Shown here piece by piece: positions 1 through 64,000 of a stretch of DNA of 64,000 bases. The notes under the pieces are model-generated. The model had not been told where the DNA came from, did not search any database, and saw only the letters and a program-made list of their open reading frames with translations. Where the stretch lies: the NCBI RefSeq assembly GCF_001969385.1, contig NZ_CP014796.1:3179501-3243500 (forward strand). Direction: 5' to 3'. The position numbers were made by a program, and so were the translations under genes. This stretch comes from Salipiger profundus. Its GTDB lineage: Bacteria; Pseudomonadota; Alphaproteobacteria; Rhodobacterales; Rhodobacteraceae. How positions within the stretch are numbered: the stretch's first letter is position 1; every line of letters begins with the position of its first letter.

Positions 1-111
1 GTGGGTGTGGTCGTGCTCGATCTCGGCGATCAGCGAGGTATCGCCAAGGCGGACCATGTCGCCCGTGGTCGGACCGTAGAGCCGGGCATAGGCATCTCGT
101 GCAAGTTTCAT
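1..111 (-). CDS. ureC: Urease alpha subunit, N-terminal fragment
   Basis: Only the first 37 codons are in the window; the gene runs off the left edge. The translation begins [18 protein letters not shown] and continues with VRLGDT, which is the typical UreC amino terminus, so the identity is firm although the nickel-binding part is not visible. UreC is the catalytic subunit of urease, which hydrolyses urea to ammonia and carbamate in the cytoplasm. Its start codon overlaps the stop codon of the fused ureAB gene by four bases (ATGA), so the two are translationally coupled. It is the last visible gene of a long minus-strand operon that starts with an amide/urea-type ABC importer. Confidence 0.9.
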
Positions 112-782
112 TTGACGTATCCCTTCTGCCTTGCGCGCTCCAGCGCCGTCTCGAGGCCGCTTTCCACCGGACCCTCGGTCAGCCCGGCGAACCCGTGCAC
201 CACCCGCTTGCCGCCGTAGGGCACCAGCACGACCTCTTTCTCGATCCCGGGATCGAAGCGTTCACCCCCGCCCGAGGGCCGGTCGAGGCGCATCCCGAAG
301 GCGGCTTCGCGGTCGAATTGCAGCGCCGGGTTCACCTCGAAGAAATGCGCGTGGGAGCGGACCTGGATGGTGCGGTCGCCGGTGTTGAGCACGGTGACCG
401 TGCGCGCCTCGCGACCCGCGTTGATCTCGATCTCTCCGCTCGCGGGGATGACCTCGCCGGGGATCGGATCGCCCGGCGCGGGGGCGATGGGGTCGAACAC
501 GGTGATGAGCTTGGTGCCCTCGGCCATCGATACCTCGACCGAGAAGGTCTTGAGCATATGCGCCACGCCGGGCTCGACCTGCTCATGCGTGAGCAGCGTC
601 GAGGCATGCGAGACGATTTCGCTGTGCGTGTGGCCGTGGCGGGCAAAGGTCAGCAGCTCGTCGGCGAGCAGCGCCACCGCCTCGGGGTGTGCGAGCCGGA
701 TGCCCTGCGCCACGTAGCGGCGGGCGAGTTCCGCGGCGGTGAAGATCGTCAGCCGCTCCATTTCGGTGGGTGTCAGGTGCAT
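108..782 (-). CDS. ureAB: Fused urease gamma-beta subunit
   Basis: The 224-residue product joins the two small urease subunits. Residues 1 to about 100 are UreA-like (starts [11 protein letters not shown]; contains the GHTHSEIV region). Residues about 108 to 215 are UreB-like ([15 protein letters not shown], then [13 protein letters not shown] and VHGFAGL). Together with UreC it forms the urease core. In most alphaproteobacterial urease operons ureA and ureB are separate; a fused arrangement is known from Helicobacter UreA. It follows ureF by 12 bases and overlaps ureC by four. The accessory genes ureE and ureF lie upstream of the structural genes here, a rearranged order. No ureD or ureG is visible in the window. 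Confidence 0.93.
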
Positions 783-794
783 CTGCGCGCCTTT

Positions 795-1445
795 CTAGTT
801 GATGAAGAGCCGCCCGTCGCGCGGACGCATCAGCGCCACGTCCGACAGCGGCATGAAGCCCGAGGGCAGATCGTCGGGGGCGGGCTCCGTCGCGAGGTCC
901 GCGATGAGCGGCGCGAGGTCGAGAAGTTCCCGCTGGGTGGTGATCGCGCCAGATTGGCCCAGCCGGACCGCCGCCGAGAAGGCGCCCCGCGCCATGCCGA
1001 GCGCCGAGGTTTCCAGCGCCTCCGTCAGGTTCAGCCCGCAGGCGCGGAGGAAGACGCCATGCGCCACCGCGAAGTGGCCGATGCCCCGCGCCTGCGCGTC
1101 GAGCGCGCCGGGGTCCATCGTCACCCGCAGCGCGCGGGCCGAGGCGAAGAGTGCGTCGCCGGCCTCGGCACTGTCGCGGCGCAGGCGTTCCACCGGCATC
1201 AGCGTGTCGACGGTCTCGAACCACGCGGTGAGCGCGTCTCCGGACAGGTCGAAGCCCCGCGCCAGCGCCACCCGGTCGAAGCGGAACCAGCGCGTGCGCA
1301 GCTCCATCGCCACCCATGCGGCGAGCGAGCGCTTGCAGACCTGGCCCTCGGCCAGTGCGCTTTCCAGCCCCCAGGAATAGGCGAAGACGCCCGAGGGGAA
1401 GGCGCTGTCGGCAAGCTGCATCGCGCGGATGGTCGAAAGCGTCAT
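795..1445 (-). CDS. ureF: Urease accessory protein UreF
   Basis: The 216-residue protein is UreF, which with UreD/H and UreG forms the GTP-dependent chaperone complex that delivers nickel to apo-urease. Recognition rests on the N-terminal QLADSAFPSGVFAYSWGLES segment (typical UreF is LSDSAFPTGAFAHS...GLE) and on the long all-helical body with the GMARGAFSAAVRLGQSGA region near the end. The start ATG overlaps the ureE stop (ATGA), which fixes the start and shows translational coupling. Length is normal for the family. Confidence 0.9.
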   Translation of the reverse strand: MTLSTIRAMQLADSAFPSGVFAYSWGLESALAEGQVCKRSLAAWVAMELRTRWFRFDRVALARGFDLSGDALTAWFETVDTLMPVERLRRDSAEAGDALFASARALRVTMDPGALDAQARGIGHFAVAHGVFLRACGLNLTEALETSALGMARGAFSAAVRLGQSGAITTQRELLDLAPLIADLATEPAPDDLPSGFMPLSDVALMRPRDGRLFIN

Positions 1446-1915
1446 TCCGCGTCCATGATCTCGAAATCGGCAAGGCCGCGCAGGTCCGTGAGCCGCGCCT
1501 CGTAGCGGTCGCGCGGGCCGTCGAGCACCACGTCCATCACGCCCGCGCCGAACACCACCTTCCAGTGCAGGTTGCCGCACCAGTGACCGAGCCGCAGGGC
1601 ATCGTCGACGGTGGCGGGCTTCAGGCGCATCCGGGCCGCGCCGTCGATGCGGGCGATGATGGCGAGCCGTCCGTCGTGGAACAGCACCGCGCCGTCCGAC
1701 AGTCCCTGCTCTCGCGGCAGCGCGATGGCGCAATCGCGACCGCGGTCGGTCGTCACCCGCATCCGCTTGCGCGCGGCGTCGGCCTCGGGGATCGAGACGG
1801 TCTCGAGCGCGCCCTCGTGTTCCAGCGCATGCAGCCGGTCGTGCCATTCGGCGTCGGCCGCGCGCCCCAGCACCGCTTCGAGCATCAGCGGCCCGTCCGG
1901 GATCTGGTCTTTCAT
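1442..1915 (-). CDS. ureE: Urease accessory protein UreE (nickel metallochaperone)
   Basis: The 157-residue protein matches UreE: an N-terminal peptide-binding-like domain (residues about 1-75) and a C-terminal metal-binding fold holding the GHWCGNLHWKVVFG motif, which corresponds to the conserved GN.H region that binds nickel. The start at MKDQIPDG is chosen because AAGGAC lies eight or nine bases upstream; an in-frame extension further upstream has no such site. No His-rich tail is present. It is translationally coupled to ureF and lies about 75 bases downstream of an amidase gene in the same operon. Confidence 0.85.
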   Translation of the reverse strand: MKDQIPDGPLMLEAVLGRAADAEWHDRLHALEHEGALETVSIPEADAARKRMRVTTDRGRDCAIALPREQGLSDGAVLFHDGRLAIIARIDGAARMRLKPATVDDALRLGHWCGNLHWKVVFGAGVMDVVLDGPRDRYEARLTDLRGLADFEIMDAE

Positions 1916-1989
1916 CTGTCCGTCCTTGCGAAGGGGAAAAGCCCGCCCCCGGGTCATCAGGGGACGGGAAGGTCTCCGGGGAGGGAGCG

Positions 1990-3504
1990 TTACCAGCTGG
2001 TCCAGTCGCCCGATTTCTCGAAGGCGTCGCCCAGCGTGTAGAGGGTCTTTTCGTCCCACATCTTGCCCACGAGCATCATGCCGACCGGCAGGCCGTCGAC
2101 CTTGCCGCAGGGCACCGAAAGCGCGGGATGATGGGTGATGTCGAAGGCCGAGGTGTTGTTGAGCATCTCGAAGGCGCGCTCGACGATTTCCTCGCGGCTG
2201 GCGTCGGGGCCGGGCAGCGGGGTGGCGGTCATCGGCACGGTCGGCATCAGGATCGCGTCGTAATCGGCCAGCACCGCGTCATAGGCGGCCTTGAGCGGCT
2301 TCGTGAGGTTGAACGCCTTGCCGAAGAAGCGCTTGCCGTATTCGTCGTCGCAATACTGCGCGAAGAGCATCGCGAGCTTCAGCGTCTCCGACAGCTCGTC
2401 GGCGCGCTCGCGCCAGCCGCGGTGGAAGTCCATGAAGCTGGTGACATACAGATCGGGGCGCGAGGTGCCGTAGCCATCGCCCAGCATCATGGTCTGGGTC
2501 AGACCCTGCAGGCCGATCGGTGCCCAGATCGCCGGGGCAAGCAGGTGCATCGGGATCGAGACTTCCTCGACCGTGACGCCGAGCGCTTCCAGCTTCTTCG
2601 CCGCCTCGCGGACCTTCTCGTCGGACTCGGGCTGGCTGGTCGCGTGGCCGAAGCCTTCCTTGAGGATCGCGACCTTCATGCCCTTCACCGGCTTGTCGAG
2701 GCCCTCGGTATACTCGGAGACCGAGATGTCGATCTGGCGGCTGTCGTAGCCGTCGGAGCCCGCGAGCACCTCGAGAAGCAGTGCATTGTCGGCGACGGTC
2801 GAGGTGATCGGGCCGGCGTGGTCGATTGTGATCTCGATGGGCACGATGCCGGTGTAGGGCACGAGGCCATGCGTGGGCTTCATGCCGACGGTGCCGCAGA
2901 AGGCCGAGGGCATCCGGATCGAGCCGCCCTGGTCGCCGCCGATGGCCATGTCGACCTCGCCCTTCGACACCAGCGCCGCCGAGCCCGAGGACGAGCCGCC
3001 GGCCGACCGGGTCGGATCGTGCGGGTTGCAGACCGGCCCCTGCGCCGAGGTGTGCGAGCCGCCCGACATGCAGAAGCACTCGCAATGCGCCTTGCCGACA
3101 ATGGTGGCACCCGCGTCGAGCATCCGCGTCACGATGGTGGCGTCGACGTTGGGCACGTAGCCCTCGAGCGTGGAAGAGCCGTTCATCATCGGCACGCCGC
3201 CGAGCATGACGTTGTCCTTGAGCACCACGGTCTTGCCCTTGAGCTTGCCCTCGGGGGCGCCCTCGACGGTGGATTTGACATACCACGCGTTGAGCTCGTT
3301 CTCTTCCACCGGCGGCCGGACGCCAACGGTGCGCGGATAGGTGATCTCGGGGATGGGGTCGATCATCAGGTCGACGGCGTTGTAGGCGTCGACGTAGCCC
3401 TGCATCAGCCCCTGGAAGCTCTTCACGTCCTCGGGCGAAAGATTGAAGCCAAGCCGGTCGGCCACGTCGGCCAATTGTTCCTCGTTCGGAAGTGTCACAG
3501 ACAT
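1990..3504 (-). CDS. Amidase-signature amidase (nitrile-pathway type)
   Basis: The 504-residue enzyme is an amidase-signature hydrolase, expected to convert amides to acid plus ammonia in the cytoplasm. The Ser-cisSer-Lys triad is readable as K96 (VVLKDNV), S171 (AGGSSSGSAA) and S195 (DQGGSIRMPS). These positions and the length agree with the amidases linked to nitrile hydratase in Rhodococcus and Pseudomonas, from memory of that family. No nitrile hydratase genes are in the window. It sits between the ABC importer genes and ureE-ureF-ureAB-ureC on one strand, so it probably acts on an imported amide, possibly one that yields urea. The substrate cannot be read from sequence. Confidence 0.88.
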   Translation of the reverse strand: MSVTLPNEEQLADVADRLGFNLSPEDVKSFQGLMQGYVDAYNAVDLMIDPIPEITYPRTVGVRPPVEENELNAWYVKSTVEGAPEGKLKGKTVVLKDNVMLGGVPMMNGSSTLEGYVPNVDATIVTRMLDAGATIVGKAHCECFCMSGGSHTSAQGPVCNPHDPTRSAGGSSSGSAALVSKGEVDMAIGGDQGGSIRMPSAFCGTVGMKPTHGLVPYTGIVPIEITIDHAGPITSTVADNALLLEVLAGSDGYDSRQIDISVSEYTEGLDKPVKGMKVAILKEGFGHATSQPESDEKVREAAKKLEALGVTVEEVSIPMHLLAPAIWAPIGLQGLTQTMMLGDGYGTSRPDLYVTSFMDFHRGWRERADELSETLKLAMLFAQYCDDEYGKRFFGKAFNLTKPLKAAYDAVLADYDAILMPTVPMTATPLPGPDASREEIVERAFEMLNNTSAFDITHHPALSVPCGKVDGLPVGMMLVGKMWDEKTLYTLGDAFEKSGDWTSW

Positions 3505-3561
3505 CCGTTCAGTCCTTTTGTCGCTATGGAAAGGACGTCCCCACGGGGACGCCCGAAGAGG

Positions 3562-4269
3562 TCAGGCGGTGAAGCCCATGAAGGCGCTCACGGCACCCGC
3601 ATCGGTCAGCTCCGCCTTCGGGATCTCGCGGTCGAGCACGCCGTTCGAGATGGCGTAGACCCGGTCCGACAGGCCGGTGATGAAGTCGAGGTTCTGCTCG
3701 ACCAGCACGATGGTGATGTCGATCTTCTTCGTGAGGCTTGCCAGCGTCTCCGAGATCTCGTCGATGATCGACGGCTGGATGCCCTCGGTCGGCTCGTCGA
3801 GCAGCATCAGCCGCGGGTGCCGCGCAAGGCAGCGTGCGAGCGCCAGAAGCTGCTGTTCGCCGCCCGAGAGCGCGCCGCCGCGCCGGTCGAGCAGCCGCTT
3901 GAGGCGCGGGAAAAGCTCGAGCATCTCGTCGGTGGTGCGGGCGACCTCGGTCTTGTTGCCCGGGATCGCCACGTGCAGGTTCTCTTCCACGCTGAGGTTG
4001 GGGAAGATCTGCCGGCCCTGCGGCACGAGACCGATGCCCATCTTGGCCCGCGCGTTGACCGGGGTGCCGAGGATCGACTTGCCGTCGAAGTTGATCTCGC
4101 CCCCCGTCACCTTCACGTAGCCCATGATCGAGCGCATCAGGGTGGTCTTGCCCATGCCGTTGTGGCCGAGGATACCCACCACTTCGCCCGGCATGGCATG
4201 GAAATCGACGCGGTGCAGCGCCGGAACGAGCCCGTAGGCGGCCGAGAGGCCCTTTACGTCAAGCAGCAT
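3562..4269 (-). CDS. ABC importer ATPase, UrtE/LivF type
   Basis: This 235-residue ATPase energises the amide/urea importer encoded upstream. Walker A is GHNGMGKTT, the signature is LSGGEQQLLALARCL and Walker B is LMLLDEPTEGIQPSII. The TEGIQPSII sequence after Walker B is characteristic of UrtE, the second ATPase of urea transporters, and separates it from ordinary LivF. It overlaps the end of the UrtD-type gene by 11 bases. A GC-rich hairpin (CGTCCCC and GGGGACG, 3536-3551) lies between this gene and the amidase and may modulate read-through. Confidence 0.88.
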   Translation of the reverse strand: MLLDVKGLSAAYGLVPALHRVDFHAMPGEVVGILGHNGMGKTTLMRSIMGYVKVTGGEINFDGKSILGTPVNARAKMGIGLVPQGRQIFPNLSVEENLHVAIPGNKTEVARTTDEMLELFPRLKRLLDRRGGALSGGEQQLLALARCLARHPRLMLLDEPTEGIQPSIIDEISETLASLTKKIDITIVLVEQNLDFITGLSDRVYAISNGVLDREIPKAELTDAGAVSAFMGFTA

Positions 4270-4984
4270 TGGCCTGTTTCCCCAGATAGATTTCCTGGAC
4301 TTCGCGGTCCTGCATGATGTCGTCGATCATCGCCTCGCGGAAGATGGCGCCCCGGTTGAAGACGGTGACGAACTTGGCGATCTGGCGGATGAAGGCCATG
4401 TCGTGCTCGACCACCACCACCGCCGCCGAGCGCGCCGATTCAAGCACCAGCTGCGCCAGCCGGTCGCGCTCGTCGCCGGTCATGCCGGCGGCGGGCTCGT
4501 CGAGCAGGATGAGCTTCGGCTCGCCCGCCAGCACCATCGCCAGCTCCACGAGCTGACGCTGGCCGTGCGACAGCAGCCCGACCTCGCGCTTGGCCAGATG
4601 GGTGATGCCGCAGCGCTCGAGCGTGTGCATCGTAAGCTCCTTCGCCATCGGCTTGAGGTGCTTGCGACGGGCGCTCAGGCGCACGTTCTCATAGGCGGTG
4701 ATGCCGTCGAAGACATTGGGCACCTGCGTCTTGATGCCGACGCCGAGGTTGACGATCTGGTGCGTATGCGCGCCGGTGATGTCCTGACCGGCAAAGGTCA
4801 CGGTGCCTTCGGTGGGCGTCAGCTGGCCGGTGAGGCATTTGAAGAAGGTCGACTTCCCCGCCCCGTTCGGGCCCAGCAGGCAACGCAGCTCCCCGTCCTT
4901 GAGGTTGAAGTCCACGTTGTCGACCGCCGTCACACCGCCGAAGCGCATGGTGAGGCCGCTGGTCGTGAGAATGTGCTCGCTCAT
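4259..4984 (-). CDS. ABC importer ATPase, UrtD/LivG type
   Basis: The 241-residue product is the first of the paired ATPases of a branched-chain-amino-acid/urea family importer. Walker A is GPNGAGKST, the signature motif is LLSHGQRQLVELAMVL and Walker B is LILLDEPAAGMT. LSHGQ in place of LSGGQ, and AGMT after Walker B, are typical of UrtD. The start is set by a four-base ATGA overlap with the upstream permease gene. A longer in-frame reading upstream only antisenses or overlaps the permease and is not credible. Confidence 0.88.
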   Translation of the reverse strand: MSEHILTTSGLTMRFGGVTAVDNVDFNLKDGELRCLLGPNGAGKSTFFKCLTGQLTPTEGTVTFAGQDITGAHTHQIVNLGVGIKTQVPNVFDGITAYENVRLSARRKHLKPMAKELTMHTLERCGITHLAKREVGLLSHGQRQLVELAMVLAGEPKLILLDEPAAGMTGDERDRLAQLVLESARSAAVVVVEHDMAFIRQIAKFVTVFNRGAIFREAMIDDIMQDREVQEIYLGKQANAA

Positions 4985-6027
4985 TCCTTCACCGCCTTTC
5001 CGGGCATCGCCTGCCCCTGCCCGTGGTTGCGCTTCCACAGCACGTAGCCGCCGAGCATCAGCGACCGCGCCGTCGGCACGATGCCCTTGGGCAGCGCCAG
5101 CACGAGGATCATCATGATCGCGCCCAGCACGGCGATCGAGTTCACCACGTCGACCGTGCCCAGTTGCAGCGTCAGCCATTGCAGCAGGATGCAGCCGATG
5201 ATCGGGCCAACGAGGGTACCGACGCCGCCGGCCATGACCCAGACGAGGGCTTTCGCGGACATCTCCATCGAGACCGAGTTGGGGTCGATGAAGGCCTGGT
5301 AGGTGGCCCACATGGCGCCCGCGATGCCGGCGATGCCGCCACCGATGGCGAAGACGACCACCTTCTGCTTGCGCACGTCGTAGCCGAGCAGGCTGGCGCG
5401 GGTCTCGTTCTCGCGGATGCCGATCGAGACGCGGCCGAAGTCCGAGGCGATCAGGAAGCGCAGCGCGATGTAGATGATGATGAGGAAGGCCATGAAGACC
5501 TGGAACATCTGGCCCGGGTCGAGCCACGCGCCGGGGTCACCGGGCACGTGCAGCGTCGGGATCGACGGGATGCCGTTGAAGCCGCCGAGGCGCGCCTCGC
5601 CGATGGAATACTCGGGCCCGGCGGTGTGGTTGATGAGCTTCCAGAAGATCAGCGCCACCACCAGCGTCACCACGCCGAGATAGACATCGGAGAGCCGACC
5701 GTAGAACATGAAGTAGCCGAGCGCCGCGCCGAAGATCGTCGGGATGACGAAGGCGAGCACCATGGGGATCGTGGTCGACCCCATGTTGATCGAGGCCACC
5801 GCGAAGGTATAGGCGCCGAGCCCGAAGAACGCGGCCTGGCCGAAGCTCAGGATGCCGCCGAAGCCCCAGATATACCCCAGCGACAGGGCAAAGACCGAGA
5901 GCACCACGTACTGGGTGATCTGCATGATGGTGAAGAGATCCAGCATCACGGGCGCCGCGAACATCACGGCCAGGCCGATCGCCACCATGACGTAGAAGCC
6001 GGGATCTCGGGTAACGGGTTTTTCCAT
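4981..6027 (-). CDS. ABC importer permease, UrtC/LivM type
   Basis: The 348-residue membrane protein has about nine hydrophobic segments and the LivM/UrtC hallmarks GYIWGFGGILSFGQAAFFGL near residue 60 and GIRENETRASLLGYDVRK near residue 215, the latter being the cytoplasmic coupling region. The C-terminal stretch ending PKGIVPTARSLM is also typical. It pairs with the UrtB-type permease 13 bases upstream to form the transmembrane channel for short amides, urea or a related solute. Context with amidase and urease genes favours urea/amide over branched-chain amino acids. Confidence 0.87.
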   Translation of the reverse strand: MEKPVTRDPGFYVMVAIGLAVMFAAPVMLDLFTIMQITQYVVLSVFALSLGYIWGFGGILSFGQAAFFGLGAYTFAVASINMGSTTIPMVLAFVIPTIFGAALGYFMFYGRLSDVYLGVVTLVVALIFWKLINHTAGPEYSIGEARLGGFNGIPSIPTLHVPGDPGAWLDPGQMFQVFMAFLIIIYIALRFLIASDFGRVSIGIRENETRASLLGYDVRKQKVVVFAIGGGIAGIAGAMWATYQAFIDPNSVSMEMSAKALVWVMAGGVGTLVGPIIGCILLQWLTLQLGTVDVVNSIAVLGAIMMILVLALPKGIVPTARSLMLGGYVLWKRNHGQGQAMPGKAVKE

Positions 6028-6040
6028 GTGTCCCAGTCCC

Positions 6041-6907
6041 TCAGAGAGATTTCTTGAAGATGCGGCCGGTGATGCCCTGCGGCAGCAGGCGCAGCAGCAC
6101 GAGGGCTGCCAGCAGCAGCGCGGCGTCGCCGTAGACCGGACCGGTGAGGAAGGTCATGCCCTGGCTGATCGAGCCGAGCAGCCCGGCGGCGCTGAGCGTG
6201 CCGGTGATGACCGAGGCCCCGCCGGTGATGACCGTGATGAAGCTCTGCGCGATGAAGTTCACGCCCATGGTCGGCACCACACCGGTCATCGGGGCCAGCA
6301 GCGCGCCGGCGAAGCCGGTGACCGCCGAGCCGATGCCGAAGGTCGCCATGTAGACCCAGCGCGTCGGGATGCCGAGCGCCTCGGACATGTCGGGGTTCTG
6401 CATCGTGGCGCGGGCGATGAGCCCGGCCTTGGTGAATTTCAGCACCGCCCAGATCGCCAGCAGCAGGAAGATCGCTGCGAAGATCAGCACGAAGTTGTAG
6501 CGCGGCACCTGGTAGTCGCCGATGCTCATGCCGCCGAGCGGCGTGGCGACCCCGGTGACCGAGTTGCCGAAGATCATCGTCACGCCGCCGATCATCAGCA
6601 TCGACAGCCCCCATGTCGCCAGGAGGCTGTCGAGGATCCGTCCGTAGAGCCGCTGGATCACCAGCCGCTCCACGATCACCCCGAATATCCCCACCACGAT
6701 GGGGGCGAGGACGAGCATGGCGAACCACTCGTTGACGCCGTTGCCTGTCGAGATCACCACCGTGTAGCCGCCCAGCATGAGGAATTCCCCATGGGCGAAG
6801 TTGATGATCTTCATCATGCCGAAGATGATGGCGAGGCCCGAGGCCAGCAGCACCAGCCAGGCCACGGCCCGCACCATCTCCAGCGCGATTACGAGTGTAT
6901 AGTCCAT
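6041..6907 (-). CDS. ABC importer permease, UrtB/LivH type
   Basis: The 288-residue inner-membrane protein is a LivH/UrtB permease: eight or so membrane segments, the N-terminal LASGLAIIFGMMKIINFAHG motif (family consensus GL..IFG...VINFAHG), and the coupling-loop region containing ATMQNPDMSEALGIP. It lies 21 bases downstream of the binding-protein gene and 13 bases upstream of its partner permease, in a tight operon. Length is that of LivH rather than of the longer UrtB proteins that carry an extra periplasmic N-terminal domain. Confidence 0.87.
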   Translation of the reverse strand: MDYTLVIALEMVRAVAWLVLLASGLAIIFGMMKIINFAHGEFLMLGGYTVVISTGNGVNEWFAMLVLAPIVVGIFGVIVERLVIQRLYGRILDSLLATWGLSMLMIGGVTMIFGNSVTGVATPLGGMSIGDYQVPRYNFVLIFAAIFLLLAIWAVLKFTKAGLIARATMQNPDMSEALGIPTRWVYMATFGIGSAVTGFAGALLAPMTGVVPTMGVNFIAQSFITVITGGASVITGTLSAAGLLGSISQGMTFLTGPVYGDAALLLAALVLLRLLPQGITGRIFKKSL

Positions 6908-6928
6908 GCTCGTCTCCTGCGTTTCAGA

Positions 6929-8164
6929 TCAGAGGCTGATCTCGAAGTGCTCGTTCGAATCCGGGTTCTCGATCAGGTCGCAGACCATCTGCGTGTCGGT
7001 CGGCGGGCTGTCGGGATAGCTTTCCTTGATCTCGAAGACCTGGTCCTGCAGCTCGGCGATGTAGACGTCGCGGATGGCGTGCTGGGTCTTGGGATCGATC
7101 TTCACCTTGCCGGCGGGCATGTCGTAGGTTTTGCCCGAGGTCAGCACTTCGAGCAGCGCGTCGCGCTCGGTGGTGCCTGCTTCGGCGACCGCGTCGGCCC
7201 ACATCTTCACGCCCTCGTAGGTGACCTCCGAGATCTCGGACATCACCCAGTCCTTGTCCGGGTATTCCGCCTCGACCTTCTCGAGGAACGCCTTGTTGGT
7301 CGGGTTGTCGATGGCCTCGAAGTAGCCGAAGGACGAGATGATGCCGTTGCCTTCCTCGGGGGTCATGATGACCTGCTCGGTGCCGCCGGCGCCGAAGACG
7401 GTCGACAGGACCGGGATCTCCGACTTCATGCCGGCCGCCGCCCACTGGCGGTAGAAGCCGAGGTGCGAGGTGCCCACGAGCGCCGACAGGACGAAGTCCG
7501 GAGCCGCGCCCTGGATCTTCGAGATCGTCGAGCCGAACTGCGACACGTCGAGCGGGAAGAACTCGGTCTCGATGACTTCGCCGCCGTTTTCCTCGACGTA
7601 GCGCTTCACCCAGGCCGCGGTGATGTGGCCGTAGTTGTAGTCGGCCGCGATCGTGTAGACCTTCTTGCCGTAGAGGTTCATGCCGTAGGGGATCAGGCGG
7701 GCCACGGTCTGCGCGGGCGTCGTGCCGAGCGTGATCTCGTTGCGGTCGCAGACGCCGCCTTCGTACTGGGTGTTGTAGAAGTAGAAGGTGTCGTAGCGGT
7801 GGAAGATCGGGCGGATCGTCTCGCGCGAGGCGGAGGTGATGCCGCCCATGACCACGTCGACCTGGTCGCGCAGCGCCAGCTGGGTCGCGTACTGGGAATA
7901 GAGCGACATGTTCGACTGCGGGTCGTAGATCACCGGCTCGACCTGCTTGCCGAGAAGGCCGCCGGCCTCGTTGATCTCCTTGATCGCAAGCTGGAACACC
8001 TGGTTCATCGGAACGCCGGTGGAATCGAGCGCGCCGGAGAGGTCGTGCAGGCCGCCGATCTTGATGGTGTCGGATTGCGCGCGCGCCACGAGCGGGGAGG
8101 CCAGCGTGGCGAGGCCCGCCATGCTGGTCGTGTGAAGAAACTTCCGTCTGCTGAGCTTGGTCAT
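6929..8164 (-). CDS. Tat-exported substrate-binding protein, urea/amide ABC importer
   Basis: The 411-residue periplasmic-binding protein starts MTKLSRRKFLHTTS, a textbook twin-arginine signal (SRRKFL) with cleavage expected after ARAQ near residue 29. The mature part (TIKIGGLHDLSGALDSTG, then YSQYATQLALRDQVDVVMGG) is of the Leu/Ile/Val-UrtA-FmdD family that binds urea, short amides or amino acids. AGGGAA upstream of this ATG supports the chosen start. It is the first gene of an operon running importer, amidase, ureE, ureF, ureAB, ureC. A Tat signal implies folding before export, which is common in this family in Rhodobacteraceae. Confidence 0.87.
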   Translation of the reverse strand: MTKLSRRKFLHTTSMAGLATLASPLVARAQSDTIKIGGLHDLSGALDSTGVPMNQVFQLAIKEINEAGGLLGKQVEPVIYDPQSNMSLYSQYATQLALRDQVDVVMGGITSASRETIRPIFHRYDTFYFYNTQYEGGVCDRNEITLGTTPAQTVARLIPYGMNLYGKKVYTIAADYNYGHITAAWVKRYVEENGGEVIETEFFPLDVSQFGSTISKIQGAAPDFVLSALVGTSHLGFYRQWAAAGMKSEIPVLSTVFGAGGTEQVIMTPEEGNGIISSFGYFEAIDNPTNKAFLEKVEAEYPDKDWVMSEISEVTYEGVKMWADAVAEAGTTERDALLEVLTSGKTYDMPAGKVKIDPKTQHAIRDVYIAELQDQVFEIKESYPDSPPTDTQMVCDLIENPDSNEHFEISL

Positions 8165-8319
8165 GTCGGTTCCCTGTTGGTGTTTGGACCTTCTCGAAGC
8201 TCGCCATAATGCTTGAAAATGCAAATATACATTCTGAGAAATTCATTCTTGATACATGAAAACGCGTAAACCTTGGGCGAAATGACGGGGATGTTGCTCA
8301 CTGATTGTGCGAGAAGTGC

Positions 8320-8339
8320 CAATATACAGTCGTATACTG
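8320..8339. promoter_or_regulatory. Candidate operator between divergent amide operons
   Basis: CAATATAC and GTATACTG form an interrupted palindrome with a four-base AGTC centre and one mismatch. It sits in the 321-base AT-rich gap between the binding-protein gene (minus) and the tandem nitrilase gene (plus). A similar half-site, CAAATATAC, occurs near 8219-8227. The shape suits a GntR-type regulator, but no regulator gene lies next to it in this window, so the assignment is tentative. Confidence 0.3.
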
Positions 8340-8400
8340 GCGATCCACGTGTCATTTCTGGTTGGCACCGTGGCGTCGCCCAGGACATCCGCAAATCCTC

Positions 8401-8430
8401 TTGATTGTCGATATTTGATATTTCAATAAT
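8401..8430 (+). promoter_or_regulatory. Candidate sigma-70-type promoter for the tandem nitrilase gene
   Basis: TTGATT (8401-8406) and AATAAT (8425-8430) are separated by 18 bases in an AT-rich stretch that stands out from the GC-rich surroundings, about 55 bases upstream of the nitrilase start. The rest of the gap from 8165 to 8485 holds the candidate palindrome at 8320 and no credible gene. Confidence 0.3.
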
Positions 8431-8485
8431 ATGGAAAGCCATTGCATCCCCGGGACGTCGTTCCGCCCCAGGACAGGAGATTCGC

Positions 8486-10213
8486 ATGACCACCCCCGCG
8501 CCCTTCAAGACCGCCACGATCCAGTTCGAACCCACGATGTTCGAGAAGGACCGCAACATCGCGACCCTTCTGCGCATGTGCGAGGAGGCCGCCGCGGACG
8601 GCGCGAAGCTGATCGTGACCCCCGAGATGGGCACCACGGGCTACTGCTGGTACGACCGTGCCGAGGTCTCCGGTCAGGTCGAGCCGATCCCCGGCCCCAC
8701 CACGGCGCGGTTCCACGAGATCGCGGCGCAGCACGGTTGCTACATCGTCGTGGGCATGCCCGAGGTCGACGAGGCGACAGGGCTCTACTACAACTCCGCC
8801 GCGCTGATCGGCCCCGACGGCATCGTCGGCAAGCACCGCAAGTCGCACCCCTACATCGCCGAGCCCAAGTGGGCCGCATCGGGCGACATCGCCCACGCGG
8901 TCTTCGACACCGAACTCGGGCGCATCGCCATCGTCATCTGCATGGATCTGCATTTCTTCGAGACGGTGCGGCTCGAGACGCTCGAGGGCGCCGACGTGAT
9001 CTGCCACATCTCCAACTGGCTGGCCGAGCGGACTCCCGCGCCCTACTGGATCACCCGCGCCTTCGAGAACGGCTGCTACGTGGTGGAATCGAACCGCTGG
9101 GGGCTCGAACGCACGGTGCAGTTCTCGGGCGGCAGCTGCATCATCGGACCGGACGGCACGGTCGAGGCCAGCGTCGACGGCGGCGATGCCATCGTCACCG
9201 GCATGATCGACCCGGCCCGCGCCCGCACCCGCGAGGTGCTGGGCGAGCCGGTCTTCGAGATGCGCCGGCCCGAGCTCTACAAGACGCTGATGACCAACAG
9301 CTTCACCTGGAACCCGCTCGACTACCACAGGCTCTACGGCTACCAGCCGCTGCCCGAAGGCACCGCCTCGACGCTGGCGGTGGCGCAGTTCGCGCCGTCG
9401 GACGATGCCTCCGAGAACCTTGCGACGGTCGAGGCCTACGCCGCCGAGGCCGCCGCGAAGGGCGCCGCGCTGCTGGTGCTGCCCGAGCTCTGCCTGACCA
9501 GGACGCCCGAGCCGATCACCGGAGAGACGATCTCCGCATTCACCCGTATCGCCATGCGCCACCGACTGCACATGGTCGCGGGCTTCGCCGAGAGCGACGG
9601 GGCGCAGGCCTACAACACGGTGGTTCTCTCCGGTCCCGAGGGCCGCGTCGGGAGCTACCGCAAGATCCACCTGTCCCTTGCCGACCGGGCGTGGGCCACC
9701 GCCGGCAACGCCTGGGCCTGGTTCGACCTGCCCTTCGGCCGCGTCGGCCTGCTGACCGGCACCGATGCGCTGCTGCCCGAGGCGGGCCGCATCCTCGCGC
9801 TCGAGGGCTGTGACATCATCGCCTGCCCCGCCGATCTGCCCGAAGGCTTCACCGGCGCTCACGAGGGCACCGCGATCCCTCACAACTACCCCATCCCCAA
9901 GGGCGCCGATCCCTACCACTGGCACGCCTTCCGCACCCGCAGCGGCGAGAACAACCTGCATCTCGCCTTTGCCAACGCCTGCAAGGACACCCCCGGTCAC
10001 AGCGGCATCTTCGGTGCAGACACCTTTGCCTTCCCGCGCGACGAAAGCGCCATCCTCGACACGCCGGGACTGGCGACGCTCGACATCGACCTGACCAACC
10101 TCGGCGGGCCCTACCCGACCAACGTCACGCGGCGGAAGGATCTCATCACCATGCGACTGCCGCATCACTACACCCCGCTCATCACCGAGGGCTCGCAGCT
10201 GGCGGCGGAGTGA
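8486..10213 (+). CDS. Tandem carbon-nitrogen hydrolase with degenerate second domain
   Basis: The 575-residue protein has two nitrilase-superfamily domains in a row. In domain 1 (about 5-270) the Glu-Lys-Cys triad is present: E47 (TPEMGTTGY), K119 (GKHRKSHPY) and C152 (IVICMDLHF). In domain 2 (about 295-560) E334 (LPELCL) and K393 (YRKIHLS) remain, but the Cys position reads Gly (about residue 425, LLTGTDALL). The second half is therefore probably inactive and structural or regulatory. The start at 8486 has AGGAGA six bases upstream; an upstream in-frame ATG lacks a ribosome site. It is followed 49 bases on by an amidase gene and diverges from the amide importer operon, so it probably hydrolyses an imported amide or carbamoyl compound. 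Confidence 0.88.
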   Translation: MTTPAPFKTATIQFEPTMFEKDRNIATLLRMCEEAAADGAKLIVTPEMGTTGYCWYDRAEVSGQVEPIPGPTTARFHEIAAQHGCYIVVGMPEVDEATGLYYNSAALIGPDGIVGKHRKSHPYIAEPKWAASGDIAHAVFDTELGRIAIVICMDLHFFETVRLETLEGADVICHISNWLAERTPAPYWITRAFENGCYVVESNRWGLERTVQFSGGSCIIGPDGTVEASVDGGDAIVTGMIDPARARTREVLGEPVFEMRRPELYKTLMTNSFTWNPLDYHRLYGYQPLPEGTASTLAVAQFAPSDDASENLATVEAYAAEAAAKGAALLVLPELCLTRTPEPITGETISAFTRIAMRHRLHMVAGFAESDGAQAYNTVVLSGPEGRVGSYRKIHLSLADRAWATAGNAWAWFDLPFGRVGLLTGTDALLPEAGRILALEGCDIIACPADLPEGFTGAHEGTAIPHNYPIPKGADPYHWHAFRTRSGENNLHLAFANACKDTPGHSGIFGADTFAFPRDESAILDTPGLATLDIDLTNLGGPYPTNVTRRKDLITMRLPHHYTPLITEGSQLAAE

Positions 10214-10262
10214 TCGCGGGGCTAGGGTCTGCCCGCAAAGACCGCCGAAGGAGACCGCGCGC

Positions 10263-11693
10263 ATGAGCGGAACAGAGATCGCCGACCCGACGCAGCTCGG
10301 CGCCACGCAGATCGTCGAGGCGATGCGGGACGGCAAGCTGTCGTCCCGGGCGCTGATGGAGGCGGTGCTCGACCGCATCGACCGGCTCAACCCCGGGATC
10401 AACGCCATCGTCAGCCTGCGCCCGCGCGCCGAGCTGCTGGCCGAGGCACGGGACCGGGACAACAGGGCGCTGGCCGGGCCGCTGCACGGGCTTCCTGTCG
10501 CGATCAAGGATCTCGTGGCGACGAAGGGCCTGCGCACCACCTTCGGCTCGCCGGTCTTCGCCGACAACATCCCCGAGGCAGACGACCTCGTCGCCGCGCG
10601 GCTGAAGGCGGCGGGCGCCATCGTCATCGGCAAGACCAACACGCCGGAATGGGGCCACGGCTCGCACACGTTCAACCCGGTGTTCGGCCCCACCCGCAAC
10701 CCCTACGACCCCGCGTGCAGCGCCGGGGGCTCGTCGGGCGGGGCGGCCGCCGCGCTCGCCGCGCGGATGCTGCCGCTTGCCGACGGCTCGGACATGATGG
10801 GTTCGCTGCGCAACCCGGCGGCCTTCTGCAACGTCTACGGCTTCCGGCCGAGCTGGGGGCTGGTGCCGCAGGACTCGGGCGGCGACACCTTCCTGTCGAC
10901 GCTCTCGACCGAGGGCCCGATGGCGCGCAGCCCGCGCGACCTCGCCCTGCTGCTCTCGGTGCTCGCGGGGCCGAACCCCGAGGCGCCCTTCGGCCGCCCT
11001 CCCCCTGATCTTTCGGACATCGGCTGCGAGACCCTCTCGGGCAAGCGCATCGGCTGGCTCGCGGACTGGGGCGGCGCCTACCCGCTCGAGCCGGGCATCC
11101 GCGAGACCTGCGAAGCGGCACTGGCGGTGTTCGAGGATCTGGGCGCCATCGTCGAGCCGCTCGACCCGCCCTTTCCCGCCGAAGACCTGTGGTCGTCCTG
11201 GACGACCCTGCGCGCCGGGCTCAACGCAGGTTCCAAGCAGGCGCTGGCCTCGGACCCCGAAAAGCGCGCGCTCACCAAGCCGGAATCGCTGTGGGAGATC
11301 GACCAGGGCCAGGCGCTGAGCGCCGCGGCCTTCTACGAGGCCAGCCGCATCCGGTCGCTGTGGTATCGCGAGGCCGCCCAGCTCTTCGAGCGCTTCGACG
11401 CGCTGGCGCTGCCCTCGGCACAGGTCTGGCCCTTCCCGGTCGACTGGCGCCACCCCACCCGCATCGGCAGCCGCGAGATGGACACCTATCATCGCTGGAT
11501 GGAGGTCGTCGTGCCGGTGAGCCTTGCCGGCCTTCCCTGCCTCGGCCTGCCCGCCGGGTTCTCCGACGCAGGCCTGCCGATGGGGATGCAGCTGTTCGGC
11601 CCGACCGGCAGCGATGCCGCGATCCTCGCCATGGGCGACGCCTATCACCGCGCGACCGACTGGCCGCCCCGGCGACCGCCCGCGCTCTCCTGA
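10263..11693 (+). CDS. Amidase-signature amidase
   Basis: The 476-residue enzyme belongs to the amidase-signature family. The triad reads K82 (VAIKDLV), S157 (AGGSSGGAAAAL) and S181 (MMGSLRNPAAF). The usual D-x-GGS-R around the nucleophile appears as DGSDMMGSLR, a common variant in the AtzF/GatA-like amidases. AAGGAGA lies just upstream of the ATG. It forms a two-gene unit with the tandem nitrilase and differs clearly in sequence from the other amidase at 1990-3504, so the locus encodes at least three amide hydrolases. Exact substrate is unknown. Confidence 0.87.
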   Translation: MSGTEIADPTQLGATQIVEAMRDGKLSSRALMEAVLDRIDRLNPGINAIVSLRPRAELLAEARDRDNRALAGPLHGLPVAIKDLVATKGLRTTFGSPVFADNIPEADDLVAARLKAAGAIVIGKTNTPEWGHGSHTFNPVFGPTRNPYDPACSAGGSSGGAAAALAARMLPLADGSDMMGSLRNPAAFCNVYGFRPSWGLVPQDSGGDTFLSTLSTEGPMARSPRDLALLLSVLAGPNPEAPFGRPPPDLSDIGCETLSGKRIGWLADWGGAYPLEPGIRETCEAALAVFEDLGAIVEPLDPPFPAEDLWSSWTTLRAGLNAGSKQALASDPEKRALTKPESLWEIDQGQALSAAAFYEASRIRSLWYREAAQLFERFDALALPSAQVWPFPVDWRHPTRIGSREMDTYHRWMEVVVPVSLAGLPCLGLPAGFSDAGLPMGMQLFGPTGSDAAILAMGDAYHRATDWPPRRPPALS

Positions 11694-11817
11694 CGTTTGC
11701 AGGGCTTGGAACGCCTGTCCGGATGGCACTGCGGGCGTCTTCATGCTACCCGCCTCGGCATTCCTCGATGCCCGCCGCGCGCGGTCGCGGCATCGCCCTG
11801 CCGCGTAGGTGATCCCG

Positions 11818-13008
11818 ATGGCCCCGCCCGCTGCCTGTTTCCAATGGTCCGACACGACCCGGCTGCTGCTGCGCGGACGGCCGCTTGACGACCCGGCGCA
11901 GGACGGCGCCACGGCCCGCGACCTGCACGCGCTGCGCGTCGCCATCCGTGCGGAGGCAGAATTCACCGTCGGCCCCGAGGGCATCGGCCGCGTGCCCGGC
12001 GGCGCGCCGGGGTGGTTCCGCAGCCGCTCCTCCGGCACCACCGGCGCGGCCAAGACCATCCGCCGCAGCCATGGCTCGTGGATCGCCAGCTTCGAGGTCA
12101 ACCGCGCGGCCCTCGGCCTTGGGCAAGGGGACGTCTACGCCATCCTCGGCGCGCCCGCCCACTCGCTGGCACTCTACGGCATCGTCGAGGCCGCGCATCT
12201 CGGCGCCGACCTGCACTGCGTCGAGGGGATGCGCCCCGACCGGCAGGCCGCCTGTCTTGCCACGGCAGGGGCCACCGTCCTCTATGCCACGCCGACCCAG
12301 CTGCGGCTGCTCTGCGATGCGGGTGCGCCGCTGCCCGCGCTGCGCCACATTCTCTGCGGTGGCGGGCGGATGCCGGCGGGCCTGCGCGCCCGGATCGCCG
12401 CGCTCTGCCCGAATGCCCTGCTGCGCGAGTTCTACGGCGCCGCCGAGACCAGCTTCATCGCCTGGGGCGATGCCGCGACCCCCGAAGGGGCGGTCGGGCG
12501 CCCCTATCCCGGCGTCGAGATCCGCATCGCCCCGTCCCGAGGACATTTCGGCGAAATCTGGGTGCGCAGCCCCTATCTCTTCGAGGGTTATGCCGAGGGC
12601 GGCAGCCCCGAGACCCGCTGGCAGGACGGCTTCGTCACCGTGGGCGAGATGGGTGCGCTCGACGCCGAGGGCAATCTCACCGTCGCCGGGCGGCGCAAGC
12701 GGATGGTGACCATCGCCGACCAGAACGTCTTTCCCGAGGACATCGAGGCCACCCTGCTGGCCGATCCGCAGCTCACCCATTGCGCCGTGGTGCCGCTTCC
12801 AGACTCGAAACGCGGCCACGTTCTGGTGGCCGTGATCGCGGCCCCCGCCGCGCCGGGCACCGCCGAGCGGTTGCTGCGCCGGGGCCGCGAGATCTTCGGC
12901 ACGCTGACAGCGCCCCGCCGGGTCGTCGAGATGGACGACTTCCCGCTTACCGTCTCGGGCAAGCCCGACCTCGGCGAGATCGCGCGGCGACTGGAGGCCG
13001 GGGCATGA
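11818..13008 (+). CDS. Short AMP-forming acyl-CoA synthetase-like protein
   Basis: The 396-residue protein carries adenylation-domain motifs: SRSSGTTGAAK (ATP P-loop) at about residue 70, YGAAETS near 210, the hinge AGRRKRMVTIADQNV near 295, and the C-terminal catalytic lysine in LTVSGKPDL. It is about 100 residues shorter than usual ligases because the N-terminal subdomain is reduced. The ATG at 11818 has AGGTGA upstream; an in-frame GTG nine bases earlier is possible. Its stop overlaps the thiolase start by four bases. A ligase plus thiolase next to BioY recalls the Bacillus yhfU-yhfT-yhfS genes, which suggests a role in making or salvaging a biotin acyl precursor; that link is inferred. 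Confidence 0.8.
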   Translation: MAPPAACFQWSDTTRLLLRGRPLDDPAQDGATARDLHALRVAIRAEAEFTVGPEGIGRVPGGAPGWFRSRSSGTTGAAKTIRRSHGSWIASFEVNRAALGLGQGDVYAILGAPAHSLALYGIVEAAHLGADLHCVEGMRPDRQAACLATAGATVLYATPTQLRLLCDAGAPLPALRHILCGGGRMPAGLRARIAALCPNALLREFYGAAETSFIAWGDAATPEGAVGRPYPGVEIRIAPSRGHFGEIWVRSPYLFEGYAEGGSPETRWQDGFVTVGEMGALDAEGNLTVAGRRKRMVTIADQNVFPEDIEATLLADPQLTHCAVVPLPDSKRGHVLVAVIAAPAAPGTAERLLRRGREIFGTLTAPRRVVEMDDFPLTVSGKPDLGEIARRLEAGA

Positions 13009-14108
13009 CCGGGGTCCGCATCCTCTCGGCCCTGCGCTCGCCGGTCGCCCCGCGCGGCGGCGCGCTGTCGCGGCTCGAGCTCCACGAGCTTGGCGCGCCG
13101 GTGCTGCGGGCGGCCATCGCGGCGGCGGGTCTCGCACCCGACGAGGTGGACGAGCTCGTGCTCGGCAACGCGCTCGGCGCCGGCGGCAACCCGGCGCGGC
13201 TGGTGGCGCTGGCCGCCGGCCTGCCGGAACGGGTCGCGGGGCTGTCCATCGACCGCCAGTGCTGCGGCGGGCTCGACGCGCTGGTGCTGGGTGCCGCGCT
13301 GATCGCCTCGGGACAGGCCGAGGTGGTCGCCGCGGGCGGGGTCGAATCCTACTCGCGCCGGCCGCTGCGGTCGCGCACCGACCCCGAGGGCGGAGCCCCC
13401 CTGCCCTACGACCGGCCGCCCTTCGTGCCGTGGTCGGATCTGGACCCGGAGATGGACGCCGCTGCGGACGCACTTGCCCGCGAGCAGGGCATTTCGCGCG
13501 ATGCGCAAGACAGATGGGCCTGCGAAAGCCACGCCAAGGCCCGCGCCGCCGATCTCTCGCCCGAGATCGTGCCGCTCGCAGGGCTCGGTCACGATGCCTT
13601 TGCCCGCGCGCTCACGCCCCGGCTCGCGGCTCGCGCCCCGGTGGTGTCGGGCACGATCACCGCCGCCAATGCCGCCGTCGCCGCCGACGCCGCGGCGGTC
13701 TGCATCCTTGTTTCGGACCGAGTGGCGGCGCGGCTCGGGCGCGCTGGCCTGCGCTACGCCGGCGGGCTCACGCTCGGCGGGCGGCCCGACCGCCCCGGAC
13801 TCGCGCCGGTCGCGGCCATCGAGGCGCTGTTGTCACGGGCGGGGCTTGCGCCCGGCGCGCTGGCGGTGGCCGAAATCATGGAGGCCTTTGCCGCGCAGGC
13901 CATCGCCTGCGTCACGGGCGCCGGGCTCGATCCCGCCATCGTCAACCCCGGCGGCGGCGCGCTGGCACGCGGGCACCCGATCGGTGCATCGGGGGCGATC
14001 AACGCGGTGCGCCTCTACCACGAGATCAACGCGCGCGGCGGCACCGGCCTTGCCGCCATCGCGGCGGCGGGCGGACTCGGCACCGCGCTGCTCATGTCGG
14101 ATCGGTGA
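13005..14108 (+). CDS. Thiolase-family protein with altered active site
   Basis: The protein of 367 residues is thiolase-fold. The acyl-accepting Cys is kept (about C86, in DRQCCGGLDA), and the GHPIGASGA His motif near residue 325 is intact. Two other conserved positions are changed: the NEAFA Asn reads Met (EIMEAFA, near 293), and the second catalytic Cys of the final C-x-GGG-G motif reads Ala (LAAIAAAGGLG, near 354). It is also about 25 residues shorter than classical thiolases. It is translationally coupled to the acyl-CoA ligase and runs convergently into the nitroreductase gene with a 17-base overlap. It probably binds acyl groups but may not do normal Claisen chemistry. Confidence 0.82.
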   Translation: MTGVRILSALRSPVAPRGGALSRLELHELGAPVLRAAIAAAGLAPDEVDELVLGNALGAGGNPARLVALAAGLPERVAGLSIDRQCCGGLDALVLGAALIASGQAEVVAAGGVESYSRRPLRSRTDPEGGAPLPYDRPPFVPWSDLDPEMDAAADALAREQGISRDAQDRWACESHAKARAADLSPEIVPLAGLGHDAFARALTPRLAARAPVVSGTITAANAAVAADAAAVCILVSDRVAARLGRAGLRYAGGLTLGGRPDRPGLAPVAAIEALLSRAGLAPGALAVAEIMEAFAAQAIACVTGAGLDPAIVNPGGGALARGHPIGASGAINAVRLYHEINARGGTGLAAIAAAGGLGTALLMSDR

Positions 14109-14781
14109 AGCCCCGCAGCATCGCGAAGGCCTCGAGCGGGTCGCGGTCGGTCTCGACGCTGTTGACGGGCGCGGTCTCGTCCGGCCGCCCCAGCGCCATG
14201 CCGCAGACCACCATCTCGTCGGCGCCAAGGCCAAGATGCCCGTGCACCACGTCGGCGTAGTTGGCGAGCGCGCCGATGCCGCAGGTGGCGTAGCCCATGC
14301 CCTCGGCGGCGAGCATCAGCGCCATCAGCGCCATGCCCAGGTCCATGAAGCACCCCTTGCCCATGTCGGGCCGGATGGTCACGACGATGCCCACGGGCGC
14401 GGAAAAGAACCGGTAGTTCTCGACGAACTGGGCCTTGCGCCCGGCGATGTCGCGGCGTCCGATCCCGAGCGCACTGTAAAGCGCGTATCCCGCCGCGCGC
14501 TGCTTCGCCTTCAGCTCTGCGGGCATCGGCTGCGGGAAGTAGGAGTATTCCGACACCGGTGCACGGTCGGCCTCGGCCACCGCGACCAGCGCGTCGGAAA
14601 GCCCGGCCAGCGGCGCGCCGGTGAGCGCGTGGAAGCATCCGGGCTGGAGGTTGGCGCCGCTCGGGGCGGAGCGCGCCGCGCGCAGGATGCGCACGACGTC
14701 TGCCCCCGGCACCGGGTCGGGCCGAAAGGCCCGCACCGAGCGCCGGCCCAAGAGCAGCGCCTCCGCCCCGGTGTGGCTCAT
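14092..14781 (-). CDS. Nitroreductase-family FMN protein
   Basis: The 229-residue protein is of the nitroreductase family: RRSVRAFRPDPVP at the N-terminus (FMN phosphate binding), ARSAPSGANLQPG around residue 37, and the C-terminal GYATCGIGALANY and VCGMALGRPDE segments. Such enzymes use NAD(P)H and FMN to reduce nitro groups, quinones or enones; the substrate is unknown. It follows bioY by seven bases and so is probably the last gene of the bioMNY operon. It lacks the features that would mark it as BluB. Confidence 0.83.
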   Translation of the reverse strand: MSHTGAEALLLGRRSVRAFRPDPVPGADVVRILRAARSAPSGANLQPGCFHALTGAPLAGLSDALVAVAEADRAPVSEYSYFPQPMPAELKAKQRAAGYALYSALGIGRRDIAGRKAQFVENYRFFSAPVGIVVTIRPDMGKGCFMDLGMALMALMLAAEGMGYATCGIGALANYADVVHGHLGLGADEMVVCGMALGRPDETAPVNSVETDRDPLEAFAMLRGFTDPT

Positions 14782-14788
14782 GCCCGGC

Positions 14789-15331
14789 TCACCCGCGCGA
14801 CAGAACGCTCGACGGACGCGAGCGCGCCAGCCCCGAGGTGATGAGACCGGCGAGCACGGCCTTGAGCACGTCGCCGGGAATGAAGGCGGTGACCAGCAGC
14901 GCCGCCTCGGGGATCGTCTTGCCGAGGGTGATCGACATGCCCACGACGCCGAAGACGTAGAGCACGACGATGCCGCCCACGACCGAGGCGACCGAGGCCA
15001 CCAGCGCCAGCCGGCCCTGCCAGCGCTCGACGATGAGGCCCGTGACGAAGGCGGCGAACGGCCAGCCCACGAGAAAGCCCACGGTCGGCGAGGCGAAGAC
15101 GCCGAGCCCGCCGCGTCCGCCGGCCAGCAGCGGCAGCCCGAGCGCGACCAGCGCGATGAACAGCAGCACCGCCAGCGCTCCGCGTTTCGCGCCCAGCACC
15201 GTGCCGCAGAGCATCACGCCGAGCGTCTGCGCGGTGATTGGCACGCCGAAGGCAAGCGTGAATTTCGGGATCAGCCCGAGCCCGGCGATCAGCGCCGCGA
15301 ACAGTGCGATGAGGGTGAGATTGCGTTCCAT
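14789..15331 (-). CDS. bioY: Biotin ECF transporter substrate-binding protein BioY
   Basis: The 180-residue membrane protein has about six hydrophobic segments. The diagnostic BioY region VPITAQTLGVMLCG is followed by LGAKRGALAVLLFIALVALG and GFLVGWPFAAF. BioY is the high-affinity biotin-binding S component in the inner membrane. It lies nine bases after bioN and seven before the nitroreductase, completing the three-part importer with the EcfT and EcfA genes upstream. I looked for a BioR-type TTATCTATAA site at the operon front and saw none. Confidence 0.92.
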   Translation of the reverse strand: MERNLTLIALFAALIAGLGLIPKFTLAFGVPITAQTLGVMLCGTVLGAKRGALAVLLFIALVALGLPLLAGGRGGLGVFASPTVGFLVGWPFAAFVTGLIVERWQGRLALVASVASVVGGIVVLYVFGVVGMSITLGKTIPEAALLVTAFIPGDVLKAVLAGLITSGLARSRPSSVLSRG

Positions 15332-15340
15332 GACCGGTCC

Positions 15341-15958
15341 TTATCCTGTGTCGTTGGGCGGTTCGACGCCGCCGCGGGCGCGCAGCGCCTCGGCGACATG
15401 TTCTGCATCGTCGATGGCCAGTGCCGCAAGGGGCATGACGATCTGCCATCCGGTGCGGCGGGGCGAGCGCGCGCGCCAGGCCTCGGACAGCAGGCTGCCT
15501 TGCCGCGCGATGGCCGGGGTGAAGCGCACCACCAGCGCGACGGAAAGCTCGAGCGCCCGGGTCGACAGCCCGAAGCGCCGGAAGGGCGTGGTGAGGAAAC
15601 CCGCGACCGCCACCATGTCGGTGAGCCGGGTCGTCATCGTCACGAAATTCGCCAGCGACAGCGCCGCCATCAGCCGCAGCGCAACGGCGAGGCCCTCGGC
15701 CAGCTGCCCGGTGAGCCCGTGCCAGACGGCGATCAGCAGCAGGAACGGCACGAGGATGCGCAGGCTGCGCGCGGCGGCCCGGGCAAAGCGCAGGCCTCCG
15801 GTCAGGATCAGCGCCACGACGCCGGCCAGTGCCAGCGCCAGCCACGCCGGGTCGTCCAGCATGAAGAGCCCCACCGTCGCCAGCGACAGCGCCGCCAGCT
15901 TGACACCGGCGGGCACCCGGTGGGCCCAGGTCTCAACCGGCGAGGTCAGAGAGATCAT
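15341..15958 (-). CDS. bioN: Biotin ECF transporter T component BioN
   Basis: The 205-residue protein is an energy-coupling-factor transmembrane (EcfT) subunit with five or so membrane segments. Two Arg-containing coupling motifs are visible in its cytoplasmic helices, WRARSPRRTG and ALRARGG, which contact the ATPases. It couples ATP hydrolysis by BioM to biotin uptake by BioY. Its start overlaps the end of bioM by 26 bases, and it precedes bioY by nine. Confidence 0.9.
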   Translation of the reverse strand: MISLTSPVETWAHRVPAGVKLAALSLATVGLFMLDDPAWLALALAGVVALILTGGLRFARAAARSLRILVPFLLLIAVWHGLTGQLAEGLAVALRLMAALSLANFVTMTTRLTDMVAVAGFLTTPFRRFGLSTRALELSVALVVRFTPAIARQGSLLSEAWRARSPRRTGWQIVMPLAALAIDDAEHVAEALRARGGVEPPNDTG

Positions 15959-16742
15959 CGGCGCCCCCCCATGCGGTCATCTGCTGCTCGAAGGCGGCCA
16001 GCACCTCGGCCGCGGGACCATCCTGCCGCACCCGGCCCTCGTCGATCCAGACCACGCGGTCGTAGTGCCGCACGCTGGCCGGATCGTGGGTGATCTGAAC
16101 CACGGTCGCATCAACCCCGTCGACGTGGCGCATCAGCTGCATCCGGGTCGGGATGTCGAGCCCGGAATAGGGCTCGTCGAGCACGATCAGCGCGGGCCGC
16201 ATCGCCAGCACCGACATCAGGCAGACAAGCTGCTTCTGCCCCTGCGACAGCGCATGGGTCGCTGCCTCGGCCCAGTGGCTCTTGCCGAAGCGGGCGAGAA
16301 TCTCGCGAGTCGCTTCGCGGGCCGCGTCGCGACCCTGGCCAAGTTGCAGCAGGCCGAAGGAGATTTCCTCCTCGACGGTCGGAAAGATGATCTGGTGGTC
16401 GGGATTCTGGAACAGGATGCCCACCGCCCGGAGCGCCGCCTTGCGGTCGCGCGCCATGTCGCTTCCGCCGATCGTCGCGGTGCCGGCATCGACCGGCTGC
16501 AACCCGGCGATCACCCGTGCCAGCGTGGTCTTGCCCGAACCGTTGCGACCGACGATGGCGATACGGCGGTCGCTGGCGCGGAGCGAGACGTCGCGCAACA
16601 CCTCGGCACCGTTCAGCCGGACCGTGACACCCGCGAGCTCGAGCAGCGGCGGCTTCGCCTGCCCGGACACGTCGCGCGCCGTGGTTGCCGTCTTCCGCTG
16701 CACTCCGCCCTCCCGTTCACAGCCGGTCGCGGCGTCATACAT
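15933..16742 (-). CDS. bioM: Biotin ECF transporter ATPase BioM
   Basis: The 269-residue ABC ATPase has Walker A GRNGSGKTT, Q-loop FQNPDHQIIF, signature ALSQGQKQLVCLM (degenerate LSGGQ, usual in EcfA) and Walker B LIVLDEPYSGLD. FQNPD is characteristic of ECF-type ATPases. The first 30 residues are poorly conserved and a later start is possible; the stated start is the longest. It is the first gene of bioMNY plus nitroreductase. Confidence 0.88.
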   Translation of the reverse strand: MYDAATGCEREGGVQRKTATTARDVSGQAKPPLLELAGVTVRLNGAEVLRDVSLRASDRRIAIVGRNGSGKTTLARVIAGLQPVDAGTATIGGSDMARDRKAALRAVGILFQNPDHQIIFPTVEEEISFGLLQLGQGRDAAREATREILARFGKSHWAEAATHALSQGQKQLVCLMSVLAMRPALIVLDEPYSGLDIPTRMQLMRHVDGVDATVVQITHDPASVRHYDRVVWIDEGRVRQDGPAAEVLAAFEQQMTAWGGADDLSDLAG

Positions 16743-16791
16743 GGTTTCCGGCCGGCGTCCAACGCTCTGCGGGCACGGGTCTGCCCTGCAC

Positions 16792-17103
16792 TCACCCCAT
16801 GCGGGCGTGCAGGTCCCACAGCAGCCAGATCGTGCCGAAACCCATCAGCGCGAGGATCAGCGTGGTGAACAGGATCAGGTGCAGGTCCTCGCGGGTCTGG
16901 CCCTTCAGACGGATGTGCAGGAAGAACCGCAGGTGCACCGCCATCTGGATCACCGCCGCTCCCGCCGTGACCCAGAGGATCGTGCCGCGCGACGCGAGGT
17001 CCCACGCGACCATCGCGAAGATCGGCAGGGTCAGCACCAGCGCCAGCGCCAGCCCGAGCAGGTAGCTCATCGCCTCGTGGCGTTTCTGCGGGTTGTCGCT
17101 CAT
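16792..17103 (-). CDS. cyoD: Cytochrome o ubiquinol oxidase subunit IV
   Basis: The 103-residue protein has three membrane helices and the CyoD-type sequence: SYLLGLALALVLTL, then AVIQMAVHLRFFLHI and TRENDL-like TREDLHLILFT. Subunit IV stabilises the copper B site during assembly of bo3-type quinol oxidase. The start is set by a four-base ATGA overlap with the upstream cyoC reading frame; a further upstream in-frame start would lie inside cyoC. It is the last gene of the cyo operon, and no cyoE (heme O synthase) follows. Confidence 0.9.
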   Translation of the reverse strand: MSDNPQKRHEAMSYLLGLALALVLTLPIFAMVAWDLASRGTILWVTAGAAVIQMAVHLRFFLHIRLKGQTREDLHLILFTTLILALMGFGTIWLLWDLHARMG

Positions 17104-19829
17104 GCCAGCCCCCCGATGTAGACGACGGAGAAGATCCCGATCCACACGAGATCGAGGAAATGCCATAGCACCGACAGCCGGGCCATGCCGAGCTTCACCT
17201 TGTCGTCGACCCCGTAGACCGCGATCTGCCCCAGCAGGCCCGCGGCCCAGAGGCAGGCGCTCAGGACGTGCAGCCCGTGCAGTGGCACCAGCGCCCAGAA
17301 GGACGACAGGAAACCGCTGACGCCCGGGGTGCCGCCCTCGGACGACATCTTGACGAAGTCGTGCAGCTCGTAGCCGGCAAAGGCCAGCGCGAATGCCATG
17401 GCCACCAGCAGCCAGCCGATCATGCCGCGCGGGTGGGAATCGTGCTTCAGCGCCAGTTGCGAGAACCCCATCGCCACCGATGAGGCGAGCAGCAGCAGCG
17501 TCTCGATGAAGATCGGGCGCAGCTCGTAGAGCTCCTGCGGCCCCGGCCCGCCGTTGGTGGCAGGCCGCATCACCACGTAGGTCGCGATCAGCAGGCCGAA
17601 GAGCACGGCATCCGACATCATGAAGACCCAGAAGCCGAAGGCCTGCGTCTCGGCCTCGTCGTCGACGCGGCCACTCCCGGATCCGAGGGTCAGTCCGGGG
17701 TGGCGACTCACGGATCCGCTCATGGCTCCATCTCCTGCGGCATGGGAATGGCGTGGCCCCGATTTTCGGGGGTCAGCTCGGCGCGGCGCGGCGCCTTGGG
17801 GGGTCGCGGCGGCGAGCGCACGGTAGGCACGCCATTCACGACCGACCTCTTCGGCGGGCACGATCTTCTCGGTATCGCGGCGGAAGCCCTGCGCGACCAG
17901 AACGGCGGGGACGAGCAGCGCCAGAGGCAGCGCGGCCCACCACATGTGCCAGACCAGCGCAAAGGCGAGCGCCACGCCGATCGCCCCCGACACCGGGCCG
18001 AGCAGCGCGTTCTTCGGCATCTCGATGTCCTCGAAGCCCTCTTCGGGGGGGCCGACGTCCATGCCCGCCTCTTTCAGGGTGGCGAAGGGGTCGCGCCCTT
18101 CCACGTTGGGCTGCGAGGGGAAGTTCCACTCGGGCGGCGGCGCCGGCAGCGCCCATTCCAGCGTGCGCCCGTCCCACGGGTCGCCCACCGGCACCGCCAG
18201 TCGCGCGCGGTGGCGCACCGAAACCCAGAGCTGCGCCACGAGGCAGAGGAAGCCCGCGAGGAGGATCCCCGCACCGGCGAGCGCGACCAGCGTGAAGGGC
18301 GTCCAGTAGGGATCGAAGTAGCCCGCCATCCGGCGCGGCATCCCCATCAGACCCAGCGCGTAGAGCGGGAAGAAAGCCGCCATGAAGCCGATGATCCAGC
18401 ACCACGCCGCGCGGTAGCCCCAGCGGTCGTCGAGCCGGAAGCCGAAGGCCTTGGGAAACCAGAGCGTGTAGCCCGCGATCATTCCGAACAGCAGGCCTGG
18501 GATCAGCATGTTGTGGAAATGCGCCACGAGGAACAGCGTGTTGTGCACCTGGAAATCAATGGTGGGATTGGCGAGCAGGATGCCCGACAGCCCGCCGATG
18601 CTGAACAGGAACAGGAAGGCCACCGCGTAGAGCATCGGCACGGTCATCCGCACCCGGCCGCGATACATGGTGAGCATCCAGTCGTAGATCTTCACCCCCG
18701 TCGGGATGCCGATGGCCATCGTCGCGATGCCGAAGGCCGCGTTCAGATCGGCGCTCTGCCCCATGGTGAAGAAGTGGTGCACCCAGACCGTGAAGCTCAG
18801 CACCGCGATGCTCATGGTGGCGAGCACCAGCGCGGTGTAGCCGTAGAGCGTCTTGCCCGAGAAGATCGCGAAGACCTCGGACCAGACGCCGAAGGCCGGC
18901 AGGATGAGGATGTAGACCTCGGGGTGGCCGAACAGCCAGAACAGGTTGGCGTAGTTCATCATGTTGCCGCCACCGTCGTTGGTGAAGAAGTGGAAGCCGA
19001 GGTAGCGGTCGAGCGCCAGCAGCGCGGTCGCGATGGTCAGCGGCGGCATCGCGAAGGTCATCAGGATCGAGGTGCAGAGCGAGGTCCAGGAGAACAGCGG
19101 CATCCGCATCAGCGTCATGCCGGGGCAGCGCTTCTTGTAGATCGTGACGGCGAAATTGATCCCCGAGAAGGTCGTGCCGAGCGAGCTGAGCGTCACCGCC
19201 CAGATCCAGTAGTCGGGCCCCGCGCCGGGGTTGAAGGCGGCCCCGGTAAAGGGCGGGTATCCGGTCCAGCCGCCGGTCGAGAACGGCGCCAGCAGCAGCG
19301 ACACCATGAGGATCGCGCCGCCGGCGATGGTCAGCATCAGCGACACCGAGTTCAGCACCGGGAAGGCCACGTCGCGGGCGCCGATCTGCAGCGGCACCAC
19401 GTAATTGATGAGCCCGGTGAGGAACGGCATCGCCATGAAGAAGATCATGATCGTGCCGTGGGTGGTGAAGAGCTCTCCGAAATGCTCGGCGGCGACGATG
19501 CCGCCGCCATCGGCACCCACCGCCTGCTGGGTGCGCATCACGATGGCCTCGGCCAGCGCGCGGGCCAGCATGAAGAAGCTGAACACCACGTACATGATGC
19601 CGATCTTCTTGTGATCGACCGAGGTCAGCCAGTCGCGCCAGAGCGGCCCCCACCAGCGCTTGCGGGTGATGATCCACAAGGCGACCAGCGCCCCGAGCAG
19701 CGCCATGCCGGCGGCGGTGCTCGCCACGATGGCCGAGGACAGCTCGAGCCGCGTCTCGGCCTGCAGGATGTGGGTGAACGGCATCGCGTCCCACGTCAGC
19801 CGCCCGAAGGGAAATCCCCAGTCGTTCAT
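17100..19829 (-). CDS. cyoB: Cytochrome o ubiquinol oxidase subunits I and III in one reading frame
   Basis: One open frame of 909 codons covers CyoB (about 1-690) and CyoC (from the internal Met at codon 703). The CyoB part has the heme-copper motifs: His in ELFTTHGTIM, the CuB His-Tyr pair in FGHPEVYILILPAFG, WVHHFFTMG, and VAHFHNMLI for the heme ligands. CyoC has five helices with AFGFWVFMMSDAVLFG. No stop codon separates them. An internal ATG (17723) with AGGAGA seven bases upstream could start a separate CyoC. In another frame a stop overlaps that ATG as ATGA, so the ancestral genes may have been separate and later joined by a small indel, or the assembly may hold a frameshift. It couples quinol oxidation to oxygen reduction and proton pumping in the inner membrane. 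Confidence 0.85.
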   Translation of the reverse strand: MNDWGFPFGRLTWDAMPFTHILQAETRLELSSAIVASTAAGMALLGALVALWIITRKRWWGPLWRDWLTSVDHKKIGIMYVVFSFFMLARALAEAIVMRTQQAVGADGGGIVAAEHFGELFTTHGTIMIFFMAMPFLTGLINYVVPLQIGARDVAFPVLNSVSLMLTIAGGAILMVSLLLAPFSTGGWTGYPPFTGAAFNPGAGPDYWIWAVTLSSLGTTFSGINFAVTIYKKRCPGMTLMRMPLFSWTSLCTSILMTFAMPPLTIATALLALDRYLGFHFFTNDGGGNMMNYANLFWLFGHPEVYILILPAFGVWSEVFAIFSGKTLYGYTALVLATMSIAVLSFTVWVHHFFTMGQSADLNAAFGIATMAIGIPTGVKIYDWMLTMYRGRVRMTVPMLYAVAFLFLFSIGGLSGILLANPTIDFQVHNTLFLVAHFHNMLIPGLLFGMIAGYTLWFPKAFGFRLDDRWGYRAAWCWIIGFMAAFFPLYALGLMGMPRRMAGYFDPYWTPFTLVALAGAGILLAGFLCLVAQLWVSVRHRARLAVPVGDPWDGRTLEWALPAPPPEWNFPSQPNVEGRDPFATLKEAGMDVGPPEEGFEDIEMPKNALLGPVSGAIGVALAFALVWHMWWAALPLALLVPAVLVAQGFRRDTEKIVPAEEVGREWRAYRALAAATPQGAAPRRADPRKSGPRHSHAAGDGAMSGSVSRHPGLTLGSGSGRVDDEAETQAFGFWVFMMSDAVLFGLLIATYVVMRPATNGGPGPQELYELRPIFIETLLLLASSVAMGFSQLALKHDSHPRGMIGWLLVAMAFALAFAGYELHDFVKMSSEGGTPGVSGFLSSFWALVPLHGLHVLSACLWAAGLLGQIAVYGVDDKVKLGMARLSVLWHFLDLVWIGIFSVVYIGGLA
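17731..17736 (-). promoter_or_regulatory. cyoC: Internal ribosome-binding site before cyoC
   Basis: AGGAGA on the minus strand, seven bases before the ATG at 17723-17721, inside the long cyoB-cyoC frame. It is a strong Shine-Dalgarno sequence exactly where a separate cyoC (17100-17723, 207 residues) would start. It suggests that subunit III can still be made alone even if read-through from cyoB yields a fused protein. Confidence 0.6.
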
Positions 19830-20716
19830 TGGTGGTGCTCCTCCAGTCCGGCGGTCTCGCGGAACAGCGTCTCGGGGGCGGAGGCGAAATGCACGACGGT
19901 GCCGTCCTCCATCCCGAGCGCGTGCCGCAGGTCGAGCTTGGTGCCCTCACTCTCGAGCGCCTCGCGCGCGGCGTCATCGAAGGGCACCCCCTCGCTGCGC
20001 GCCGCCTCGACCCAGGCGACGAAATCGGTGTCGCTCATGGCGCGGGCGGTGAAGCTCTGCATCGCGAAGCCCCTGCCGTTGTACTGCGTGTTGCGCCCAC
20101 CGAAGGCGCCCGGCTTGTCAGCGGCGAGGTTCAGCTCGGTCCGCATCCGGTTCATCGCGTAGATCTGGCCGCCGAGACGCGGGATGAAGAAGCTCTGCAT
20201 CACCGTCTGCGAGGTCAGGCTCAGCTTCAGCGGACGGTCGGCGGGAAAGGCCAGCTCGCCGACGCTGGCCACGCCCTCTTCGGGGTAGATGAACAGCCAC
20301 TTCCAGTCGTAGCCGATCACCTCGACCTCGTAGGGCGTGCCGCTGGCCCCGTGCACCGGCGCGTAGGGATCGAGCTGATGGGTGCGGATCCACAGCAGGA
20401 CACCAAGCACCACGACGACCACCACCGGAACGCTCCACGAGAGCCACTCGAAGAGCTTCGACATGTCCCAGCCGGGGCGATACGACGGCATGCGCCGCCC
20501 GTAGCGGTAGCGGTGCACGAGCCACGGAGTCAGCACGAAGACCGGGATCACCACGACAAGGGTGATGGCGGTGACGACAAGCAGGTGCTGGTATTGCAGC
20601 GCCGCGACCGGCCCCGCCGGGTTCAGGAAGCTCTCGGCCCGCGCGATGCCGGGCCACGCCAGCAGGGCGAGGAACGGAACGCGACAAAGCGCGGAACGCG
20701 CGCGGCGTGCTGGCAT
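19826..20716 (-). CDS. cyoA: Cytochrome o ubiquinol oxidase subunit II
   Basis: The 296-residue protein has an N-terminal signal (cleavage expected after ARA near residue 27), two membrane helices and a periplasmic cupredoxin domain. The YDWKWLFIYPEEG, QSFFIPRLGGQIYAM and YNGRGFAMQSF motifs are those of quinol oxidase subunit II. The Cys and His ligands of a CuA centre are absent, as expected for a quinol rather than cytochrome c oxidase. Unlike E. coli CyoA there is no lipobox cysteine. It overlaps cyoB by four bases (ATGA) and leads the operon. Confidence 0.92.
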   Translation of the reverse strand: MPARRARSALCRVPFLALLAWPGIARAESFLNPAGPVAALQYQHLLVVTAITLVVVIPVFVLTPWLVHRYRYGRRMPSYRPGWDMSKLFEWLSWSVPVVVVVVLGVLLWIRTHQLDPYAPVHGASGTPYEVEVIGYDWKWLFIYPEEGVASVGELAFPADRPLKLSLTSQTVMQSFFIPRLGGQIYAMNRMRTELNLAADKPGAFGGRNTQYNGRGFAMQSFTARAMSDTDFVAWVEAARSEGVPFDDAAREALESEGTKLDLRHALGMEDGTVVHFASAPETLFRETAGLEEHHQ

Positions 20717-20871
20717 GTGCTGGACCTCGCGAACAAGTGATGGCTGCGATGATCCAAGAACCTTAGGGCCGCATAGACGCGCGGCAACTCGCCTTCAGGT
20801 CGCAAGGCCGGATGACCCGACGGACCGGGCGCGGCCTCTGCCCGCCCGGTCGGAAGGTCACGGCGCGGCGG

Positions 20872-21519
20872 TCAGCCCGCCTCGCGCGCCCAAGCCTTTG
20901 TAAAGGCGCCGGCCTTCGCCGCAACGGTCGCGGCGTCGTCGCCCGGCTTGTAGAGCGCGCTGCCCAGTCCGAAGCCCGCCGCCCCGGCGGCAAGGAAATC
21001 CGTCATCGTGTCGGGCGCGATGCCACCCACCGGGAACAACCGTGTGCCGACGGGCAGGATCGTCCGGATCGCCTTGACCACCTTCGCGTCCACCAGCTCG
21101 GCCGGGAACACCTTGAGCGCGTCGGCGCCCGCGTGCAGCGCGGCATAGGCCTCGGTCGGGGTGGCGATGCCCGGAATGCAGATCATCCCCGCCGCCTTGG
21201 CCTGCGCGATCACCGCGGTGTCGGCATGTGGCATGACCACGAGGTCGGCGCCGATCTCGTCGAGCCGCGCCACGGCGTCGAGCGTGGTCACGGTGCCTGC
21301 ACCGATCAGCGCATCGGCGGGCAGCGCGGCGCGCACGCGGGCGATGCTGTCGAAGGGCTCGGGCGAGTTCAGCGGGATCTCGATGAGCCGGAAGCCCGCG
21401 TCGTAGAGCGTCTGCGCGATCTCCACCGACTCCTCCGGGCGCAGGCCGCGCAGGATGGCGACGAGCGGCAGCGCGGTGCAGGCGGCCTCGAGACGGGTGG
21501 AACGGTCGGTATCGGTCAT
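20872..21519 (-). CDS. dgoA: 2-dehydro-3-deoxy-6-phosphogalactonate aldolase
   Basis: The 215-residue class I aldolase splits KDPGal to pyruvate and glyceraldehyde 3-phosphate in the DeLey-Doudoroff galactose pathway. The family core is clear: VAILRGL, E47 in LIEIPLNSPEPF, GAGTV, and the Schiff-base lysine K136 in ALKVFPAE. LIEIPLNSP, rather than LEITLRT, separates DgoA from KDPG aldolase Eda. The start overlaps the dgoK stop by four bases; a longer in-frame reading only retraces dgoK in another frame. It is the last gene of an iclR-dgoK-dgoA operon. Confidence 0.9.
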   Translation of the reverse strand: MTDTDRSTRLEAACTALPLVAILRGLRPEESVEIAQTLYDAGFRLIEIPLNSPEPFDSIARVRAALPADALIGAGTVTTLDAVARLDEIGADLVVMPHADTAVIAQAKAAGMICIPGIATPTEAYAALHAGADALKVFPAELVDAKVVKAIRTILPVGTRLFPVGGIAPDTMTDFLAAGAAGFGLGSALYKPGDDAATVAAKAGAFTKAWAREAG

Positions 21520-22487
21520 GGATGGACTCCGGTGTCGGGGGAAATCAGGCCGGCGTCGCAGGCGAGCCGGAAGAGGCCGGCGGGGGCCGGGTTCTCGATC
21601 CGTGCCGCGGGGTCGCGGCCGGACAGCTGGTGCAGCGCCGTGGCGTAGCGGCGGCAGAGCTCGGCGCTGCCGACGAGGATCACCGGGCCGTCGCCATGCG
21701 CGGCCAGCCCCGAGACGATCTCGTGCCCGATGAGCAACCCCGAGCAGTAGTCGGCCAGCGCGCCGCCCGGCAGCTTGCCGGTCAGTCCCAGCGTGCGCGT
21801 GCTGAAGAGCTGCCGCGTCAGGTCGCCCGGCCCGGCCTCCGAGGCCAGCGCCACGCCTTGCGCGAAGGCCGCCGCGCGCGCCTCGTCGGGCACCGGATCG
21901 TCGGTCATCAGCCGCCCGAGGATCGAGTGGCCGCGCATCACCGCGAAGATCTCGCCGGTCATGTAGGTGGCAAAGCCGGTGACGGTGTTGTCGGCGACCT
22001 GCGCCCATTTCGAATGCGTTCCCGGCAGCACCAGCGTTGCCGCCGCCTGCCAGTCGGCGCGCCCGGCGATGGCGCCGGCGATCTGGATCTCCTCGCCGCG
22101 CATCACGTCCGGGGTGCCGCCCTCGGGATCGAACAGCAGCCCCGGGGCCAGCAGGATCTCGTGACCGTTCGCAGCGCGCACTCGTGCCGCAGCCCCCGGC
22201 AGCGCGTCGATCGGCGCGGGGCACCGCAGGTAGGGCACCTCGCACCAGCCCTGCGCGCTGCCGACCATGCCACCCGCAACCACCGGCACCGGCGCCGCCT
22301 CCAGCCAGTCGCCGCAGATCGCGGCAAAGGCCGCCTCGAACCCCGGCACGCCCGGTTCCGGCAGGTGCTGGATGCCATGCGCCGAGGCGCGGGTCTCGAG
22401 CACCCTGCCCGCCCGCGACATGCGGAAGGCGCGCAGGCTCGAGGTGCCCCAGTCCAGCGCGATCAGCGCGGTTTGCTCGTCAGTCAT
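21516..22487 (-). CDS. dgoK: 2-dehydro-3-deoxygalactonokinase
   Basis: The 323-residue kinase phosphorylates 2-keto-3-deoxygalactonate, feeding the aldolase encoded next. It has the ASKHA-like N-terminal IALDWGTSSLRAF motif (ATP binding), VAGGMVGSAQGW, and LVLPGTHSKWA, all typical of the DgoK family. It overlaps dgoA by four bases and the upstream IclR gene by eight, so the three are almost certainly co-transcribed. Confidence 0.9.
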   Translation of the reverse strand: MTDEQTALIALDWGTSSLRAFRMSRAGRVLETRASAHGIQHLPEPGVPGFEAAFAAICGDWLEAAPVPVVAGGMVGSAQGWCEVPYLRCPAPIDALPGAAARVRAANGHEILLAPGLLFDPEGGTPDVMRGEEIQIAGAIAGRADWQAAATLVLPGTHSKWAQVADNTVTGFATYMTGEIFAVMRGHSILGRLMTDDPVPDEARAAAFAQGVALASEAGPGDLTRQLFSTRTLGLTGKLPGGALADYCSGLLIGHEIVSGLAAHGDGPVILVGSAELCRRYATALHQLSGRDPAARIENPAPAGLFRLACDAGLISPDTGVHP

Positions 22488-23265
22488 CGTCGGGCCTCCA
22501 ACCCAGCTCTCGGGAAATCTCCTGCGCGTGGGCCACCACCAGCGGCGCCAGCCGGGCCATGCGCTCGTCGGGCATGAAGGGCGCGGCCGAGGCCACGCTC
22601 AGCCCGGCGACGATCCGGCCCTCGACGTCGCGCACCGGCGCGCCGATGCAGCGGATGCCGCGCTCGTTCTCTTCGAGGTCGAGGCTGTGGCCCCGCCCCC
22701 GCACCGCCGCGATGTCATCGCGGAACGCCTCCCACGGGCGCGGCGGCACCCGGTCGGGCCGTGCCGCCTGCGCATCGGCGCCCCGCTCGTAGAGCGCCCG
22801 CAGCGACGGCTCGTCATGGTCGGCCAGCATCGCCTTGCCGAGCCCGGTGAAGGCGAGCGGCATGCGCTGACCGGGCCGCGAGCGCATCTCGAGGCCGCGC
22901 GTGCCGTCGATCTTGTCGAGGTAGAGCACCTCGTCGCCGTCCGGCACGCCAAGATGCACCGTGTCGCCGGTCGCCTCTGCCAGCCGCCGCAGCGCCGGGG
23001 AGGCCACCGCAAGCACCGGCTGCTGCGCCCGCGCCCGCGCACCAAGGTGGATGAGCTCGGGCCCCAGAACGTAGCCCTGCCCCGGCAGCCTGTAGAGACA
23101 GCCCTCCGCGACGAGGCTTGCCAGCAAGCGCTGCGCCGTGCTGCGCGGCACCTCGAGCGCGGCGGCGATGCCGGATGCGCCGGTGGTGCCGGCCCCGACG
23201 AGGCGCAGGACCTCGAGCCCGCGACTCAGCGTCTGGGTGCCACGTTGCGCCTTGTCCTCTGGCAT
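22480..23265 (-). CDS. IclR-family transcriptional regulator
   Basis: The 261-residue regulator has an N-terminal winged helix (residues about 8-70, with LEVPRSTAQRLLASLVAEG as recognition region) and a C-terminal IclR effector domain (AFTGLGKAMLA near 140, ERGIRCIGAPVRD near 205). It heads the dgoK-dgoA operon and probably controls it, with a sugar acid as effector. In the 107 bases upstream, TATGTG (23332-23337) and CACATA (23359-23364) form a loose inverted repeat that could be part of its operator. Confidence 0.88.
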   Translation of the reverse strand: MPEDKAQRGTQTLSRGLEVLRLVGAGTTGASGIAAALEVPRSTAQRLLASLVAEGCLYRLPGQGYVLGPELIHLGARARAQQPVLAVASPALRRLAEATGDTVHLGVPDGDEVLYLDKIDGTRGLEMRSRPGQRMPLAFTGLGKAMLADHDEPSLRALYERGADAQAARPDRVPPRPWEAFRDDIAAVRGRGHSLDLEENERGIRCIGAPVRDVEGRIVAGLSVASAAPFMPDERMARLAPLVVAHAQEISRELGWRPDDD

Positions 23266-23372
23266 CTGCCGCTCCGTCTCGCGCCGGGCGGATGGCCCCC
23301 GGTCTTGCCCGCAAATAGCGAGAGGGCGCAGTATGTGTCAAATAATGATTCATGCGCCCACATAGTGAGACA

Positions 23373-24407
23373 TCAGGCCTTGCGGCAGGTCGTCTCCCGC
23401 ACCATCAGTTCGTAGCCCAGGTCGACATGCCGCTCGGTGACCGAGTTCGGCTTGGCGATCTCGGCCAGCAGCATGTCGATGGCGCGCCGCCCGATGGCAT
23501 GGCGCGGGGTGGCGACGGCGGTGAGCGCCGGCACCATGTGGCGCGACATCTCGATGTCGTTGTAGCTGCAAATGCCAAGCTCGCCGGGGACCGCGATATT
23601 GCGCCGGGTGGCTTCCATCAGCGCCCCGACGGCAAGGTCGTCGTTGTTGCACAGAACGGAGTCGGTGTCGGGCATCCGCGCCAGAAGCTGCTCGAGCAGA
23701 TGCCCCCCGAGGCCAACCGACGAGGGCTGCGGCGTGGTGATGATCCGGTTTTCGTCCAGCACGCCGGCCTCGGCGGCGAAATCGCGGAACGCCCCCAGCC
23801 GTCGCTGAGCGCGCGGGTCCATCCGCGCGCTCAGGAAGCCGGGCCGCCGGAACCCGCAGTCCAGAAGATGCTGTGCCGCCACGCGCACGCCGGCGAGCTG
23901 GTCGAAGCCGACGCTCATGTCGACCGCGTCGTCGCTCGTTTCCATGATCTGCACCACGGGGCACGCGGCCGTTTCGAGCAGCTTCCGCCCCGCCGGGGTC
24001 TGGTCCATCGACGACACGATGAGCCCAGCCGGCCGCTGGCTGAGGAAGTTCCGGATCAGCCCCTCTTCCTCGAGCGCGCTGTAGCGGTAGTTGCCGATCT
24101 GCACGAAGTAGCGCGTGCCGGCGACGCCCTCGTAGACGCCGCGCAGCACGTCCGAGAACACGTTGTTGGTCAGCGAGGGCACCAGCAGCCCGATGGTCGA
24201 GGTGCTGCGCGAGGCCAGCGCCGAGGCCGCCGGATCGGGGGTATAGCCCAGCCTGCGGATCGCTTCCTCGACCTTCTGGCGGGCGCGTTCCGAGACGATC
24301 TCGGGCGAGCGGATCGTGCGTGATACCGTGATCGCGCTAACACCCGCTTCGCGGGCCACATCCACCAATGTGGGCCGGTCGGAGGTCGGTTTCGTCTTGC
24401 GTGCCAT
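23373..24407 (-). CDS. LacI-family transcriptional regulator
   Basis: The 344-residue repressor has a LacI helix-turn-helix and hinge (TLVDVAREAGVSAITVSRTI; then RARQKVEEAIRRLGYTPD) followed by a periplasmic-binding-like effector domain (IGLLVPSLTNNVFSDVLRG). It is most like the GntR-gluconate subgroup of the LacI family. It lies divergent to the TRAP transporter-dehydratase operon. A good LacI-type operator sits in between at 24577-24594. The likely effector is a sugar acid or its 2-keto-3-deoxy derivative. Confidence 0.9.
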   Translation of the reverse strand: MARKTKPTSDRPTLVDVAREAGVSAITVSRTIRSPEIVSERARQKVEEAIRRLGYTPDPAASALASRSTSTIGLLVPSLTNNVFSDVLRGVYEGVAGTRYFVQIGNYRYSALEEEGLIRNFLSQRPAGLIVSSMDQTPAGRKLLETAACPVVQIMETSDDAVDMSVGFDQLAGVRVAAQHLLDCGFRRPGFLSARMDPRAQRRLGAFRDFAAEAGVLDENRIITTPQPSSVGLGGHLLEQLLARMPDTDSVLCNNDDLAVGALMEATRRNIAVPGELGICSYNDIEMSRHMVPALTAVATPRHAIGRRAIDMLLAEIAKPNSVTERHVDLGYELMVRETTCRKA

Positions 24408-24576
24408 GCGGGTCTTCGGGTCCTTCCAGGTCCCGGCATTCTTGCCCAGACCAGATGATTATTCAAGAAAAACGGCAAGATGCCATTGTCATTTCCGTTG
24501 GGTAACCGCCGTCTGCGGGCGCTCCTCCGGGCGGTTGCTCCCCCGTTCGAACATGGCAGAAAAAAATGACAGATAA

Positions 24577-24594
24577 AATGATTGCGCTGTCATT
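24577..24594. promoter_or_regulatory. LacI-family operator candidate
   Basis: AATGATTGCGCTGTCATT is an 18-base near-palindrome with the central CG typical of LacI-family operators; seven of nine positions match between halves. A second half-site, AAATGACAG, starts at 24564 just before it, making AAATGACAG and CTGTCATTT a perfect nine-base inverted pair. It lies about 85 bases upstream of the TRAP binding-protein gene and about 170 upstream of the divergent lacI-type gene. The rest of the 24408-24679 gap shows nothing else clear. Confidence 0.55.
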
Positions 24595-24679
24595 TCTTGT
24601 ATCATACCTTGCATCCGACTCGCGGCCCGGGGAGAAATCCCGAGCCGCGGCCAGTTCAGACCAAAGGGAGGAGCCCTCT

Positions 24680-25711
24680 ATGACGACCCTGACTCGCCGC
24701 AACCTGTTCCTTGGGACCGCCGTCGTGCTCGCGATGGCCGGCACCGCGCAGGCGCAGGACTACAGCTTCCGCTTCCAGTCCTCCGACCCGGCCGGCAACA
24801 CCAACTTCATGCTCCAGAAGGAGTGGGCCGAGATGGTCTCGGAAAAGACCGACGGCCAGATCGCGATCGAGATGCTGCCGGTCGAGACCATCGTCGCGCA
24901 CAGCGAGACCCTCGACGCGGTGGCCGCCGGCATCATCGACGGTCACTTCACCGACACCTCCTATGCCTCGGGCAAGGACCCGGCCTTCGGCCTGATCGCG
25001 AACCCGGTCGGCGCATGGTCCGACCCGAGCCAGATGTTCGACTTCATGGAGAACGGCGGCGGCAAGGAACTGATGAACGAGATGCTCGAGCCCTACGGCC
25101 TGCACTTCATCGGCGCCACCACCCCCGGCCTCGAGGCGTTCGTCTCGAAGGTTCCGCTTGACGGTGTCGACGATCTCGAGGGCCTGAAGCTGCGCGCCCC
25201 CGAGGGCATGGTGCAGAACGTCTTCGCCGCCGCGGGCGCCGCTCCGGTGAACCTGCCCGGCTCCGAGGTCTTCACCTCGCTCGACAAGGGCGTGATCGAC
25301 GCGGCCGACTACAACACCTTCTCGACCAACGCGGCCCAGGGCCTGCACGACGTCGCACAGCACCCGGTCTACCCGGGCTTCCACTCCATGCCGCTCATCG
25401 AGGTGTCGATGAACAAGGCGAAGTGGGACGCGCTGCCCGAGGAACTGCAGGCCGCTCTCGAGGAGTCGGTGAAGGAATTCGCCGTCTACCAGTCCGAGAC
25501 CGTGCACGAGCGTGACATGGAAGCGGCCGAAGAGGCACGCGAAAGCGGCGAGATCACCATCCACGACTGGTCCGACGAAGAGCGCGCCAAGTTCCGCGCC
25601 ATCGCCCGCAGCCAGTGGGAAAAGGCCGCCGAGGCATCGGAGAACTCGCAGAAGGTCTACGATACCCTCACGACCTACCTGGTCGACAAGGGCCTGATGG
25701 CCGAGGAGTAA
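24680..25711 (+). CDS. TRAP transporter solute-binding protein (DctP family)
   Basis: The 343-residue periplasmic protein starts MTTLTRRNLFLGTAV, a signal with Tat-like TRRNLFLG, and is probably cleaved after AQA near residue 26. The mature part (FRFQSSDPAGNTNF, then GLKLRAPEG near 170) is of the DctP/SBP_bac_7 family that binds organic or sugar acids. AGGGAGGAG upstream supports this start over an in-frame ATG 114 bases earlier. It leads an operon of binding protein, small permease, large permease and dehydratase, so the imported solute is probably the sugar acid that the dehydratase uses. Confidence 0.88.
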   Translation: MTTLTRRNLFLGTAVVLAMAGTAQAQDYSFRFQSSDPAGNTNFMLQKEWAEMVSEKTDGQIAIEMLPVETIVAHSETLDAVAAGIIDGHFTDTSYASGKDPAFGLIANPVGAWSDPSQMFDFMENGGGKELMNEMLEPYGLHFIGATTPGLEAFVSKVPLDGVDDLEGLKLRAPEGMVQNVFAAAGAAPVNLPGSEVFTSLDKGVIDAADYNTFSTNAAQGLHDVAQHPVYPGFHSMPLIEVSMNKAKWDALPEELQAALEESVKEFAVYQSETVHERDMEAAEEARESGEITIHDWSDEERAKFRAIARSQWEKAAEASENSQKVYDTLTTYLVDKGLMAEE

Positions 25712-25732
25712 TCCTCTTCGGTCCCTGCATTG

Positions 25733-25753
25733 CCCCCGGCTTCTGGCCGGGGG
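25733..25753 (+). terminator. Intercistronic hairpin after the TRAP binding-protein gene
   Basis: CCCCCGGC and GCCGGGGG pair around a five-base TTCTG loop and are followed by a pyrimidine run TTCTTCTTTT. This is the usual partial terminator or mRNA-stabilising hairpin that keeps binding-protein transcript levels above those of the permease genes. Confidence 0.65.
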
Positions 25754-25786
25754 TTCTTCTTTTCCAGTCCGGAGGCAGCGCTCGCC

Positions 25787-26350
25787 ATGACCGACGCCAT
25801 CGACGAAACACTCGCGACGCACAACAAGACCCCCGAACCGGTCCCCGAGGCCGGCATGTTCGGACGCGCCGTCAACGCCATCGGCATCCTCTTCGCCATC
25901 GGCATCCTGCTCTCGGCGGGACTGCTGTTCTACGAGGTGGTGATGCGCTACGTCTTCGACGCGCCGACGAGATGGGTCCATGAGACCGTCGTCTTCCTCA
26001 GCGCCATCGCCTTCGTCTTCGGCGGGCTGTACGTCGCCGCGATCGACAAGCACATCCGCGTCGTCCTGTTCTACGACAACCTGACGTCCGGCATGAAACG
26101 CGCCTTCGACGTTGCGATCTCGCTCGCCTGCTTCGTGGCCTCGGTGTTCTTCGCCTGGGCTGCCTGGCTCAGCGTCGAGCGCGCCGCCTGGACGCCGCAG
26201 GGCGATTTCCGGCTCGAGACCTCGGGCTCGGCATGGAACCCGCCCTACCCCGGCATCCTCAAGGTCTTCCTCTTCGTGATCCTTGTGCTGCTGGCGATCC
26301 AGTTCGCGATCTTCACGATCAACCACCTGCGCAGGAAGGGCCAGCACTGA
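25787..26350 (+). CDS. TRAP transporter small permease (DctQ family)
   Basis: The 187-residue membrane protein has four hydrophobic helices, with the DctQ-type RYVFDAPTRWVHETVVFLSA motif between helices 1 and 2. The start at MTDAIDE is preceded by GGAGGCAG. It ends in TGATG overlapping the large permease start, so the two subunits are co-translated. DctQ joins DctM in the membrane to form the sodium-dependent transporter. Confidence 0.87.
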   Translation: MTDAIDETLATHNKTPEPVPEAGMFGRAVNAIGILFAIGILLSAGLLFYEVVMRYVFDAPTRWVHETVVFLSAIAFVFGGLYVAAIDKHIRVVLFYDNLTSGMKRAFDVAISLACFVASVFFAWAAWLSVERAAWTPQGDFRLETSGSAWNPPYPGILKVFLFVILVLLAIQFAIFTINHLRRKGQH

Positions 26351-27666
26351 TGGACTTTCTCCCCGATCTCCAGGCGCTCGGCATCGGCGGCGCGACCCTC
26401 GCGATGTTCGTGATGCTGATGGTGCTCTTGCTCACCGGCATGCCGCTCGCCTTCGTCACGCTTCTCGTCGCGCTGATCTTCGCACTCGGCTGGTTCGGCC
26501 CGATGGCCGTGCCGCTGATCACCTCGCGGATCTTCAGCTTCGTCAACAGCTTCGTCTTCGTCTCGGTGCCGATGTTCGTGCTGATGGCGGCGATCCTCGA
26601 CCGCTCCGGCATCGCCCGCGACCTGTTCGACGCCATGAAGGTGCTCGCCGGCCGCATCCGTGGCGGCGTCGCGATCCAGACGCTGCTCGTCGCGGTGGTG
26701 CTCGCGGCCATGTCCGGCATCATCGGCGGCGAGGTCATCCTGCTCGGCCTGCTGGCGCTGCCGCAGATGCTGCGCCTCGGCTACGACCGCAACCTCGCCA
26801 TCGGCGTGTGCTGCGCGGGCGGCGCGCTCGGCACCATGGTGCCCCCGTCCATCGTTCTCATCATCTACGGCCTGACCGCGAACGTCTCGGTCGGCGACCT
26901 CTTCTCGGCCGCCTTCCTGCCGGGCCTCATGCTCGCCGGCTTCTACGCCGCCTACATCCTGATCCGGGCCTACCTGAACCCGGCGCTCGCCCCCGTGGCC
27001 GAGCCCGAGGACATGACCCGCGGCGAGAAGCTGCGCCTGCTCAAGGGCCTCTTCCTGCCGATCCTCGTGGTGATCTTCGTGCTGGGCTCGATCTACGGCG
27101 GCATCGCCTCGGTGACCGAGGCCTCGGCCATCGGCGTGATCGGCGTCACGCTCTCGACCCTGATCCGGGGCGAGCTGACCGTCGAGCTTCTGGTCGGTGC
27201 GGCCAAGCAGACCCTGCGCACCGTCGGCATGATCGTCTGGATCGGCATCGGCGCCTCGGCCCTCGTCGGCGTGTTCAACCTGATGGGCGGCATCAACTTC
27301 GTGTCGAACCTGATCACCGGCATCTCGGACAATCCGACCGTCGTGATCCTGTTCATGATGGCGATCCTCTTCGTGCTCGGCATGTTCCTCGACTGGGTGG
27401 GCATCGCCCTGCTCTGCATGCCGATCTTCGTGCCGATCGTCGTCAAGATGGGCTTCGACCCGGTCTGGTTCGGCGTCGTCTTCGCGATGAACATGCAGGT
27501 CAGCTTCCTGTCGCCGCCTTTCGGCCCGGCCGCCTTCTACCTGAAGTCGGTGGCACCGCCGGACATCTCGCTCGGAGACATCTTCAAGTCGCTGCTGCCG
27601 TTCATCGCGATGCAGGTGCTCGCCGTGGCGATCCTGATCATCTTCCCCGGTATCACCGGCCATTAA
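26350..27666 (+). CDS. TRAP transporter large permease (DctM family)
   Basis: The 438-residue membrane protein has about twelve hydrophobic segments with DctM hallmarks: [38 protein letters not shown], and [19 protein letters not shown]. The start overlaps the small-permease stop by one base (TGATG). It forms the transport channel of the TRAP system whose binding protein lies two genes upstream, and is followed 16 bases later by the dehydratase gene. Confidence 0.9.
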
Positions 27667-27682
27667 CGCCCCGGAGAACACC

Positions 27683-29479
27683 ATGACCGATACCCCTCGC
27701 AAGACGCTCCGTTCGGAAAGCTGGTTCAACGACCTCGGCGACCCGGAGATGACCGCCCTCTACCTCGAGCGCTACCTCAACTACGGGCTCACGCTCGAGG
27801 AGCTGCGCTCGGGCAAGCCGATCATCGGCATCGCGCAGACCGGCAGCGACCTGTCGCCCTGCAACCGCCACCACGTCGAGCTTGCCAAGCGCACCCGTGA
27901 CGGCATCCGCGCGGCGGGCGGCATCCCGCTCGAGATCCCGGTCCACCCGATCCAGGAGACCGGCAAGCGGCCGACCGCGATGCTCGACCGCAACCTCGCC
28001 TACCTGAGCCTGGTGGAAAGCCTCTTCGGCTATCCCATCGACGGCGTGGTGCTGACCATCGGCTGCGACAAGACCACACCGGCGCTGCTGATGGCGGCGG
28101 CGACGGTCAACATCCCCGCCATCGCCTTTTCGGTCGGCCCGATGCTGAACGGCTGGCACAAGGGCGAGCGCGCCGGCTCCGGCGCGGTGATCTGGAAGGC
28201 ACGCGAGAAATACGCCGCCGGCGAGATCGACGGCGAGGGCTTCCTCAACATGGCCGCCGCCTCGGCGCCCTCGGTGGGCTACTGCAACACGATGGGCACC
28301 GCCTCGACCATGAACTCGCTGGCCGAGGTGCTGGGCATGCAGCTTCCGGGCTCGGCGTCGATCCCGGCGCCCTACCGCGAGCGCGGGCAGATGGCCTATT
28401 ACACCGGCAACCGCATCGTCGAGATGGTGCACGAGGATCTCAAGCCCTCGGACATCATGACCCGCGAGGCCTTCGAGAACGCCATCGTGGTCAACTCCGC
28501 CATCGGCGGCTCGACCAATGCGCCGATCCACCTCGTGGCCATCGCCAAGCACCTCGGCATCGAGGTCAGCAACGCCGACTGGGAAACCCACGGCTACAAG
28601 GTGCCGCTGCTGGCCAACGTGCAGCCGGCGGGCGAATACCTGTCGGAAGACTTCCACCTTGCCGGTGGTCTTCCCGCGGTGGTGGCCGAGCTGCTGCGCG
28701 GCGGCCTGATCCCGCACGAGGACGCGATCACCGTGACCGGCGAGGCCTTCGGCACGCTCTACGCCGATGCGCCCTGCGAGAACGACGACGTGGTGCGCCC
28801 GCTCGACCGCGCGCTGACCCCCGAGGCCGGCTTCCTCAACATGCACGGCAACCTCTTCGACACCGCGATCATGAAGACCTCGGTCATCACCGACGACTTC
28901 CGCAGCCGCTACCTGTCGAACCCCGAGGACCCGATGGCCTTCGAGGGGCCTGCCTTCGTGTTCGACGGCCCCGAGGACTTCCACAAGCGCATCGACGACC
29001 CGGCGCTGAACATCACCGCCGACAGCATCATGGTGATGCGCGGCGCCGGCCCCAAGGGCTACCCCGGTGGCGCCGAGGTGGTGAACATGCGGCCGCCGTC
29101 CTACCTCATCAAGCAGGGCATCCGCGGGCTGCCGTGCATCGGTGACGGACGGCAGTCGGGCACCTCGGGCTCGGCCTCGATCCTGAATGCCTCGCCCGAG
29201 GCGGCGGACGGCGGCAACCTCGCCATCCTGCGCGACGGCGACCGGCTGCGCGTCGACCTCAACACCCGGGAGGTGCAGCTTCAGCTCTCGGATGCCGAGA
29301 TCGCCGAGCGCCGCGCCGCGCTCGAGGCGGCGGGCGGCTACAAGGTTCCGGAAAGCCAGTCGCCGTGGCAGGCGATCTTCCGCGACCGCGTCCGGCAGTT
29401 CTCCGAGGGCATGGTGCTCGACGGCGCCGACGAGTTCCGCGACATCGGCAACAAGACGATGCCGCGCCACAGCCACTGA
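27683..29479 (+). CDS. IlvD/EDD-family sugar acid dehydratase
   Basis: The 598-residue enzyme is of the IlvD/6-phosphogluconate dehydratase family. The iron-sulfur cysteines are visible at C60 ([10 protein letters not shown]), C128 (LTIGCDKT) and C201 ([12 protein letters not shown]). These positions match, within one residue, those I recall for the [2Fe-2S] pentonate dehydratases of Rhizobium and Caulobacter. SGTSGSAS near residue 495 holds the catalytic Ser. It removes water from an aldonic acid to give a 2-keto-3-deoxy acid. With KDGal kinase and KDPGal aldolase nearby, D-galactonate or a close relative (fuconate, arabinonate) is the likely substrate; the exact sugar is not decided by sequence. 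Confidence 0.88.
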
Positions 29480-29509
29480 CGGCCGGCGCTCAGGTATCAC
29501 GAACATCGC

Positions 29510-29546
29510 AGGCGCGGCGGGGCCCCTACCCCGCCGCGCCTTTTTT
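29510..29546 (+). terminator. Strong intrinsic terminator of the TRAP-dehydratase operon
   Basis: A 13-base perfect stem (arms 29510-29522 and 29529-29541, built on GGCGCGGCGGGG) with a six-base CCCCTA loop is followed by six T. It closes the plus-strand operon and lies just before the end of the convergent sulfite-exporter gene. Confidence 0.9.
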
Positions 29547-29554
29547 CCGCGGGC

Positions 29555-30589
29555 TCACGACAGCAGCATCGTGCCCCCCAGCACCACGCCCGCGATGAAG
29601 AGCGTTTCCAGCACGATCAGCACCACCGACTGGCGCGGCACCTCGAGGATGCGGCGCAGCTCGGTCTTCATGCCGACCGCCGCGATGGCGGTCAGCATCG
29701 CCCATTTCGACAGCGCCCAGAGCACCGACTGCACGACCTCCGGGATCCAGCCCAGCGAGTTGACGAAGGCCAGCGCGAGGAACGCCAGCACGAAGCCCGG
29801 CACGATGGGCGGGCGCGCACCGCCCGCGCGTTCCTCGGCCCCTGCCGCGCGCAGCGACAGGGTCAGCACCAGCACGAAGGGCGCGAGCAGCGACACGCGG
29901 ATGAGCTTGACCGTGGTCGCGGTCTCGCCCACCTGGTCAGAGACGGAAAAGCCCGCGCCGACCACCTGCGCGACGTCGTGGATCGTGCCCCCGAGAAAGA
30001 CGCCGGTGGCGAAGGTGTCGAGCCCGAGCAGCTGGGCGATGATCGGGTAGACGATCATCGCCAGCGTGCTCAGCAGCGTGACGCTGAACACGGTGAAGCT
30101 CAGGTTGCGCTCGGACAGCTCGTTGCGGGGCAGCACCGCCGCAATCGCCATCGCCGCCGATGCGCCGCAGATCGACACCGACCCCGCCGTCAGGATCGCC
30201 AGCCGCCAGCCCCGCCCCAGCATCGACGCGCAGAGCCAGCCGAACAGCAGCGTCGCCAGCAGCGCCACCACGATCAGCCCGATCACCCCAAAGCCGAGCC
30301 CGGCGAAGACCTCGAAGCTGATCCGCGCGCCGAGCAGCGCCACCCCGAGCCGCAGCACGGTCTTGGCCGAAAAGCTGATGCCCGCGACGCAGCGCTCCCC
30401 GTCCTCCACAAGGAAGTGAAGCGACAGGCCGATGAGCAGCGCCATCAGCATCGCCGGCGCACCGTAGTGATCCGACAGGAACTGTGCCGCGAGCGCCGTC
30501 AGCCCGCAGACGAAGAGCCCGGGCCACAGCTCCCGCACCGAAAGCGAGAGCGGGTTGCGCAGGGCGGAACGGATCGTGTCGGTCATCAT
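29555..30589 (-). CDS. suyZ: YeiH-family permease, probable sulfite exporter
   Basis: The 344-residue membrane protein has about ten helices and YeiH/COG2855 motifs: VLRLGVALLGARISFE, SICGASAAMAIAAVLP and GVFLGGTIHDVAQVVGAG. Family members next to sulfonate-degrading enzymes (TauZ, SuyZ, CuyZ) are proposed exporters of sulfite or sulfate. Here it is the last gene of an operon whose sulfo-lyase SuyAB makes sulfite, so the role fits, but transport itself is inferred. The start is one of two adjacent ATGs; TGAGGAG lies upstream. Confidence 0.8.
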   Translation of the reverse strand: MMTDTIRSALRNPLSLSVRELWPGLFVCGLTALAAQFLSDHYGAPAMLMALLIGLSLHFLVEDGERCVAGISFSAKTVLRLGVALLGARISFEVFAGLGFGVIGLIVVALLATLLFGWLCASMLGRGWRLAILTAGSVSICGASAAMAIAAVLPRNELSERNLSFTVFSVTLLSTLAMIVYPIIAQLLGLDTFATGVFLGGTIHDVAQVVGAGFSVSDQVGETATTVKLIRVSLLAPFVLVLTLSLRAAGAEERAGGARPPIVPGFVLAFLALAFVNSLGWIPEVVQSVLWALSKWAMLTAIAAVGMKTELRRILEVPRQSVVLIVLETLFIAGVVLGGTMLLS

Positions 30590-30605
30590 CGGGCGAAAAG
30601 GCTCC

Positions 30606-32576
30606 TCAGAACAGGGCACCGGTCGGCAACGGCACCGACAGCGCTTCGCGGAAGATCAGGGTGAAGATCAGGATGATCACGGCAACCCCCACGGCCAGCA
30701 TGGCCCATGATCGGCCAGTGCGGCGCTCGTGTTCGGCGCATAACATGAGCAGCAGCCCCATGACGATGCCCGCCGTGGCAAAGCCCGCGACCGGCACCAG
30801 CACCACCGCGATGGCCATCGCCAGCGGCACGCCGATGCGCCGCGGGGTCGAGCCGTCCGAGCGGTCCTCGACCACGTGGCGGGTGACCAGCGTTTTGAGG
30901 GCAGCGAGCCCGCAGAGCACCAGCATGCCGATGGCGATGGTGCGCGGGAAGACCGCCGCCTCGGGGTTGAGGCTCGCACACTGCACGATGGCGACAACCG
31001 CGATGGTGGCCATGACCGCGATGCTCAGCAGGTCGCGCGCGATGGCCCCCGGCGTCGCCCGCACCCTCTCGGCGATCTCGACCGGCGTCTGCCGCGTGGC
31101 GATCTGCTTCAGGCGCGGCAGGAACGGGTAGAGGAAGCTCAGCAGCGTCAGCGCGATGATGACCATCGACAGCGGCCGCCCGAAGAACTGGCCCCAGACG
31201 TTGCCCATGGCGTCGCCGATGGTCCAGCTCTGCACGAAGCCCTCCTCGGCGATGCGGCCGAGGATCAGGCCGAGCACGATGGGCGACACCGCGAAGCCGC
31301 GCCGCGTGGCGATCCAGCCGATGATGCCGAGCACCACCATGATGCCGACATCCGCCAGGCTGTTGCGGATGGCAAAGCTGCCGATCACCGTCATGAAGGC
31401 CACCACCGGCACCAGCCCGGCTTTCGGCGCCTGCACGATGGCGCGATAGGCGAAACGCCCGATCAGCAGGCCCACCGGCAGCATCAGGAAGGTGGCGAGC
31501 AACAGCCCGAAGATGAAGGTGTAGACAATGCTCGAGCCGTCCGCGAACAGCGTCGGCCCGGTGCGCACCCCCTGCACCAGCAGCGCGCCGAGGATCACCG
31601 CGTCGGGCGGCGTGCCGGGAATGCCCAGCACCAGCGTCGGGATGAAGCCGCCGCCGACGGTGGCGTTGTTGGCCGACTCCGTGGCGACGATGCCGCCGGG
31701 GTTGCCCTGGCCATAGGCCGGCTCTCCGCGTCCGTTCCGGCGGGCCTCGGAATAGGCGACGAGCCCCGCGATGGACCCCCCTGCCCCGGGCAGCGCACCC
31801 ACCAGAGTGCCGATCACCGAGCTGCGCAACACGTTGACCTTTTCCTTCACCACGATGCCGATGGCTTCGGGAAGTCGGAAGCCGCGGGTCTTCTCCGGTT
31901 CCTCGAGGTGCCGGCCAGGCCGGGCGGCAAGCTCGATCAGCACCGGCACGCAGTAGAGCCCGATCAGCGCCGAGACGGTCTCGATGCCGCCGAGCAGCGT
32001 GTTCGATCCGAAGGTGAAGCGCACCTCGGCACTGGTCTCGGAAATGCCGATCATGGAGATCAGGATGCCGAAGGCCGCGCCGATGAGCCCCTTGAGGAAA
32101 TCGCCCGTCGACAGCGCCGCGATCAGCGACAGGCCGAAGATGGCGAGCCAGAAGTATTCGACCGGCCCGAAGGCCAGCGCCGCCTCGGCAAGCGGCGGGG
32201 CGAGCATGAGCAGCGCCAGCGCGCCGACGATGCCGCCCACCAGCGATGAGAGGCAGGCCACCGACACGGCGAGGTCGCCGTCGCCGCGCTTGGCCATCGG
32301 GTAGCCGTCGAAGGTGGTGCCGATGGCCGAGGGCGTGCCCGGCGTGTTCAGCAGGATGGCGGCATAGGCGCCGCCGTAGATCGCGCCGGTGTAGATCGCA
32401 CCCAGGAGGATGAGCGCGCTTTCCGGCGACATGGCGAAGGTCACCGGCACCAGCACCGCCACGGCCATGGTCGCGGTCAGCCCCGGTATCGAGCCGATGA
32501 TCGTGCCCGCGGCGACCCCGAGAAAGGCCAGAAAGATATTGAGCGGCGACAGGGCCGCGAAGAGATAGTCGAGCAT
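30606..32576 (-). CDS. TTT-type importer, fused TctA-TctB membrane protein
   Basis: The 656-residue protein joins both membrane subunits of a tripartite tricarboxylate transporter. Residues 1 to about 500 are TctA (GTIIGSIPGLTATMAVAVL, YGGAYAAILLNTPGTPSA, GALPGAGGSIAGLVAYSEA, VLGIPGTPPDAVILGALL). Residues about 510-656 carry the four helices and the FPRTIA start expected of TctB, which is usually a separate gene of about 150 residues. The substrate is brought by the TctC protein encoded 94 bases upstream. In context the imported compound is most likely 3-sulfolactate. Confidence 0.88.
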   Translation of the reverse strand: MLDYLFAALSPLNIFLAFLGVAAGTIIGSIPGLTATMAVAVLVPVTFAMSPESALILLGAIYTGAIYGGAYAAILLNTPGTPSAIGTTFDGYPMAKRGDGDLAVSVACLSSLVGGIVGALALLMLAPPLAEAALAFGPVEYFWLAIFGLSLIAALSTGDFLKGLIGAAFGILISMIGISETSAEVRFTFGSNTLLGGIETVSALIGLYCVPVLIELAARPGRHLEEPEKTRGFRLPEAIGIVVKEKVNVLRSSVIGTLVGALPGAGGSIAGLVAYSEARRNGRGEPAYGQGNPGGIVATESANNATVGGGFIPTLVLGIPGTPPDAVILGALLVQGVRTGPTLFADGSSIVYTFIFGLLLATFLMLPVGLLIGRFAYRAIVQAPKAGLVPVVAFMTVIGSFAIRNSLADVGIMVVLGIIGWIATRRGFAVSPIVLGLILGRIAEEGFVQSWTIGDAMGNVWGQFFGRPLSMVIIALTLLSFLYPFLPRLKQIATRQTPVEIAERVRATPGAIARDLLSIAVMATIAVVAIVQCASLNPEAAVFPRTIAIGMLVLCGLAALKTLVTRHVVEDRSDGSTPRRIGVPLAMAIAVVLVPVAGFATAGIVMGLLLMLCAEHERRTGRSWAMLAVGVAVIILIFTLIFREALSVPLPTGALF

Positions 32577-32670
32577 GAGCGGATCCCGTTTGTCCTCCGC
32601 GGGATCGCGCACCCGCCCCGCGGCCGTGGGCTGCGGGCGCCACCGCCGAGGGCGGCGCCCGTCGCGGCTA

Positions 32671-33618
32671 TCAGTTCAGCACGCCGGCTTCCTTGGCCGC
32701 GGCGATGTACTCCTCGCGCCGCTCTGCCATGAAGGCATCCATCTCCTCGCCGTAGGGCACGTCGACCAGCGCGAAGCCGCCGTCGATCATCTTCTGCCGG
32801 AAGCCCTCGTCGGCGTTGATCGCCGCGATCGCGTCCGACACCTGCTGACGGGTCTCCTCCGACGCGTCCCTGGGCACCGCGACACCGCGATAGGCGCCCG
32901 ACACGATGTCGTAGCCGAGCTCCTTGAAGGTCGGCACGTCCGGGAAGGCCGGCTGGCGTTCCTCGGTCGCCACGGCCAGCAGGCGCACCTTCTCGCCCTG
33001 GGCCACGCCCACGGTGGAATAGCCCCACTCGGCCGAGACCTGCCCGCCGAGCAGCGCGGTCACCGCGGCGCCGGTGCCCTTGAAGGCCACGTAGGTGGTG
33101 TCGATGTCGGCGAGCTGGTCGAATTTCACCTGCACGAGGTGGTTCGCCGTGCCCTTGCCCGATCCCGAGAAGGTCACCTGCCGCGGGTTCTCCTTGGCTG
33201 CCGCGATCAGGTCGTCGAGCGTCTGGAACGGGCTGTCGGCCTTCACCACGATGGCGTCGGGCGTGTAGTGGAAGAAATAGACCGAGGTGATGTCGTCGGT
33301 CTCGAAGCCGACGTTGCCCTGCTCGGGCTTCACGATGATATGCGGCAGGTTCACGCCCATGATGACCGAGCCGTCGGCCGCCATGCCGTTGAGCTGCGAC
33401 CAGCCCACGGCGCCACCGCCGCCGGGCTTGTAGGACACCACCAGCTCTTCGCCGTAGAGGTCCTTGAAGAACGGCTGCTGCATCCGTGCGGTCACGTCGG
33501 ATTCACCGCCCGGTCCGAACGGGATCACGTAGTCTACCGAGCCCGGCGGAAAGTCCTGCGCCTGCGCGGCGCCTGTGAGCGCGGCGAAGGCCGCGGCAAG
33601 GATGGTCAGTCTTCTCAT
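32671..33618 (-). CDS. TctC-family solute-binding protein
   Basis: The 315-residue periplasmic protein has a Sec signal (MRRLTILAAAFAALTG, cleavage expected after AQA near residue 20) and the Bug/TctC fold: VDYVIPFGPGGESDVTAR, then NHLVQVKFDQLADI and AGVLN at the end. GGAGGAGA lies directly upstream of this ATG; a longer in-frame reading overlaps comC and is not credible. It supplies the TctAB membrane unit, and its place between sulfolactate enzymes and transporter suggests it binds sulfolactate. Confidence 0.88.
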   Translation of the reverse strand: MRRLTILAAAFAALTGAAQAQDFPPGSVDYVIPFGPGGESDVTARMQQPFFKDLYGEELVVSYKPGGGGAVGWSQLNGMAADGSVIMGVNLPHIIVKPEQGNVGFETDDITSVYFFHYTPDAIVVKADSPFQTLDDLIAAAKENPRQVTFSGSGKGTANHLVQVKFDQLADIDTTYVAFKGTGAAVTALLGGQVSAEWGYSTVGVAQGEKVRLLAVATEERQPAFPDVPTFKELGYDIVSGAYRGVAVPRDASEETRQQVSDAIAAINADEGFRQKMIDGGFALVDVPYGEEMDAFMAERREEYIAAAKEAGVLN

Positions 33619-33661
33619 TGGTTCTCCTCCCTGAGTCATGAGATTTCCGTCTGTGCGGGGC

Positions 33662-34681
33662 TTACACGCCCGCGAGCGCCTCGATCTCCTCCAGCAGATG
33701 ACCCGGCACGAGAACGCCCTCTCCCTCGCGGACGGCACGCCGTCCCGCGATGCGTTTCTCACCGGGCAACCGAGTGCCCTCCTGCCCCAGGACCGCCGCA
33801 AGCAGCGCCTCCAGGCGCAGGGTGAAACCCTCGCCCGCCACGCGCGACGTGTCAAAGGCCATGATGAGCTGCCCCACGCCGGGGGGCTCGCCCTCGGCGT
33901 CGAAGAACGAGCTCGCCTCGCTCGAATGCTTCGCCCCGGTGAGCGTCGCGGCGAGGATCTCGACCACCAGCGCCAGCGCGGCGCCCTTGGCATCGCCCGC
34001 GGGCACCATCGTGCCCTTGAGCGCCGCCTCCGGATCGGTGGTGGGGTTGCCGTCCGCGTCGAGCGCCCAGCCCTCGGGGATCGGTGTGCCCGACTTGGCG
34101 GCAGCCATGACCTTGCCGCGCGCCACCTTGGACAACGACAGGTCGATGACCAGCGGCGGCCGCGCCTCCCCGCGCGGCGCCGCGAAGGCGATGGGGTTGG
34201 TCCCGAACAGCGCGGCATTGCCGCCCCATGGCGCCATCGCCTTGGGCGTGTTGGCGACCATCAGCGCGGCGATGCCGCGCTCGGCCAGCCGCTCGACATG
34301 GGCGCCGAGCTGGCCGCAGTGGTGCGACCGCCGGATCGTCGCCACTGCAACCCCGGTTTCCGGCACAAGCTCCGCCAGCTTCTCGATGGCGAGGTCCACC
34401 GCCGGAAAGGCAAAGCCGTTGCGTGCGTCGATGTCGATGCGCGCGGTGCCGGCCTGCTCGGCCACCGGACAGGCCGCGCCGCTGACCTTGCCCGAGCGCG
34501 CCTGCGCCGCATAGGCCGCCACGCGCGAGAAACCGTGCCCCGCCTGCCCGTCGATCTCGGCCGCAACCAGCGCCCGGGCAACGCTTTCCGCATTCCGGGC
34601 CGAAACCCGGTTCGCCTCGAGCACCCGCGCCACCAGCGCCTCGGCCTCCTCCCGGGGCATCCGCGTGTCAGGCCGCGACAT
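33662..34681 (-). CDS. comC: (R)-sulfolactate dehydrogenase (malate/L-lactate dehydrogenase family)
   Basis: The 339-residue NAD(P)-dependent oxidoreductase is of the Ldh_2 (malate/lactate/sulfolactate) family: AEIDGQAGHGFSRV near residue 45, the catalytic His region RRSHHCGQLGAH near 120, and GTNPIAFAAPRG near 170. In sulfolactate degraders ComC reduces 3-sulfopyruvate to (R)-sulfolactate, the substrate of SuyAB. Its start overlaps the slcC stop by 14 bases. Specificity is inferred from the operon; on sequence alone another 2-hydroxy acid could be used. Confidence 0.83.
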   Translation of the reverse strand: MSRPDTRMPREEAEALVARVLEANRVSARNAESVARALVAAEIDGQAGHGFSRVAAYAAQARSGKVSGAACPVAEQAGTARIDIDARNGFAFPAVDLAIEKLAELVPETGVAVATIRRSHHCGQLGAHVERLAERGIAALMVANTPKAMAPWGGNAALFGTNPIAFAAPRGEARPPLVIDLSLSKVARGKVMAAAKSGTPIPEGWALDADGNPTTDPEAALKGTMVPAGDAKGAALALVVEILAATLTGAKHSSEASSFFDAEGEPPGVGQLIMAFDTSRVAGEGFTLRLEALLAAVLGQEGTRLPGEKRIAGRRAVREGEGVLVPGHLLEEIEALAGV

Positions 34682-35600
34682 TGGCAAGCTCCCGTTTGAC
34701 GTTGTCCACGGTGATCGCACTCACCCGGACGTTGCCCTCCTGCGTGACCCCGGCGATATGCGGCGTCAGGATCAGGTTCGACAGCCCTTCGAAGCGCGCG
34801 CCGGCCTCGGCGGTCAGCGGCTCGGTCTCGAACACGTCGAGCGCCGCACCGCCAAGCCGCCCCTCGCGCAGTGCCTGCGCCAGCGCCGTCTCGTTCACCA
34901 CGCCGCCGCGCGCCGTGTTGATGACGATGGCCCCGGGCTTCATGCCCGCGATGGCCTCGGCGTCGATCAGCCCGCGTGTCTCGGCGGTCAGCGGCACATG
35001 CAGGGACACCACGTCGGCCAGCCCGAGCAGCGTGCCGATGTCACAGCGCCGCACCCCCGACCAAGCCGGATCGTCGTCCGACAGGAACGGATCGTAGGCG
35101 GCGATCTCCATGCCCATGGCGCGGGCCCGCTCGGCGACCGCGCGGGCGATGCCGCCGAACCCCACGAGCCCCATGACGCGCCCCGAGGCCTCCTGCCCCA
35201 TCAGCGCGTTGCGCGGCCAGTCGCCGGCGATCATCGCCGCGTTCGAGGCATAGGCCCCGCGCAGCAGGCTCAGCGTGACCGTGATCACGTATTCCGCCAC
35301 CGACAGCGTGTTCGCCCCGGTGGCCGGATGCACCACGACGCCCTGCTCGCGGCAGGCGTCGAGGTCGATGTTGTCGAGGCCGACGCCAAGCCGGCCCACG
35401 ACACGAAGCCCCCTGCCCGCCTCGAGCAGCGCCCGGTCGACCTGGGTGCGGTTGCGCACGATCAGCGCGTCGGCCCCGGAAAGCGCCGCGAACAGCGCCT
35501 CCCGGTCGTCGACCAGCCCCGGGTCGTAGGTCAGCTCGACCTCCGGCCCGAAGCGCTCGAGCGCGGCCTCGTCGATGAATTCGGAAACGACGACCTTCAT
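34668..35600 (-). CDS. slcC: (S)-sulfolactate dehydrogenase (D-2-hydroxyacid dehydrogenase family)
   Basis: The 310-residue protein is a 3-phosphoglycerate-dehydrogenase-like enzyme: GRLGVGLDNIDLDACREQG, the NAD-binding GLVGFGGIARAVAERA near residue 145, and the Arg-Glu-His triad in NTARGGVVNE, DVFETEPL and LTPHIAG. SlcC oxidises (S)-sulfolactate to 3-sulfopyruvate, so with ComC both enantiomers reach SuyAB. It lies three bases after suyB. The family fold is certain; the substrate comes from context. Confidence 0.85.
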   Translation of the reverse strand: MKVVVSEFIDEAALERFGPEVELTYDPGLVDDREALFAALSGADALIVRNRTQVDRALLEAGRGLRVVGRLGVGLDNIDLDACREQGVVVHPATGANTLSVAEYVITVTLSLLRGAYASNAAMIAGDWPRNALMGQEASGRVMGLVGFGGIARAVAERARAMGMEIAAYDPFLSDDDPAWSGVRRCDIGTLLGLADVVSLHVPLTAETRGLIDAEAIAGMKPGAIVINTARGGVVNETALAQALREGRLGGAALDVFETEPLTAEAGARFEGLSNLILTPHIAGVTQEGNVRVSAITVDNVKRELANVAA

Positions 35601-35603
35601 CGA

Positions 35604-36785
35604 TCAGGCGGAGCGGTAGAGCTTGGTGAGCGAGAACTCGCGGTGCCCCAGCGCCTCTGCCGCCGTGTTGCGGCCGTTGGCCGTGCGCACGATCATGTCG
35701 ATCAGCGAGTCGCCAGCGTCGTCGATGGTCATCTCGCGGGTCAGCACACCGGTCACGTCCACGTCGATATGCTCGGACATGGTGCGCAGGGTGCGCGGGT
35801 TGCCCGAGATCTTGATGACCGGCACGATCGGGTTGCCGACCACGTTGCCCTGCCCCGTCGGGAAGGTGTGGATGACGTAGCCTGCCGCCGCCATCAGCGT
35901 GACGCATTCCGCCGCCGCCGAGGACGTGTCCATGAAGTAGAGCCCCGGCCCCTTCTCGGGTGCGACCGCCGGCCCCATCGCGTCGATGTAGGACGAGCTC
36001 TTGCCGATCTTCTCGAGGTTGCCGAGCGCCTTTTCCTCGATCGTCGTCAGACCGCCGAGGATGTTGCCCTTGGTCGGCTGGCTGTCGGAAAGGTCCGAGG
36101 TCTTGTAGGGCTCGATCACCTCGTCCTGATAGGCCTGGAAGATCTTCATGAAGGCGTCGCCCGCCTCTTTCGTGGCCGCGCGCTTGACGCAGATGTGCTC
36201 GGCCCCGGTGATCTCGGAGGTTTCGCCGAAGCAGCCGTAGATGCCTTCGGGCAGCAGCTTGTCATACATGTTGCCGACCGTCGGGCAGGACGACAGGCCC
36301 GTGGTGGTGTCGCTCTCGCCGCATTTGGTCGAGATCCACAGGTCGGAAATCGGGCAGGCTTCCTTTTGCAGTTCGGTCGCCCACTGCACGTATTCCTTGG
36401 CCTTCCAGCTGGCCTGCCGGATGGTCTCGAAATCGCCCTTCTGCTCGATCGAGATGCCGGTCACCGGCTTGCCGGTCTCGGCGATGCCGTCGACGATGGT
36501 CTGGGTCCACTCGGGCTCGATGCCGATCACCACCACGGCGGCGACGTTCGGGTTCGCCCCGGTGCCGATCATCGTGCGGAAATGCAGGTCGAGGTCCTCC
36601 CCGAACTGCAGACGGCCGTAGGCATGCGGGATCGCCAGCGTGCCCTTGACGTTGTTGGCCACCGCCTCGCAGGCGGCGTTGGAAATGTCGTCCACGGGCA
36701 GGATGAGCACGTGGTTGCGCACGCCCACCCGGCCGTTCTCGCGGCGCCAGGCGTTGACGGTCATGTTGCTGAAATCGAATGCCAT
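35604..36785 (-). CDS. suyB: (R)-3-sulfolactate sulfo-lyase, large subunit
   Basis: The 393-residue protein is an altronate/galactarate-dehydratase-type (UxaA C-terminal) subunit: [20 protein letters not shown], then [36 protein letters not shown] and [20 protein letters not shown]. SuyB with SuyA cleaves (R)-sulfolactate to pyruvate and sulfite, using iron. In sugar-acid dehydratases both parts are often fused; here they are split into SuyA (95 residues) and SuyB, the arrangement of sulfo-lyases. The start lies five bases after the suyA stop. Confidence 0.9.
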
Positions 36786-36790
36786 GGTCG

Positions 36791-37078
36791 TTACCACCGT
36801 TTCGTCTTGCAGTTCTGGGTGTGCACGTGGCCGCCCTTTTCGGCGGGACCGACCATCTTGCCGATGTCCTCGCCGTACTTGATGACCGTGTCGCCCTCGG
36901 ACAGGTCCTTCAGTGCGACCTTGTGCCCGATGGGGATGTCGGCCTTGGCCGTCAGCGTGAAATCCGAATTGTCCGCGGTGACCACGCACAGCATGTCGGT
37001 GCCCGCGCTCAGCCCCTCGACCACGACAACGCCGACGTTGTCCTCGTGGTCGTGCACAAGAAGATGTGGTTTTCCCAA
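36791..37078 (-). CDS. suyA: (R)-3-sulfolactate sulfo-lyase, small subunit
   Basis: The 95-residue protein is a SAF-domain subunit ([39 protein letters not shown]) as found at the N-terminus of altronate dehydratases. It works with SuyB. The start codon is TTG, supported by AGAGGAGG seven bases upstream and by the lack of any nearby ATG or GTG in frame. It is the first gene of a seven-gene minus-strand operon: suyA, suyB, slcC, comC, tctC, tctAB, suyZ. Confidence 0.9.
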
Positions 37079-37138
37079 GGTCTGGCCTCCTCTGCCCAGC
37101 TACTCTCCTGCCGAGGGACGTAACATCTATAACTACTC

Positions 37139-37160
37139 TTATACAAGACTTATTGTATAA
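37139..37160. promoter_or_regulatory. Operator between suyA and the GntR gene
   Basis: TTATACAA and TTGTATAA form a perfect eight-base inverted repeat around GACTTA in the divergent gap. A further half-site, TTGTATCA, lies at about 37199. The sequence type suits a GntR/HutC repressor, and the gene for one starts 62 bases away on the plus strand. Confidence 0.65.
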
Positions 37161-37222
37161 ACCTTGTCAGCGGTCCCGGCCGGGTGCTACATCCCGTCTT
37201 GTATCATCAGGGGTTTTTCTCA

Positions 37223-37924
37223 ATGGCGCCGCCGCTTTATCAGGTCGTGATCGACACGATCGTCGACCGCATCGCCTCGGGCGAACTGCCCTCGGGCGCG
37301 ATGCTTCCCAGCGAAACCCAGCTTGGCGCCGAGCTCGGGGTGAGTCAGGGCACCGCCCGCAAGGCGCTGATCGAACTCGAACAGCGGGGCCTCGTGCAGC
37401 GCGCTCAGGGGCGCGGCACCTTCGTGACGGTCCGCACGCCGGAAAGCTCGCTGTTCAACTTCTTCCGCCTGCGCAACCCTGACGGCACGCTCGACACCCC
37501 GAAGCTCGAACGGGAAACCGTGCGCCGCCGTCCCGCCGGGGACGCGGAACGCGCCGCGCTCTACGGCCGGCCCGACGAGGTGATCGAGATCGAGCGTGTC
37601 CGCAGCCTTGGCGGCAAGATGGTCACCTACGAGGTCTCGGTCGTGTCCACGACGATGTTCCCCGGGCTCGCGGACCGGGTGCCGCTGCCGAACACGCTCT
37701 ACGTGTTCTACCAGCAGGCCTATGCGATCATCATCGTGCGCGCCAACGAACGACTTCGCGCGCGCAATGCCTCGGAGCAGACCGCCAGCGCCCTGGGCAT
37801 CGATCCCGGCATTGCCGTGCTGGAGGTCTACCGCGAAGCCGTCGACGTGCTCGACCGGGTGGTCGAGCTGCGTTCGAGCCAGAGCCTGACCGAGCACCAC
37901 GACTACTTCATTTCACTGTCCTGA
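37223..37924 (+). CDS. GntR/HutC-family transcriptional regulator
   Basis: The 233-residue regulator has an N-terminal GntR winged helix (residues about 5-70: SGELPSGAMLPSETQLGAEL, GVSQGTARKALIELEQRGLV) and a C-terminal UTRA ligand domain (VTYEVSVVSTTMFPGL; EVYREAVDVLDRVVELRSS). It is divergent from the sulfolactate operon and most likely represses it until sulfolactate or sulfopyruvate is present. Published sulfolactate clusters often use another regulator family, so a GntR here is a variation. Confidence 0.87.
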   Translation: MAPPLYQVVIDTIVDRIASGELPSGAMLPSETQLGAELGVSQGTARKALIELEQRGLVQRAQGRGTFVTVRTPESSLFNFFRLRNPDGTLDTPKLERETVRRRPAGDAERAALYGRPDEVIEIERVRSLGGKMVTYEVSVVSTTMFPGLADRVPLPNTLYVFYQQAYAIIIVRANERLRARNASEQTASALGIDPGIAVLEVYREAVDVLDRVVELRSSQSLTEHHDYFISLS

Positions 37925-38017
37925 GGCGGCTGCCATACGGCCACCCTTCCCCATGTCCCTGCCGGGCGAACGTGCCCGCGCAGACGGTCAGGTCATCCGG
38001 TGCAGCAATCCGGTCTT

Positions 38018-38485
38018 TCACACCAACTGGTGCACTGAGACACTGACCAGGAGCACGACCATCACCCCGATAAGGATGGTTGTCCCGATCTCGTGCAGCT
38101 CAGCCGCTTCCCCCAACGTGCCGAACCAGGCCAACAAACCCATGACCGGCAGCAACACCAGAAGCCCGTAGAAAATCCAGTGCGTCAGATGCGCGAGCGA
38201 CCCCGCCCAGCCGGGCTCCTGCTCAGGGTGGCTTGGGCTTCCGCGCATGACCCTGAGTGACAACCGCCAGAGCATTGCGATGAGCACCCCCGAGCCGATG
38301 ACGATATGTGCGATCGAGGTCGTGGTGTAAGCACCCGGCTCACCGTCCATAAGCGCATGGAACGGGCGGCCCATGTGGTCGAAGACAAGATATTGCAGCG
38401 CGATCAGCGCAACCACGGCCCGGTGCAGGATCTTCTGGGTGGCCGAGAACTGGACGGCCTGAGCCTCGGCTGAAGCCTCACTCAT
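38018..38485 (-). CDS. Cytochrome b561, probably shortened by a late stop codon
   Basis: The 155-residue membrane protein is a prokaryotic b561: four helices with heme-ligand histidines in KILHRAVVAL, SIAHIVIGSG, LTHWIFYG and LGEAAELHEIG. It passes electrons from quinol in the inner membrane. Its end is unusual: after VSVHQLV comes TGA, but the same frame continues with KTGLLHRMT and a second TGA at 37988-37990. The family normally ends with such a basic tail (HxFV-x-RDGTLRRM-like), so a single change (for example CGA to TGA) has probably cut about ten residues. All four heme histidines remain, so it may still work. It stands alone, with no operon partner. Confidence 0.82.
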   Translation of the reverse strand: MSEASAEAQAVQFSATQKILHRAVVALIALQYLVFDHMGRPFHALMDGEPGAYTTTSIAHIVIGSGVLIAMLWRLSLRVMRGSPSHPEQEPGWAGSLAHLTHWIFYGLLVLLPVMGLLAWFGTLGEAAELHEIGTTILIGVMVVLLVSVSVHQLV

Positions 38486-38556
38486 ACGCTTGGCAAACTT
38501 CCCTTCGGCAGATCATCGAACGACAGTTCACGTCCCGGCGGACCGCTCGTCGCGGC

Positions 38557-38576
38557 GCTGTCCCCGCGGGGACAGC
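38557..38576. repeat. Partition-type palindrome, copy 1
   Basis: GCTGTCCCCGCGGGGACAGC, a perfect 20-base palindrome, between cytochrome b561 and parB. Confidence 0.8.
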
Positions 38577-38758
38577 CCAAAGGAACAGTGTTTCGGAGCG
38601 GCCCGACCAATGACCTGTCGGCACGCTGCGACCCAAGCTTGGTGTGAGTGAACCAGCTTCGCGCCTCCATTTGTGGCGGCAGCGCAGAAGACCTGTGACC
38701 TGCGCCTCCGACATGCGGCGCTGGGTCCGACACGCCGCCATGGCCCTGGATGCAGTCA

Positions 38759-38776
38759 CTGTCCCCGCGGGGACAG
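38759..38776. repeat. Partition-type palindrome, copy 2
   Basis: CTGTCCCCGCGGGGACAG, a perfect 18-base palindrome with the same core as copy 1. Confidence 0.8.
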
Positions 38777-38847
38777 CTTCGCGCCGACAGCGCGGGGACC
38801 ACCGACAACCTTGTTGGCTACCGCCGCGCGGCCCGTGCATCTCCTGA

Positions 38848-38863
38848 TGTCCCCGCGGGGACA
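38848..38863. repeat. Partition-type palindrome, copy 3
   Basis: TGTCCCCGCGGGGACA, a perfect 16-base palindrome with the common core. Confidence 0.8.
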
Positions 38864-38968
38864 GTTGTGGCTCCAGCACGTCTGACGATGCGTAGTGCGA
38901 AGGCCGAACTGCCTCAAAAGCAGAGCCAAACAGGCGTAACAGAGACACATACCCCCAAATAAAATGAA

Positions 38969-38993
38969 ACGGCCCGCGCATTGCACGGGCCGT
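38969..38993 (-). terminator. Terminator of the parAB operon
   Basis: On the minus strand ACGGCCCG and CGGGCCGT form an eight-base stem with a nine-base loop, followed by the T-rich TTCATTTTATTT. It lies 25 bases after the parB stop. Confidence 0.7.
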
Positions 38994-39018
38994 CATCCTG
39001 CCAGCGAACAGAGCCGCT

Positions 39019-40107
39019 TCAGTCGTCGAGCGCCGACATGAACGCGGCGACGGCGGCTTCGAGACGGCGACGGTCGACCGTCGAGAAATCCCGCTCCATC
39101 TGCAGCTCGACCTTGCCGTCGCGCGCAGCGCAGCGGACTGTCCCCGCGGGGACAGTGCATCGCAGCGTGGTCTTCGCGGCCGCCTTTTGCGACCGGCCCG
39201 AAGACGATGGCGAGGCTGAACTGCGCTCGACAGGAGCTGCACCGGGAAGCGCCCTCTGCAGGATCGCAAGCTCCGCCTCGGCGTCGCGCTCGAAATCACG
39301 AGAAAGCGCGTCGCGAAGCTGAGCCGTGAAGGCCTCGTCGTTCCCAATTTCGCGCACGAGGTCGAGCCCCAGCTTCCGGGGAATGGCCTCGCTGTGTTGA
39401 AGCACGTCGCCGATTGCTTCGAGCAGCGTCGCGAAGTGACGGATGTAGCTTCGCTTCTGCCGACCGGCCGAGGCATAGAGCGTGGCGACCGCGCCCTCGA
39501 CATCCGACACCTCGGTCTCGGGGTCACGCGCGAAGGTCACGGCAAGCTGCGCCATTTCCGCGAAACTGATGCCGCGCCGCACAAGGTTCTCGTCGACCAT
39601 CTTGCGATAGAGCCCGGTCAGCGTTTCGCCGGTGGCGACCAGCCCCGCGGGGATCCGCGCGAACTTCTCGTCACCGGTTTCGGCGAAAAGCTCGCGATAG
39701 GCGGTCAGGCGGCGGAAGCCCTGAACCAGCTCGTAATGCTCGCCCACAGGCTCGACACGGATCGGGTTGGACAGGCCGATCTCGCGGATCGAGTCCTTGA
39801 GCTCGCCGATCTCGGGGTCGGGGGCGAGGCTCCGGTCTCGGCTCAGCTTCTCGGTGCGGATCGCGTCGAGCGGCACCATGTCGGTGATGAGCCCGGCGCG
39901 CTTCAGGCGCACGTGTTCATGCGCGATCCGGTCGTTCTCCTCTCGGATGACACGCTCGGCTTCGGCACGGGCCCGCAGCGCGTCTGCATTTTCCGAGATC
40001 GCCGCCGCCATGGGGCCGCGCCGCGCATCCGAGGTCCGCGCGCCGGTGTGACTTCCGTCCTGCGTCTGCTCGGGAAAGTCGATGTCGAATCCGCGCTTCT
40101 TGCTCAT
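39019..40107 (-). CDS. parB: Plasmid partition protein ParB
   Basis: The 362-residue protein has a ParB/Srx N-terminal domain with PLDAIRTEKLSRDR, ELKDSIREIGLSNPIRVEPV and the CTP-binding-type arginine motif LVQGFRRLTAYREL near residue 130, then a helix-turn-helix region (ENLVRRGISFAEMAQLA near 195) that reads a centromere site. The C-terminal 90 residues are low-complexity and then helical, suited to dimerisation. It overlaps parA by four bases. One copy of the replicon palindrome (39137-39156) lies inside its coding region and is read as CTVPAGTV. ParB should bind the five palindromes around it. Confidence 0.87.
   Translation of the reverse strand: MSKKRGFDIDFPEQTQDGSHTGARTSDARRGPMAAAISENADALRARAEAERVIREENDRIAHEHVRLKRAGLITDMVPLDAIRTEKLSRDRSLAPDPEIGELKDSIREIGLSNPIRVEPVGEHYELVQGFRRLTAYRELFAETGDEKFARIPAGLVATGETLTGLYRKMVDENLVRRGISFAEMAQLAVTFARDPETEVSDVEGAVATLYASAGRQKRSYIRHFATLLEAIGDVLQHSEAIPRKLGLDLVREIGNDEAFTAQLRDALSRDFERDAEAELAILQRALPGAAPVERSSASPSSSGRSQKAAAKTTLRCTVPAGTVRCAARDGKVELQMERDFSTVDRRRLEAAVAAFMSALDD
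39137..39156. repeat. Partition-type palindrome, copy 4, inside parB
   Basis: ACTGTCCCCGCGGGGACAGT, a perfect 20-base palindrome within the low-complexity 3' part of parB. A perfect non-coding-type motif kept inside a gene points to a function at the DNA level. Confidence 0.8.
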
Positions 40108-41408
40108 GCCTCATCCTCCAGCGTGTCCCAGGCGGCGATGGCGTGATCGCGAAATTCCTCGTAGGCCCGGTCGAAGGAGGCACGCGCGCGCCGCCAGGTC
40201 TCGCGCGTCATCTCGCGGTAGTCGATCTCGTAGATCGACGACAGGAACCGGCCCGACTGTTCGACCGCGCGGGTCATCTCGATCGGGTTCTCCGTTACCC
40301 TGTCACCCCAGACCTTTTCAAAGGCTGTCCGCATCGCGCGGTGCAGTTCGTTCCCGGACTCGTAGCGGGTGAGCAGGAAGCGGACGTCATGGAAAACCTT
40401 GGGCAAGCCAAGCGTGCCCTCGGGCACGATGCCCTCGAAGCCCGACAGGTCGGCGAGCGCCTCGGACAGCTGACCGATGAAGGAGGTGGTGGAGTCGTAT
40501 TCCCAGTAGCCGGGCCCCGAGGGGATGTAGAGCATGTCGGAGGCGAAGACCGCGTTCATGCTCTGGTAGCCGATGGCCGGCGGACAGTCGAAGATGACCA
40601 TGTCGTAGGCATCGGCGGGCAGGGCGTCGAGGTAGCGGCTGACCGCGGCGAAGAACGACCACTCGGGGTTGAGATGGCGATACTGCGCACTCGCGAACTC
40701 GACGAAGGCCGCGTTGGCGCAGGAGGGAATGACGTCGATGGTCGGCCAGCAGGTCGGCTTGATGAAGTCGACCACGCGCAGGTCGCTGAGGCCCATGCCG
40801 GTGATCGACTCCGGCAGCTTCCGCTCGGGCAGGGCGGAGCCGGTCTCGGCGCCGCGGACGGCGGCGTTCATCCGCTCGGTCTCGCGGATGAGGTCGCGCG
40901 CCATGATGCCCCAGACCGTATATTCCTCGCTGACGTCGCTGAGGCCCATCGAATGGCTGAGCGTCGCCTGCGGGTCGAAGTCGATGCAAAGCACCCGGTA
41001 GCCATCGAGCGCGGCGGCATGGGCGAAGTGCAGTGCCACCGTCGACTTGCCGGCGCCGCCCTTGAAGTTCGAGATGGCGACGCGGAAGGCGCGCTTGCCC
41101 GCCGGGCGCTTCGGCATCAGGCTCTTGCGGTTCACCTTGAGGCGGCGGCGGATCTCGTTGATCTCGGTCAGCGAGTACCAGCGCTGGCGCCCGTCCTCTT
41201 CCACCAGGCCCTGGGGCAGGGTGGGGTCGGCGGCCATTCGGCCGCGCAGTGTCGACTGGTTGACCTTGAGGATCAGCTCGGCCACTTCCCAGCTCGAGAA
41301 CCGGCGGAGCGTCTTCTCCATCTGCGGTGAAAAGGTCTGCTGCCGGATCCACCCCTGCATCTTCAGGGATTGGGTCTGGAGCTGCGCCAGATCTTCATGC
41401 GTAAACAT
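40104..41408 (-). CDS. parA: Plasmid partition ATPase ParA
   Basis: The 434-residue protein is a large ParA of the plasmid type. Residues about 35-105 form a MerR-like DNA-binding domain (RRFSSWEVAELILKVNQSTL), used for autorepression. The deviant Walker A motif is KGGAGKST at 116-123 (SNFKGGAGKSTVALHFA), followed by IDFDPQATLSHSMGL and the Walker B YDMVIFDCPPAIG. CAGGAGGCAGC precedes the ATG; an in-frame GTG further upstream would lie across the palindrome at 41444. ParA drives segregation of the replicon on the nucleoid with ParB. Confidence 0.9.
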   Translation of the reverse strand: MFTHEDLAQLQTQSLKMQGWIRQQTFSPQMEKTLRRFSSWEVAELILKVNQSTLRGRMAADPTLPQGLVEEDGRQRWYSLTEINEIRRRLKVNRKSLMPKRPAGKRAFRVAISNFKGGAGKSTVALHFAHAAALDGYRVLCIDFDPQATLSHSMGLSDVSEEYTVWGIMARDLIRETERMNAAVRGAETGSALPERKLPESITGMGLSDLRVVDFIKPTCWPTIDVIPSCANAAFVEFASAQYRHLNPEWSFFAAVSRYLDALPADAYDMVIFDCPPAIGYQSMNAVFASDMLYIPSGPGYWEYDSTTSFIGQLSEALADLSGFEGIVPEGTLGLPKVFHDVRFLLTRYESGNELHRAMRTAFEKVWGDRVTENPIEMTRAVEQSGRFLSSIYEIDYREMTRETWRRARASFDRAYEEFRDHAIAAWDTLEDEA

Positions 41409-41443
41409 GCTGCCTCCTGTGCCCCCGCCGGGGTCTGTTGCCG

Positions 41444-41463
41444 GCTGTCCCCGCGGGGACAGC
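41444..41463. repeat. Partition-type palindrome, copy 5, upstream of parA
   Basis: GCTGTCCCCGCGGGGACAGC, identical to copy 1, 35 bases before the parA start. It is suitably placed for ParA/ParB autoregulation. Confidence 0.8.
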
Positions 41464-41698
41464 GGGGCGCCCACTCTTCCGGGACGCTAATTCCTGCTCG
41501 AATTCCATTTACGCTGAATTTGCATTTTGCGCAAAACGAAATATCCTGAACTCGCAGATTTTGCGTCCGGGTGCGAATATGCCTGTCCCCCTGGGATACA
41601 ACGCGAACCAGCGGGGCAGGGGGCTTCACCGCGATTCGGCCAAGAGGTTGGATCGCTTCGCTAAAAGATGGGGGACATCACGGCGTCGGACGCGAGAT

Positions 41699-41748
41699 AT
41701 TGGGGGACATTTTCGGCGCATTAGGGGTCACCCTGACTGTCCCCCAAT
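41699..41748. repeat. Inverted repeat with GGGGGACA iteron core
   Basis: ATTGGGGGACA and TGTCCCCCAAT are perfect 11-base arms 28 bases apart. Two further GGGGGACA cores lie upstream at 41584 and 41670. Candidate binding sites for the initiator encoded 250 bases downstream. Confidence 0.6.
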
Positions 41749-41994
41749 ACCAGAATACCGATTCATTCCTTTCGGAATTGGGTTGGGCTGACCCTGAAAT
41801 CGGGCAACGACTTGACAGAATCGTCAAACCGGACGCAAATGGATGAAGATTGGCGAAAGTCGCTGAGTTGACCGGTTCGAGAGAGCCGAAGCCTCAGTAA
41901 CGAAGACCGATCACAAAGGGCCGTTTCCAGAGCCCGACCAGCGAGGCACCCCTGACCCGAGATCGGTGCAGGGCGACAGACGAGGGCAGCCGCC

Positions 41995-42684
41995 ATGCTT
42001 GCCAGCAAACCGGTCGGGCGCAATGCGTCCGCCTTAAAGTATGACCTGCTCACTGTCATGGGGGCCTATGCGCTTTCGCAGGAGAAAGGCAGGCAGCGTC
42101 TCGTGCTCCGCCTGATGACCCTGGTCACCGCCCGGTACAACTGGACACGCGACGAGCTGGCCGTGGGCCAGCGCGAGATCGCCCGGCTCTGGGCCGTGGA
42201 CGAACGCACCGTCAAACGCGAGATGGCGAAGCTGCGCGCGATGGGCTGGCTCAAGGTGAAGCGGCAGGGCGCACGGGGCAGGGTGAGCGAATACGGCCTG
42301 TGCATCGAACGCATCCTCGAGGACGGGCGGTCGCGGTGGGCCGACGTGGGCCCCGACCTCGAGCACCGTCTGAGCGGCGCCGACAGCGAGCCGCCGCCCG
42401 ACAAGGTGGTGCCGCTGCCGGTGCGCAGCCGTGCCGAGGCGCCGGATCTCTCGGACGGCACCGAGTGGAGCCTCGCGCAGGCATTGCTGCACGCCGAGGA
42501 GCCGGGTCTCTATTCCTCGTGGATCGCCGGGCTCCGGCGGCGGGGCAGGGCAGGGGGGCGGCTCACGCTCGCGGCGCCCTCGCGGTTCCATGCGACCTAC
42601 GTCAACACGCACCTGCTGTCGCGGCTTCGCGAGGCCTGCCGCGCGGTCGATGCCGGTGTCGACGAGATTGTCGTAGAAGGCTGA
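41995..42684 (+). CDS. DnaA-like plasmid replication initiator
   Basis: The 229-residue protein has an N-terminal winged-helix-like part (ELAVGQREIARLWAVDERTV, then KREMAKLRAMGWLKVKRQG; residues about 55-100) and a C-terminal segment that resembles the DnaA N-terminal domain: YSSWIAGLRRR near 175 and GGRLTLAAPSRFHATYVNTH near 190. This pairing matches the DnaA-like replicases described for Roseobacter-group plasmids. It is divergent from parA across a repeat-rich gap, the expected order for such a replicon. It would start replication at that gap. The plasmid type is from memory and needs a profile comparison. Confidence 0.75.
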   Translation: MLASKPVGRNASALKYDLLTVMGAYALSQEKGRQRLVLRLMTLVTARYNWTRDELAVGQREIARLWAVDERTVKREMAKLRAMGWLKVKRQGARGRVSEYGLCIERILEDGRSRWADVGPDLEHRLSGADSEPPPDKVVPLPVRSRAEAPDLSDGTEWSLAQALLHAEEPGLYSSWIAGLRRRGRAGGRLTLAAPSRFHATYVNTHLLSRLREACRAVDAGVDEIVVEG

Positions 42685-42790
42685 CTGCGCCGCCCACACC
42701 GCTGGCATCCAGCCCGCTTTCGCGTAGGCTGCGCCCCGGGGATGGACCGATGCCATCCGCCATTTCAAACAGAACAGACGGACAGAGCCC

Positions 42791-43552
42791 ATGGTCGATC
42801 TTCCCGCCAACCCGTTCAAGACGGCGCTTCAGAAGGGTCGCCTGCAGCGCGGCATCTGGTTCACGCTGCGCGACAGCCTCGCCGCCGAAATGCTGGCGGG
42901 CTGTGGCTACGACTGGATGCTGATCGACACAGAGCATTCGCCGATGGCAGCTCCGGACGTGCTCTCCATGCTGCAGGCGGTGGCGCCCTACCCGGTGTCG
43001 CCCATCGTGCGGCCCGGCTCGCTCGACGTGGCCGAGATCAAGAAGCTGCTCGACCTCGGGGCGCAGAGCATCCTCGTGCCGATGGTCAACGATGCCGACA
43101 TGGCGTGCGAGGCCGTGGCCGCGGTGCGCTACCCGCCCGAGGGGCTGCGCGGTGTCTCGGGCATGTCGCGCGCCAACCGCTTCGGCAAGGTGCCGGGGTA
43201 TCACCCCCGCGCCAGCGAGGCGATCTGCCTGCTGGTGCAGGTCGAAAGCGTCGAGGCACTTGGCAACATCGAGGAGATCGCGGCGGTCGAGGGCGTCGAC
43301 GGCATCTTCGTGGGGCCCGCGGATCTTGCCGCCTCGCTGGGTCACCCCGGCGAGTCCTCGCATCCCGAGGTGGTGGACGCGGTGCTCGATGCGGTGCGCC
43401 GCATCGCGGCTGCCGGCGTGCCGCCGGGCATCCTGACCATGGACCCGCAGGTCTATGACGACGCCATCGCGGCGGGCGCGCTCTTCGTGTCGCGAGACCT
43501 CGATCTCATTGCGATGCGCAAGGGGCTCTCGCCGCTGCCGGAACGCGACTGA
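42791..43552 (+). CDS. HpcH/HpaI-family 2-oxo acid aldolase
   Basis: The 253-residue class II aldolase has the family pattern: H49 in IDTEHSP (catalytic base), R74 in PIVRPGS, metal ligands E152 (LVQVESVEAL) and D178 (FVGPADLAASLGHPG). Such enzymes reversibly cleave 4-hydroxy-2-oxo acids (for example 2-keto-3-deoxyglucarate or 4-hydroxy-2-oxoheptanedioate) to pyruvate and an aldehyde. No pathway partner is adjacent, so the substrate is open. It may belong with the sugar-acid or tartrate genes elsewhere in the window. Confidence 0.87.
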   Translation: MVDLPANPFKTALQKGRLQRGIWFTLRDSLAAEMLAGCGYDWMLIDTEHSPMAAPDVLSMLQAVAPYPVSPIVRPGSLDVAEIKKLLDLGAQSILVPMVNDADMACEAVAAVRYPPEGLRGVSGMSRANRFGKVPGYHPRASEAICLLVQVESVEALGNIEEIAAVEGVDGIFVGPADLAASLGHPGESSHPEVVDAVLDAVRRIAAAGVPPGILTMDPQVYDDAIAAGALFVSRDLDLIAMRKGLSPLPERD

Positions 43553-43900
43553 GCTCCGGGGCGTTGATCACCCGTCGCGCAGGCCTTGCGCGGCGGTGAG
43601 ATGCGCGCGCCGCTTCTCGTGACCATCTGATGACAGGTCGATCTCCGCGTCCCCCGGCGCGGCGGATCTTTTCGTGCGCGTAACCAAACCTTCAAGAACC
43701 GGTCACCCAACCGTCACGAAACGCCAATACCCGCAGTCTGGCGCAGAGTGCGCGGCCGTCCTGCCTCACGGGAGGGTCGCGGACCGCCCGGCAGGGCAGC
43801 TCTGACAAGACATCTGGCCGCGACGGTGCAGGAGAACCTGCGTCGGGCGGTTCCCCGTGTGCCTTGCAACGGCTTGGCGCTTCACGACCGGAGACATGAC
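43553..43900. other. Upstream region of ugp operon
   Basis: The 348-base gap has no credible gene. It contains a short GC-rich inverted repeat after the aldolase gene (CGCGCA and TGCGCG near 43574-43592, no T run) and the Pho box at 43689-43721. Confidence 0.6.
43689..43721 (+). promoter_or_regulatory. Pho box upstream of ugpB
   Basis: Three direct 11-base units lie in phase: CCTTCAAGAAC, CGGTCACCCAA and CCGTCACGAAA. The last two carry the C-N-GTCAC core of PhoB sites, and the 11-base spacing is that of the Pho box. It predicts induction of the downstream operon under phosphate limitation. Confidence 0.7.
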
Positions 43901-45211
43901 ATGAAGTATTTCATCCAGTTCACCGCCGCCGCGTCCTTCGCGCTGACGGCGCAGGCCGCGATGGCCGAGACCGAGATCACCTGGTGGCACGGCATGGGCG
44001 GCCACCTCGGCGACGTCGTCAACCAGATCGCCGAGGGCTTCAACGAAAGCCAGGACGACTACACCATCACCCCGGTGTTCAAGGGCTCCTACGAGGAAAC
44101 CCTCACCGCCGCCATCGCCGCCTTCCGCGCCGGCGAGCAGCCCAACATCGTGCAGGTCTTCGACGCCGGCGCCGCCACCGTGATCGGCGCGCAGGGCGCC
44201 ACCATCCCGGTGCAGGACCTGCTGACCCAGAACGGTGTCGACTTCGACATCGAGGACTACATCGCGGGCGTGCGCTACTTCTACGCCGACAGCGACGGCA
44301 AGATGATCGGCATGCCGTTCAACTCGTCCTCGCCGGTGCTCTACTACAACGCCGACGCGCTGGCCGAGGCCGGTGTCGAGGCGCCGAAGACCTACGAGGA
44401 CTTCGAGGAGATCGCCCCCGCGCTCAAGGACGCCGGCTACATCCCGCTCGTGCAGACGCACCTGCCGTGGGAATTCGTCGAGAACTTCCACTCGCGCCAC
44501 AACCTGCCGTTCGCCACGAACAACAACGGCTACGACGGCGCACAGGGCACCGAGATCCTGATCAACTCGCCCGAGATGGCCATGCATTTCACCAAGGTGA
44601 AGGAATGGCTCGACGACGGTCTCTTCGGCTTCTACGGCACGTCGTGGGACGACAACCAGGCGCAGTTCCAGGACGGCAACGCCGCCATGTACATCGGCTC
44701 GTCGGGTGACTTCGGCGGTCTGACCGCGCTCGACCTGCCGTTCGAATGGGCCTCGACCTATCTTCCCTACTGGAACGAGATCACCGGCGGCGAGGGCTAC
44801 CAGACCTTCATCGGCGGCGCATCGCTCTTCGCCATGTCCGGCCAGCCCGAGGAAGAGAACGCCGCTTCGGCCGCCTTCTTCCAGTACCTGACCTCGCCCG
44901 AGGTGCAGTACATGTGGCACCGCGAGACCGGCTACGTTCCGATCACCGAGGCCGCCTACGAGATGGCCCGCGAAGACGGCCACTACGACCGTTTCCCGGC
45001 CGCCGAAACCGGCATCAAGCAGCTGATGCTGCAGTCGGGTGACAACACCCACGGCTACCGCATGGGCTTCTACGTGCAGATCCGCGACGTCGAGAACCGC
45101 GAGCTGTCGCGCTTCCTGAACGGCGAGACCTCGATCGAGGACGCGCTGGCGACCATCGAGGAAGAAGGCAACGCGCTGCTGGCCCGCTTCGCGCAGACCA
45201 ACACCAACTGA
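43901..45211 (+). CDS. ugpB: Glycerol-3-phosphate-type ABC importer binding protein
   Basis: The 436-residue periplasmic protein has a Sec signal (MKYFIQFTAAASFALT, cleavage expected near AMA-ET, residue 23) and the UgpB sequence: EITWWHGMGGHLGDVVNQIA, QPNIVQVFDAGAAT, LYYNADALAEAGVEAPKTYE, FIGGASLFAMSG. It binds sn-glycerol-3-phosphate or glycerophosphodiesters. The ATG at 43901 lies a fixed distance from GGAGAC; upstream in-frame extension has no signal peptide. A Pho box about 180 bases upstream supports phosphate control. Confidence 0.9.
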   Translation: MKYFIQFTAAASFALTAQAAMAETEITWWHGMGGHLGDVVNQIAEGFNESQDDYTITPVFKGSYEETLTAAIAAFRAGEQPNIVQVFDAGAATVIGAQGATIPVQDLLTQNGVDFDIEDYIAGVRYFYADSDGKMIGMPFNSSSPVLYYNADALAEAGVEAPKTYEDFEEIAPALKDAGYIPLVQTHLPWEFVENFHSRHNLPFATNNNGYDGAQGTEILINSPEMAMHFTKVKEWLDDGLFGFYGTSWDDNQAQFQDGNAAMYIGSSGDFGGLTALDLPFEWASTYLPYWNEITGGEGYQTFIGGASLFAMSGQPEEENAASAAFFQYLTSPEVQYMWHRETGYVPITEAAYEMAREDGHYDRFPAAETGIKQLMLQSGDNTHGYRMGFYVQIRDVENRELSRFLNGETSIEDALATIEEEGNALLARFAQTNTN

Positions 45212-45231
45212 GCCCTTCGCTGAACGATCCG

Positions 45232-45260
45232 TCGGCGGCCGCATCTCCTGCGGCCGCCGA
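45232..45260 (+). other. Intercistronic hairpin between ugpB and ugpA
   Basis: TCGGCGGCCGCA and TGCGGCCGCCGA are perfect 12-base arms around a TCTCC loop. There is no T run after it, so it is more likely an mRNA-stabilising or partial-termination element that keeps ugpB expression above the permease genes. Confidence 0.7.
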
Positions 45261-45293
45261 TCTCCTTGCAAGATCCCGCCCCGAGGAACGCCC

Positions 45294-46175
45294 GTGAAAC
45301 GCGCCGCATTCGACAATCGCTGGCTGCCGGTCCTGCTGCTGGTGCCGCAGCTCTCGATCATCTGCCTATTCTTCTACTGGCCGGCGTGGCAGGCGCTGCG
45401 CTCCTCGTTCTTCCTCGAGGACCCGTTCGGCTTCGGCGAGACCTTCGTGGGGCTGGCGAACTACGTCCGGCTGTTCACCAGTGCCGAGTATCTCAAGACC
45501 GCGTGGTTCACGGTGATCTTCTCGGTCTCGGTGACGTTCTTCTCGCTCGCCATCGCGCTGCTGCTGGCGGTCAAGGCCGACACGGTGCTGCGCGGGGCCA
45601 AGACCTACCGCACGCTGCTGATGTGGGTCTATGCCGTGGCACCGCCGGTCGCGGGCTTCATCGGGCTCATCCTGTTCAACCAGCGCTGGGGCCCGCTGAC
45701 CGAGTTCTTCGCCGCGCTCGGCTGGGACATGCGCATCCGGCTCGACTATTTCGACACCGCCTTCGCGATGGTCGTGGTGTCGGTCTGGAAGCAGATCCCG
45801 GTCAACTTCATCTTCTTCCTGTCGGGGCTGCAATCCATCCCCCGCGCGGTGCGCGAGGCGGCGATGATCGACAACCGCTCCGGCGTTTCCCGGTTCTGGT
45901 CGGTGACCTTCCCGCTGCTGGCGCCGACGGGCTTCTTCCTGCTGATCATCAACATCACCTATTCGCTGTTCGAGACCTTCGGCCTCATCGATACGATCCT
46001 GCGCAACAACCCCGGCGACAGCCCGATCACGCTGGTCTACCAGGTCTATCTCGACGGCTTCCGCGGGCAGGACATCGGCGGCTCCTCGGCGCAGTCGGTG
46101 GTGCTGATGGTGCTGGTGCTGGCGCTGACCGTCTTCCAGTTCCGCCTCGTCGAGCGGCGCATCCATTATACCTGA
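45294..46175 (+). CDS. ugpA: Glycerol-3-phosphate importer permease
   Basis: The 293-residue protein is a MalF/UgpA-type permease with six helices and the coupling motif EAAMIDNRSGVSRFWSVTFP near residue 190. UgpA-like start LPVLLLVPQLSIICLFFYWP. It starts with GTG, supported by CGAGGAAC upstream. It pairs with UgpE in the inner membrane. Confidence 0.9.
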   Translation: MKRAAFDNRWLPVLLLVPQLSIICLFFYWPAWQALRSSFFLEDPFGFGETFVGLANYVRLFTSAEYLKTAWFTVIFSVSVTFFSLAIALLLAVKADTVLRGAKTYRTLLMWVYAVAPPVAGFIGLILFNQRWGPLTEFFAALGWDMRIRLDYFDTAFAMVVVSVWKQIPVNFIFFLSGLQSIPRAVREAAMIDNRSGVSRFWSVTFPLLAPTGFFLLIINITYSLFETFGLIDTILRNNPGDSPITLVYQVYLDGFRGQDIGGSSAQSVVLMVLVLALTVFQFRLVERRIHYT

Positions 46176-46185
46176 GGCAGATCCC

Positions 46186-47106
46186 ATGGCCGACATGACC
46201 CAATCCGCCCCAATCACGGCCCGCGCGCCCGACCATGGCGCCGCCACGGTGCACCGCCGGCCGTTCCGCTGGAGCACGCTCGCCGACCACGCCATCCTGA
46301 TCGCCGGCGCGGTGCTGATGATCGGGCCGCTGGTGATGCTTCTGCAGATGAGCACCGTTCCCGACGTCGAGATCATGCAGAGCGGGCCGAGCCTTGCCAT
46401 CGGCGACCGGCTGGGCCCGAACCTGCAGGCGGCGCTCTTCGAGTCCATGAGCTTCTCCGGCGAGAACACCGGCCTGCGGATGTTCCGCAACTCGATGTAT
46501 CTCGGGCTGGGCTTCGCCATCGGCAAGATCATCATCTCGATGATGGCGGCCTATGCCATCGTCTACTTCCGCCTGCGCTTCGCCACCTTCGCGTTCTGGC
46601 TGATCTTCACCACGCTGCTGCTGCCGCTCGAGGTGCGCATCGTGCCGAGCTACGAGATCACCAACAAGCTGGGGCTGCTCAACACCTGGACCGGGCTCAT
46701 CGTGCCGCTGATCGCCTCGGCCACGGCGACCTTCTTCTTCCGGCAGTTCTTCCTGTCGGTGCCCGAGGAGATGGTCGAGGCCGCCCGCATCGACGGGGCA
46801 GGGCCCTTGCGCTTCTTCCTCGACATCCTCGTGCCGCTGTCGCGCACCATGATCGCGGCGATGTTCATCATCATGTTCGTCTACGGCTGGAACCAGTACC
46901 TGTGGCCGGTGATGGTCTCGACGCAGGAGGGGATGTTCACCCTCGTGCAGGGGATCAAGCAGATCACGCAGGGGCTCGAAGGCGGGCAGATCCCGGAATA
47001 CGGCCGCTCGAACATCCTCGCGGTGCTCGCGGTTCTGCCGCCGGTGGCGGTGGTGATCTTCTTCCAGCGCTGGTTCGTGAAGGGCCTCACCGACTCCGAC
47101 AAGTAA
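46186..47106 (+). CDS. ugpE: Glycerol-3-phosphate importer permease
   Basis: The 306-residue protein is the MalG/UgpE-type partner permease with six helices and the coupling motif [20 protein letters not shown] near residue 200. The region [20 protein letters not shown] is typical of UgpE. It follows ugpA by ten bases and precedes ugpC by 44. Confidence 0.9.
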
Positions 47107-47150
47107 AGCCCCGACGACCGCGTCGGCAGGGCAGAATAAGGAAAGCAACC

Positions 47151-48194
47151 ATGGCACGTGTCACGCTCGATCGCGTCCGCAAGATCTATCCCAACGGCTT
47201 CGAGGCGGTGAAGCCCTGTTCCTTCACCATTCCCGACGGCGAGTTCCTCGTGCTGGTCGGGCCCTCGGGTTGCGGCAAGTCCACGCTGCTGCGCATGATC
47301 GCCGGGCTCGAGCACATCACCGAGGGCACGCTCGGGATCGGCGAGCGGGTGGTCAACACGCTCGACCCCGCCGACCGCGACATCGCGATGGTGTTCCAGA
47401 ACTACGCGCTCTACCCGCACATGACGGTGCGCAAGAACATCGGTTACGGGCTGAAGAACCGCAGGGTCTCGGCCAGCGACATCGCCGCCAAGGTCGAAGA
47501 CGCGGCGCGGATGCTCAACCTCACCGACTATCTCGACCGCAAGCCGTCGCAGCTGTCGGGCGGGCAGCGGCAGCGGGTGGCGATGGGCCGCGCCATCGTG
47601 CGCGACCCGGCGCTGTTCCTGTTCGACGAGCCGCTGTCGAACCTCGACGCGAAGCTGCGCAACCAGATGCGCATCGAGATCAAGGCATTGCAGCGCCGGC
47701 TCGGCGTGACGTCGATCTACGTCACCCACGACCAGGTCGAGGCGATGACCATGGCCGACCGGATCGTCGTGCTGAACGGCGGCCGGATCGAGCAGATCGG
47801 TACCCCGTCCGAGATCTACCACCGGCCGGCCTCGACCTTCGTGGCCTCGTTCATGGGGGCGCCGCCGATGAACCTGATCCGCGCCCAGATTGACGCGGAG
47901 GGGCTGCACCTCGGCGACCGGACGCCGCTGGCGGCGGCACCCGACCATTACCGTGGCGCCGTCACGCTGGGCATCCGCCCCGAGGACGTGCGCATCGGGC
48001 GCGGCTCGGCCACCTTCGACGTGACGCTGGTCGAGGAGTTGGGCGCGCACCGGCTGCTGCACGGACAGGTGGCGGGGCAGGCGTTCACCGCGCATGTGCT
48101 GAAGGATACCGAGGTCTCGACCGGCGCGCTGCCCATCGAACTGCCGCAGGCGGCGCTGACGCTCTTCGACCACCAGACCGGGGTGCGGCTGTGA
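47151..48194 (+). CDS. ugpC: Glycerol-3-phosphate importer ATPase
   Basis: The 347-residue ABC ATPase has Walker [11 protein letters not shown]-loop [16 protein letters not shown], signature [15 protein letters not shown], Walker [13 protein letters not shown] and a C-terminal TOBE domain ([11 protein letters not shown] near 270). It is a MalK/UgpC-type importer ATPase that drives the UgpAE channel. Its stop overlaps the GTG start of the next gene. Confidence 0.92.
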
Positions 48195-49237
48195 TCCGCG
48201 TCGTCTCCGAGCTGCCGCCGGTGACCGGTGCCGAGCGCGCCCGCCTGCTGGCGGCGCCGCGCATCGCCGAGGCGCACCGCGAGATGATGGCCGACGTGCC
48301 CGCGATGTCGATGGTGCAGACCGGCGGCACCGCCACCGCGCGCGACCTGCCTGCCACGCTTTCGGTCGTGGCATGGAACCTCGAACGCTGCCTCTTCCCC
48401 GAGGACAGCGCCGCGCATCTGGCGCATCTTGCCCCCGATGTGCTGCTGCTGTCGGAGATGGATCACGGCATGGCCCGCACCGGCCAGCGTCACACGACCG
48501 AGGCGATGGCCGCCGCGATGGGCATGGCCTATGCCTACGGTGTGGAGTTCCACGAGCTCGACCTTGGCGGGCCGACCGAGCGGCATTTCTGCACCGACGA
48601 CTTCAACGCGCTCGGCTGGCACGGCAACGCGATCCTGTCGAAGGTGCCTTTCGAGCGGGTGACGCTGATCCGGCTCGACGATCACGGCCACTGGTTCAGC
48701 GCCGAGGCGGGCGCCGACCCCGAGCAGCCGCGTCTTGGCGGCCGCATGGCGCTGGCCGCCGTGCTGCCGACTGCCGCAGGGCCGGTGTGCATGGTCTCGA
48801 CCCACCTTGAAAGCAACGCCGATGCCGAGCACCGGGCGGCGCAGATGCGCCTTCTGCTCGACGGGATCGAAGCCTTCGCGCCCGGGCTGCCGGTGCTGAT
48901 CGGCGGCGATCTGAACACCGGCAACCACCTGCCTCCGGATTTCGACTGGCGGCGCGAAACGCTCTTCGAGTTGGCCGAGACGCGCGGTTACGACTGGGGC
49001 TTCACCGCCGACGGGCCGACCACGCGGCCCAGCCTCATCACGCCGCACCCCGAGCGGGTCATGAAGCTCGACTGGTTCGCCGGACGGGGCCTTGCACCGC
49101 GCGAGACGGCGGTTGTGTCGTCGCTCGACGGCGACGGGCGGCCGCTGTCCGATCACGACGCGGTCTGGTGCCGGGCCGCAGTGACCGGTGACGGCGGACT
49201 TGATCGACCGCCGAAGACGGCTTATCTGTCTAGGTAG
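48191..49237 (+). CDS. Endonuclease/exonuclease/phosphatase-family phosphodiesterase
   Basis: The 348-residue protein has the EEP fold: [10 protein letters not shown] (metal-binding Asn), [18 protein letters not shown] (metal-binding Glu), [30 protein letters not shown] and the final SDHDAVW. The GTG start overlaps the ugpC stop (GTGA), so it is part of the ugp operon. EEP enzymes cleave phosphodiesters in nucleic acids, inositol phosphates or sphingomyelin. In this place it may do the job of UgpQ, cutting glycerophosphodiesters brought in or made outside; no clear signal peptide is present, so a cytoplasmic site is likely. The substrate is inferred. Confidence 0.83.
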
Positions 49238-49256
49238 CTGGACAGGAGTGCCAAGG

Positions 49257-49499
49257 ATGCTTTCGCTTCAGGATGCCAAGAACCGCTTCAGTGCCGTCGT
49301 CGAGGCGGCGCTTGCCGGACGCCCGCAAAAGGTCTCGCGCCGGGGCAAACCCGCCGTGGTGGTTCTGGCCGCCGAGGAATACGAGCGCCTGGTGAAGGCC
49401 GCGCAGACCCAGCGCGGCAGTTTCCAGGAGCATCTCATGGCGCTTCCCGCCGACGACGTGCCGCGCGCGGCGGCACGTCCGCGAGACGTGGAGTTTTGA
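49257..49499 (+). CDS. Phd/YefM-type antitoxin
   Basis: The 80-residue protein starts MLSLQDAKNRFSAVVEAALA and contains KVSRRGKPAVVVLAAEEYER, the Phd/YefM fold that binds operator DNA and neutralises its toxin through the C-terminal tail. AGGAG lies nine bases upstream of the ATG. It overlaps the toxin gene by four bases. Confidence 0.88.
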   Translation: MLSLQDAKNRFSAVVEAALAGRPQKVSRRGKPAVVVLAAEEYERLVKAAQTQRGSFQEHLMALPADDVPRAAARPRDVEF

Positions 49500-49903
49500 T
49501 CTACATCCTCGACACCAACGTGATCTCGGATGCCCGCCGGGCCCATCGCGCGCCGCAGGTGGCGCAATGGCTGGCGGATCGTGACGAGCGCGAGCTTTAC
49601 CTGAGCGTCGTCACGCTGGGCGAGATCGAGCGTGGCATCGTGCTTCAGGAGCGGAAGAACCCGGAGTTCGCGCGCGATCTGCGGGCGTGGCTGGCGCGCA
49701 CGGTCCAGCTGTTCTCGGATCGTCTGCTGCCGTTCACGACCGAGGATGCACTGCGCTGGGGCGCGCTGTCGGCGCGGGTGGGACACCCGGGCGCCGACCT
49801 GATGATCGCGGCGCAGGCGCTGACGCGCGATGCGGCCGTGGTGACCCGGAATGTCGCGGATTTCGAACCGACGGGGGCGCGGATCGTCGACCCGCTTGCC
49901 TGA
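49496..49903 (+). CDS. VapC-type PIN-domain toxin
   Basis: The 135-residue PIN ribonuclease has the acidic site residues D6 (YILDTNV), E43 (TLGEIERG), D101 (GADLMIAAQA) and D122 (VADFEPTG). It starts with TTG overlapping the antitoxin stop (TTGA), so translation is coupled. Phd-type antitoxin with a VapC/FitB-type PIN toxin is a common pair on plasmids and may help keep this replicon. Confidence 0.88.
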   Translation: MIYILDTNVISDARRAHRAPQVAQWLADRDERELYLSVVTLGEIERGIVLQERKNPEFARDLRAWLARTVQLFSDRLLPFTTEDALRWGALSARVGHPGADLMIAAQALTRDAAVVTRNVADFEPTGARIVDPLA

Positions 49904-49914
49904 GGGCAGGCCTG

Positions 49915-50319
49915 TCAGCCGGCCTTGGCGCGCAGTCCTTCGTCGGCCTTGAGCCGGAGCGCGCTCTTGAGGCTGCCGGTGTCCACCGGCTTGTGACAGC
50001 AGATCGCGCCGGGATAGCGCTCGGAGATTTCGTCGTCGTTCACGTGACCCGAATGGAACACCAGCGGCACGCCCATGTCGCGCAGCCGGTCGGCAAGCGG
50101 ATAGACGAGCCCGTCCTTGAGGCTGACGTCGAGCAGGGCCACGTCGGGCGGATCCTTCTCGAGGCCCTCGTAGGCGCTCTTGAGGCTGGGGTAGGGGCCC
50201 TGAACGATGAATCCGAACTCTTCGATCATGAGCTGCATGTCCAGCGCCACGACGAATTCGTCCTCGCAAACCATTACCTTGGCTTTGCGCCCGCTATCAC
50301 AACCCGGCTTCTGGAGCAT
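49915..50319 (-). CDS. Single-domain response regulator
   Basis: The 134-residue protein is a stand-alone receiver: acidic pair E19-D20 (VMVCEDEF), phospho-acceptor D64 (VALLDVSLKDG), T/S position in FHSGH and K109 region (CCHKPVD). There is no output domain. It overlaps the upstream HWE kinase by 23 bases and is most likely its direct partner. HWE-kinase-linked receivers of this type often modulate or compete for the phosphate that controls the alphaproteobacterial general stress response. Confidence 0.85.
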   Translation of the reverse strand: MLQKPGCDSGRKAKVMVCEDEFVVALDMQLMIEEFGFIVQGPYPSLKSAYEGLEKDPPDVALLDVSLKDGLVYPLADRLRDMGVPLVFHSGHVNDDEISERYPGAICCHKPVDTGSLKSALRLKADEGLRAKAG

Positions 50320-53300
50320 ACGACAAAGTCATCCTTCTTGCATTATTCTCATAATCCACCGCGATCTTGCCGTTGAGCTGCGCTGCGGAAAGCTGGATCA
50401 GAGTGGAGCCGAAGCCGGACCCCTCACCACCGGGAACAACTTCGCGGTCGTGGATTTCGTTCCACGTCAGCGTAATTTCCCCATCGTCACCTCGCGACCA
50501 CGTGACTTCGAGCCTGCCGGGCGCGGGGCCGAGCACACCGTATTTCGCCGCGTTCGTCGCCCATTCGTGCAGCAGCAGTGAGAGTGCGGTGAGATCGTGG
50601 CGCGCGACTGGCAGGGGAGGCCCGCCGACCGTCCATTCGCCCTGGCCCTCGTAGGGTTCGAGCGTGGCGCGCACCGCGTCCTCCAGCATGAGGTTGCGCC
50701 CGTCCATCGCCGGCTGCGTCATGTCGTGCGAGCGGGCAAGCGCGTTGACCCGGCTCTGGATGCTTTCCACGAGATCTTCGACCGTCTCCGAGCTGCGCCC
50801 GGCGATGCGGACCATGCCCGAGATGATCGAGAACATGTTCTTCACACGGTGGTTCATCTCGCGCAGCATCATGTCGCGGATCGAGCGGGCCTCCTGTTCG
50901 GAGGTCACGTCGAAGAGCACGCCGAGCACACGCGTGGTGCGGCTGGACTGCACCCGCTTGCCGACGAGTTGCACGGAGGTGAAGCGTGGCCCGGTGCCGG
51001 CGAGCCGGAAGGTCACGTCGATGCCGTCACCGTCATTCTCGACGGCTGCGAGCGCCGCAGAGACCCGCTCGCGGTCCTCGTGGGTGATGAGTGCGAGGAA
51101 GCGGTGCAGCGGCAGCTCCCCCTCGTCGACAGAAAGGATGTTGGCTCCGGTGCCGTCGATCTTCAGCACCTCGCGGGCCGGGTCGGCCTCCCAGACCCCG
51201 AGCGACGAGACATCGAGCGCCAGCCGCAGGCGCTCGCCCTCGCGGTTGAGCGCTTCCTCGAGCCGCAGCGCGTTGGTGACCTCGGTGAAGACGAGCGTGG
51301 CGCCGTCGAGCGCCCCGTCGCGGGCGCGGTAGGGCGTGACCACCAGCGACCAGGTGCGATCCTCGGCCCTGTCGGTGACGCTGAGGTGCCGGATCTCGCC
51401 GTCGTCCATCACATCGCGGATCAGCCCGAGCACCTCGTCGTTCTGGCGCAGCGTGCTGGTGACCTCGACCAGAGGGCGCCCCCGGTCGGTGTTGCGGAAC
51501 GGGTAGATGCTCTGGATCGCGTCGGTGAAGTTCCGGATCGCCATGTCGCGGTCGACGACCACCAGCGGCAGCGCGGTGGAGGCGAAGAAGTTCGACAGGT
51601 CGGCATTGGCGACCGACAGCTCGTCGACCTTGCCCTTGAGCTCGTCGTTGACGGTCGAGAGCTCCTCGTTGGTCGACTGGAGCTCCTCGTTCATCGACAT
51701 CATTTCTTCGTTGGAGCTCTTCAGCTCCTCGTTCGCGGTCTCGAGCTCCTCGACGGTGGTGTGCAGCCGAACCCGGGTGGCGCGCAGTTCGTCCTCGAGG
51801 CTCTGCACATGGCTGTCCATCGGCTCGAGCTCTTCGAACTCGTCTTCGTCGAGCGGCTCGAAGCGGTCGCGGTCGCGGAAGATCAGCAGGATGGTGCCGT
51901 CGCTCAGCGGCTCGGCAATGAGGTCGAAGCTCTGCTTGCCGAACTCGGACTGCGCTTCGAGCCCGCGCGAAATGGCACGGCTCTTGTTCTGCGTGACCTG
52001 CCGGATGATCGCCGATACGGGCTCGCGCACTCCGGGGCGGGCGACCGACGGCGCGAAGCGTGCGCCCTCGTCCTCCTGCGAGAAGTCGAGATACTTGCCG
52101 AGCCGGCCGGTGGACTTGAGAATCTCGCCCGCCGGGCTCACCCGCAGGCTGGGCGGCGCGTATTGTGCCAGCAGCCGTTCGGAGGCGCCGCCGTCGCCCC
52201 ATTCGAGCCGTGTCGAGGGCTGGTCCTCCTGCGCCGGCCGCCGGCGGCTCGGCTCGCGCTCGGTCTCGCGGCCACGCAGGTGCAGCGGATACTCGGGCCG
52301 CCCGTTGTTGCGCTGGAACACCCGCGCGGTCTGGTCGAGCGGCTGGAAGGCGTGATCGTAGCGGCCCACGGTCTCGGAAGGGCCGAGGAACAGCGTGCCC
52401 CCCGGCTTGATCGCGTAGTGAAAGATCGGCAGCGCCGTCTTCTGCAGACCGTCGCCGAAGTAGATCAGCAGGTTTCGGCAGGACAGCAGGTCAATGTTCG
52501 AGAACGGCGGGTCACGCACGATCGAATGGACCGAGAAGCGGATCATGTCGCGGATGCGGGCCGACATGCGGAACTGCCCGTCGCGCGCGATGGTGTAGAG
52601 GTCGCGCATGCCCTCGGGGATGTCGCCGAGCGCCGCCTGCGGATAGGATGCCTCGCGCGCGAGGCGAAGCATCTGCTCGTCGATGTCGGTGGCGAAGATC
52701 TGGATGTTGACCGACCGCTTCTGCAGCCGGCATTCCTCGGCGAAGAGCATGGCGATGGAATAGGCTTCCTCGCCGCTGGAACAGCCGGGCACCCACACGC
52801 GGATCTCGTCACCGTTGCCGGCGTTCTGCACCAGCGGCTTGACCGAGAGTTCGCGCAGCGCCTCGAAGTGCTCGGAGTCGCGGAAGAAGCGGGTGACGTT
52901 GATCAGCAGGTCACGGAAGAGCAGTTCGCATTCGTGCGGGTCCGACCGGATGTGTGCAAGATACTGCCCCGCGTCGGACAGGTCGAGCACCTGGATCCGA
53001 CGCTGCACGCGCCGCACGAGCGTGGATTGCTTGTAGCCCGCGAAATCATGCCCGACGAAGTTGCGCACCACGGTGCAGATGTCCGAAAGGTGCCGCTCGA
53101 CGGTGTTGGCCAGCTGCTTGTCCACGGTGCCGACCGAGGCATGGGCGTAGAACTGCCGGATGGCCTCGACGATCTCGCCGGGCGGGCGCACGAAATCCAC
53201 CAGCCCGGTGTTCTGGGCCGAGGTCGGCATTCCGTCGTATTTCGCGGTGCGCGGATCCTGCACGATGCAGAGGCCCCCGTGCTCCTTGATGGCGCGCAGC

Positions 53301-53749
53301 CCGGCGGAGCCGTCTGCGCCGGTGCCCGACAGGATCACGCAGGCGGCGAAGCGGCCCTGGTCGACGGCGAGGCTTTCGAAGAAGTCGTCGATCGGCCGGC
53401 GCAGCCCGCGGGGCTGGGCGAATTCCGTCAGCTCGAGCTTGCTCTCGCGGACCGACAGCCCGTGGCCCGGCGGGATGATGTAGACGTTGCCGGCCTCGAT
53501 GCTCTCGCCGCCCGAGACCTGCATGACGTTCAGCTCGGTGTAGCGCGAGAGCAGCTCGGCGAGCAGGCTTTCATGGTTGGGATCGAGGTGCTGGACCACG
53601 ACGTAGGCAAGGTTGTTGTCGGCGCGCGTCGAGCCGAGCATTTCGCGGATCGCCTCGAGCCCCCCGGCGGAGGCGCCGATGCCCACGATGCAGAGGCGCT
53701 CGGCTTCCTCTTCGGTCTGTGTGTCCGCGGTCTGGTCGTCGTCTTTCAT
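50297..53749 (-). CDS. CheB-CheR-PAS-HWE histidine kinase fusion
   Basis: The 1150-residue protein joins several modules. CheB methylesterase, residues about 20-200, has S27 (GIGASAGGLE), H54 (VVQHLDPNH) and D147 (GTGADGSAG). CheR methyltransferase spans about 210-480 (HDFAGYKQSTLVRRVQRRI; VWVPGCSSGEEAYSIAMLF; FSNIDLLSCRNLLIYF). A long coiled coil rich in EELKSSNEEMMSMNEELQST lies near 670-720, followed by two PAS regions and a C-terminal HWE kinase from about 961 (LREMNHRVKNMFSII; HEWATNAAKYG). No receiver precedes CheB. It follows the LOV gene by 18 bases and precedes the receiver gene. The LOV-kinase-receiver set probably signals light or stress. Confidence 0.9.
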   Translation of the reverse strand: MKDDDQTADTQTEEEAERLCIVGIGASAGGLEAIREMLGSTRADNNLAYVVVQHLDPNHESLLAELLSRYTELNVMQVSGGESIEAGNVYIIPPGHGLSVRESKLELTEFAQPRGLRRPIDDFFESLAVDQGRFAACVILSGTGADGSAGLRAIKEHGGLCIVQDPRTAKYDGMPTSAQNTGLVDFVRPPGEIVEAIRQFYAHASVGTVDKQLANTVERHLSDICTVVRNFVGHDFAGYKQSTLVRRVQRRIQVLDLSDAGQYLAHIRSDPHECELLFRDLLINVTRFFRDSEHFEALRELSVKPLVQNAGNGDEIRVWVPGCSSGEEAYSIAMLFAEECRLQKRSVNIQIFATDIDEQMLRLAREASYPQAALGDIPEGMRDLYTIARDGQFRMSARIRDMIRFSVHSIVRDPPFSNIDLLSCRNLLIYFGDGLQKTALPIFHYAIKPGGTLFLGPSETVGRYDHAFQPLDQTARVFQRNNGRPEYPLHLRGRETEREPSRRRPAQEDQPSTRLEWGDGGASERLLAQYAPPSLRVSPAGEILKSTGRLGKYLDFSQEDEGARFAPSVARPGVREPVSAIIRQVTQNKSRAISRGLEAQSEFGKQSFDLIAEPLSDGTILLIFRDRDRFEPLDEDEFEELEPMDSHVQSLEDELRATRVRLHTTVEELETANEELKSSNEEMMSMNEELQSTNEELSTVNDELKGKVDELSVANADLSNFFASTALPLVVVDRDMAIRNFTDAIQSIYPFRNTDRGRPLVEVTSTLRQNDEVLGLIRDVMDDGEIRHLSVTDRAEDRTWSLVVTPYRARDGALDGATLVFTEVTNALRLEEALNREGERLRLALDVSSLGVWEADPAREVLKIDGTGANILSVDEGELPLHRFLALITHEDRERVSAALAAVENDGDGIDVTFRLAGTGPRFTSVQLVGKRVQSSRTTRVLGVLFDVTSEQEARSIRDMMLREMNHRVKNMFSIISGMVRIAGRSSETVEDLVESIQSRVNALARSHDMTQPAMDGRNLMLEDAVRATLEPYEGQGEWTVGGPPLPVARHDLTALSLLLHEWATNAAKYGVLGPAPGRLEVTWSRGDDGEITLTWNEIHDREVVPGGEGSGFGSTLIQLSAAQLNGKIAVDYENNARRMTLSYAPEAGL

Positions 53750-53767
53750 TCGTCCCGTCTGCTTGTC

Positions 53768-54313
53768 CTATCGCGTGTCACGCAGTGACAGCCGCGCCAT
53801 CATGGCTACCGAGTCCGCGAGCTGCTGGGCAGAGCTCATCATCGCGAGACCGTATTCCCGGCCCATCTGCTCCACGTCGCTGAGCACCGTGCGCAGGGTT
53901 TCGTCGTTCTGCCTGATCTTTGATCGCTGCATCGCGTTCGTCATGTCGAACTGAGACGCAATGATGTAGCGGACCGCGTCGGAGCTGTCACGAATCCGGC
54001 TCATGAAGACGTAGTTGAGGAACTCGCTGCCGTCCTTGCGATAGTTCAGGATCGGAAATCGCCCGCTGTCCTCGCCCAGACCATGCACGAAATCATGAAG
54101 CGGCTGTCGTTGTTCCTCGGACGTGCCCTCGCCCTGCAGGAAACGGCAGTTGCGCCCCTTCACTTCGTCTTCGGTGTAGCCGGTGAGCTTGGTGAAGGCA
54201 TCGTTCACGAACATCAGCGGTGCGTCGCCCTCGCACACCGATACCGCGAGCGCGACGCCGGAGCGTTGAAGGTAGGCGGCCAGGCGGTCGGGAAGTTCGA
54301 GGGAAGCGGTCAT
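53768..54313 (-). CDS. Short LOV-domain photoreceptor
   Basis: The 181-residue protein has one LOV domain (residues about 18-125): GDAPLMFVNDAFTKLTGY, then the flavin-binding GRNCRFLQG with the adduct-forming C56, and NYRKDGSEFLNYVFMSRIRD. Helices follow to the end with no output domain, as in short LOV proteins. C56 and the neighbouring Asn/Gln-type residues predict a blue-light photocycle with FMN. The start at MTASLELP is preferred by domain length although no good ribosome site is visible; an in-frame ATG 72 bases upstream is possible. It is co-oriented with the CheB-CheR-HWE kinase and may be its light input. Confidence 0.87.
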   Translation of the reverse strand: MTASLELPDRLAAYLQRSGVALAVSVCEGDAPLMFVNDAFTKLTGYTEDEVKGRNCRFLQGEGTSEEQRQPLHDFVHGLGEDSGRFPILNYRKDGSEFLNYVFMSRIRDSSDAVRYIIASQFDMTNAMQRSKIRQNDETLRTVLSDVEQMGREYGLAMMSSAQQLADSVAMMARLSLRDTR

Positions 54314-54578
54314 ATACGGAGTCGAGATCGTCGCGTTGCGGTAAGCTTGAGATAATCGGAGGATGACCTGCGCAAGGCAAGCCACTTTGCCAGATCAGCT
54401 AGGGCGGCGCTCGCGCCGGTCCAGCCTGCCGTTACGGAAGTCGCGGGATCTTCGGGCCGGACGTGTCTATAACGCCCCTAAAGCCGCTGCAAACCGGGGT
54501 TGCCGGGGGGAGAGCATTGACTCTTTTCGCGCCGCTTGGCTTACCATTTTCCGAAACGACAACATTACGGTGCCTGCA
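54314..54578. promoter_or_regulatory. Divergent promoter region between LOV and stressosome operons
   Basis: The 265-base gap separates the two head-to-head signalling operons. TTGACT at 54517-54522, 17 bases from CTTACC, could be a weak promoter for rsbR. I looked for the GGAAC-type -35 element of the general stress sigma factor EcfG and did not find one on either strand. Confidence 0.3.
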
Positions 54579-55454
54579 ATGCCGCGATCCGCCACAGCCA
54601 ACATCCTGACCATCCTCGAGACCAGCTTTGACGGCGTGGTGGAGGAATGGCTCGGCACTCAGGTCCAGGAGGGCGTAAAACGCTCGGACCTGTTCTCGGA
54701 CGCCGAGAGCCGCACGCAGAACGCGGACCTGCTCAAGGCCTTCTCGAAGGGTGTGCGCGCCGGCGTGGTCGACGAGGAATTCAGCCTCGAGGACGAGGCC
54801 TGGGAAGATCTCCGGGTCGTTCTGGCCGACGTGAGCAAGGAACGCGTGAGCCGGGGCGTGACGCCGACCGAGATGGCGACCTTCGTGCTGGCGCTCAAGG
54901 CGCCGCTGTTCAAGCGCCTCGAAGAGCACCTGAACGATGACCAGGGCGTGCTGATCCGCGACGTGCTTCTGGTCACGCGGCTGGTCGATGCCTTTGCCGT
55001 CTACACCAACGAGATCTTCATCGCCGAGCGGGACCAGATCATCGACCGCCAGCGGCAGGAGATGCTCGAGCTTTCGACCCCGGTGGTCGAGCTCTGGGAC
55101 CGGGTGCTGACGCTGCCGCTGATCGGCACGCTCGACTCCGCCCGCGCGCAGGAGGTGATGGAGAACCTTCTCGAAACCATCCTCGAGCGGCAGGCCGAGG
55201 TGGTCATCATGGACATCACCGGTGTCGGCACGGTCGACACGCAGGTCGCGCAGCACCTGCTGCGCGCCGCCGCCGCCGTGCGCCTGATGGGCGCCGAATG
55301 CATCATCAGCGGCATCAGCCCGATGATCGCGCAGACCATGGTGCAGCTCGGCATCGACGTGGGCACCGTCTCGACCCGGTCGAGCATCCGCACCGCGCTT
55401 GCAGATGCGCTGCAGAAGGTCGGCTACGTCATCAAGACCACCGAGGGGGCCTGA
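54579..55454 (+). CDS. rsbR: Stressosome sensor protein RsbR
   Basis: The 291-residue protein has an N-terminal globin-like helical sensor domain (residues about 10-155) and a C-terminal STAS domain (about 165-285). The STAS core reads MDITGVGTVDTQVAQHLLRA and ISGISPMIAQTMVQLGID, as in Bacillus RsbRA. The phosphorylation site equal to T205 is T221. The site equal to T171 is a Ser (S187, TLDSARA). No heme or flavin-binding His is obvious in the sensor. An in-frame GTG nine bases upstream is an alternative start. It heads an operon with rsbS, rsbT and two larger genes. Confidence 0.88.
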   Translation: MPRSATANILTILETSFDGVVEEWLGTQVQEGVKRSDLFSDAESRTQNADLLKAFSKGVRAGVVDEEFSLEDEAWEDLRVVLADVSKERVSRGVTPTEMATFVLALKAPLFKRLEEHLNDDQGVLIRDVLLVTRLVDAFAVYTNEIFIAERDQIIDRQRQEMLELSTPVVELWDRVLTLPLIGTLDSARAQEVMENLLETILERQAEVVIMDITGVGTVDTQVAQHLLRAAAAVRLMGAECIISGISPMIAQTMVQLGIDVGTVSTRSSIRTALADALQKVGYVIKTTEGA

Positions 55455-55457
55455 TCC

Positions 55458-55811
55458 GTGTCGGGGGTTACGTCGATCAATCTCGTCGAGAACGCGCTGC
55501 TTGTCTCGATCCAGGACGACGTCACCGATACCGAGATCGTCGAACTGCAGGACACGCTCTCGCACCGCATCGCCAAGAACAACGTGCGCGGCGTGGTGCT
55601 CGACATCTCGTCGCTCGAGATCGTCGACACCTTCGTGGGCCGGGTGATCGCGCAGCTCGCCGGGATCTCGCGGCTCCTCGCCGCCGAGACCTACGTGGTG
55701 GGCATGCGTCCGGCGGTTGCGGTGACGCTGGTCGAGCTTGGCATGTACCTGCCCGAGACGCGCACCGCTCTCAGCCTCACGCACGCGCTGTCGCAGTTGC
55801 GGCGTGGTTGA
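55458..55811 (+). CDS. rsbS: Stressosome scaffold protein RsbS
   Basis: The 117-residue STAS protein matches RsbS across its length. The phosphorylation Ser is S51 in VLDISSLEIVDTFVGR, equal to S59 of the Bacillus protein, and GMRPAVAVTLVELGM is the following conserved block. RsbS and RsbR build the stressosome core that holds RsbT until stress causes phosphorylation. It starts three bases after the rsbR stop. Confidence 0.9.
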   Translation: MSGVTSINLVENALLVSIQDDVTDTEIVELQDTLSHRIAKNNVRGVVLDISSLEIVDTFVGRVIAQLAGISRLLAAETYVVGMRPAVAVTLVELGMYLPETRTALSLTHALSQLRRG

Positions 55812-55839
55812 CAGGACCGCTGCCCCGACCGGAACGCGC

Positions 55840-56223
55840 ATGGCGAAGATCGGGCTTTCGGCCGGTCGTGACGTCGTCGCCGCCCGACAGGCGGTTGCCC
55901 GCATCATGAAGGAGCGCGGCGCGTCGGCGATCCGGGTGACGCGCTTCGCGACGGCGGTCAGCGAGATCGCCCGTAACGCGATCGTGCACGGCGGCGGGGG
56001 CGAGATTTCCGTTTATCTCGACGCCCGTAACGATTATCTGCGCGTCGAGTGCCGGGATGCGGGGCCCGGGATCGAGGATGTGCCGCTTGCAATGACCGAG
56101 GGTTACACCACCGCCGGCGGCCTCGGACGGGGTCTCAGCGGGGCCAAGCGGCTGTCGCACGATTTCGAGATCCGCTCCGCCCCCGGCGAGGGGACCTTTG
56201 TCGTGATGAGCGTGAAGTTATGA
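55840..56223 (+). CDS. rsbT: Stressosome switch kinase RsbT
   Basis: The 127-residue protein is a GHKL-type serine kinase: DVVAARQAVARIMKERG, N box EIARNAIVHGGG, G1 box RDAGPGIEDV and G2 box GGLGRGLSGAKRLSHDF. This is the RsbT pattern. On stress RsbT phosphorylates RsbR and RsbS and is released to activate a partner. A GTG at 55804 that overlaps rsbS is a possible earlier start. Its stop overlaps the next start (ATGA). Confidence 0.88.
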   Translation: MAKIGLSAGRDVVAARQAVARIMKERGASAIRVTRFATAVSEIARNAIVHGGGGEISVYLDARNDYLRVECRDAGPGIEDVPLAMTEGYTTAGGLGRGLSGAKRLSHDFEIRSAPGEGTFVVMSVKL

Positions 56224-57221
56224 ACCAGTGGGTCGAGATTGACGATCGCAGCGCCGTGGCCGTGGTGCGCCGGCTGGCGCGGCGTTACGGGGCCGAGATC
56301 GGGCTGTCCGAGCGGCGGCTCGAGGAATTGGCCATCGTCGTGACCGAGGCCAGCACCAACATCCTGCGCTATGCCGAGCGGGGCAGGGCGCTTGCGAGCA
56401 TGACCCGTGCGCCGGGCGTGGCGCAGCTGGTGCTGATCTTCACCGACCGGGGGCCGGGCATCTCCGACGTGGACCGGATGTTCCAGGACGGCGAAAGCTC
56501 GACCGACTCCGCCGGGCTCGGGCTCGGGGCGATCCGGCGGCTCTCGGACAGCTTCGACATTCTCAGCTCGAGCGAGGACGGCACAACCATCGTCTGCACC
56601 TTCGACGCAAGGAACGTGCCGCTCAGCCCCGAGATCGAGGCGGTGGGGCTGCGGGTCTGCCATCCCAAGGAGCGCGAGTGCGGCGACGACTTCGTGCTGC
56701 GCCAGACACGTGGCGCGACCGACGTGCTGCTCTGCGACGGGCTGGGTCACGGGCCGCTCGCCGCCGAGGCCTCGGCCGAGGTCATCGAAGCGGCCAACGG
56801 CCTCGATGCCGAGCCGGGTCGGAGCATGCGGCGGATCACCGAGCGCCTCGTCGGCCATCGTGGCGCGGTGGCGAGCATCGTGCATATCGACTGGCCCGAG
56901 ATGACAATGCGCTACGCCGGCCTTGGCAATATCGCGACGATCTGGATCGGCGCGCAGGGCGTGAAGCGGATGGCGGTGCGCGACGGCCGCATCGGTGCGG
57001 TGCCGACCGGGGGATACGAAGAGACCGTGCAGCTTGCGGTGGGGGACATGGTGATCCTGCACAGCGACGGGCTCAAGACCCTGCGCGAGGCGCATTTCCG
57101 GCCCGGGCTGCTGCACAAGAGCCCGCTTCTGATCGCGGGCTTCCTGCTTGATCGGGCATTTCGCGGGCGCGACGATGCGAGCATCGTGGTGATCCGGCTG
57201 ACAGGGGAGCGCGAGGGATGA
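56220..57221 (+). CDS. RsbT-like ATPase fused to RsbX/SpoIIE-type phosphatase
   Basis: The 333-residue protein has an N-terminal GHKL ATPase domain (residues about 1-130: EASTNILRYAERG, DRGPGI, GLGLGAIRRLSD) and a C-terminal PP2C-like SpoIIE/RsbX phosphatase domain (about 140-330) with metal ligands in CGDDFVL (D157-D158), LCDGLGHGPLAAEAS (D173) and the final GRDDASIVVI. RsbX removes phosphate from RsbR and RsbS to reset the stressosome. Having an ATPase domain in front is not found in Bacillus RsbX. It overlaps both neighbours by four bases. Confidence 0.87.
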   Translation: MNQWVEIDDRSAVAVVRRLARRYGAEIGLSERRLEELAIVVTEASTNILRYAERGRALASMTRAPGVAQLVLIFTDRGPGISDVDRMFQDGESSTDSAGLGLGAIRRLSDSFDILSSSEDGTTIVCTFDARNVPLSPEIEAVGLRVCHPKERECGDDFVLRQTRGATDVLLCDGLGHGPLAAEASAEVIEAANGLDAEPGRSMRRITERLVGHRGAVASIVHIDWPEMTMRYAGLGNIATIWIGAQGVKRMAVRDGRIGAVPTGGYEETVQLAVGDMVILHSDGLKTLREAHFRPGLLHKSPLLIAGFLLDRAFRGRDDASIVVIRLTGEREG

Positions 57222-58357
57222 AGTCGGCAAAACTGACGACGCTGACGCTCGAGGACGGCTCGGACGTCGCCCGCCTGCGCGAGATTGCCATGGCGCTGAC
57301 CAAGGTGCTGTCCTTCGGGGCGTTCGAGCGCACCCGTGCCGTCACCGCGGTGGTCGAGCTTGGGCGCAACGCCGTCGAGCATGGCCAGAAAGGTCGCGCG
57401 ACCTTTACCCTGACCGACCTGAAGGGAAAACCGGCGCTGGGGCTCACGGTCATAGACCAGGGTGAGGGCATCCCCAGCGAGAAGCTCGATCCAGACCGGA
57501 AGATCGACTCGTCCTCGGGGCTGGGGCTCGGCCTGCGCGGGGTGCAGCGCATTGCCGCGCGTTTCGATGTCGAAACCGGCGCCGAGGGCACCCGCATTGA
57601 TGCCACCTTCCTGCCCTCGTCCAAGATCAGCTCCGCCCGCGACAGCCTCATCGCCCGCGCCCACGAGGCGCTCGAGGACCTGAAGGCCAACGATCCGACG
57701 GCGGTGCTGGCCGAGAAGAACCGCGAATTGCAGGCCGGCATCGCCGACCGCGACCTGCTGATGCAGGAACTGCACCACCGCACCGGCAACAATCTCGCGC
57801 TGATCGTGGCGCTGATCCGCATGAGCCGCTCGCAGGCCGTGCAGGACGAGACGCAGCAGGCGCTCAGCGAACTCGAGGTGCGCGTCGGCTCGCTGTCGAA
57901 GGCGCATGAACTCATGCAGCGCACCGCCAACTCCGGCGACATCGATCTCTGCGAGATGCTCGACGAGGTCGCCCGGAACGCGGAACAGGCGTTCAGCGGC
58001 GAGGGCTTCCGGGTGCGCATTTCGGTCACCTGTCCCGCCATGAACCTCGACGGCAAGCTGGCGATCGACATCGGCCTGATCGTCGGCGAGCTGATCACCA
58101 ACGCCTACAAGTACGCCTTTGACGGACGCAGCGAAGGGATGATCGCCGTCGACGCCTCGGGCGACGCGGGGCAGGGGCTGGTGCTCACGGTGTCCGACGA
58201 CGGCGTTGGCCTCGGCGATGGCAACAAGCGGCCCGAGCGCTCGAACTCGCTGGGCTGGCGGATGATCCGCACGCTGACGTTCCAGCACAACGCGACCCTG
58301 TCGGTGGATGGCAGCGACGGGCTGTGCGTGCAGGTGCGCTTTCCCGGCATCGACTGA
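57218..58357 (+). CDS. Histidine kinase with N-terminal RsbT-like ATPase domain
   Basis: The 379-residue protein has two ATPase domains. Residues about 1-133 form an RsbT-like GHKL domain (VELGRNAVEHGQKG, DQGEGIPS, GLGLGLRGVQRIAARFD). After a short coil, residues about 180-379 form a HisKA_2-type histidine kinase: phospho-acceptor H187 in QELHHRTGNNLALI, and the kinase ATPase with GELITNAYKYAFDG and SDDGVGLG. No membrane segment is present. It overlaps the phosphatase gene by four bases and ends the rsbRST operon. It probably takes the stressosome signal and passes phosphate to a response regulator; no such regulator lies in this operon. Confidence 0.87.
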   Translation: MKSAKLTTLTLEDGSDVARLREIAMALTKVLSFGAFERTRAVTAVVELGRNAVEHGQKGRATFTLTDLKGKPALGLTVIDQGEGIPSEKLDPDRKIDSSSGLGLGLRGVQRIAARFDVETGAEGTRIDATFLPSSKISSARDSLIARAHEALEDLKANDPTAVLAEKNRELQAGIADRDLLMQELHHRTGNNLALIVALIRMSRSQAVQDETQQALSELEVRVGSLSKAHELMQRTANSGDIDLCEMLDEVARNAEQAFSGEGFRVRISVTCPAMNLDGKLAIDIGLIVGELITNAYKYAFDGRSEGMIAVDASGDAGQGLVLTVSDDGVGLGDGNKRPERSNSLGWRMIRTLTFQHNATLSVDGSDGLCVQVRFPGID

Positions 58358-58360
58358 GGG

Positions 58361-60397
58361 TCACAGCCCCCGCAGCAGGCGCAGTGCGTCGTAGATCGCC
58401 GCGTGGGTGTTGCGCGCCGCGACCGCGTCGCCGATGCGGAACACCCTGAACGCGCCCTCGGGGTTGGTGTCGATGGTCTGCACCCCGCCGGTCGCGAGCG
58501 CCTCGTAGTCGACCTCGCCCAGGTTGCGGGACAGCGGCTTCAGCGCAAAGTAGAGCTCGTCGAGTGGCCGGGTGCCGTGGTTTACCACCACCTGGTCGAC
58601 AACCCGTTCGCGGATGGCAGGGCCGTAGTCGGACCCCAGCACCGCCCGCAGCCGGTTGCCCTCGCGCGCCACCGACCGCAGCCGCCACGTGGTGGTGAAG
58701 GTCACGTCGCGCTGCTGCATGTTGCGCATGTAGGGCACGAGGCTCATCGCCATGACCTCGGGCGCGAAGGCGCGGTCGGGGGTGACGAGCTCGACGCTTG
58801 CACCGGTTTCCGAGATCACGTCGACCGCCTGCAGCGCCGCGTGGTCGCCTGCGTCGTCGAAGACCAGAACCTGCTGGCCCGGCTTGGCGTCCCCCGAAAG
58901 GATGTCCCACGCCGAGACGACAAGATCGTTGCCCGTCTCCAGCACCTCGGTATGGGGCAGACCGCCGGTGGCGACGATGATCTCGTCGGGGTCGGTGGCG
59001 GTCACGTCCTCGGCCTCGGCGAAAGTGTTGAACCGGAAGGCCACGCCCAGCTTCTCGCATTGTTCGAACCGCCACGCGATGATCGCGCCCATCTCGCGCC
59101 GTCGCTCCTGCAACGCGCTAAGCCGGATCTGTCCGCCGGGCCGGTCGGCGGCCTCGAACACGGTGACCGCGTGGCCGCGTTCGGCCGCGACGCGGGCGGC
59201 CTCCATGCCCGCGGGGCCTGCGCCGACGACGGTGACGCGCTTCGGCGCCTCGGCCCGGGCGATGGCATGGGGCATCTCGAGCTCGCGTCCGGTCGACGGG
59301 TTGTGCAGGCACAGCGCCATGCCGCCCTGGTAGATCCGGTCGAGACAGTAGTTGGCGCCGACGCAGGGGCGGATGTCGTCCTCGCGGCCCTCCATGACCT
59401 TGCGCATGAGATGCGGGTCGGCGATGTGGGCGCGGGTCATGCCCACCATGTCGAGCTTGCCGCTGGCGATGGCATGGCGCGCGGTCGCCACGTCGGCGAT
59501 CTTGGCGGCGTGGAAGGTCGGAAACCCGGTCTCACGCCGGATCTCGCCGGCGAAATCGAGATGCGGCGCGTTGCGCATGCCCTGCACCGGGATCACGTCG
59601 GTCAGGCCGGCATCCGTGTCGATGTGGCCGCGCACCACGTTCAGGAAGTCGACCAGGCCACTGTCCTTGAGCCGCTGCGTGATCGCGCGCCCTTCGCTGG
59701 CATCGAAGCCGCCGGGCGTGTCCTCGTCGCCGCTGTAGCGGACGCCGACGATGAACGCATCGCCGCAGCGGGCCCGGATCGCGCGCAGCACGTCGAAGGC
59801 AAAGCGCATCCGGTTGTCGAGATCGCCGCCGTAGGGCGCCTCGAGATCGTTGGTCAGCGGCGACCAGAACTGGTCCATCAGGTGGCCGTAGGCCTCGAGC
59901 TCGATCCCGTCGAGCCCCGCCGCCTGCATCCGTTCCGCGGCAAGCGCGTAATCCTCGATGATGCGGGCGATGTCCCAGTCCTCGGCCTTTTTCGGAAACG
60001 CCCGGTGCGCCGGCTCGCGCAGATGCCCGGCCGAGACGACGGGCAGCCAGTCGCCGGTGTCCCAGCGGGTGCGGCGGCCAAGGTGGGTGAGCTGGATCAT
60101 CACCGCGCAGCCTTCGTCGTGGCAGTCCTGCGTGAGCTTCGCCATGTGGCCGACGACCTCGTCCTTCCACGCGAGGATGTTGTTGAAGGCCGGCGGGCTG
60201 TCACGGGCGACGCTCGCCGACCCGGCGGTCATGGTCAGCGCGATCCCGGCCTTGGCGCGCTCGACGTGGTAGGCGCGGTAGCGGTCCTTGGGCATGCCGT
60301 CCTCGGGGTAGGCGGGCTCGTGGCTCGAGATCATCACCCGGTTCTTCAGCGTCAGGTGCTTGAGCCGGTAGGGCTGCAGGAGGGGGTCGTTCGTCAT
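58361..60397 (-). CDS. TMADH-like flavin oxidoreductase (OYE-FeS-FAD type)
   Basis: The 678-residue protein has an N-terminal FMN TIM barrel of the old yellow enzyme family (residues about 1-340), a Cys cluster near 345-363, and a C-terminal FAD/NAD-binding part (VTVVGAGPAGMEAARVA near 385). This is the architecture of trimethylamine dehydrogenase and the N-methylproline and dimethylglycine demethylases. The cluster reads C345, A348, C351 and C363, so one of the four usual ligands is Ala. I recall the same change in demethylase relatives, so it may be a subfamily trait. AAGG lies nine bases upstream of the chosen ATG; another ATG six bases earlier is possible. The substrate may be an N-methylated amine. 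Confidence 0.85.
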   Translation of the reverse strand: MTNDPLLQPYRLKHLTLKNRVMISSHEPAYPEDGMPKDRYRAYHVERAKAGIALTMTAGSASVARDSPPAFNNILAWKDEVVGHMAKLTQDCHDEGCAVMIQLTHLGRRTRWDTGDWLPVVSAGHLREPAHRAFPKKAEDWDIARIIEDYALAAERMQAAGLDGIELEAYGHLMDQFWSPLTNDLEAPYGGDLDNRMRFAFDVLRAIRARCGDAFIVGVRYSGDEDTPGGFDASEGRAITQRLKDSGLVDFLNVVRGHIDTDAGLTDVIPVQGMRNAPHLDFAGEIRRETGFPTFHAAKIADVATARHAIASGKLDMVGMTRAHIADPHLMRKVMEGREDDIRPCVGANYCLDRIYQGGMALCLHNPSTGRELEMPHAIARAEAPKRVTVVGAGPAGMEAARVAAERGHAVTVFEAADRPGGQIRLSALQERRREMGAIIAWRFEQCEKLGVAFRFNTFAEAEDVTATDPDEIIVATGGLPHTEVLETGNDLVVSAWDILSGDAKPGQQVLVFDDAGDHAALQAVDVISETGASVELVTPDRAFAPEVMAMSLVPYMRNMQQRDVTFTTTWRLRSVAREGNRLRAVLGSDYGPAIRERVVDQVVVNHGTRPLDELYFALKPLSRNLGEVDYEALATGGVQTIDTNPEGAFRVFRIGDAVAARNTHAAIYDALRLLRGL

Positions 60398-60430
60398 GGC
60401 CATGTGCCTTCTGCGAGGGGGCTTGCTACA

Positions 60431-60579
60431 TGACACAAGGCATCCGTGAAAATGTTCATGTGTGTCAAGAAAAATGATATGAGTGCCGACAGATACGTTA
60501 TTTTTCGCCCTGAAATGGCTAATTTCGTCAACACTGGTATTGAAGCGAGAATGTGATGTATGGTCAGAGGTGAACATTT
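60431..60579. promoter_or_regulatory. Candidate TetR operator region
   Basis: The gap between the flavin oxidoreductase and the divergent TetR gene is AT-rich. It holds TGACACA (60431-60437) with TGTGTCA (60461-60467), and AAATGTTCA (60450-60458) with TGAACATTT (60571-60579), two perfect inverted pairs. Either could be operator DNA for the regulator next door. Confidence 0.35.
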
Positions 60580-60605
60580 CCGCGCGCGGCGCGACGAGAG
60601 GCTGC

Positions 60606-61235
60606 ATGACCGACGACCCATCCCCCGAACGCGGCTGGCGCGGATCGCAGGAGCTCTGGCTCGACGCGGCCTACGCGGCGCTGGTCGAAAGAGGCGTCGA
60701 CGCGGTGAAGATCATGCCGCTCGCCAACGCGCTGGAGCTGTCGCGCACCAGTTTCTACTGGTTCTTCAAGGATCGCCGGCAGTTGCTTGCGATGCTGCTC
60801 AACCGCTGGGAGGACACGACCACCCGCCCGCTGGTCGCGGCGACACGCGACTACGCCGCGAGCCAGACCGAGGCGATGCTGAACGTGATCGGCCTGTTCC
60901 TGTCGGATGCCTCGTTCGATGCGCGGCTGGAACGGGCGGTGCGGGCCTGGGCGCAGCAGGACGCCGACGTGCTGCTGCGGTTGCAGCAGGCCGACGCGGA
61001 ACGGCTTGCCGCGCTGCGCGACATGCTGGCGCACTGGGGGCACGATCCGCAGGATTCCGACGTGCGGGCGCGGACGATCTATCTCGTGCAGGTCGGCTAT
61101 ATCTCGATGGGGGTGAACGAGCCGCTGCAGGAGCGGCTCGCCCGGTTCCCGAGCTACGTCGAGATCTACACCGGCGCCCGCCCGACGAAAGCCGAGATGG
61201 ACCGGCTCAGGGGGCGGATCGGGGCGAAGGTCTGA
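60606..61235 (+). CDS. TetR-family transcriptional regulator
   Basis: The 209-residue protein has an N-terminal TetR helix-turn-helix (residues about 10-60: LWLDAAYAALVERGVDAVKI and LANALELSRTSFYWFFKDRR) and a helical ligand domain. GAGAGG precedes the ATG; an upstream in-frame ATG would cross the operator-like repeats. It is divergent from the TMADH-like gene and most likely controls it. Confidence 0.87.
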   Translation: MTDDPSPERGWRGSQELWLDAAYAALVERGVDAVKIMPLANALELSRTSFYWFFKDRRQLLAMLLNRWEDTTTRPLVAATRDYAASQTEAMLNVIGLFLSDASFDARLERAVRAWAQQDADVLLRLQQADAERLAALRDMLAHWGHDPQDSDVRARTIYLVQVGYISMGVNEPLQERLARFPSYVEIYTGARPTKAEMDRLRGRIGAKV

Positions 61236-61241
61236 GCGGGC

Positions 61242-62405
61242 TCACTCGGCCAGCGCGCGCATGACCGTGATGAGGTCCGACTTGCCCTCGAAGCCGATGC
61301 CGGGCAGCTCGGGCATGGTGATGTGGCCGTCCTCGACCTGAACCCCGTCCGGAAAGCCGCCGTAGGGCTGGAACAGGTCCGGGTAGCTTTCGTTGCCGCC
61401 AAGCCCGAGCCCCGCCGCGATGTTGAGCGACATCTGGTGCCCGCCGTGCGGGATGCAGCGCTTCGGCGACCAGCCAAGCTCGTGCAGCACGTCGAGCGTG
61501 CGCATGTATTCCACGAGACCGTAGGACAGCGCGCAGTCGAACTGCAGCCAGTCGCGGTCGGGGCGCATGCCGCCGTAGCGCAGCAGGTTGCGGGCGTCCT
61601 GATGCGAGAACAGGTTCTCGCCGGTGGCCATCGGGGCGGGGTAGAACTCGGCCATCGCGGCCTGAAGCTGGTAGTCGAGCGGGTCGCCGATCTCTTCGTA
61701 CCAGAACAGCGGATACTGCCGCAGCATCTTGGCATAGGCGATGGCGGTCTCGAGGTCGAAACGACCGTTGGCGTCGACCGCAAGCTGGGCCTCGTGGCCG
61801 ATCTCGTCGAGCACCGCCTCGATGCGGCGCTGGTCCTCGTCGATGGGCGCGCCGCCGATCTTCATCTTCACCACCGTGTAGCCCCGGTCGACATAGCCGC
61901 GCATTTCCTGCCGCAGCGCGCTGTCGTCCTTGCCCGGGTAGTAGTAGCCGCCGGCGGCATAGACGAAGACGCGCGGGTCGGCCTCGCGGCCTTCGCGCTC
62001 GGCCAGCAGGCGGAAGAGCGGTTTCTCCTCGATCTTGGCGATGGCATCCCAGACCGCCATGTCGATGGTGCCGACGGCGACCGAACGTTCGCCGTGGCCG
62101 CCGGGCTTCTCGTTCTGCATCATCGCGGCCCAGATCCGGTGGCCGTCGAGATTGCTGCCGGCGTCGTTCAGCAGGCTGTCGGGGTCGACCTGCAGGATGC
62201 GGTCGCGGAAGCGCTCGCGGATCAGCCCACCCTGTCCGTAGCGGCCGTTCGAGTTGAAGCCGTAGCCCACCACCGGGCGGCCGTCGCGGATGACGTCGGT
62301 CACCACGGCAACAAGGCTCGCGGTCATCTTGCTGAAGTCGATGTAGGCGTTCCGGATCGGCGAGGAGATCGGCTTGGTGACCTCGCGGATGTCGACGATG
62401 CGCAT
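61242..62405 (-). CDS. tarD: D(-)-tartrate dehydratase (enolase superfamily)
   Basis: The 387-residue enzyme matches the Bradyrhizobium TarD family closely, as I recall it (IREVTKPISSPIRNAYIDF at the start, GGHGERSVAVGTIDMAVWDA near 102). Active-site residues sit at K182 (KMKIGGAP), D211 (AVDANGRF), E237 (WYEEIGDP), E263 (ATGENLFS) and H320 (CIPHGGHQ), each offset by two from the published TarD numbers I remember. It dehydrates D-tartrate to oxaloacetate with Mg2+. It is transcribed toward the TetR gene end and may be controlled by the LysR gene upstream. Confidence 0.88.
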   Translation of the reverse strand: MRIVDIREVTKPISSPIRNAYIDFSKMTASLVAVVTDVIRDGRPVVGYGFNSNGRYGQGGLIRERFRDRILQVDPDSLLNDAGSNLDGHRIWAAMMQNEKPGGHGERSVAVGTIDMAVWDAIAKIEEKPLFRLLAEREGREADPRVFVYAAGGYYYPGKDDSALRQEMRGYVDRGYTVVKMKIGGAPIDEDQRRIEAVLDEIGHEAQLAVDANGRFDLETAIAYAKMLRQYPLFWYEEIGDPLDYQLQAAMAEFYPAPMATGENLFSHQDARNLLRYGGMRPDRDWLQFDCALSYGLVEYMRTLDVLHELGWSPKRCIPHGGHQMSLNIAAGLGLGGNESYPDLFQPYGGFPDGVQVEDGHITMPELPGIGFEGKSDLITVMRALAE

Positions 62406-62517
62406 GGCGTGTCCTTTCCCTTGGAGCCGCGGGCGCGGCGTTGCGCGGAGATTACGCGCGGGAGGGGCTCGGAGGCCAATGCCGTCTGCGCCTCAATTGA
62501 TGCTGAAAGTGTATAAG

Positions 62518-63411
62518 TCAGTTGCCGGTGACCATGTCCCAGAAGCGTTCGCAATGGGGGGTAAGCCGGGCGCGGGGGCGATGGATCACGACCTCGACGG
62601 GGATGTCATGCGTCTCATCGGTGGCCCGGACGAGGCGCCCGAGCGCCAGCTCGTCCTCGGCCAGCGAAAGCGGCAGGTAGGCAACGCCCTGGCCTTCCTT
62701 TGCCATCTCGAGGTTGGTGGCGGCGAGCATCGACTGCATCGCCCGCCGCAGCTTGGGGCGGCCGCGCGATGCCCAATGGGTCTCGAGGATCGTGTGCAGA
62801 CCCGAGGCACTGCCGTAGGCGAGGAACGGCGCCCCGGGCTCCGTGCGGTCGAGCCGCCAGCGCGGCTGCCCGTCGGCATCGGGCGCACAGAGCGGCACCA
62901 GTCGGTCGGCGCCCACCGGATGGGCGCGGAACTGCTTCTCGGGCAGGGCCGGCGCCGAGGTCATGCCCCTGTGGCAGATGAAGAAACTGGCCTCGCCGTC
63001 CTGCATCAGGCGCAGGCACTGGCGGTGGGAGTCCGAGACCATGTTGAGCGTGCCGACCTCGGACGGCCCTGCCACCCGTGTCAGCCAGCGCGGCACGAAG
63101 GTGTAGGAAAGCGCATGTGTCGCCGCGAGGGTCAGGCTGCGCTCGGCCCGGCCCGCGGCCTCGAGCACCGCGTGGCGCGCGTCGGCCAGCATCCGGACGA
63201 TGGCCTCGGCGCGCGGCTGGAAGGCGCGCCCGGCGGGGGTGAGCGCGATCTGCCGGGTGGTGCGGCTGACCAGCGGGGTGCCGAGCGCGTCCTCTAGGCT
63301 GCGGATGCGCCGGCTGAAGGCCGGTTGCGTCATGTTGCGCGTTTCGGCGGCGCGCGAGAAGTTCATCGCACGCGCGAGGGCGAGGAAATCTTCCAGAAGT
63401 GCCGTGTCCAT
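62518..63411 (-). CDS. LysR-family transcriptional regulator
   Basis: The 297-residue protein has a LysR winged helix (MNFSRAAETRNMTQPAFSRR, residues about 15-35, followed by IRSLEDALGTPLVSR) and a periplasmic-binding-type effector domain. The N-terminus is close to the YjiE/HypT subgroup (NFSRAAE-RN-TQPAFSRRI), but gene context points to tartrate. It lies about 110 bases upstream of tarD on the same strand. Confidence 0.85.
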   Translation of the reverse strand: MDTALLEDFLALARAMNFSRAAETRNMTQPAFSRRIRSLEDALGTPLVSRTTRQIALTPAGRAFQPRAEAIVRMLADARHAVLEAAGRAERSLTLAATHALSYTFVPRWLTRVAGPSEVGTLNMVSDSHRQCLRLMQDGEASFFICHRGMTSAPALPEKQFRAHPVGADRLVPLCAPDADGQPRWRLDRTEPGAPFLAYGSASGLHTILETHWASRGRPKLRRAMQSMLAATNLEMAKEGQGVAYLPLSLAEDELALGRLVRATDETHDIPVEVVIHRPRARLTPHCERFWDMVTGN

Positions 63412-63475
63412 CTGCGCGCCCCGTGCCGAAACCCATACCGCTTCTGCATGGGATAGCAGGCAGGGCCGGGCAGGG

Positions 63476-64000
63476 CTAGCGGTAGCGACCGTCGGCGATG
63501 CGGTCCGGCACCGGGGCGCTGCCCGCGCGGTCGCCGAGGCCTTCGAGGATGCTATCCACCATAAGCCGTTGCGCCGCGTGGCTGCGCCAGTTCTCGCGTA
63601 GCGCGATCTGGAAGCGGGCGCTGTAGGAAAACAGGTCGCGCCGCAGCGGGCGCAGCTTCACCCGTCGCGACAGGACATCGGCCATGTGCTCGGGCAGGTA
63701 GCCGAGGAAGGCACCGGACAGGATCAGATGCGCCTCGGCCTCCATGTCCGACACCGTGGCATGGGCCGAGGGGATGGCGAAGATGCGGGTGTCGCGCGCG
63801 CCCCAGTACGAGCGGGCAACGATGCGGTGATCTCGCACGGTGTCGATGCCGACCTCTGTTTCAGGCACGTCGAAAAGCGGGTGCGCCTCGCTGCAGTAGA
63901 AGTGGTGCGGCTCCTCGTAGAGGTCGATGTAGTCGAGCCCGAGAATGACCTTGGGAAAGCTGCCCACCACCATGTCGACCCGCCGGGCCAGCACCTCGGC
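63476..64000 (-). CDS. LysR-family regulator, C-terminal part only
   Basis: The open frame runs past the right edge of the window. The visible 174 or so residues are the LysR effector domain: LARRVDMVVGSFPK (usual L..G.LD..IG pattern), HFYCSEAHPLFD, GFLGYLPEHMADVL (usual GIALLP pattern). The DNA-binding part is outside. It differs in sequence from the LysR protein next to it. Confidence 0.8.
   Translation of the reverse strand, partial: AEVLARRVDMVVGSFPKVILGLDYIDLYEEPHHFYCSEAHPLFDVPETEVGIDTVRDHRIVARSYWGARDTRIFAIPSAHATVSDMEAEAHLILSGAFLGYLPEHMADVLSRRVKLRPLRRDLFSYSARFQIALRENWRSHAAQRLMVDSILEGLGDRAGSAPVPDRIADGRYR

Follow-up and report, generated by a model that had tools for sequence, protein, structure and literature searches.

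A number of stressosome systems with different outputs have been described. The pathway of Bacillus subtilis consists of RsbRST, RsbU and RsbX, and the available text of PMC12143880 describes RsbT as ordering a helical linker in RsbU. According to the same text, the output of the Moorella thermoacetica stressosome is a GGDEF cyclase with an RsbU_N domain. Proteobacterial RSTX modules in which R-S-T-X genes are followed by an RsbU_N-HisKA kinase and a REC protein, instead of RsbU and sigma B, were reported by Heinz et al. 2022 (PMC9237108); in the available parts of that Vibrio study, contact between RsbT and the downstream kinase could not be shown. The alphaproteobacterial general stress response relies on the Pak, PhyK and LOV-HK kinases, which join a PAS, GAF or LOV N-terminus to a HisKA_2-type core, and kinases of this HWE/HisKA_2 family phosphorylate PhyR and SdrG/MrrA (PMC5898713, PMC5964349 and PMC12148442, in their accessible portions). 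In the accessible text of PMC5830050, the PhyR of R. sphaeroides is described as serving in membrane stress and not in a general response. The locus analysed here bears on how stressosomes that lack sigma B send their signal.

Five tightly packed genes were found on the forward strand at positions 54579-58357 of the window, i.e., the whole analysed stretch of 64,000 nucleotides from Salipiger profundus. They encode RsbR, RsbS and RsbT, followed by a phosphatase of the PP2C type (TX) and a kinase of the HisKA_2 type (TK) (Table 1). A gap of 3 nt separates rsbR from rsbS and the later junctions overlap by 8, 4 and 4 nt. The initial annotation had described five overlapping or nearly adjacent genes with these products; its coordinates proved exact and the Pfam domains agree with it. 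The GTG start of RsbT at 55804 has an equivalent GTG, at the same place or 3 nt off, in eight of the 12 relatives used in the start-codon comparison. An ATG start at 55840 was dropped, as none of the 12 relatives has a start codon at that place.

Table 1. Features of the cassette and of its upstream region (window positions).
Feature	Position	Strand	Description
Possible promoter	54517..54543	+	27 nt, TTGAC...TTGGC[CT]TA, 57-62 nt before rsbR; not EcfG type
RsbR	54579..55454	+	RsbRD_N sensor domain (residues 11-115) and STAS domain (residues 170-260), Pfam
RsbS	55458..55811	+	GTG start; single STAS domain (Pfam)
RsbT	55804..56223	+	GTG start; GHKL switch kinase; Pfam HATPase_c 53 bits; alignment A5
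TX	56220..57221	+	RsbT-like GHKL domain (residues ~1-130) and RsbX-like PP2C phosphatase (residues ~140-330)
TK	57218..58357	+	RsbT-like GHKL domain (~1-133), helical linker, HisKA_2 (HHRTGNN, H187) and second HATPase (~260-379)

By its sequence, the locus is a complete Gram-negative stressosome cassette made up of R-S-T plus an RsbX-like phosphatase. RsbR (sensor and STAS), RsbS (STAS), RsbT (GHKL) and an RsbX-type PP2C are encoded together, and the phosphorylatable residues of RsbR and RsbS are kept. Both T221 and T253 of RsbR align with threonines of the solved RsbR chains in a profile alignment and are invariant in 11 of 11 rows; we take their counterparts to be T171 and T205 of B. subtilis RsbR. 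The best PDB match of RsbS is the RsbS of 6jhk (E=1e-23). Its T58, which is likewise invariant (11/11 rows), stands opposite a serine in the alignment with the solved RsbS chain and presumably corresponds to S59 of B. subtilis RsbS. The absence of RsbU and sigma B that had been noted initially holds for the operon; two STAS-plus-HATPase pairs of RsbV/RsbW make-up lie elsewhere in the genome.

A total of three RsbT-like GHKL domains are encoded in the operon, one each in RsbT, TX and TK. The extra domain of this type had been noticed correctly in the kinase, and the description was incomplete in that the phosphatase starts with one too. The N-terminal HATPase_c_2 domain of TX scores 56.0 bits in Pfam and 79.7 bits with an HMM built from 20 RsbT rows (the RsbT HMM); with this HMM, the N-terminal domains of TX and TK together span 71-95 bits. 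The best PDB folds for the phosphatase part of TX (predicted model m67ddabb2cb49, pLDDT 87.0) are 3zt9 and the RsbX structure 3w40, followed by SpoIIE; 3zt9, the entry of the stressosome paper, is presumably the Moorella RsbX. Judged from the modelled fold, TX looks like a reset enzyme. A role as an RsbU-type output phosphatase is made less likely by this order of folds and by the absence of RsbU_N (Pfam) from TX, and the closeness to RsbX folds makes TK the likely output.

In TK, Pfam identifies HATPase_c_2 at residues 16-130, HisKA_2 at residues 184-257 (53.7 bits) and a second HATPase downstream. The initial annotation had claimed an RsbT-type GHKL domain in front of HisKA_2 and proposed a profile search as a check. 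Taken by themselves, residues 1-133 reach 41.7 bits in Pfam, where the cut-off is 27.4, and 71.8 bits with the RsbT HMM, so they do fall in the HATPase/RsbT family. The RsbT HMM gave 70.9-94.9 bits for 14 of 14 rows of this N-terminal domain (TK-N), at most 29.4 bits for other GHKL domains (8 of the genome's 15 other HATPase_c_2 matches scored) and at most 11.1 bits for the catalytic domain of TK itself. On profile evidence, TK residues 1-133 belong to the RsbT family; on the same scores, an anti-sigma factor of the RsbW type and a duplicated kinase catalytic domain were rejected or became less likely as identities of TK-N. A PDB sequence search with TK-N alone returned one chance match. TK-N forms one clade (97/93) in the GHKL tree, which was dropped as proof of which domain gave rise to which because its deepest branching is uncertain and long branches come together.

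Functional residues of TK do not vary in any of the 24 rows. They comprise the ATP-site residues of TK-N (E47, R50, N51, D80, G82, G84, G103 and G105), H187-R188 and N191 of the H box, with HRTxN present throughout, and N295, D327, G329 and G331 of the second HATPase. With HisKA_2, H-R-x-x-N and a catalytic HATPase, TK falls in the HisKA_2/HWE (HRxxN) family; no RsbU_N domain was found in it by Pfam, which places it outside the RsbU_N-type stressosome kinases. The predicted model (m8f0ea0b93955; pLDDT 77.7, pTM 0.63) contains linker helices at residues 141-157 and 163-206, the latter running into the H-box helix. The best PDB fold is the EL346 kinase (4r3a/4r39), which is a monomer, and a dimer-linker switch in TK is therefore not assured.

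The order of the five genes is kept at all 24 loci examined (the window, 13 and 10 more), a count that leaves out TK matches in six further Sulfitobacter genomes and in 57 of 60 plasmid records. TK is the last gene and a separate RsbT gene is retained at every one of them; such recurrence of gene order argues that the arrangement is not due to chance. No sixth gene family common to 22 TK loci was found with crude gene calling. In an HMM scan, just two of the 24 loci have receiver domains no further than 3 kb from the operon, which speaks against a response regulator as a constant part of the cassette; the receiver HMM was based on a small number of rows, of which two came from the wrong strand, and recovered the independent control L059. 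Ten of 394 Rhodobacteraceae genomes have a close RsbS (E of at most 2.4e-45), and exactly these 10 carry TK, the counts being lower bounds as the best 4 to 11 candidates per genome were scored. This neighbour survey, which had been proposed with the initial annotation, did not turn up the refuting case named there, homologous operons whose kinase is absent or elsewhere, among the genomes with a close RsbS. Three genomes of the family with a more distant RsbS are without TK, two of them with another layout and the third with a contig edge at this point.

None of 14 operons has an EcfG-type promoter in the 350 nt scanned upstream, which makes EcfG control of the operon less likely; one EcfG-type site lies just before phyR. 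The possible promoter listed in Table 1 has the same spacing in 11 of the 14 upstream regions and is absent in L020, and a strict sigma-70 scan of this region gave no match.

PhyR had not been considered as a receiver in the initial annotation. It was found in 27 of 27 distinct TK-bearing genomes, of which one has a split TK; these include all 12 named ones, and for Phaeobacter the species looked at was P. porticola. Within the family sample, it is present in 10 of 10 genomes with TK versus 179 of 384 without (lower bounds from the best candidates per genome), an association with a Fisher p of 5.7e-4, or 1.2e-3 by genus, uncorrected for descent. All 10 Sulfitobacter genomes with TK have PhyR, as do 57 of 62 Sulfitobacter genomes overall, so that a comparison within this near-universal carrier genus is uninformative; two of the three stressosome genomes of the family without TK also have PhyR. 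In S. profundus, the PhyR, NepR and ECF-type sigma genes lie side by side. TK scores 68.7 bits with the PhyK equivalog model, far under its cut-off of 750, and is not a member of that equivalog. The HRxxN motif also occurs in a CheB/CheR-HWE kinase and in the GSR-locus kinase of the same genome; as it is general in the HisKA_2/HWE family, it was rejected as proof of a PhyR kinase. No link between a stressosome and PhyR is made in the accessible text of the literature searched, largely papers outside subscription.

From the observed anatomy and conservation, we infer the protein contacts and phosphate steps of a mechanism in which the stressosome core acts on TK through its RsbT-like domain and the resulting histidine phosphate passes most likely to PhyR, with a probability of about one half for the whole. 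TK would be the output, its own RsbT-like domain replacing a receiver for RsbT. At rest, the RsbR/RsbS core would hold RsbT, the RsbT-like domain of TK and probably that of TX on its STAS surface. Upon stress, RsbT would phosphorylate the conserved T221 and T253 of RsbR and T58 of RsbS, and the phosphorylated core would let go of the bound GHKL domains. The freed domain of TK could then set the helical linker that continues as the H-box helix (model residues 163-206), by analogy with the ordering of the RsbU linker by RsbT in B. subtilis, and TK would autophosphorylate on H187. TX, which its own RsbT-like domain would recruit to the core, would strip the Ser/Thr phosphates and reset the core. 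The phosphate would most likely reach PhyR, directly or by way of an SdrG/MrrA-type single-domain regulator, and EcfG would thereby be freed from NepR. A readout of stress as histidine phosphate, as initially suggested, fits this anatomy, with TK last at 24 of 24 loci and TX closest to RsbX folds.

The initial annotation had free RsbT or the core acting on the kinase, which as stated found no support, since TK lacks RsbU_N and has an RsbT-like domain in that place; that TK docks directly onto the stressosome is consequently an equal or better reading. Free RsbT as a messenger that comes off the core and attaches to TK-N or to the linker, with TK-N pairing with RsbT and not itself docking, is unlikely in our view. 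It corresponds to the RsbT-RsbU scheme of B. subtilis (PMC12143880, available text), has been proposed for RsbU_N kinases (PMC9237108, available text) such as the one encoded in L106, and agrees with the separate RsbT gene at 24 of 24 loci. However, besides the missing RsbU_N, the RsbX-like enzyme TX, which is expected to work on the core, bears the same RsbT-like domain, and a docking role fits this better.

The wiring may also be right with a receiver other than PhyR, TK passing its phosphate to a separate single-domain regulator and the output being unrelated to EcfG, which we regard as rather improbable. A PRK13435-like regulator (49915-50319) lies 4.3 kb from the operon in the window, and relatives of it occur upstream of rsbR, at 0.3 kb with 50% identity in L008 and at 2.4 kb with 54% in L010. 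Such a regulator is found, however, in the flanks of only three of 24 loci, and the one in the window overlaps the end of the CheB-CheR-HWE kinase gene (50297-53749), its likelier partner. TK-N might instead act on the STAS proteins as an additional Ser/Thr kinase, the histidine kinase half being no more than a dimer scaffold or side branch, and the invariant ATP site of TK-N would agree with this; yet the HisKA_2 histidine and the four residues of the second HATPase are equally invariant and would be needless in a scaffold, which makes this very improbable indeed.

Taken together, docking through TK-N and transfer to PhyR would mean that a Firmicute-type stressosome drives the PhyR-NepR-EcfG switch via an RsbT-built histidine kinase. 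Three RsbT-family domains (switch, reset enzyme and output kinase) would compete for one STAS surface, and partner exchange would set kinase, phosphatase and output; this joint reading is quite possible and is put forward tentatively. If PhyR is the receiver, two stress systems so far described as alternatives would become one pathway. As an RsbT-like domain is covalently joined to the likely output, the coupling is directly testable with five proteins, and the presence of the operon in Phaeobacter inhibens DSM 17395 (plasmid pPGA1_262, PGA1_RS18475-18495) makes an experimental test practical.

The cassette shares its core proteins, phosphosites and RsbX-like reset enzyme with the B. subtilis pathway, but has no RsbU_N phosphatase or sigma B, and its output is a histidine kinase fused to an RsbT-like domain. 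As in M. thermoacetica, the output appears to be swapped in modular fashion behind the same core, with TK in place of the cyclase; the phosphatase of TX is closest to 3zt9. The Pak, PhyK and LOV-HK kinases share the HisKA_2-type core and HRxxN with TK, and PhyR is present in all 27 TK host genomes tested, whereas the N-terminus of TK is an RsbT-like GHKL domain and its phosphotransfer to PhyR is conjectural. The RsbU_N-HisKA type, with a protoglobin as RsbR sensor, is exemplified in the same family by L106, in which the kinase combines RsbU_N (37.1 bits) with HisKA, and a lone-PP2C-like frame and a REC gene were recognised by eye. In contrast, the cassette here has RsbRD_N and HisKA_2, an RsbT-like domain on both phosphatase and kinase, and no REC gene. 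No RsbT-kinase fusion was found in the literature searched, largely papers outside subscription and in their accessible text. Against that literature, stressosomes with RsbU_N-HisKA kinases are already published and the new element appears to be the RsbT-like domain fused to the kinase.

The operon comprises five genes encoding RsbR, RsbS, RsbT, a phosphatase (TX) and a HisKA_2 kinase (TK), which are spaced by a single 3 nt gap and then by overlaps of 8, 4 and 4 nt. The initial annotation had placed an extra RsbT-like domain in front of the kinase, and this was correct by Pfam; it had missed that the TX N-terminus is the same kind of domain (HATPase_c_2).

Locations and domain content of the annotated features
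Feature	Location	Strand	Content
Five-gene operon	window 54579-58357	+	
RsbR			RsbRD_N+STAS (Pfam)
RsbS			STAS (Pfam)
RsbT			HATPase (Pfam)
TX			HATPase_c_2+SpoIIE (Pfam)
TK			HATPase_c_2+HisKA_2+HATPase (Pfam)
Short LOV-type PAS protein	window 53768-54340	-	divergent from rsbR
HWE kinase and regulator	window 49915-53749	-	CheB-CheR-PAS-HWE kinase and overlapping single-domain response regulator
Two small overlapping genes	window 49188-49903	+	Phd-type antitoxin-like and PIN-domain toxin-like (by eye)
STAS + GHKL pair, host genome	G000:C1:2747916-2748709		
STAS + GHKL pair, host genome	G000:C1:2882610-2883316		
Operon on plasmid pPGA1_262	L116 11340-15158		Phaeobacter inhibens DSM 17395
Divided TK, one Sulfitobacter genome	G411:C1:2735371-2736500		two pieces, in-frame stop (error or decay)

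An RsbT HMM was built on twenty RsbT rows, seventeen from TK-bearing operons and three from stressosomes without TK (L105-L107). The N-terminal domains of TK and TX scored 70.9-94.9 and 72.3-87.4 bits respectively (n=14 each), the TK catalytic domains reached at most 11.1 bits (n=14), and other HATPase_c_2 domains of the genome at most 29.4 bits, the latter being the eight of fifteen further matches with a fetched locus, excised by script around each match. In 24/24 aligned rows, H187-R188 and N191 of the H box and the ATP-site residues of the TK N-terminal domain are all invariant. In the tree this domain forms a single clade, with the deeper branching order left unsettled.

All five genes were found at each of the 24 loci examined. 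Of 43 TK relatives in public genomes, thirteen matched in both halves (Salipiger, Alloyangia, Sulfitobacter, Thioclava and Pacificimonas) and thirty in the kinase half only; the cassette order is kept at all thirteen loci of the former, and the five genes also occur at eight further family and two plasmid loci. TK was found in at least 10/394 genomes of the family (Rhodobacteraceae, judged by its named members), about one per genus, in at least 2/385 of the class, and in 60 of 72,556 plasmid records, 58 of them Phaeobacter. The operon of P. inhibens DSM 17395 precedes paaZ by about 5 kb and shares its replicon with the TDA antibiotic cluster. Alloyangia pacifica KcN7-14 has the complete operon twice on different contigs (L009 and L011; TK 91% identical). 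By crude gene calling, no sixth gene family was found across 22 TK loci, where flanking genes are common to close relatives such as Sulfitobacter; the most widespread flanking families occur at 6 and 7 of 25 loci in varied positions.

The LOV-type PAS protein went unmatched when the DNA retrieved around the other 23 operon loci was searched. Its top NCBIfam matches are LOV kinase models and then YtvA, and it contains an NCRFLQ motif, which we take to be the flavin-binding cysteine motif. The host genome also has two STAS + GHKL pairs away from the operon, possibly RbaV/RbaW-type partner switches.

RsbR and RsbS can be aligned to solved stressosome chains and retain the phosphosites. TX is probably the reset enzyme, because its model (pLDDT 87.0) is closest to 3zt9, an entry belonging to a stressosome paper and presumably Moorella RsbX, and to RsbX 3w40, followed by SpoIIE. 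In the TK model (pLDDT 77.7, pTM 0.63), a helix at 141-157 is separated by a weak break from a single long helix (163-206) that spans the H box, and the nearest fold of the kinase half is the EL346 kinase.

The cassette contains no response regulator. By a receiver HMM, such domains lie within 3 kb of the operon at only two of 24 loci (L008 and L010), the only loci where relatives of the single-domain regulator stand beside the stressosome operon; the window's own response regulator is 4.3 kb away. In the host genome, PhyR and NepR are encoded next to an ECF-type sigma gene and a HisKA_2 kinase; the sigma gene takes its name from matching the sigma-like half of PhyR. PhyR is fed by HisKA_2/HWE kinases directly or via SdrG/MrrA, according to the available text of PMC5964349, PMC12148442 and PMC5898713. 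PhyR was found in 10/10 TK genomes of the family sample, against 179/384 without TK (at least 189/394 overall; Fisher p=5.7e-4), and in 9/9 TK genera (p=1.2e-3), both statistics ignoring descent. It also occurs in 12/12 named TK genomes and in 10/10 Sulfitobacter with TK, giving 27 distinct genomes including that of the window, after removal of overlaps (one genome between family and named sets, four between named and Sulfitobacter sets). Counted against the link are this neglect of descent, the Sulfitobacter background (PhyR in 57/62 genomes), the absence of an EcfG promoter upstream of 14/14 operons, and a TK match to the PhyK model far under the cut-off.

RsbS was found in at least 13/394 family genomes, ten bearing TK and three more distant. 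In the stressosomes without TK, RsbR is of the protoglobin type in L105 (G017) and L106 (G250). RsbR and RsbS are followed in L106 by RsbT, an apparent lone PP2C frame, an RsbU_N-HisKA kinase and a REC gene; L105 runs out at the contig edge, and L107 (G226) has an RsbU_N-like protein slightly below the Pfam cut-off. The PhyR survey gave matches in G226 and G250 and none in G017.

Stressosome modules with HisKA/REC outputs are already described in the available text of PMC9237108. In the literature searched, which took in a minority of subscription papers, neither the fusion of an RsbT domain with a histidine kinase or RsbX nor the feeding of PhyR by a stressosome was found described. In the simplest interpretation, TK would dock on the STAS core by itself, without waiting for RsbT, and would be let go upon core phosphorylation. 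Once freed, its own RsbT-like domain may set the linker, as RsbT does on RsbU (available text of PMC12143880). Docking of the same kind would let TX reset the core. Published stressosome kinases and that of L106 carry an RsbU_N domain, the receiver of RsbT, whereas TK has an RsbT-like domain fused on in the position that RsbU_N occupies in those kinases.
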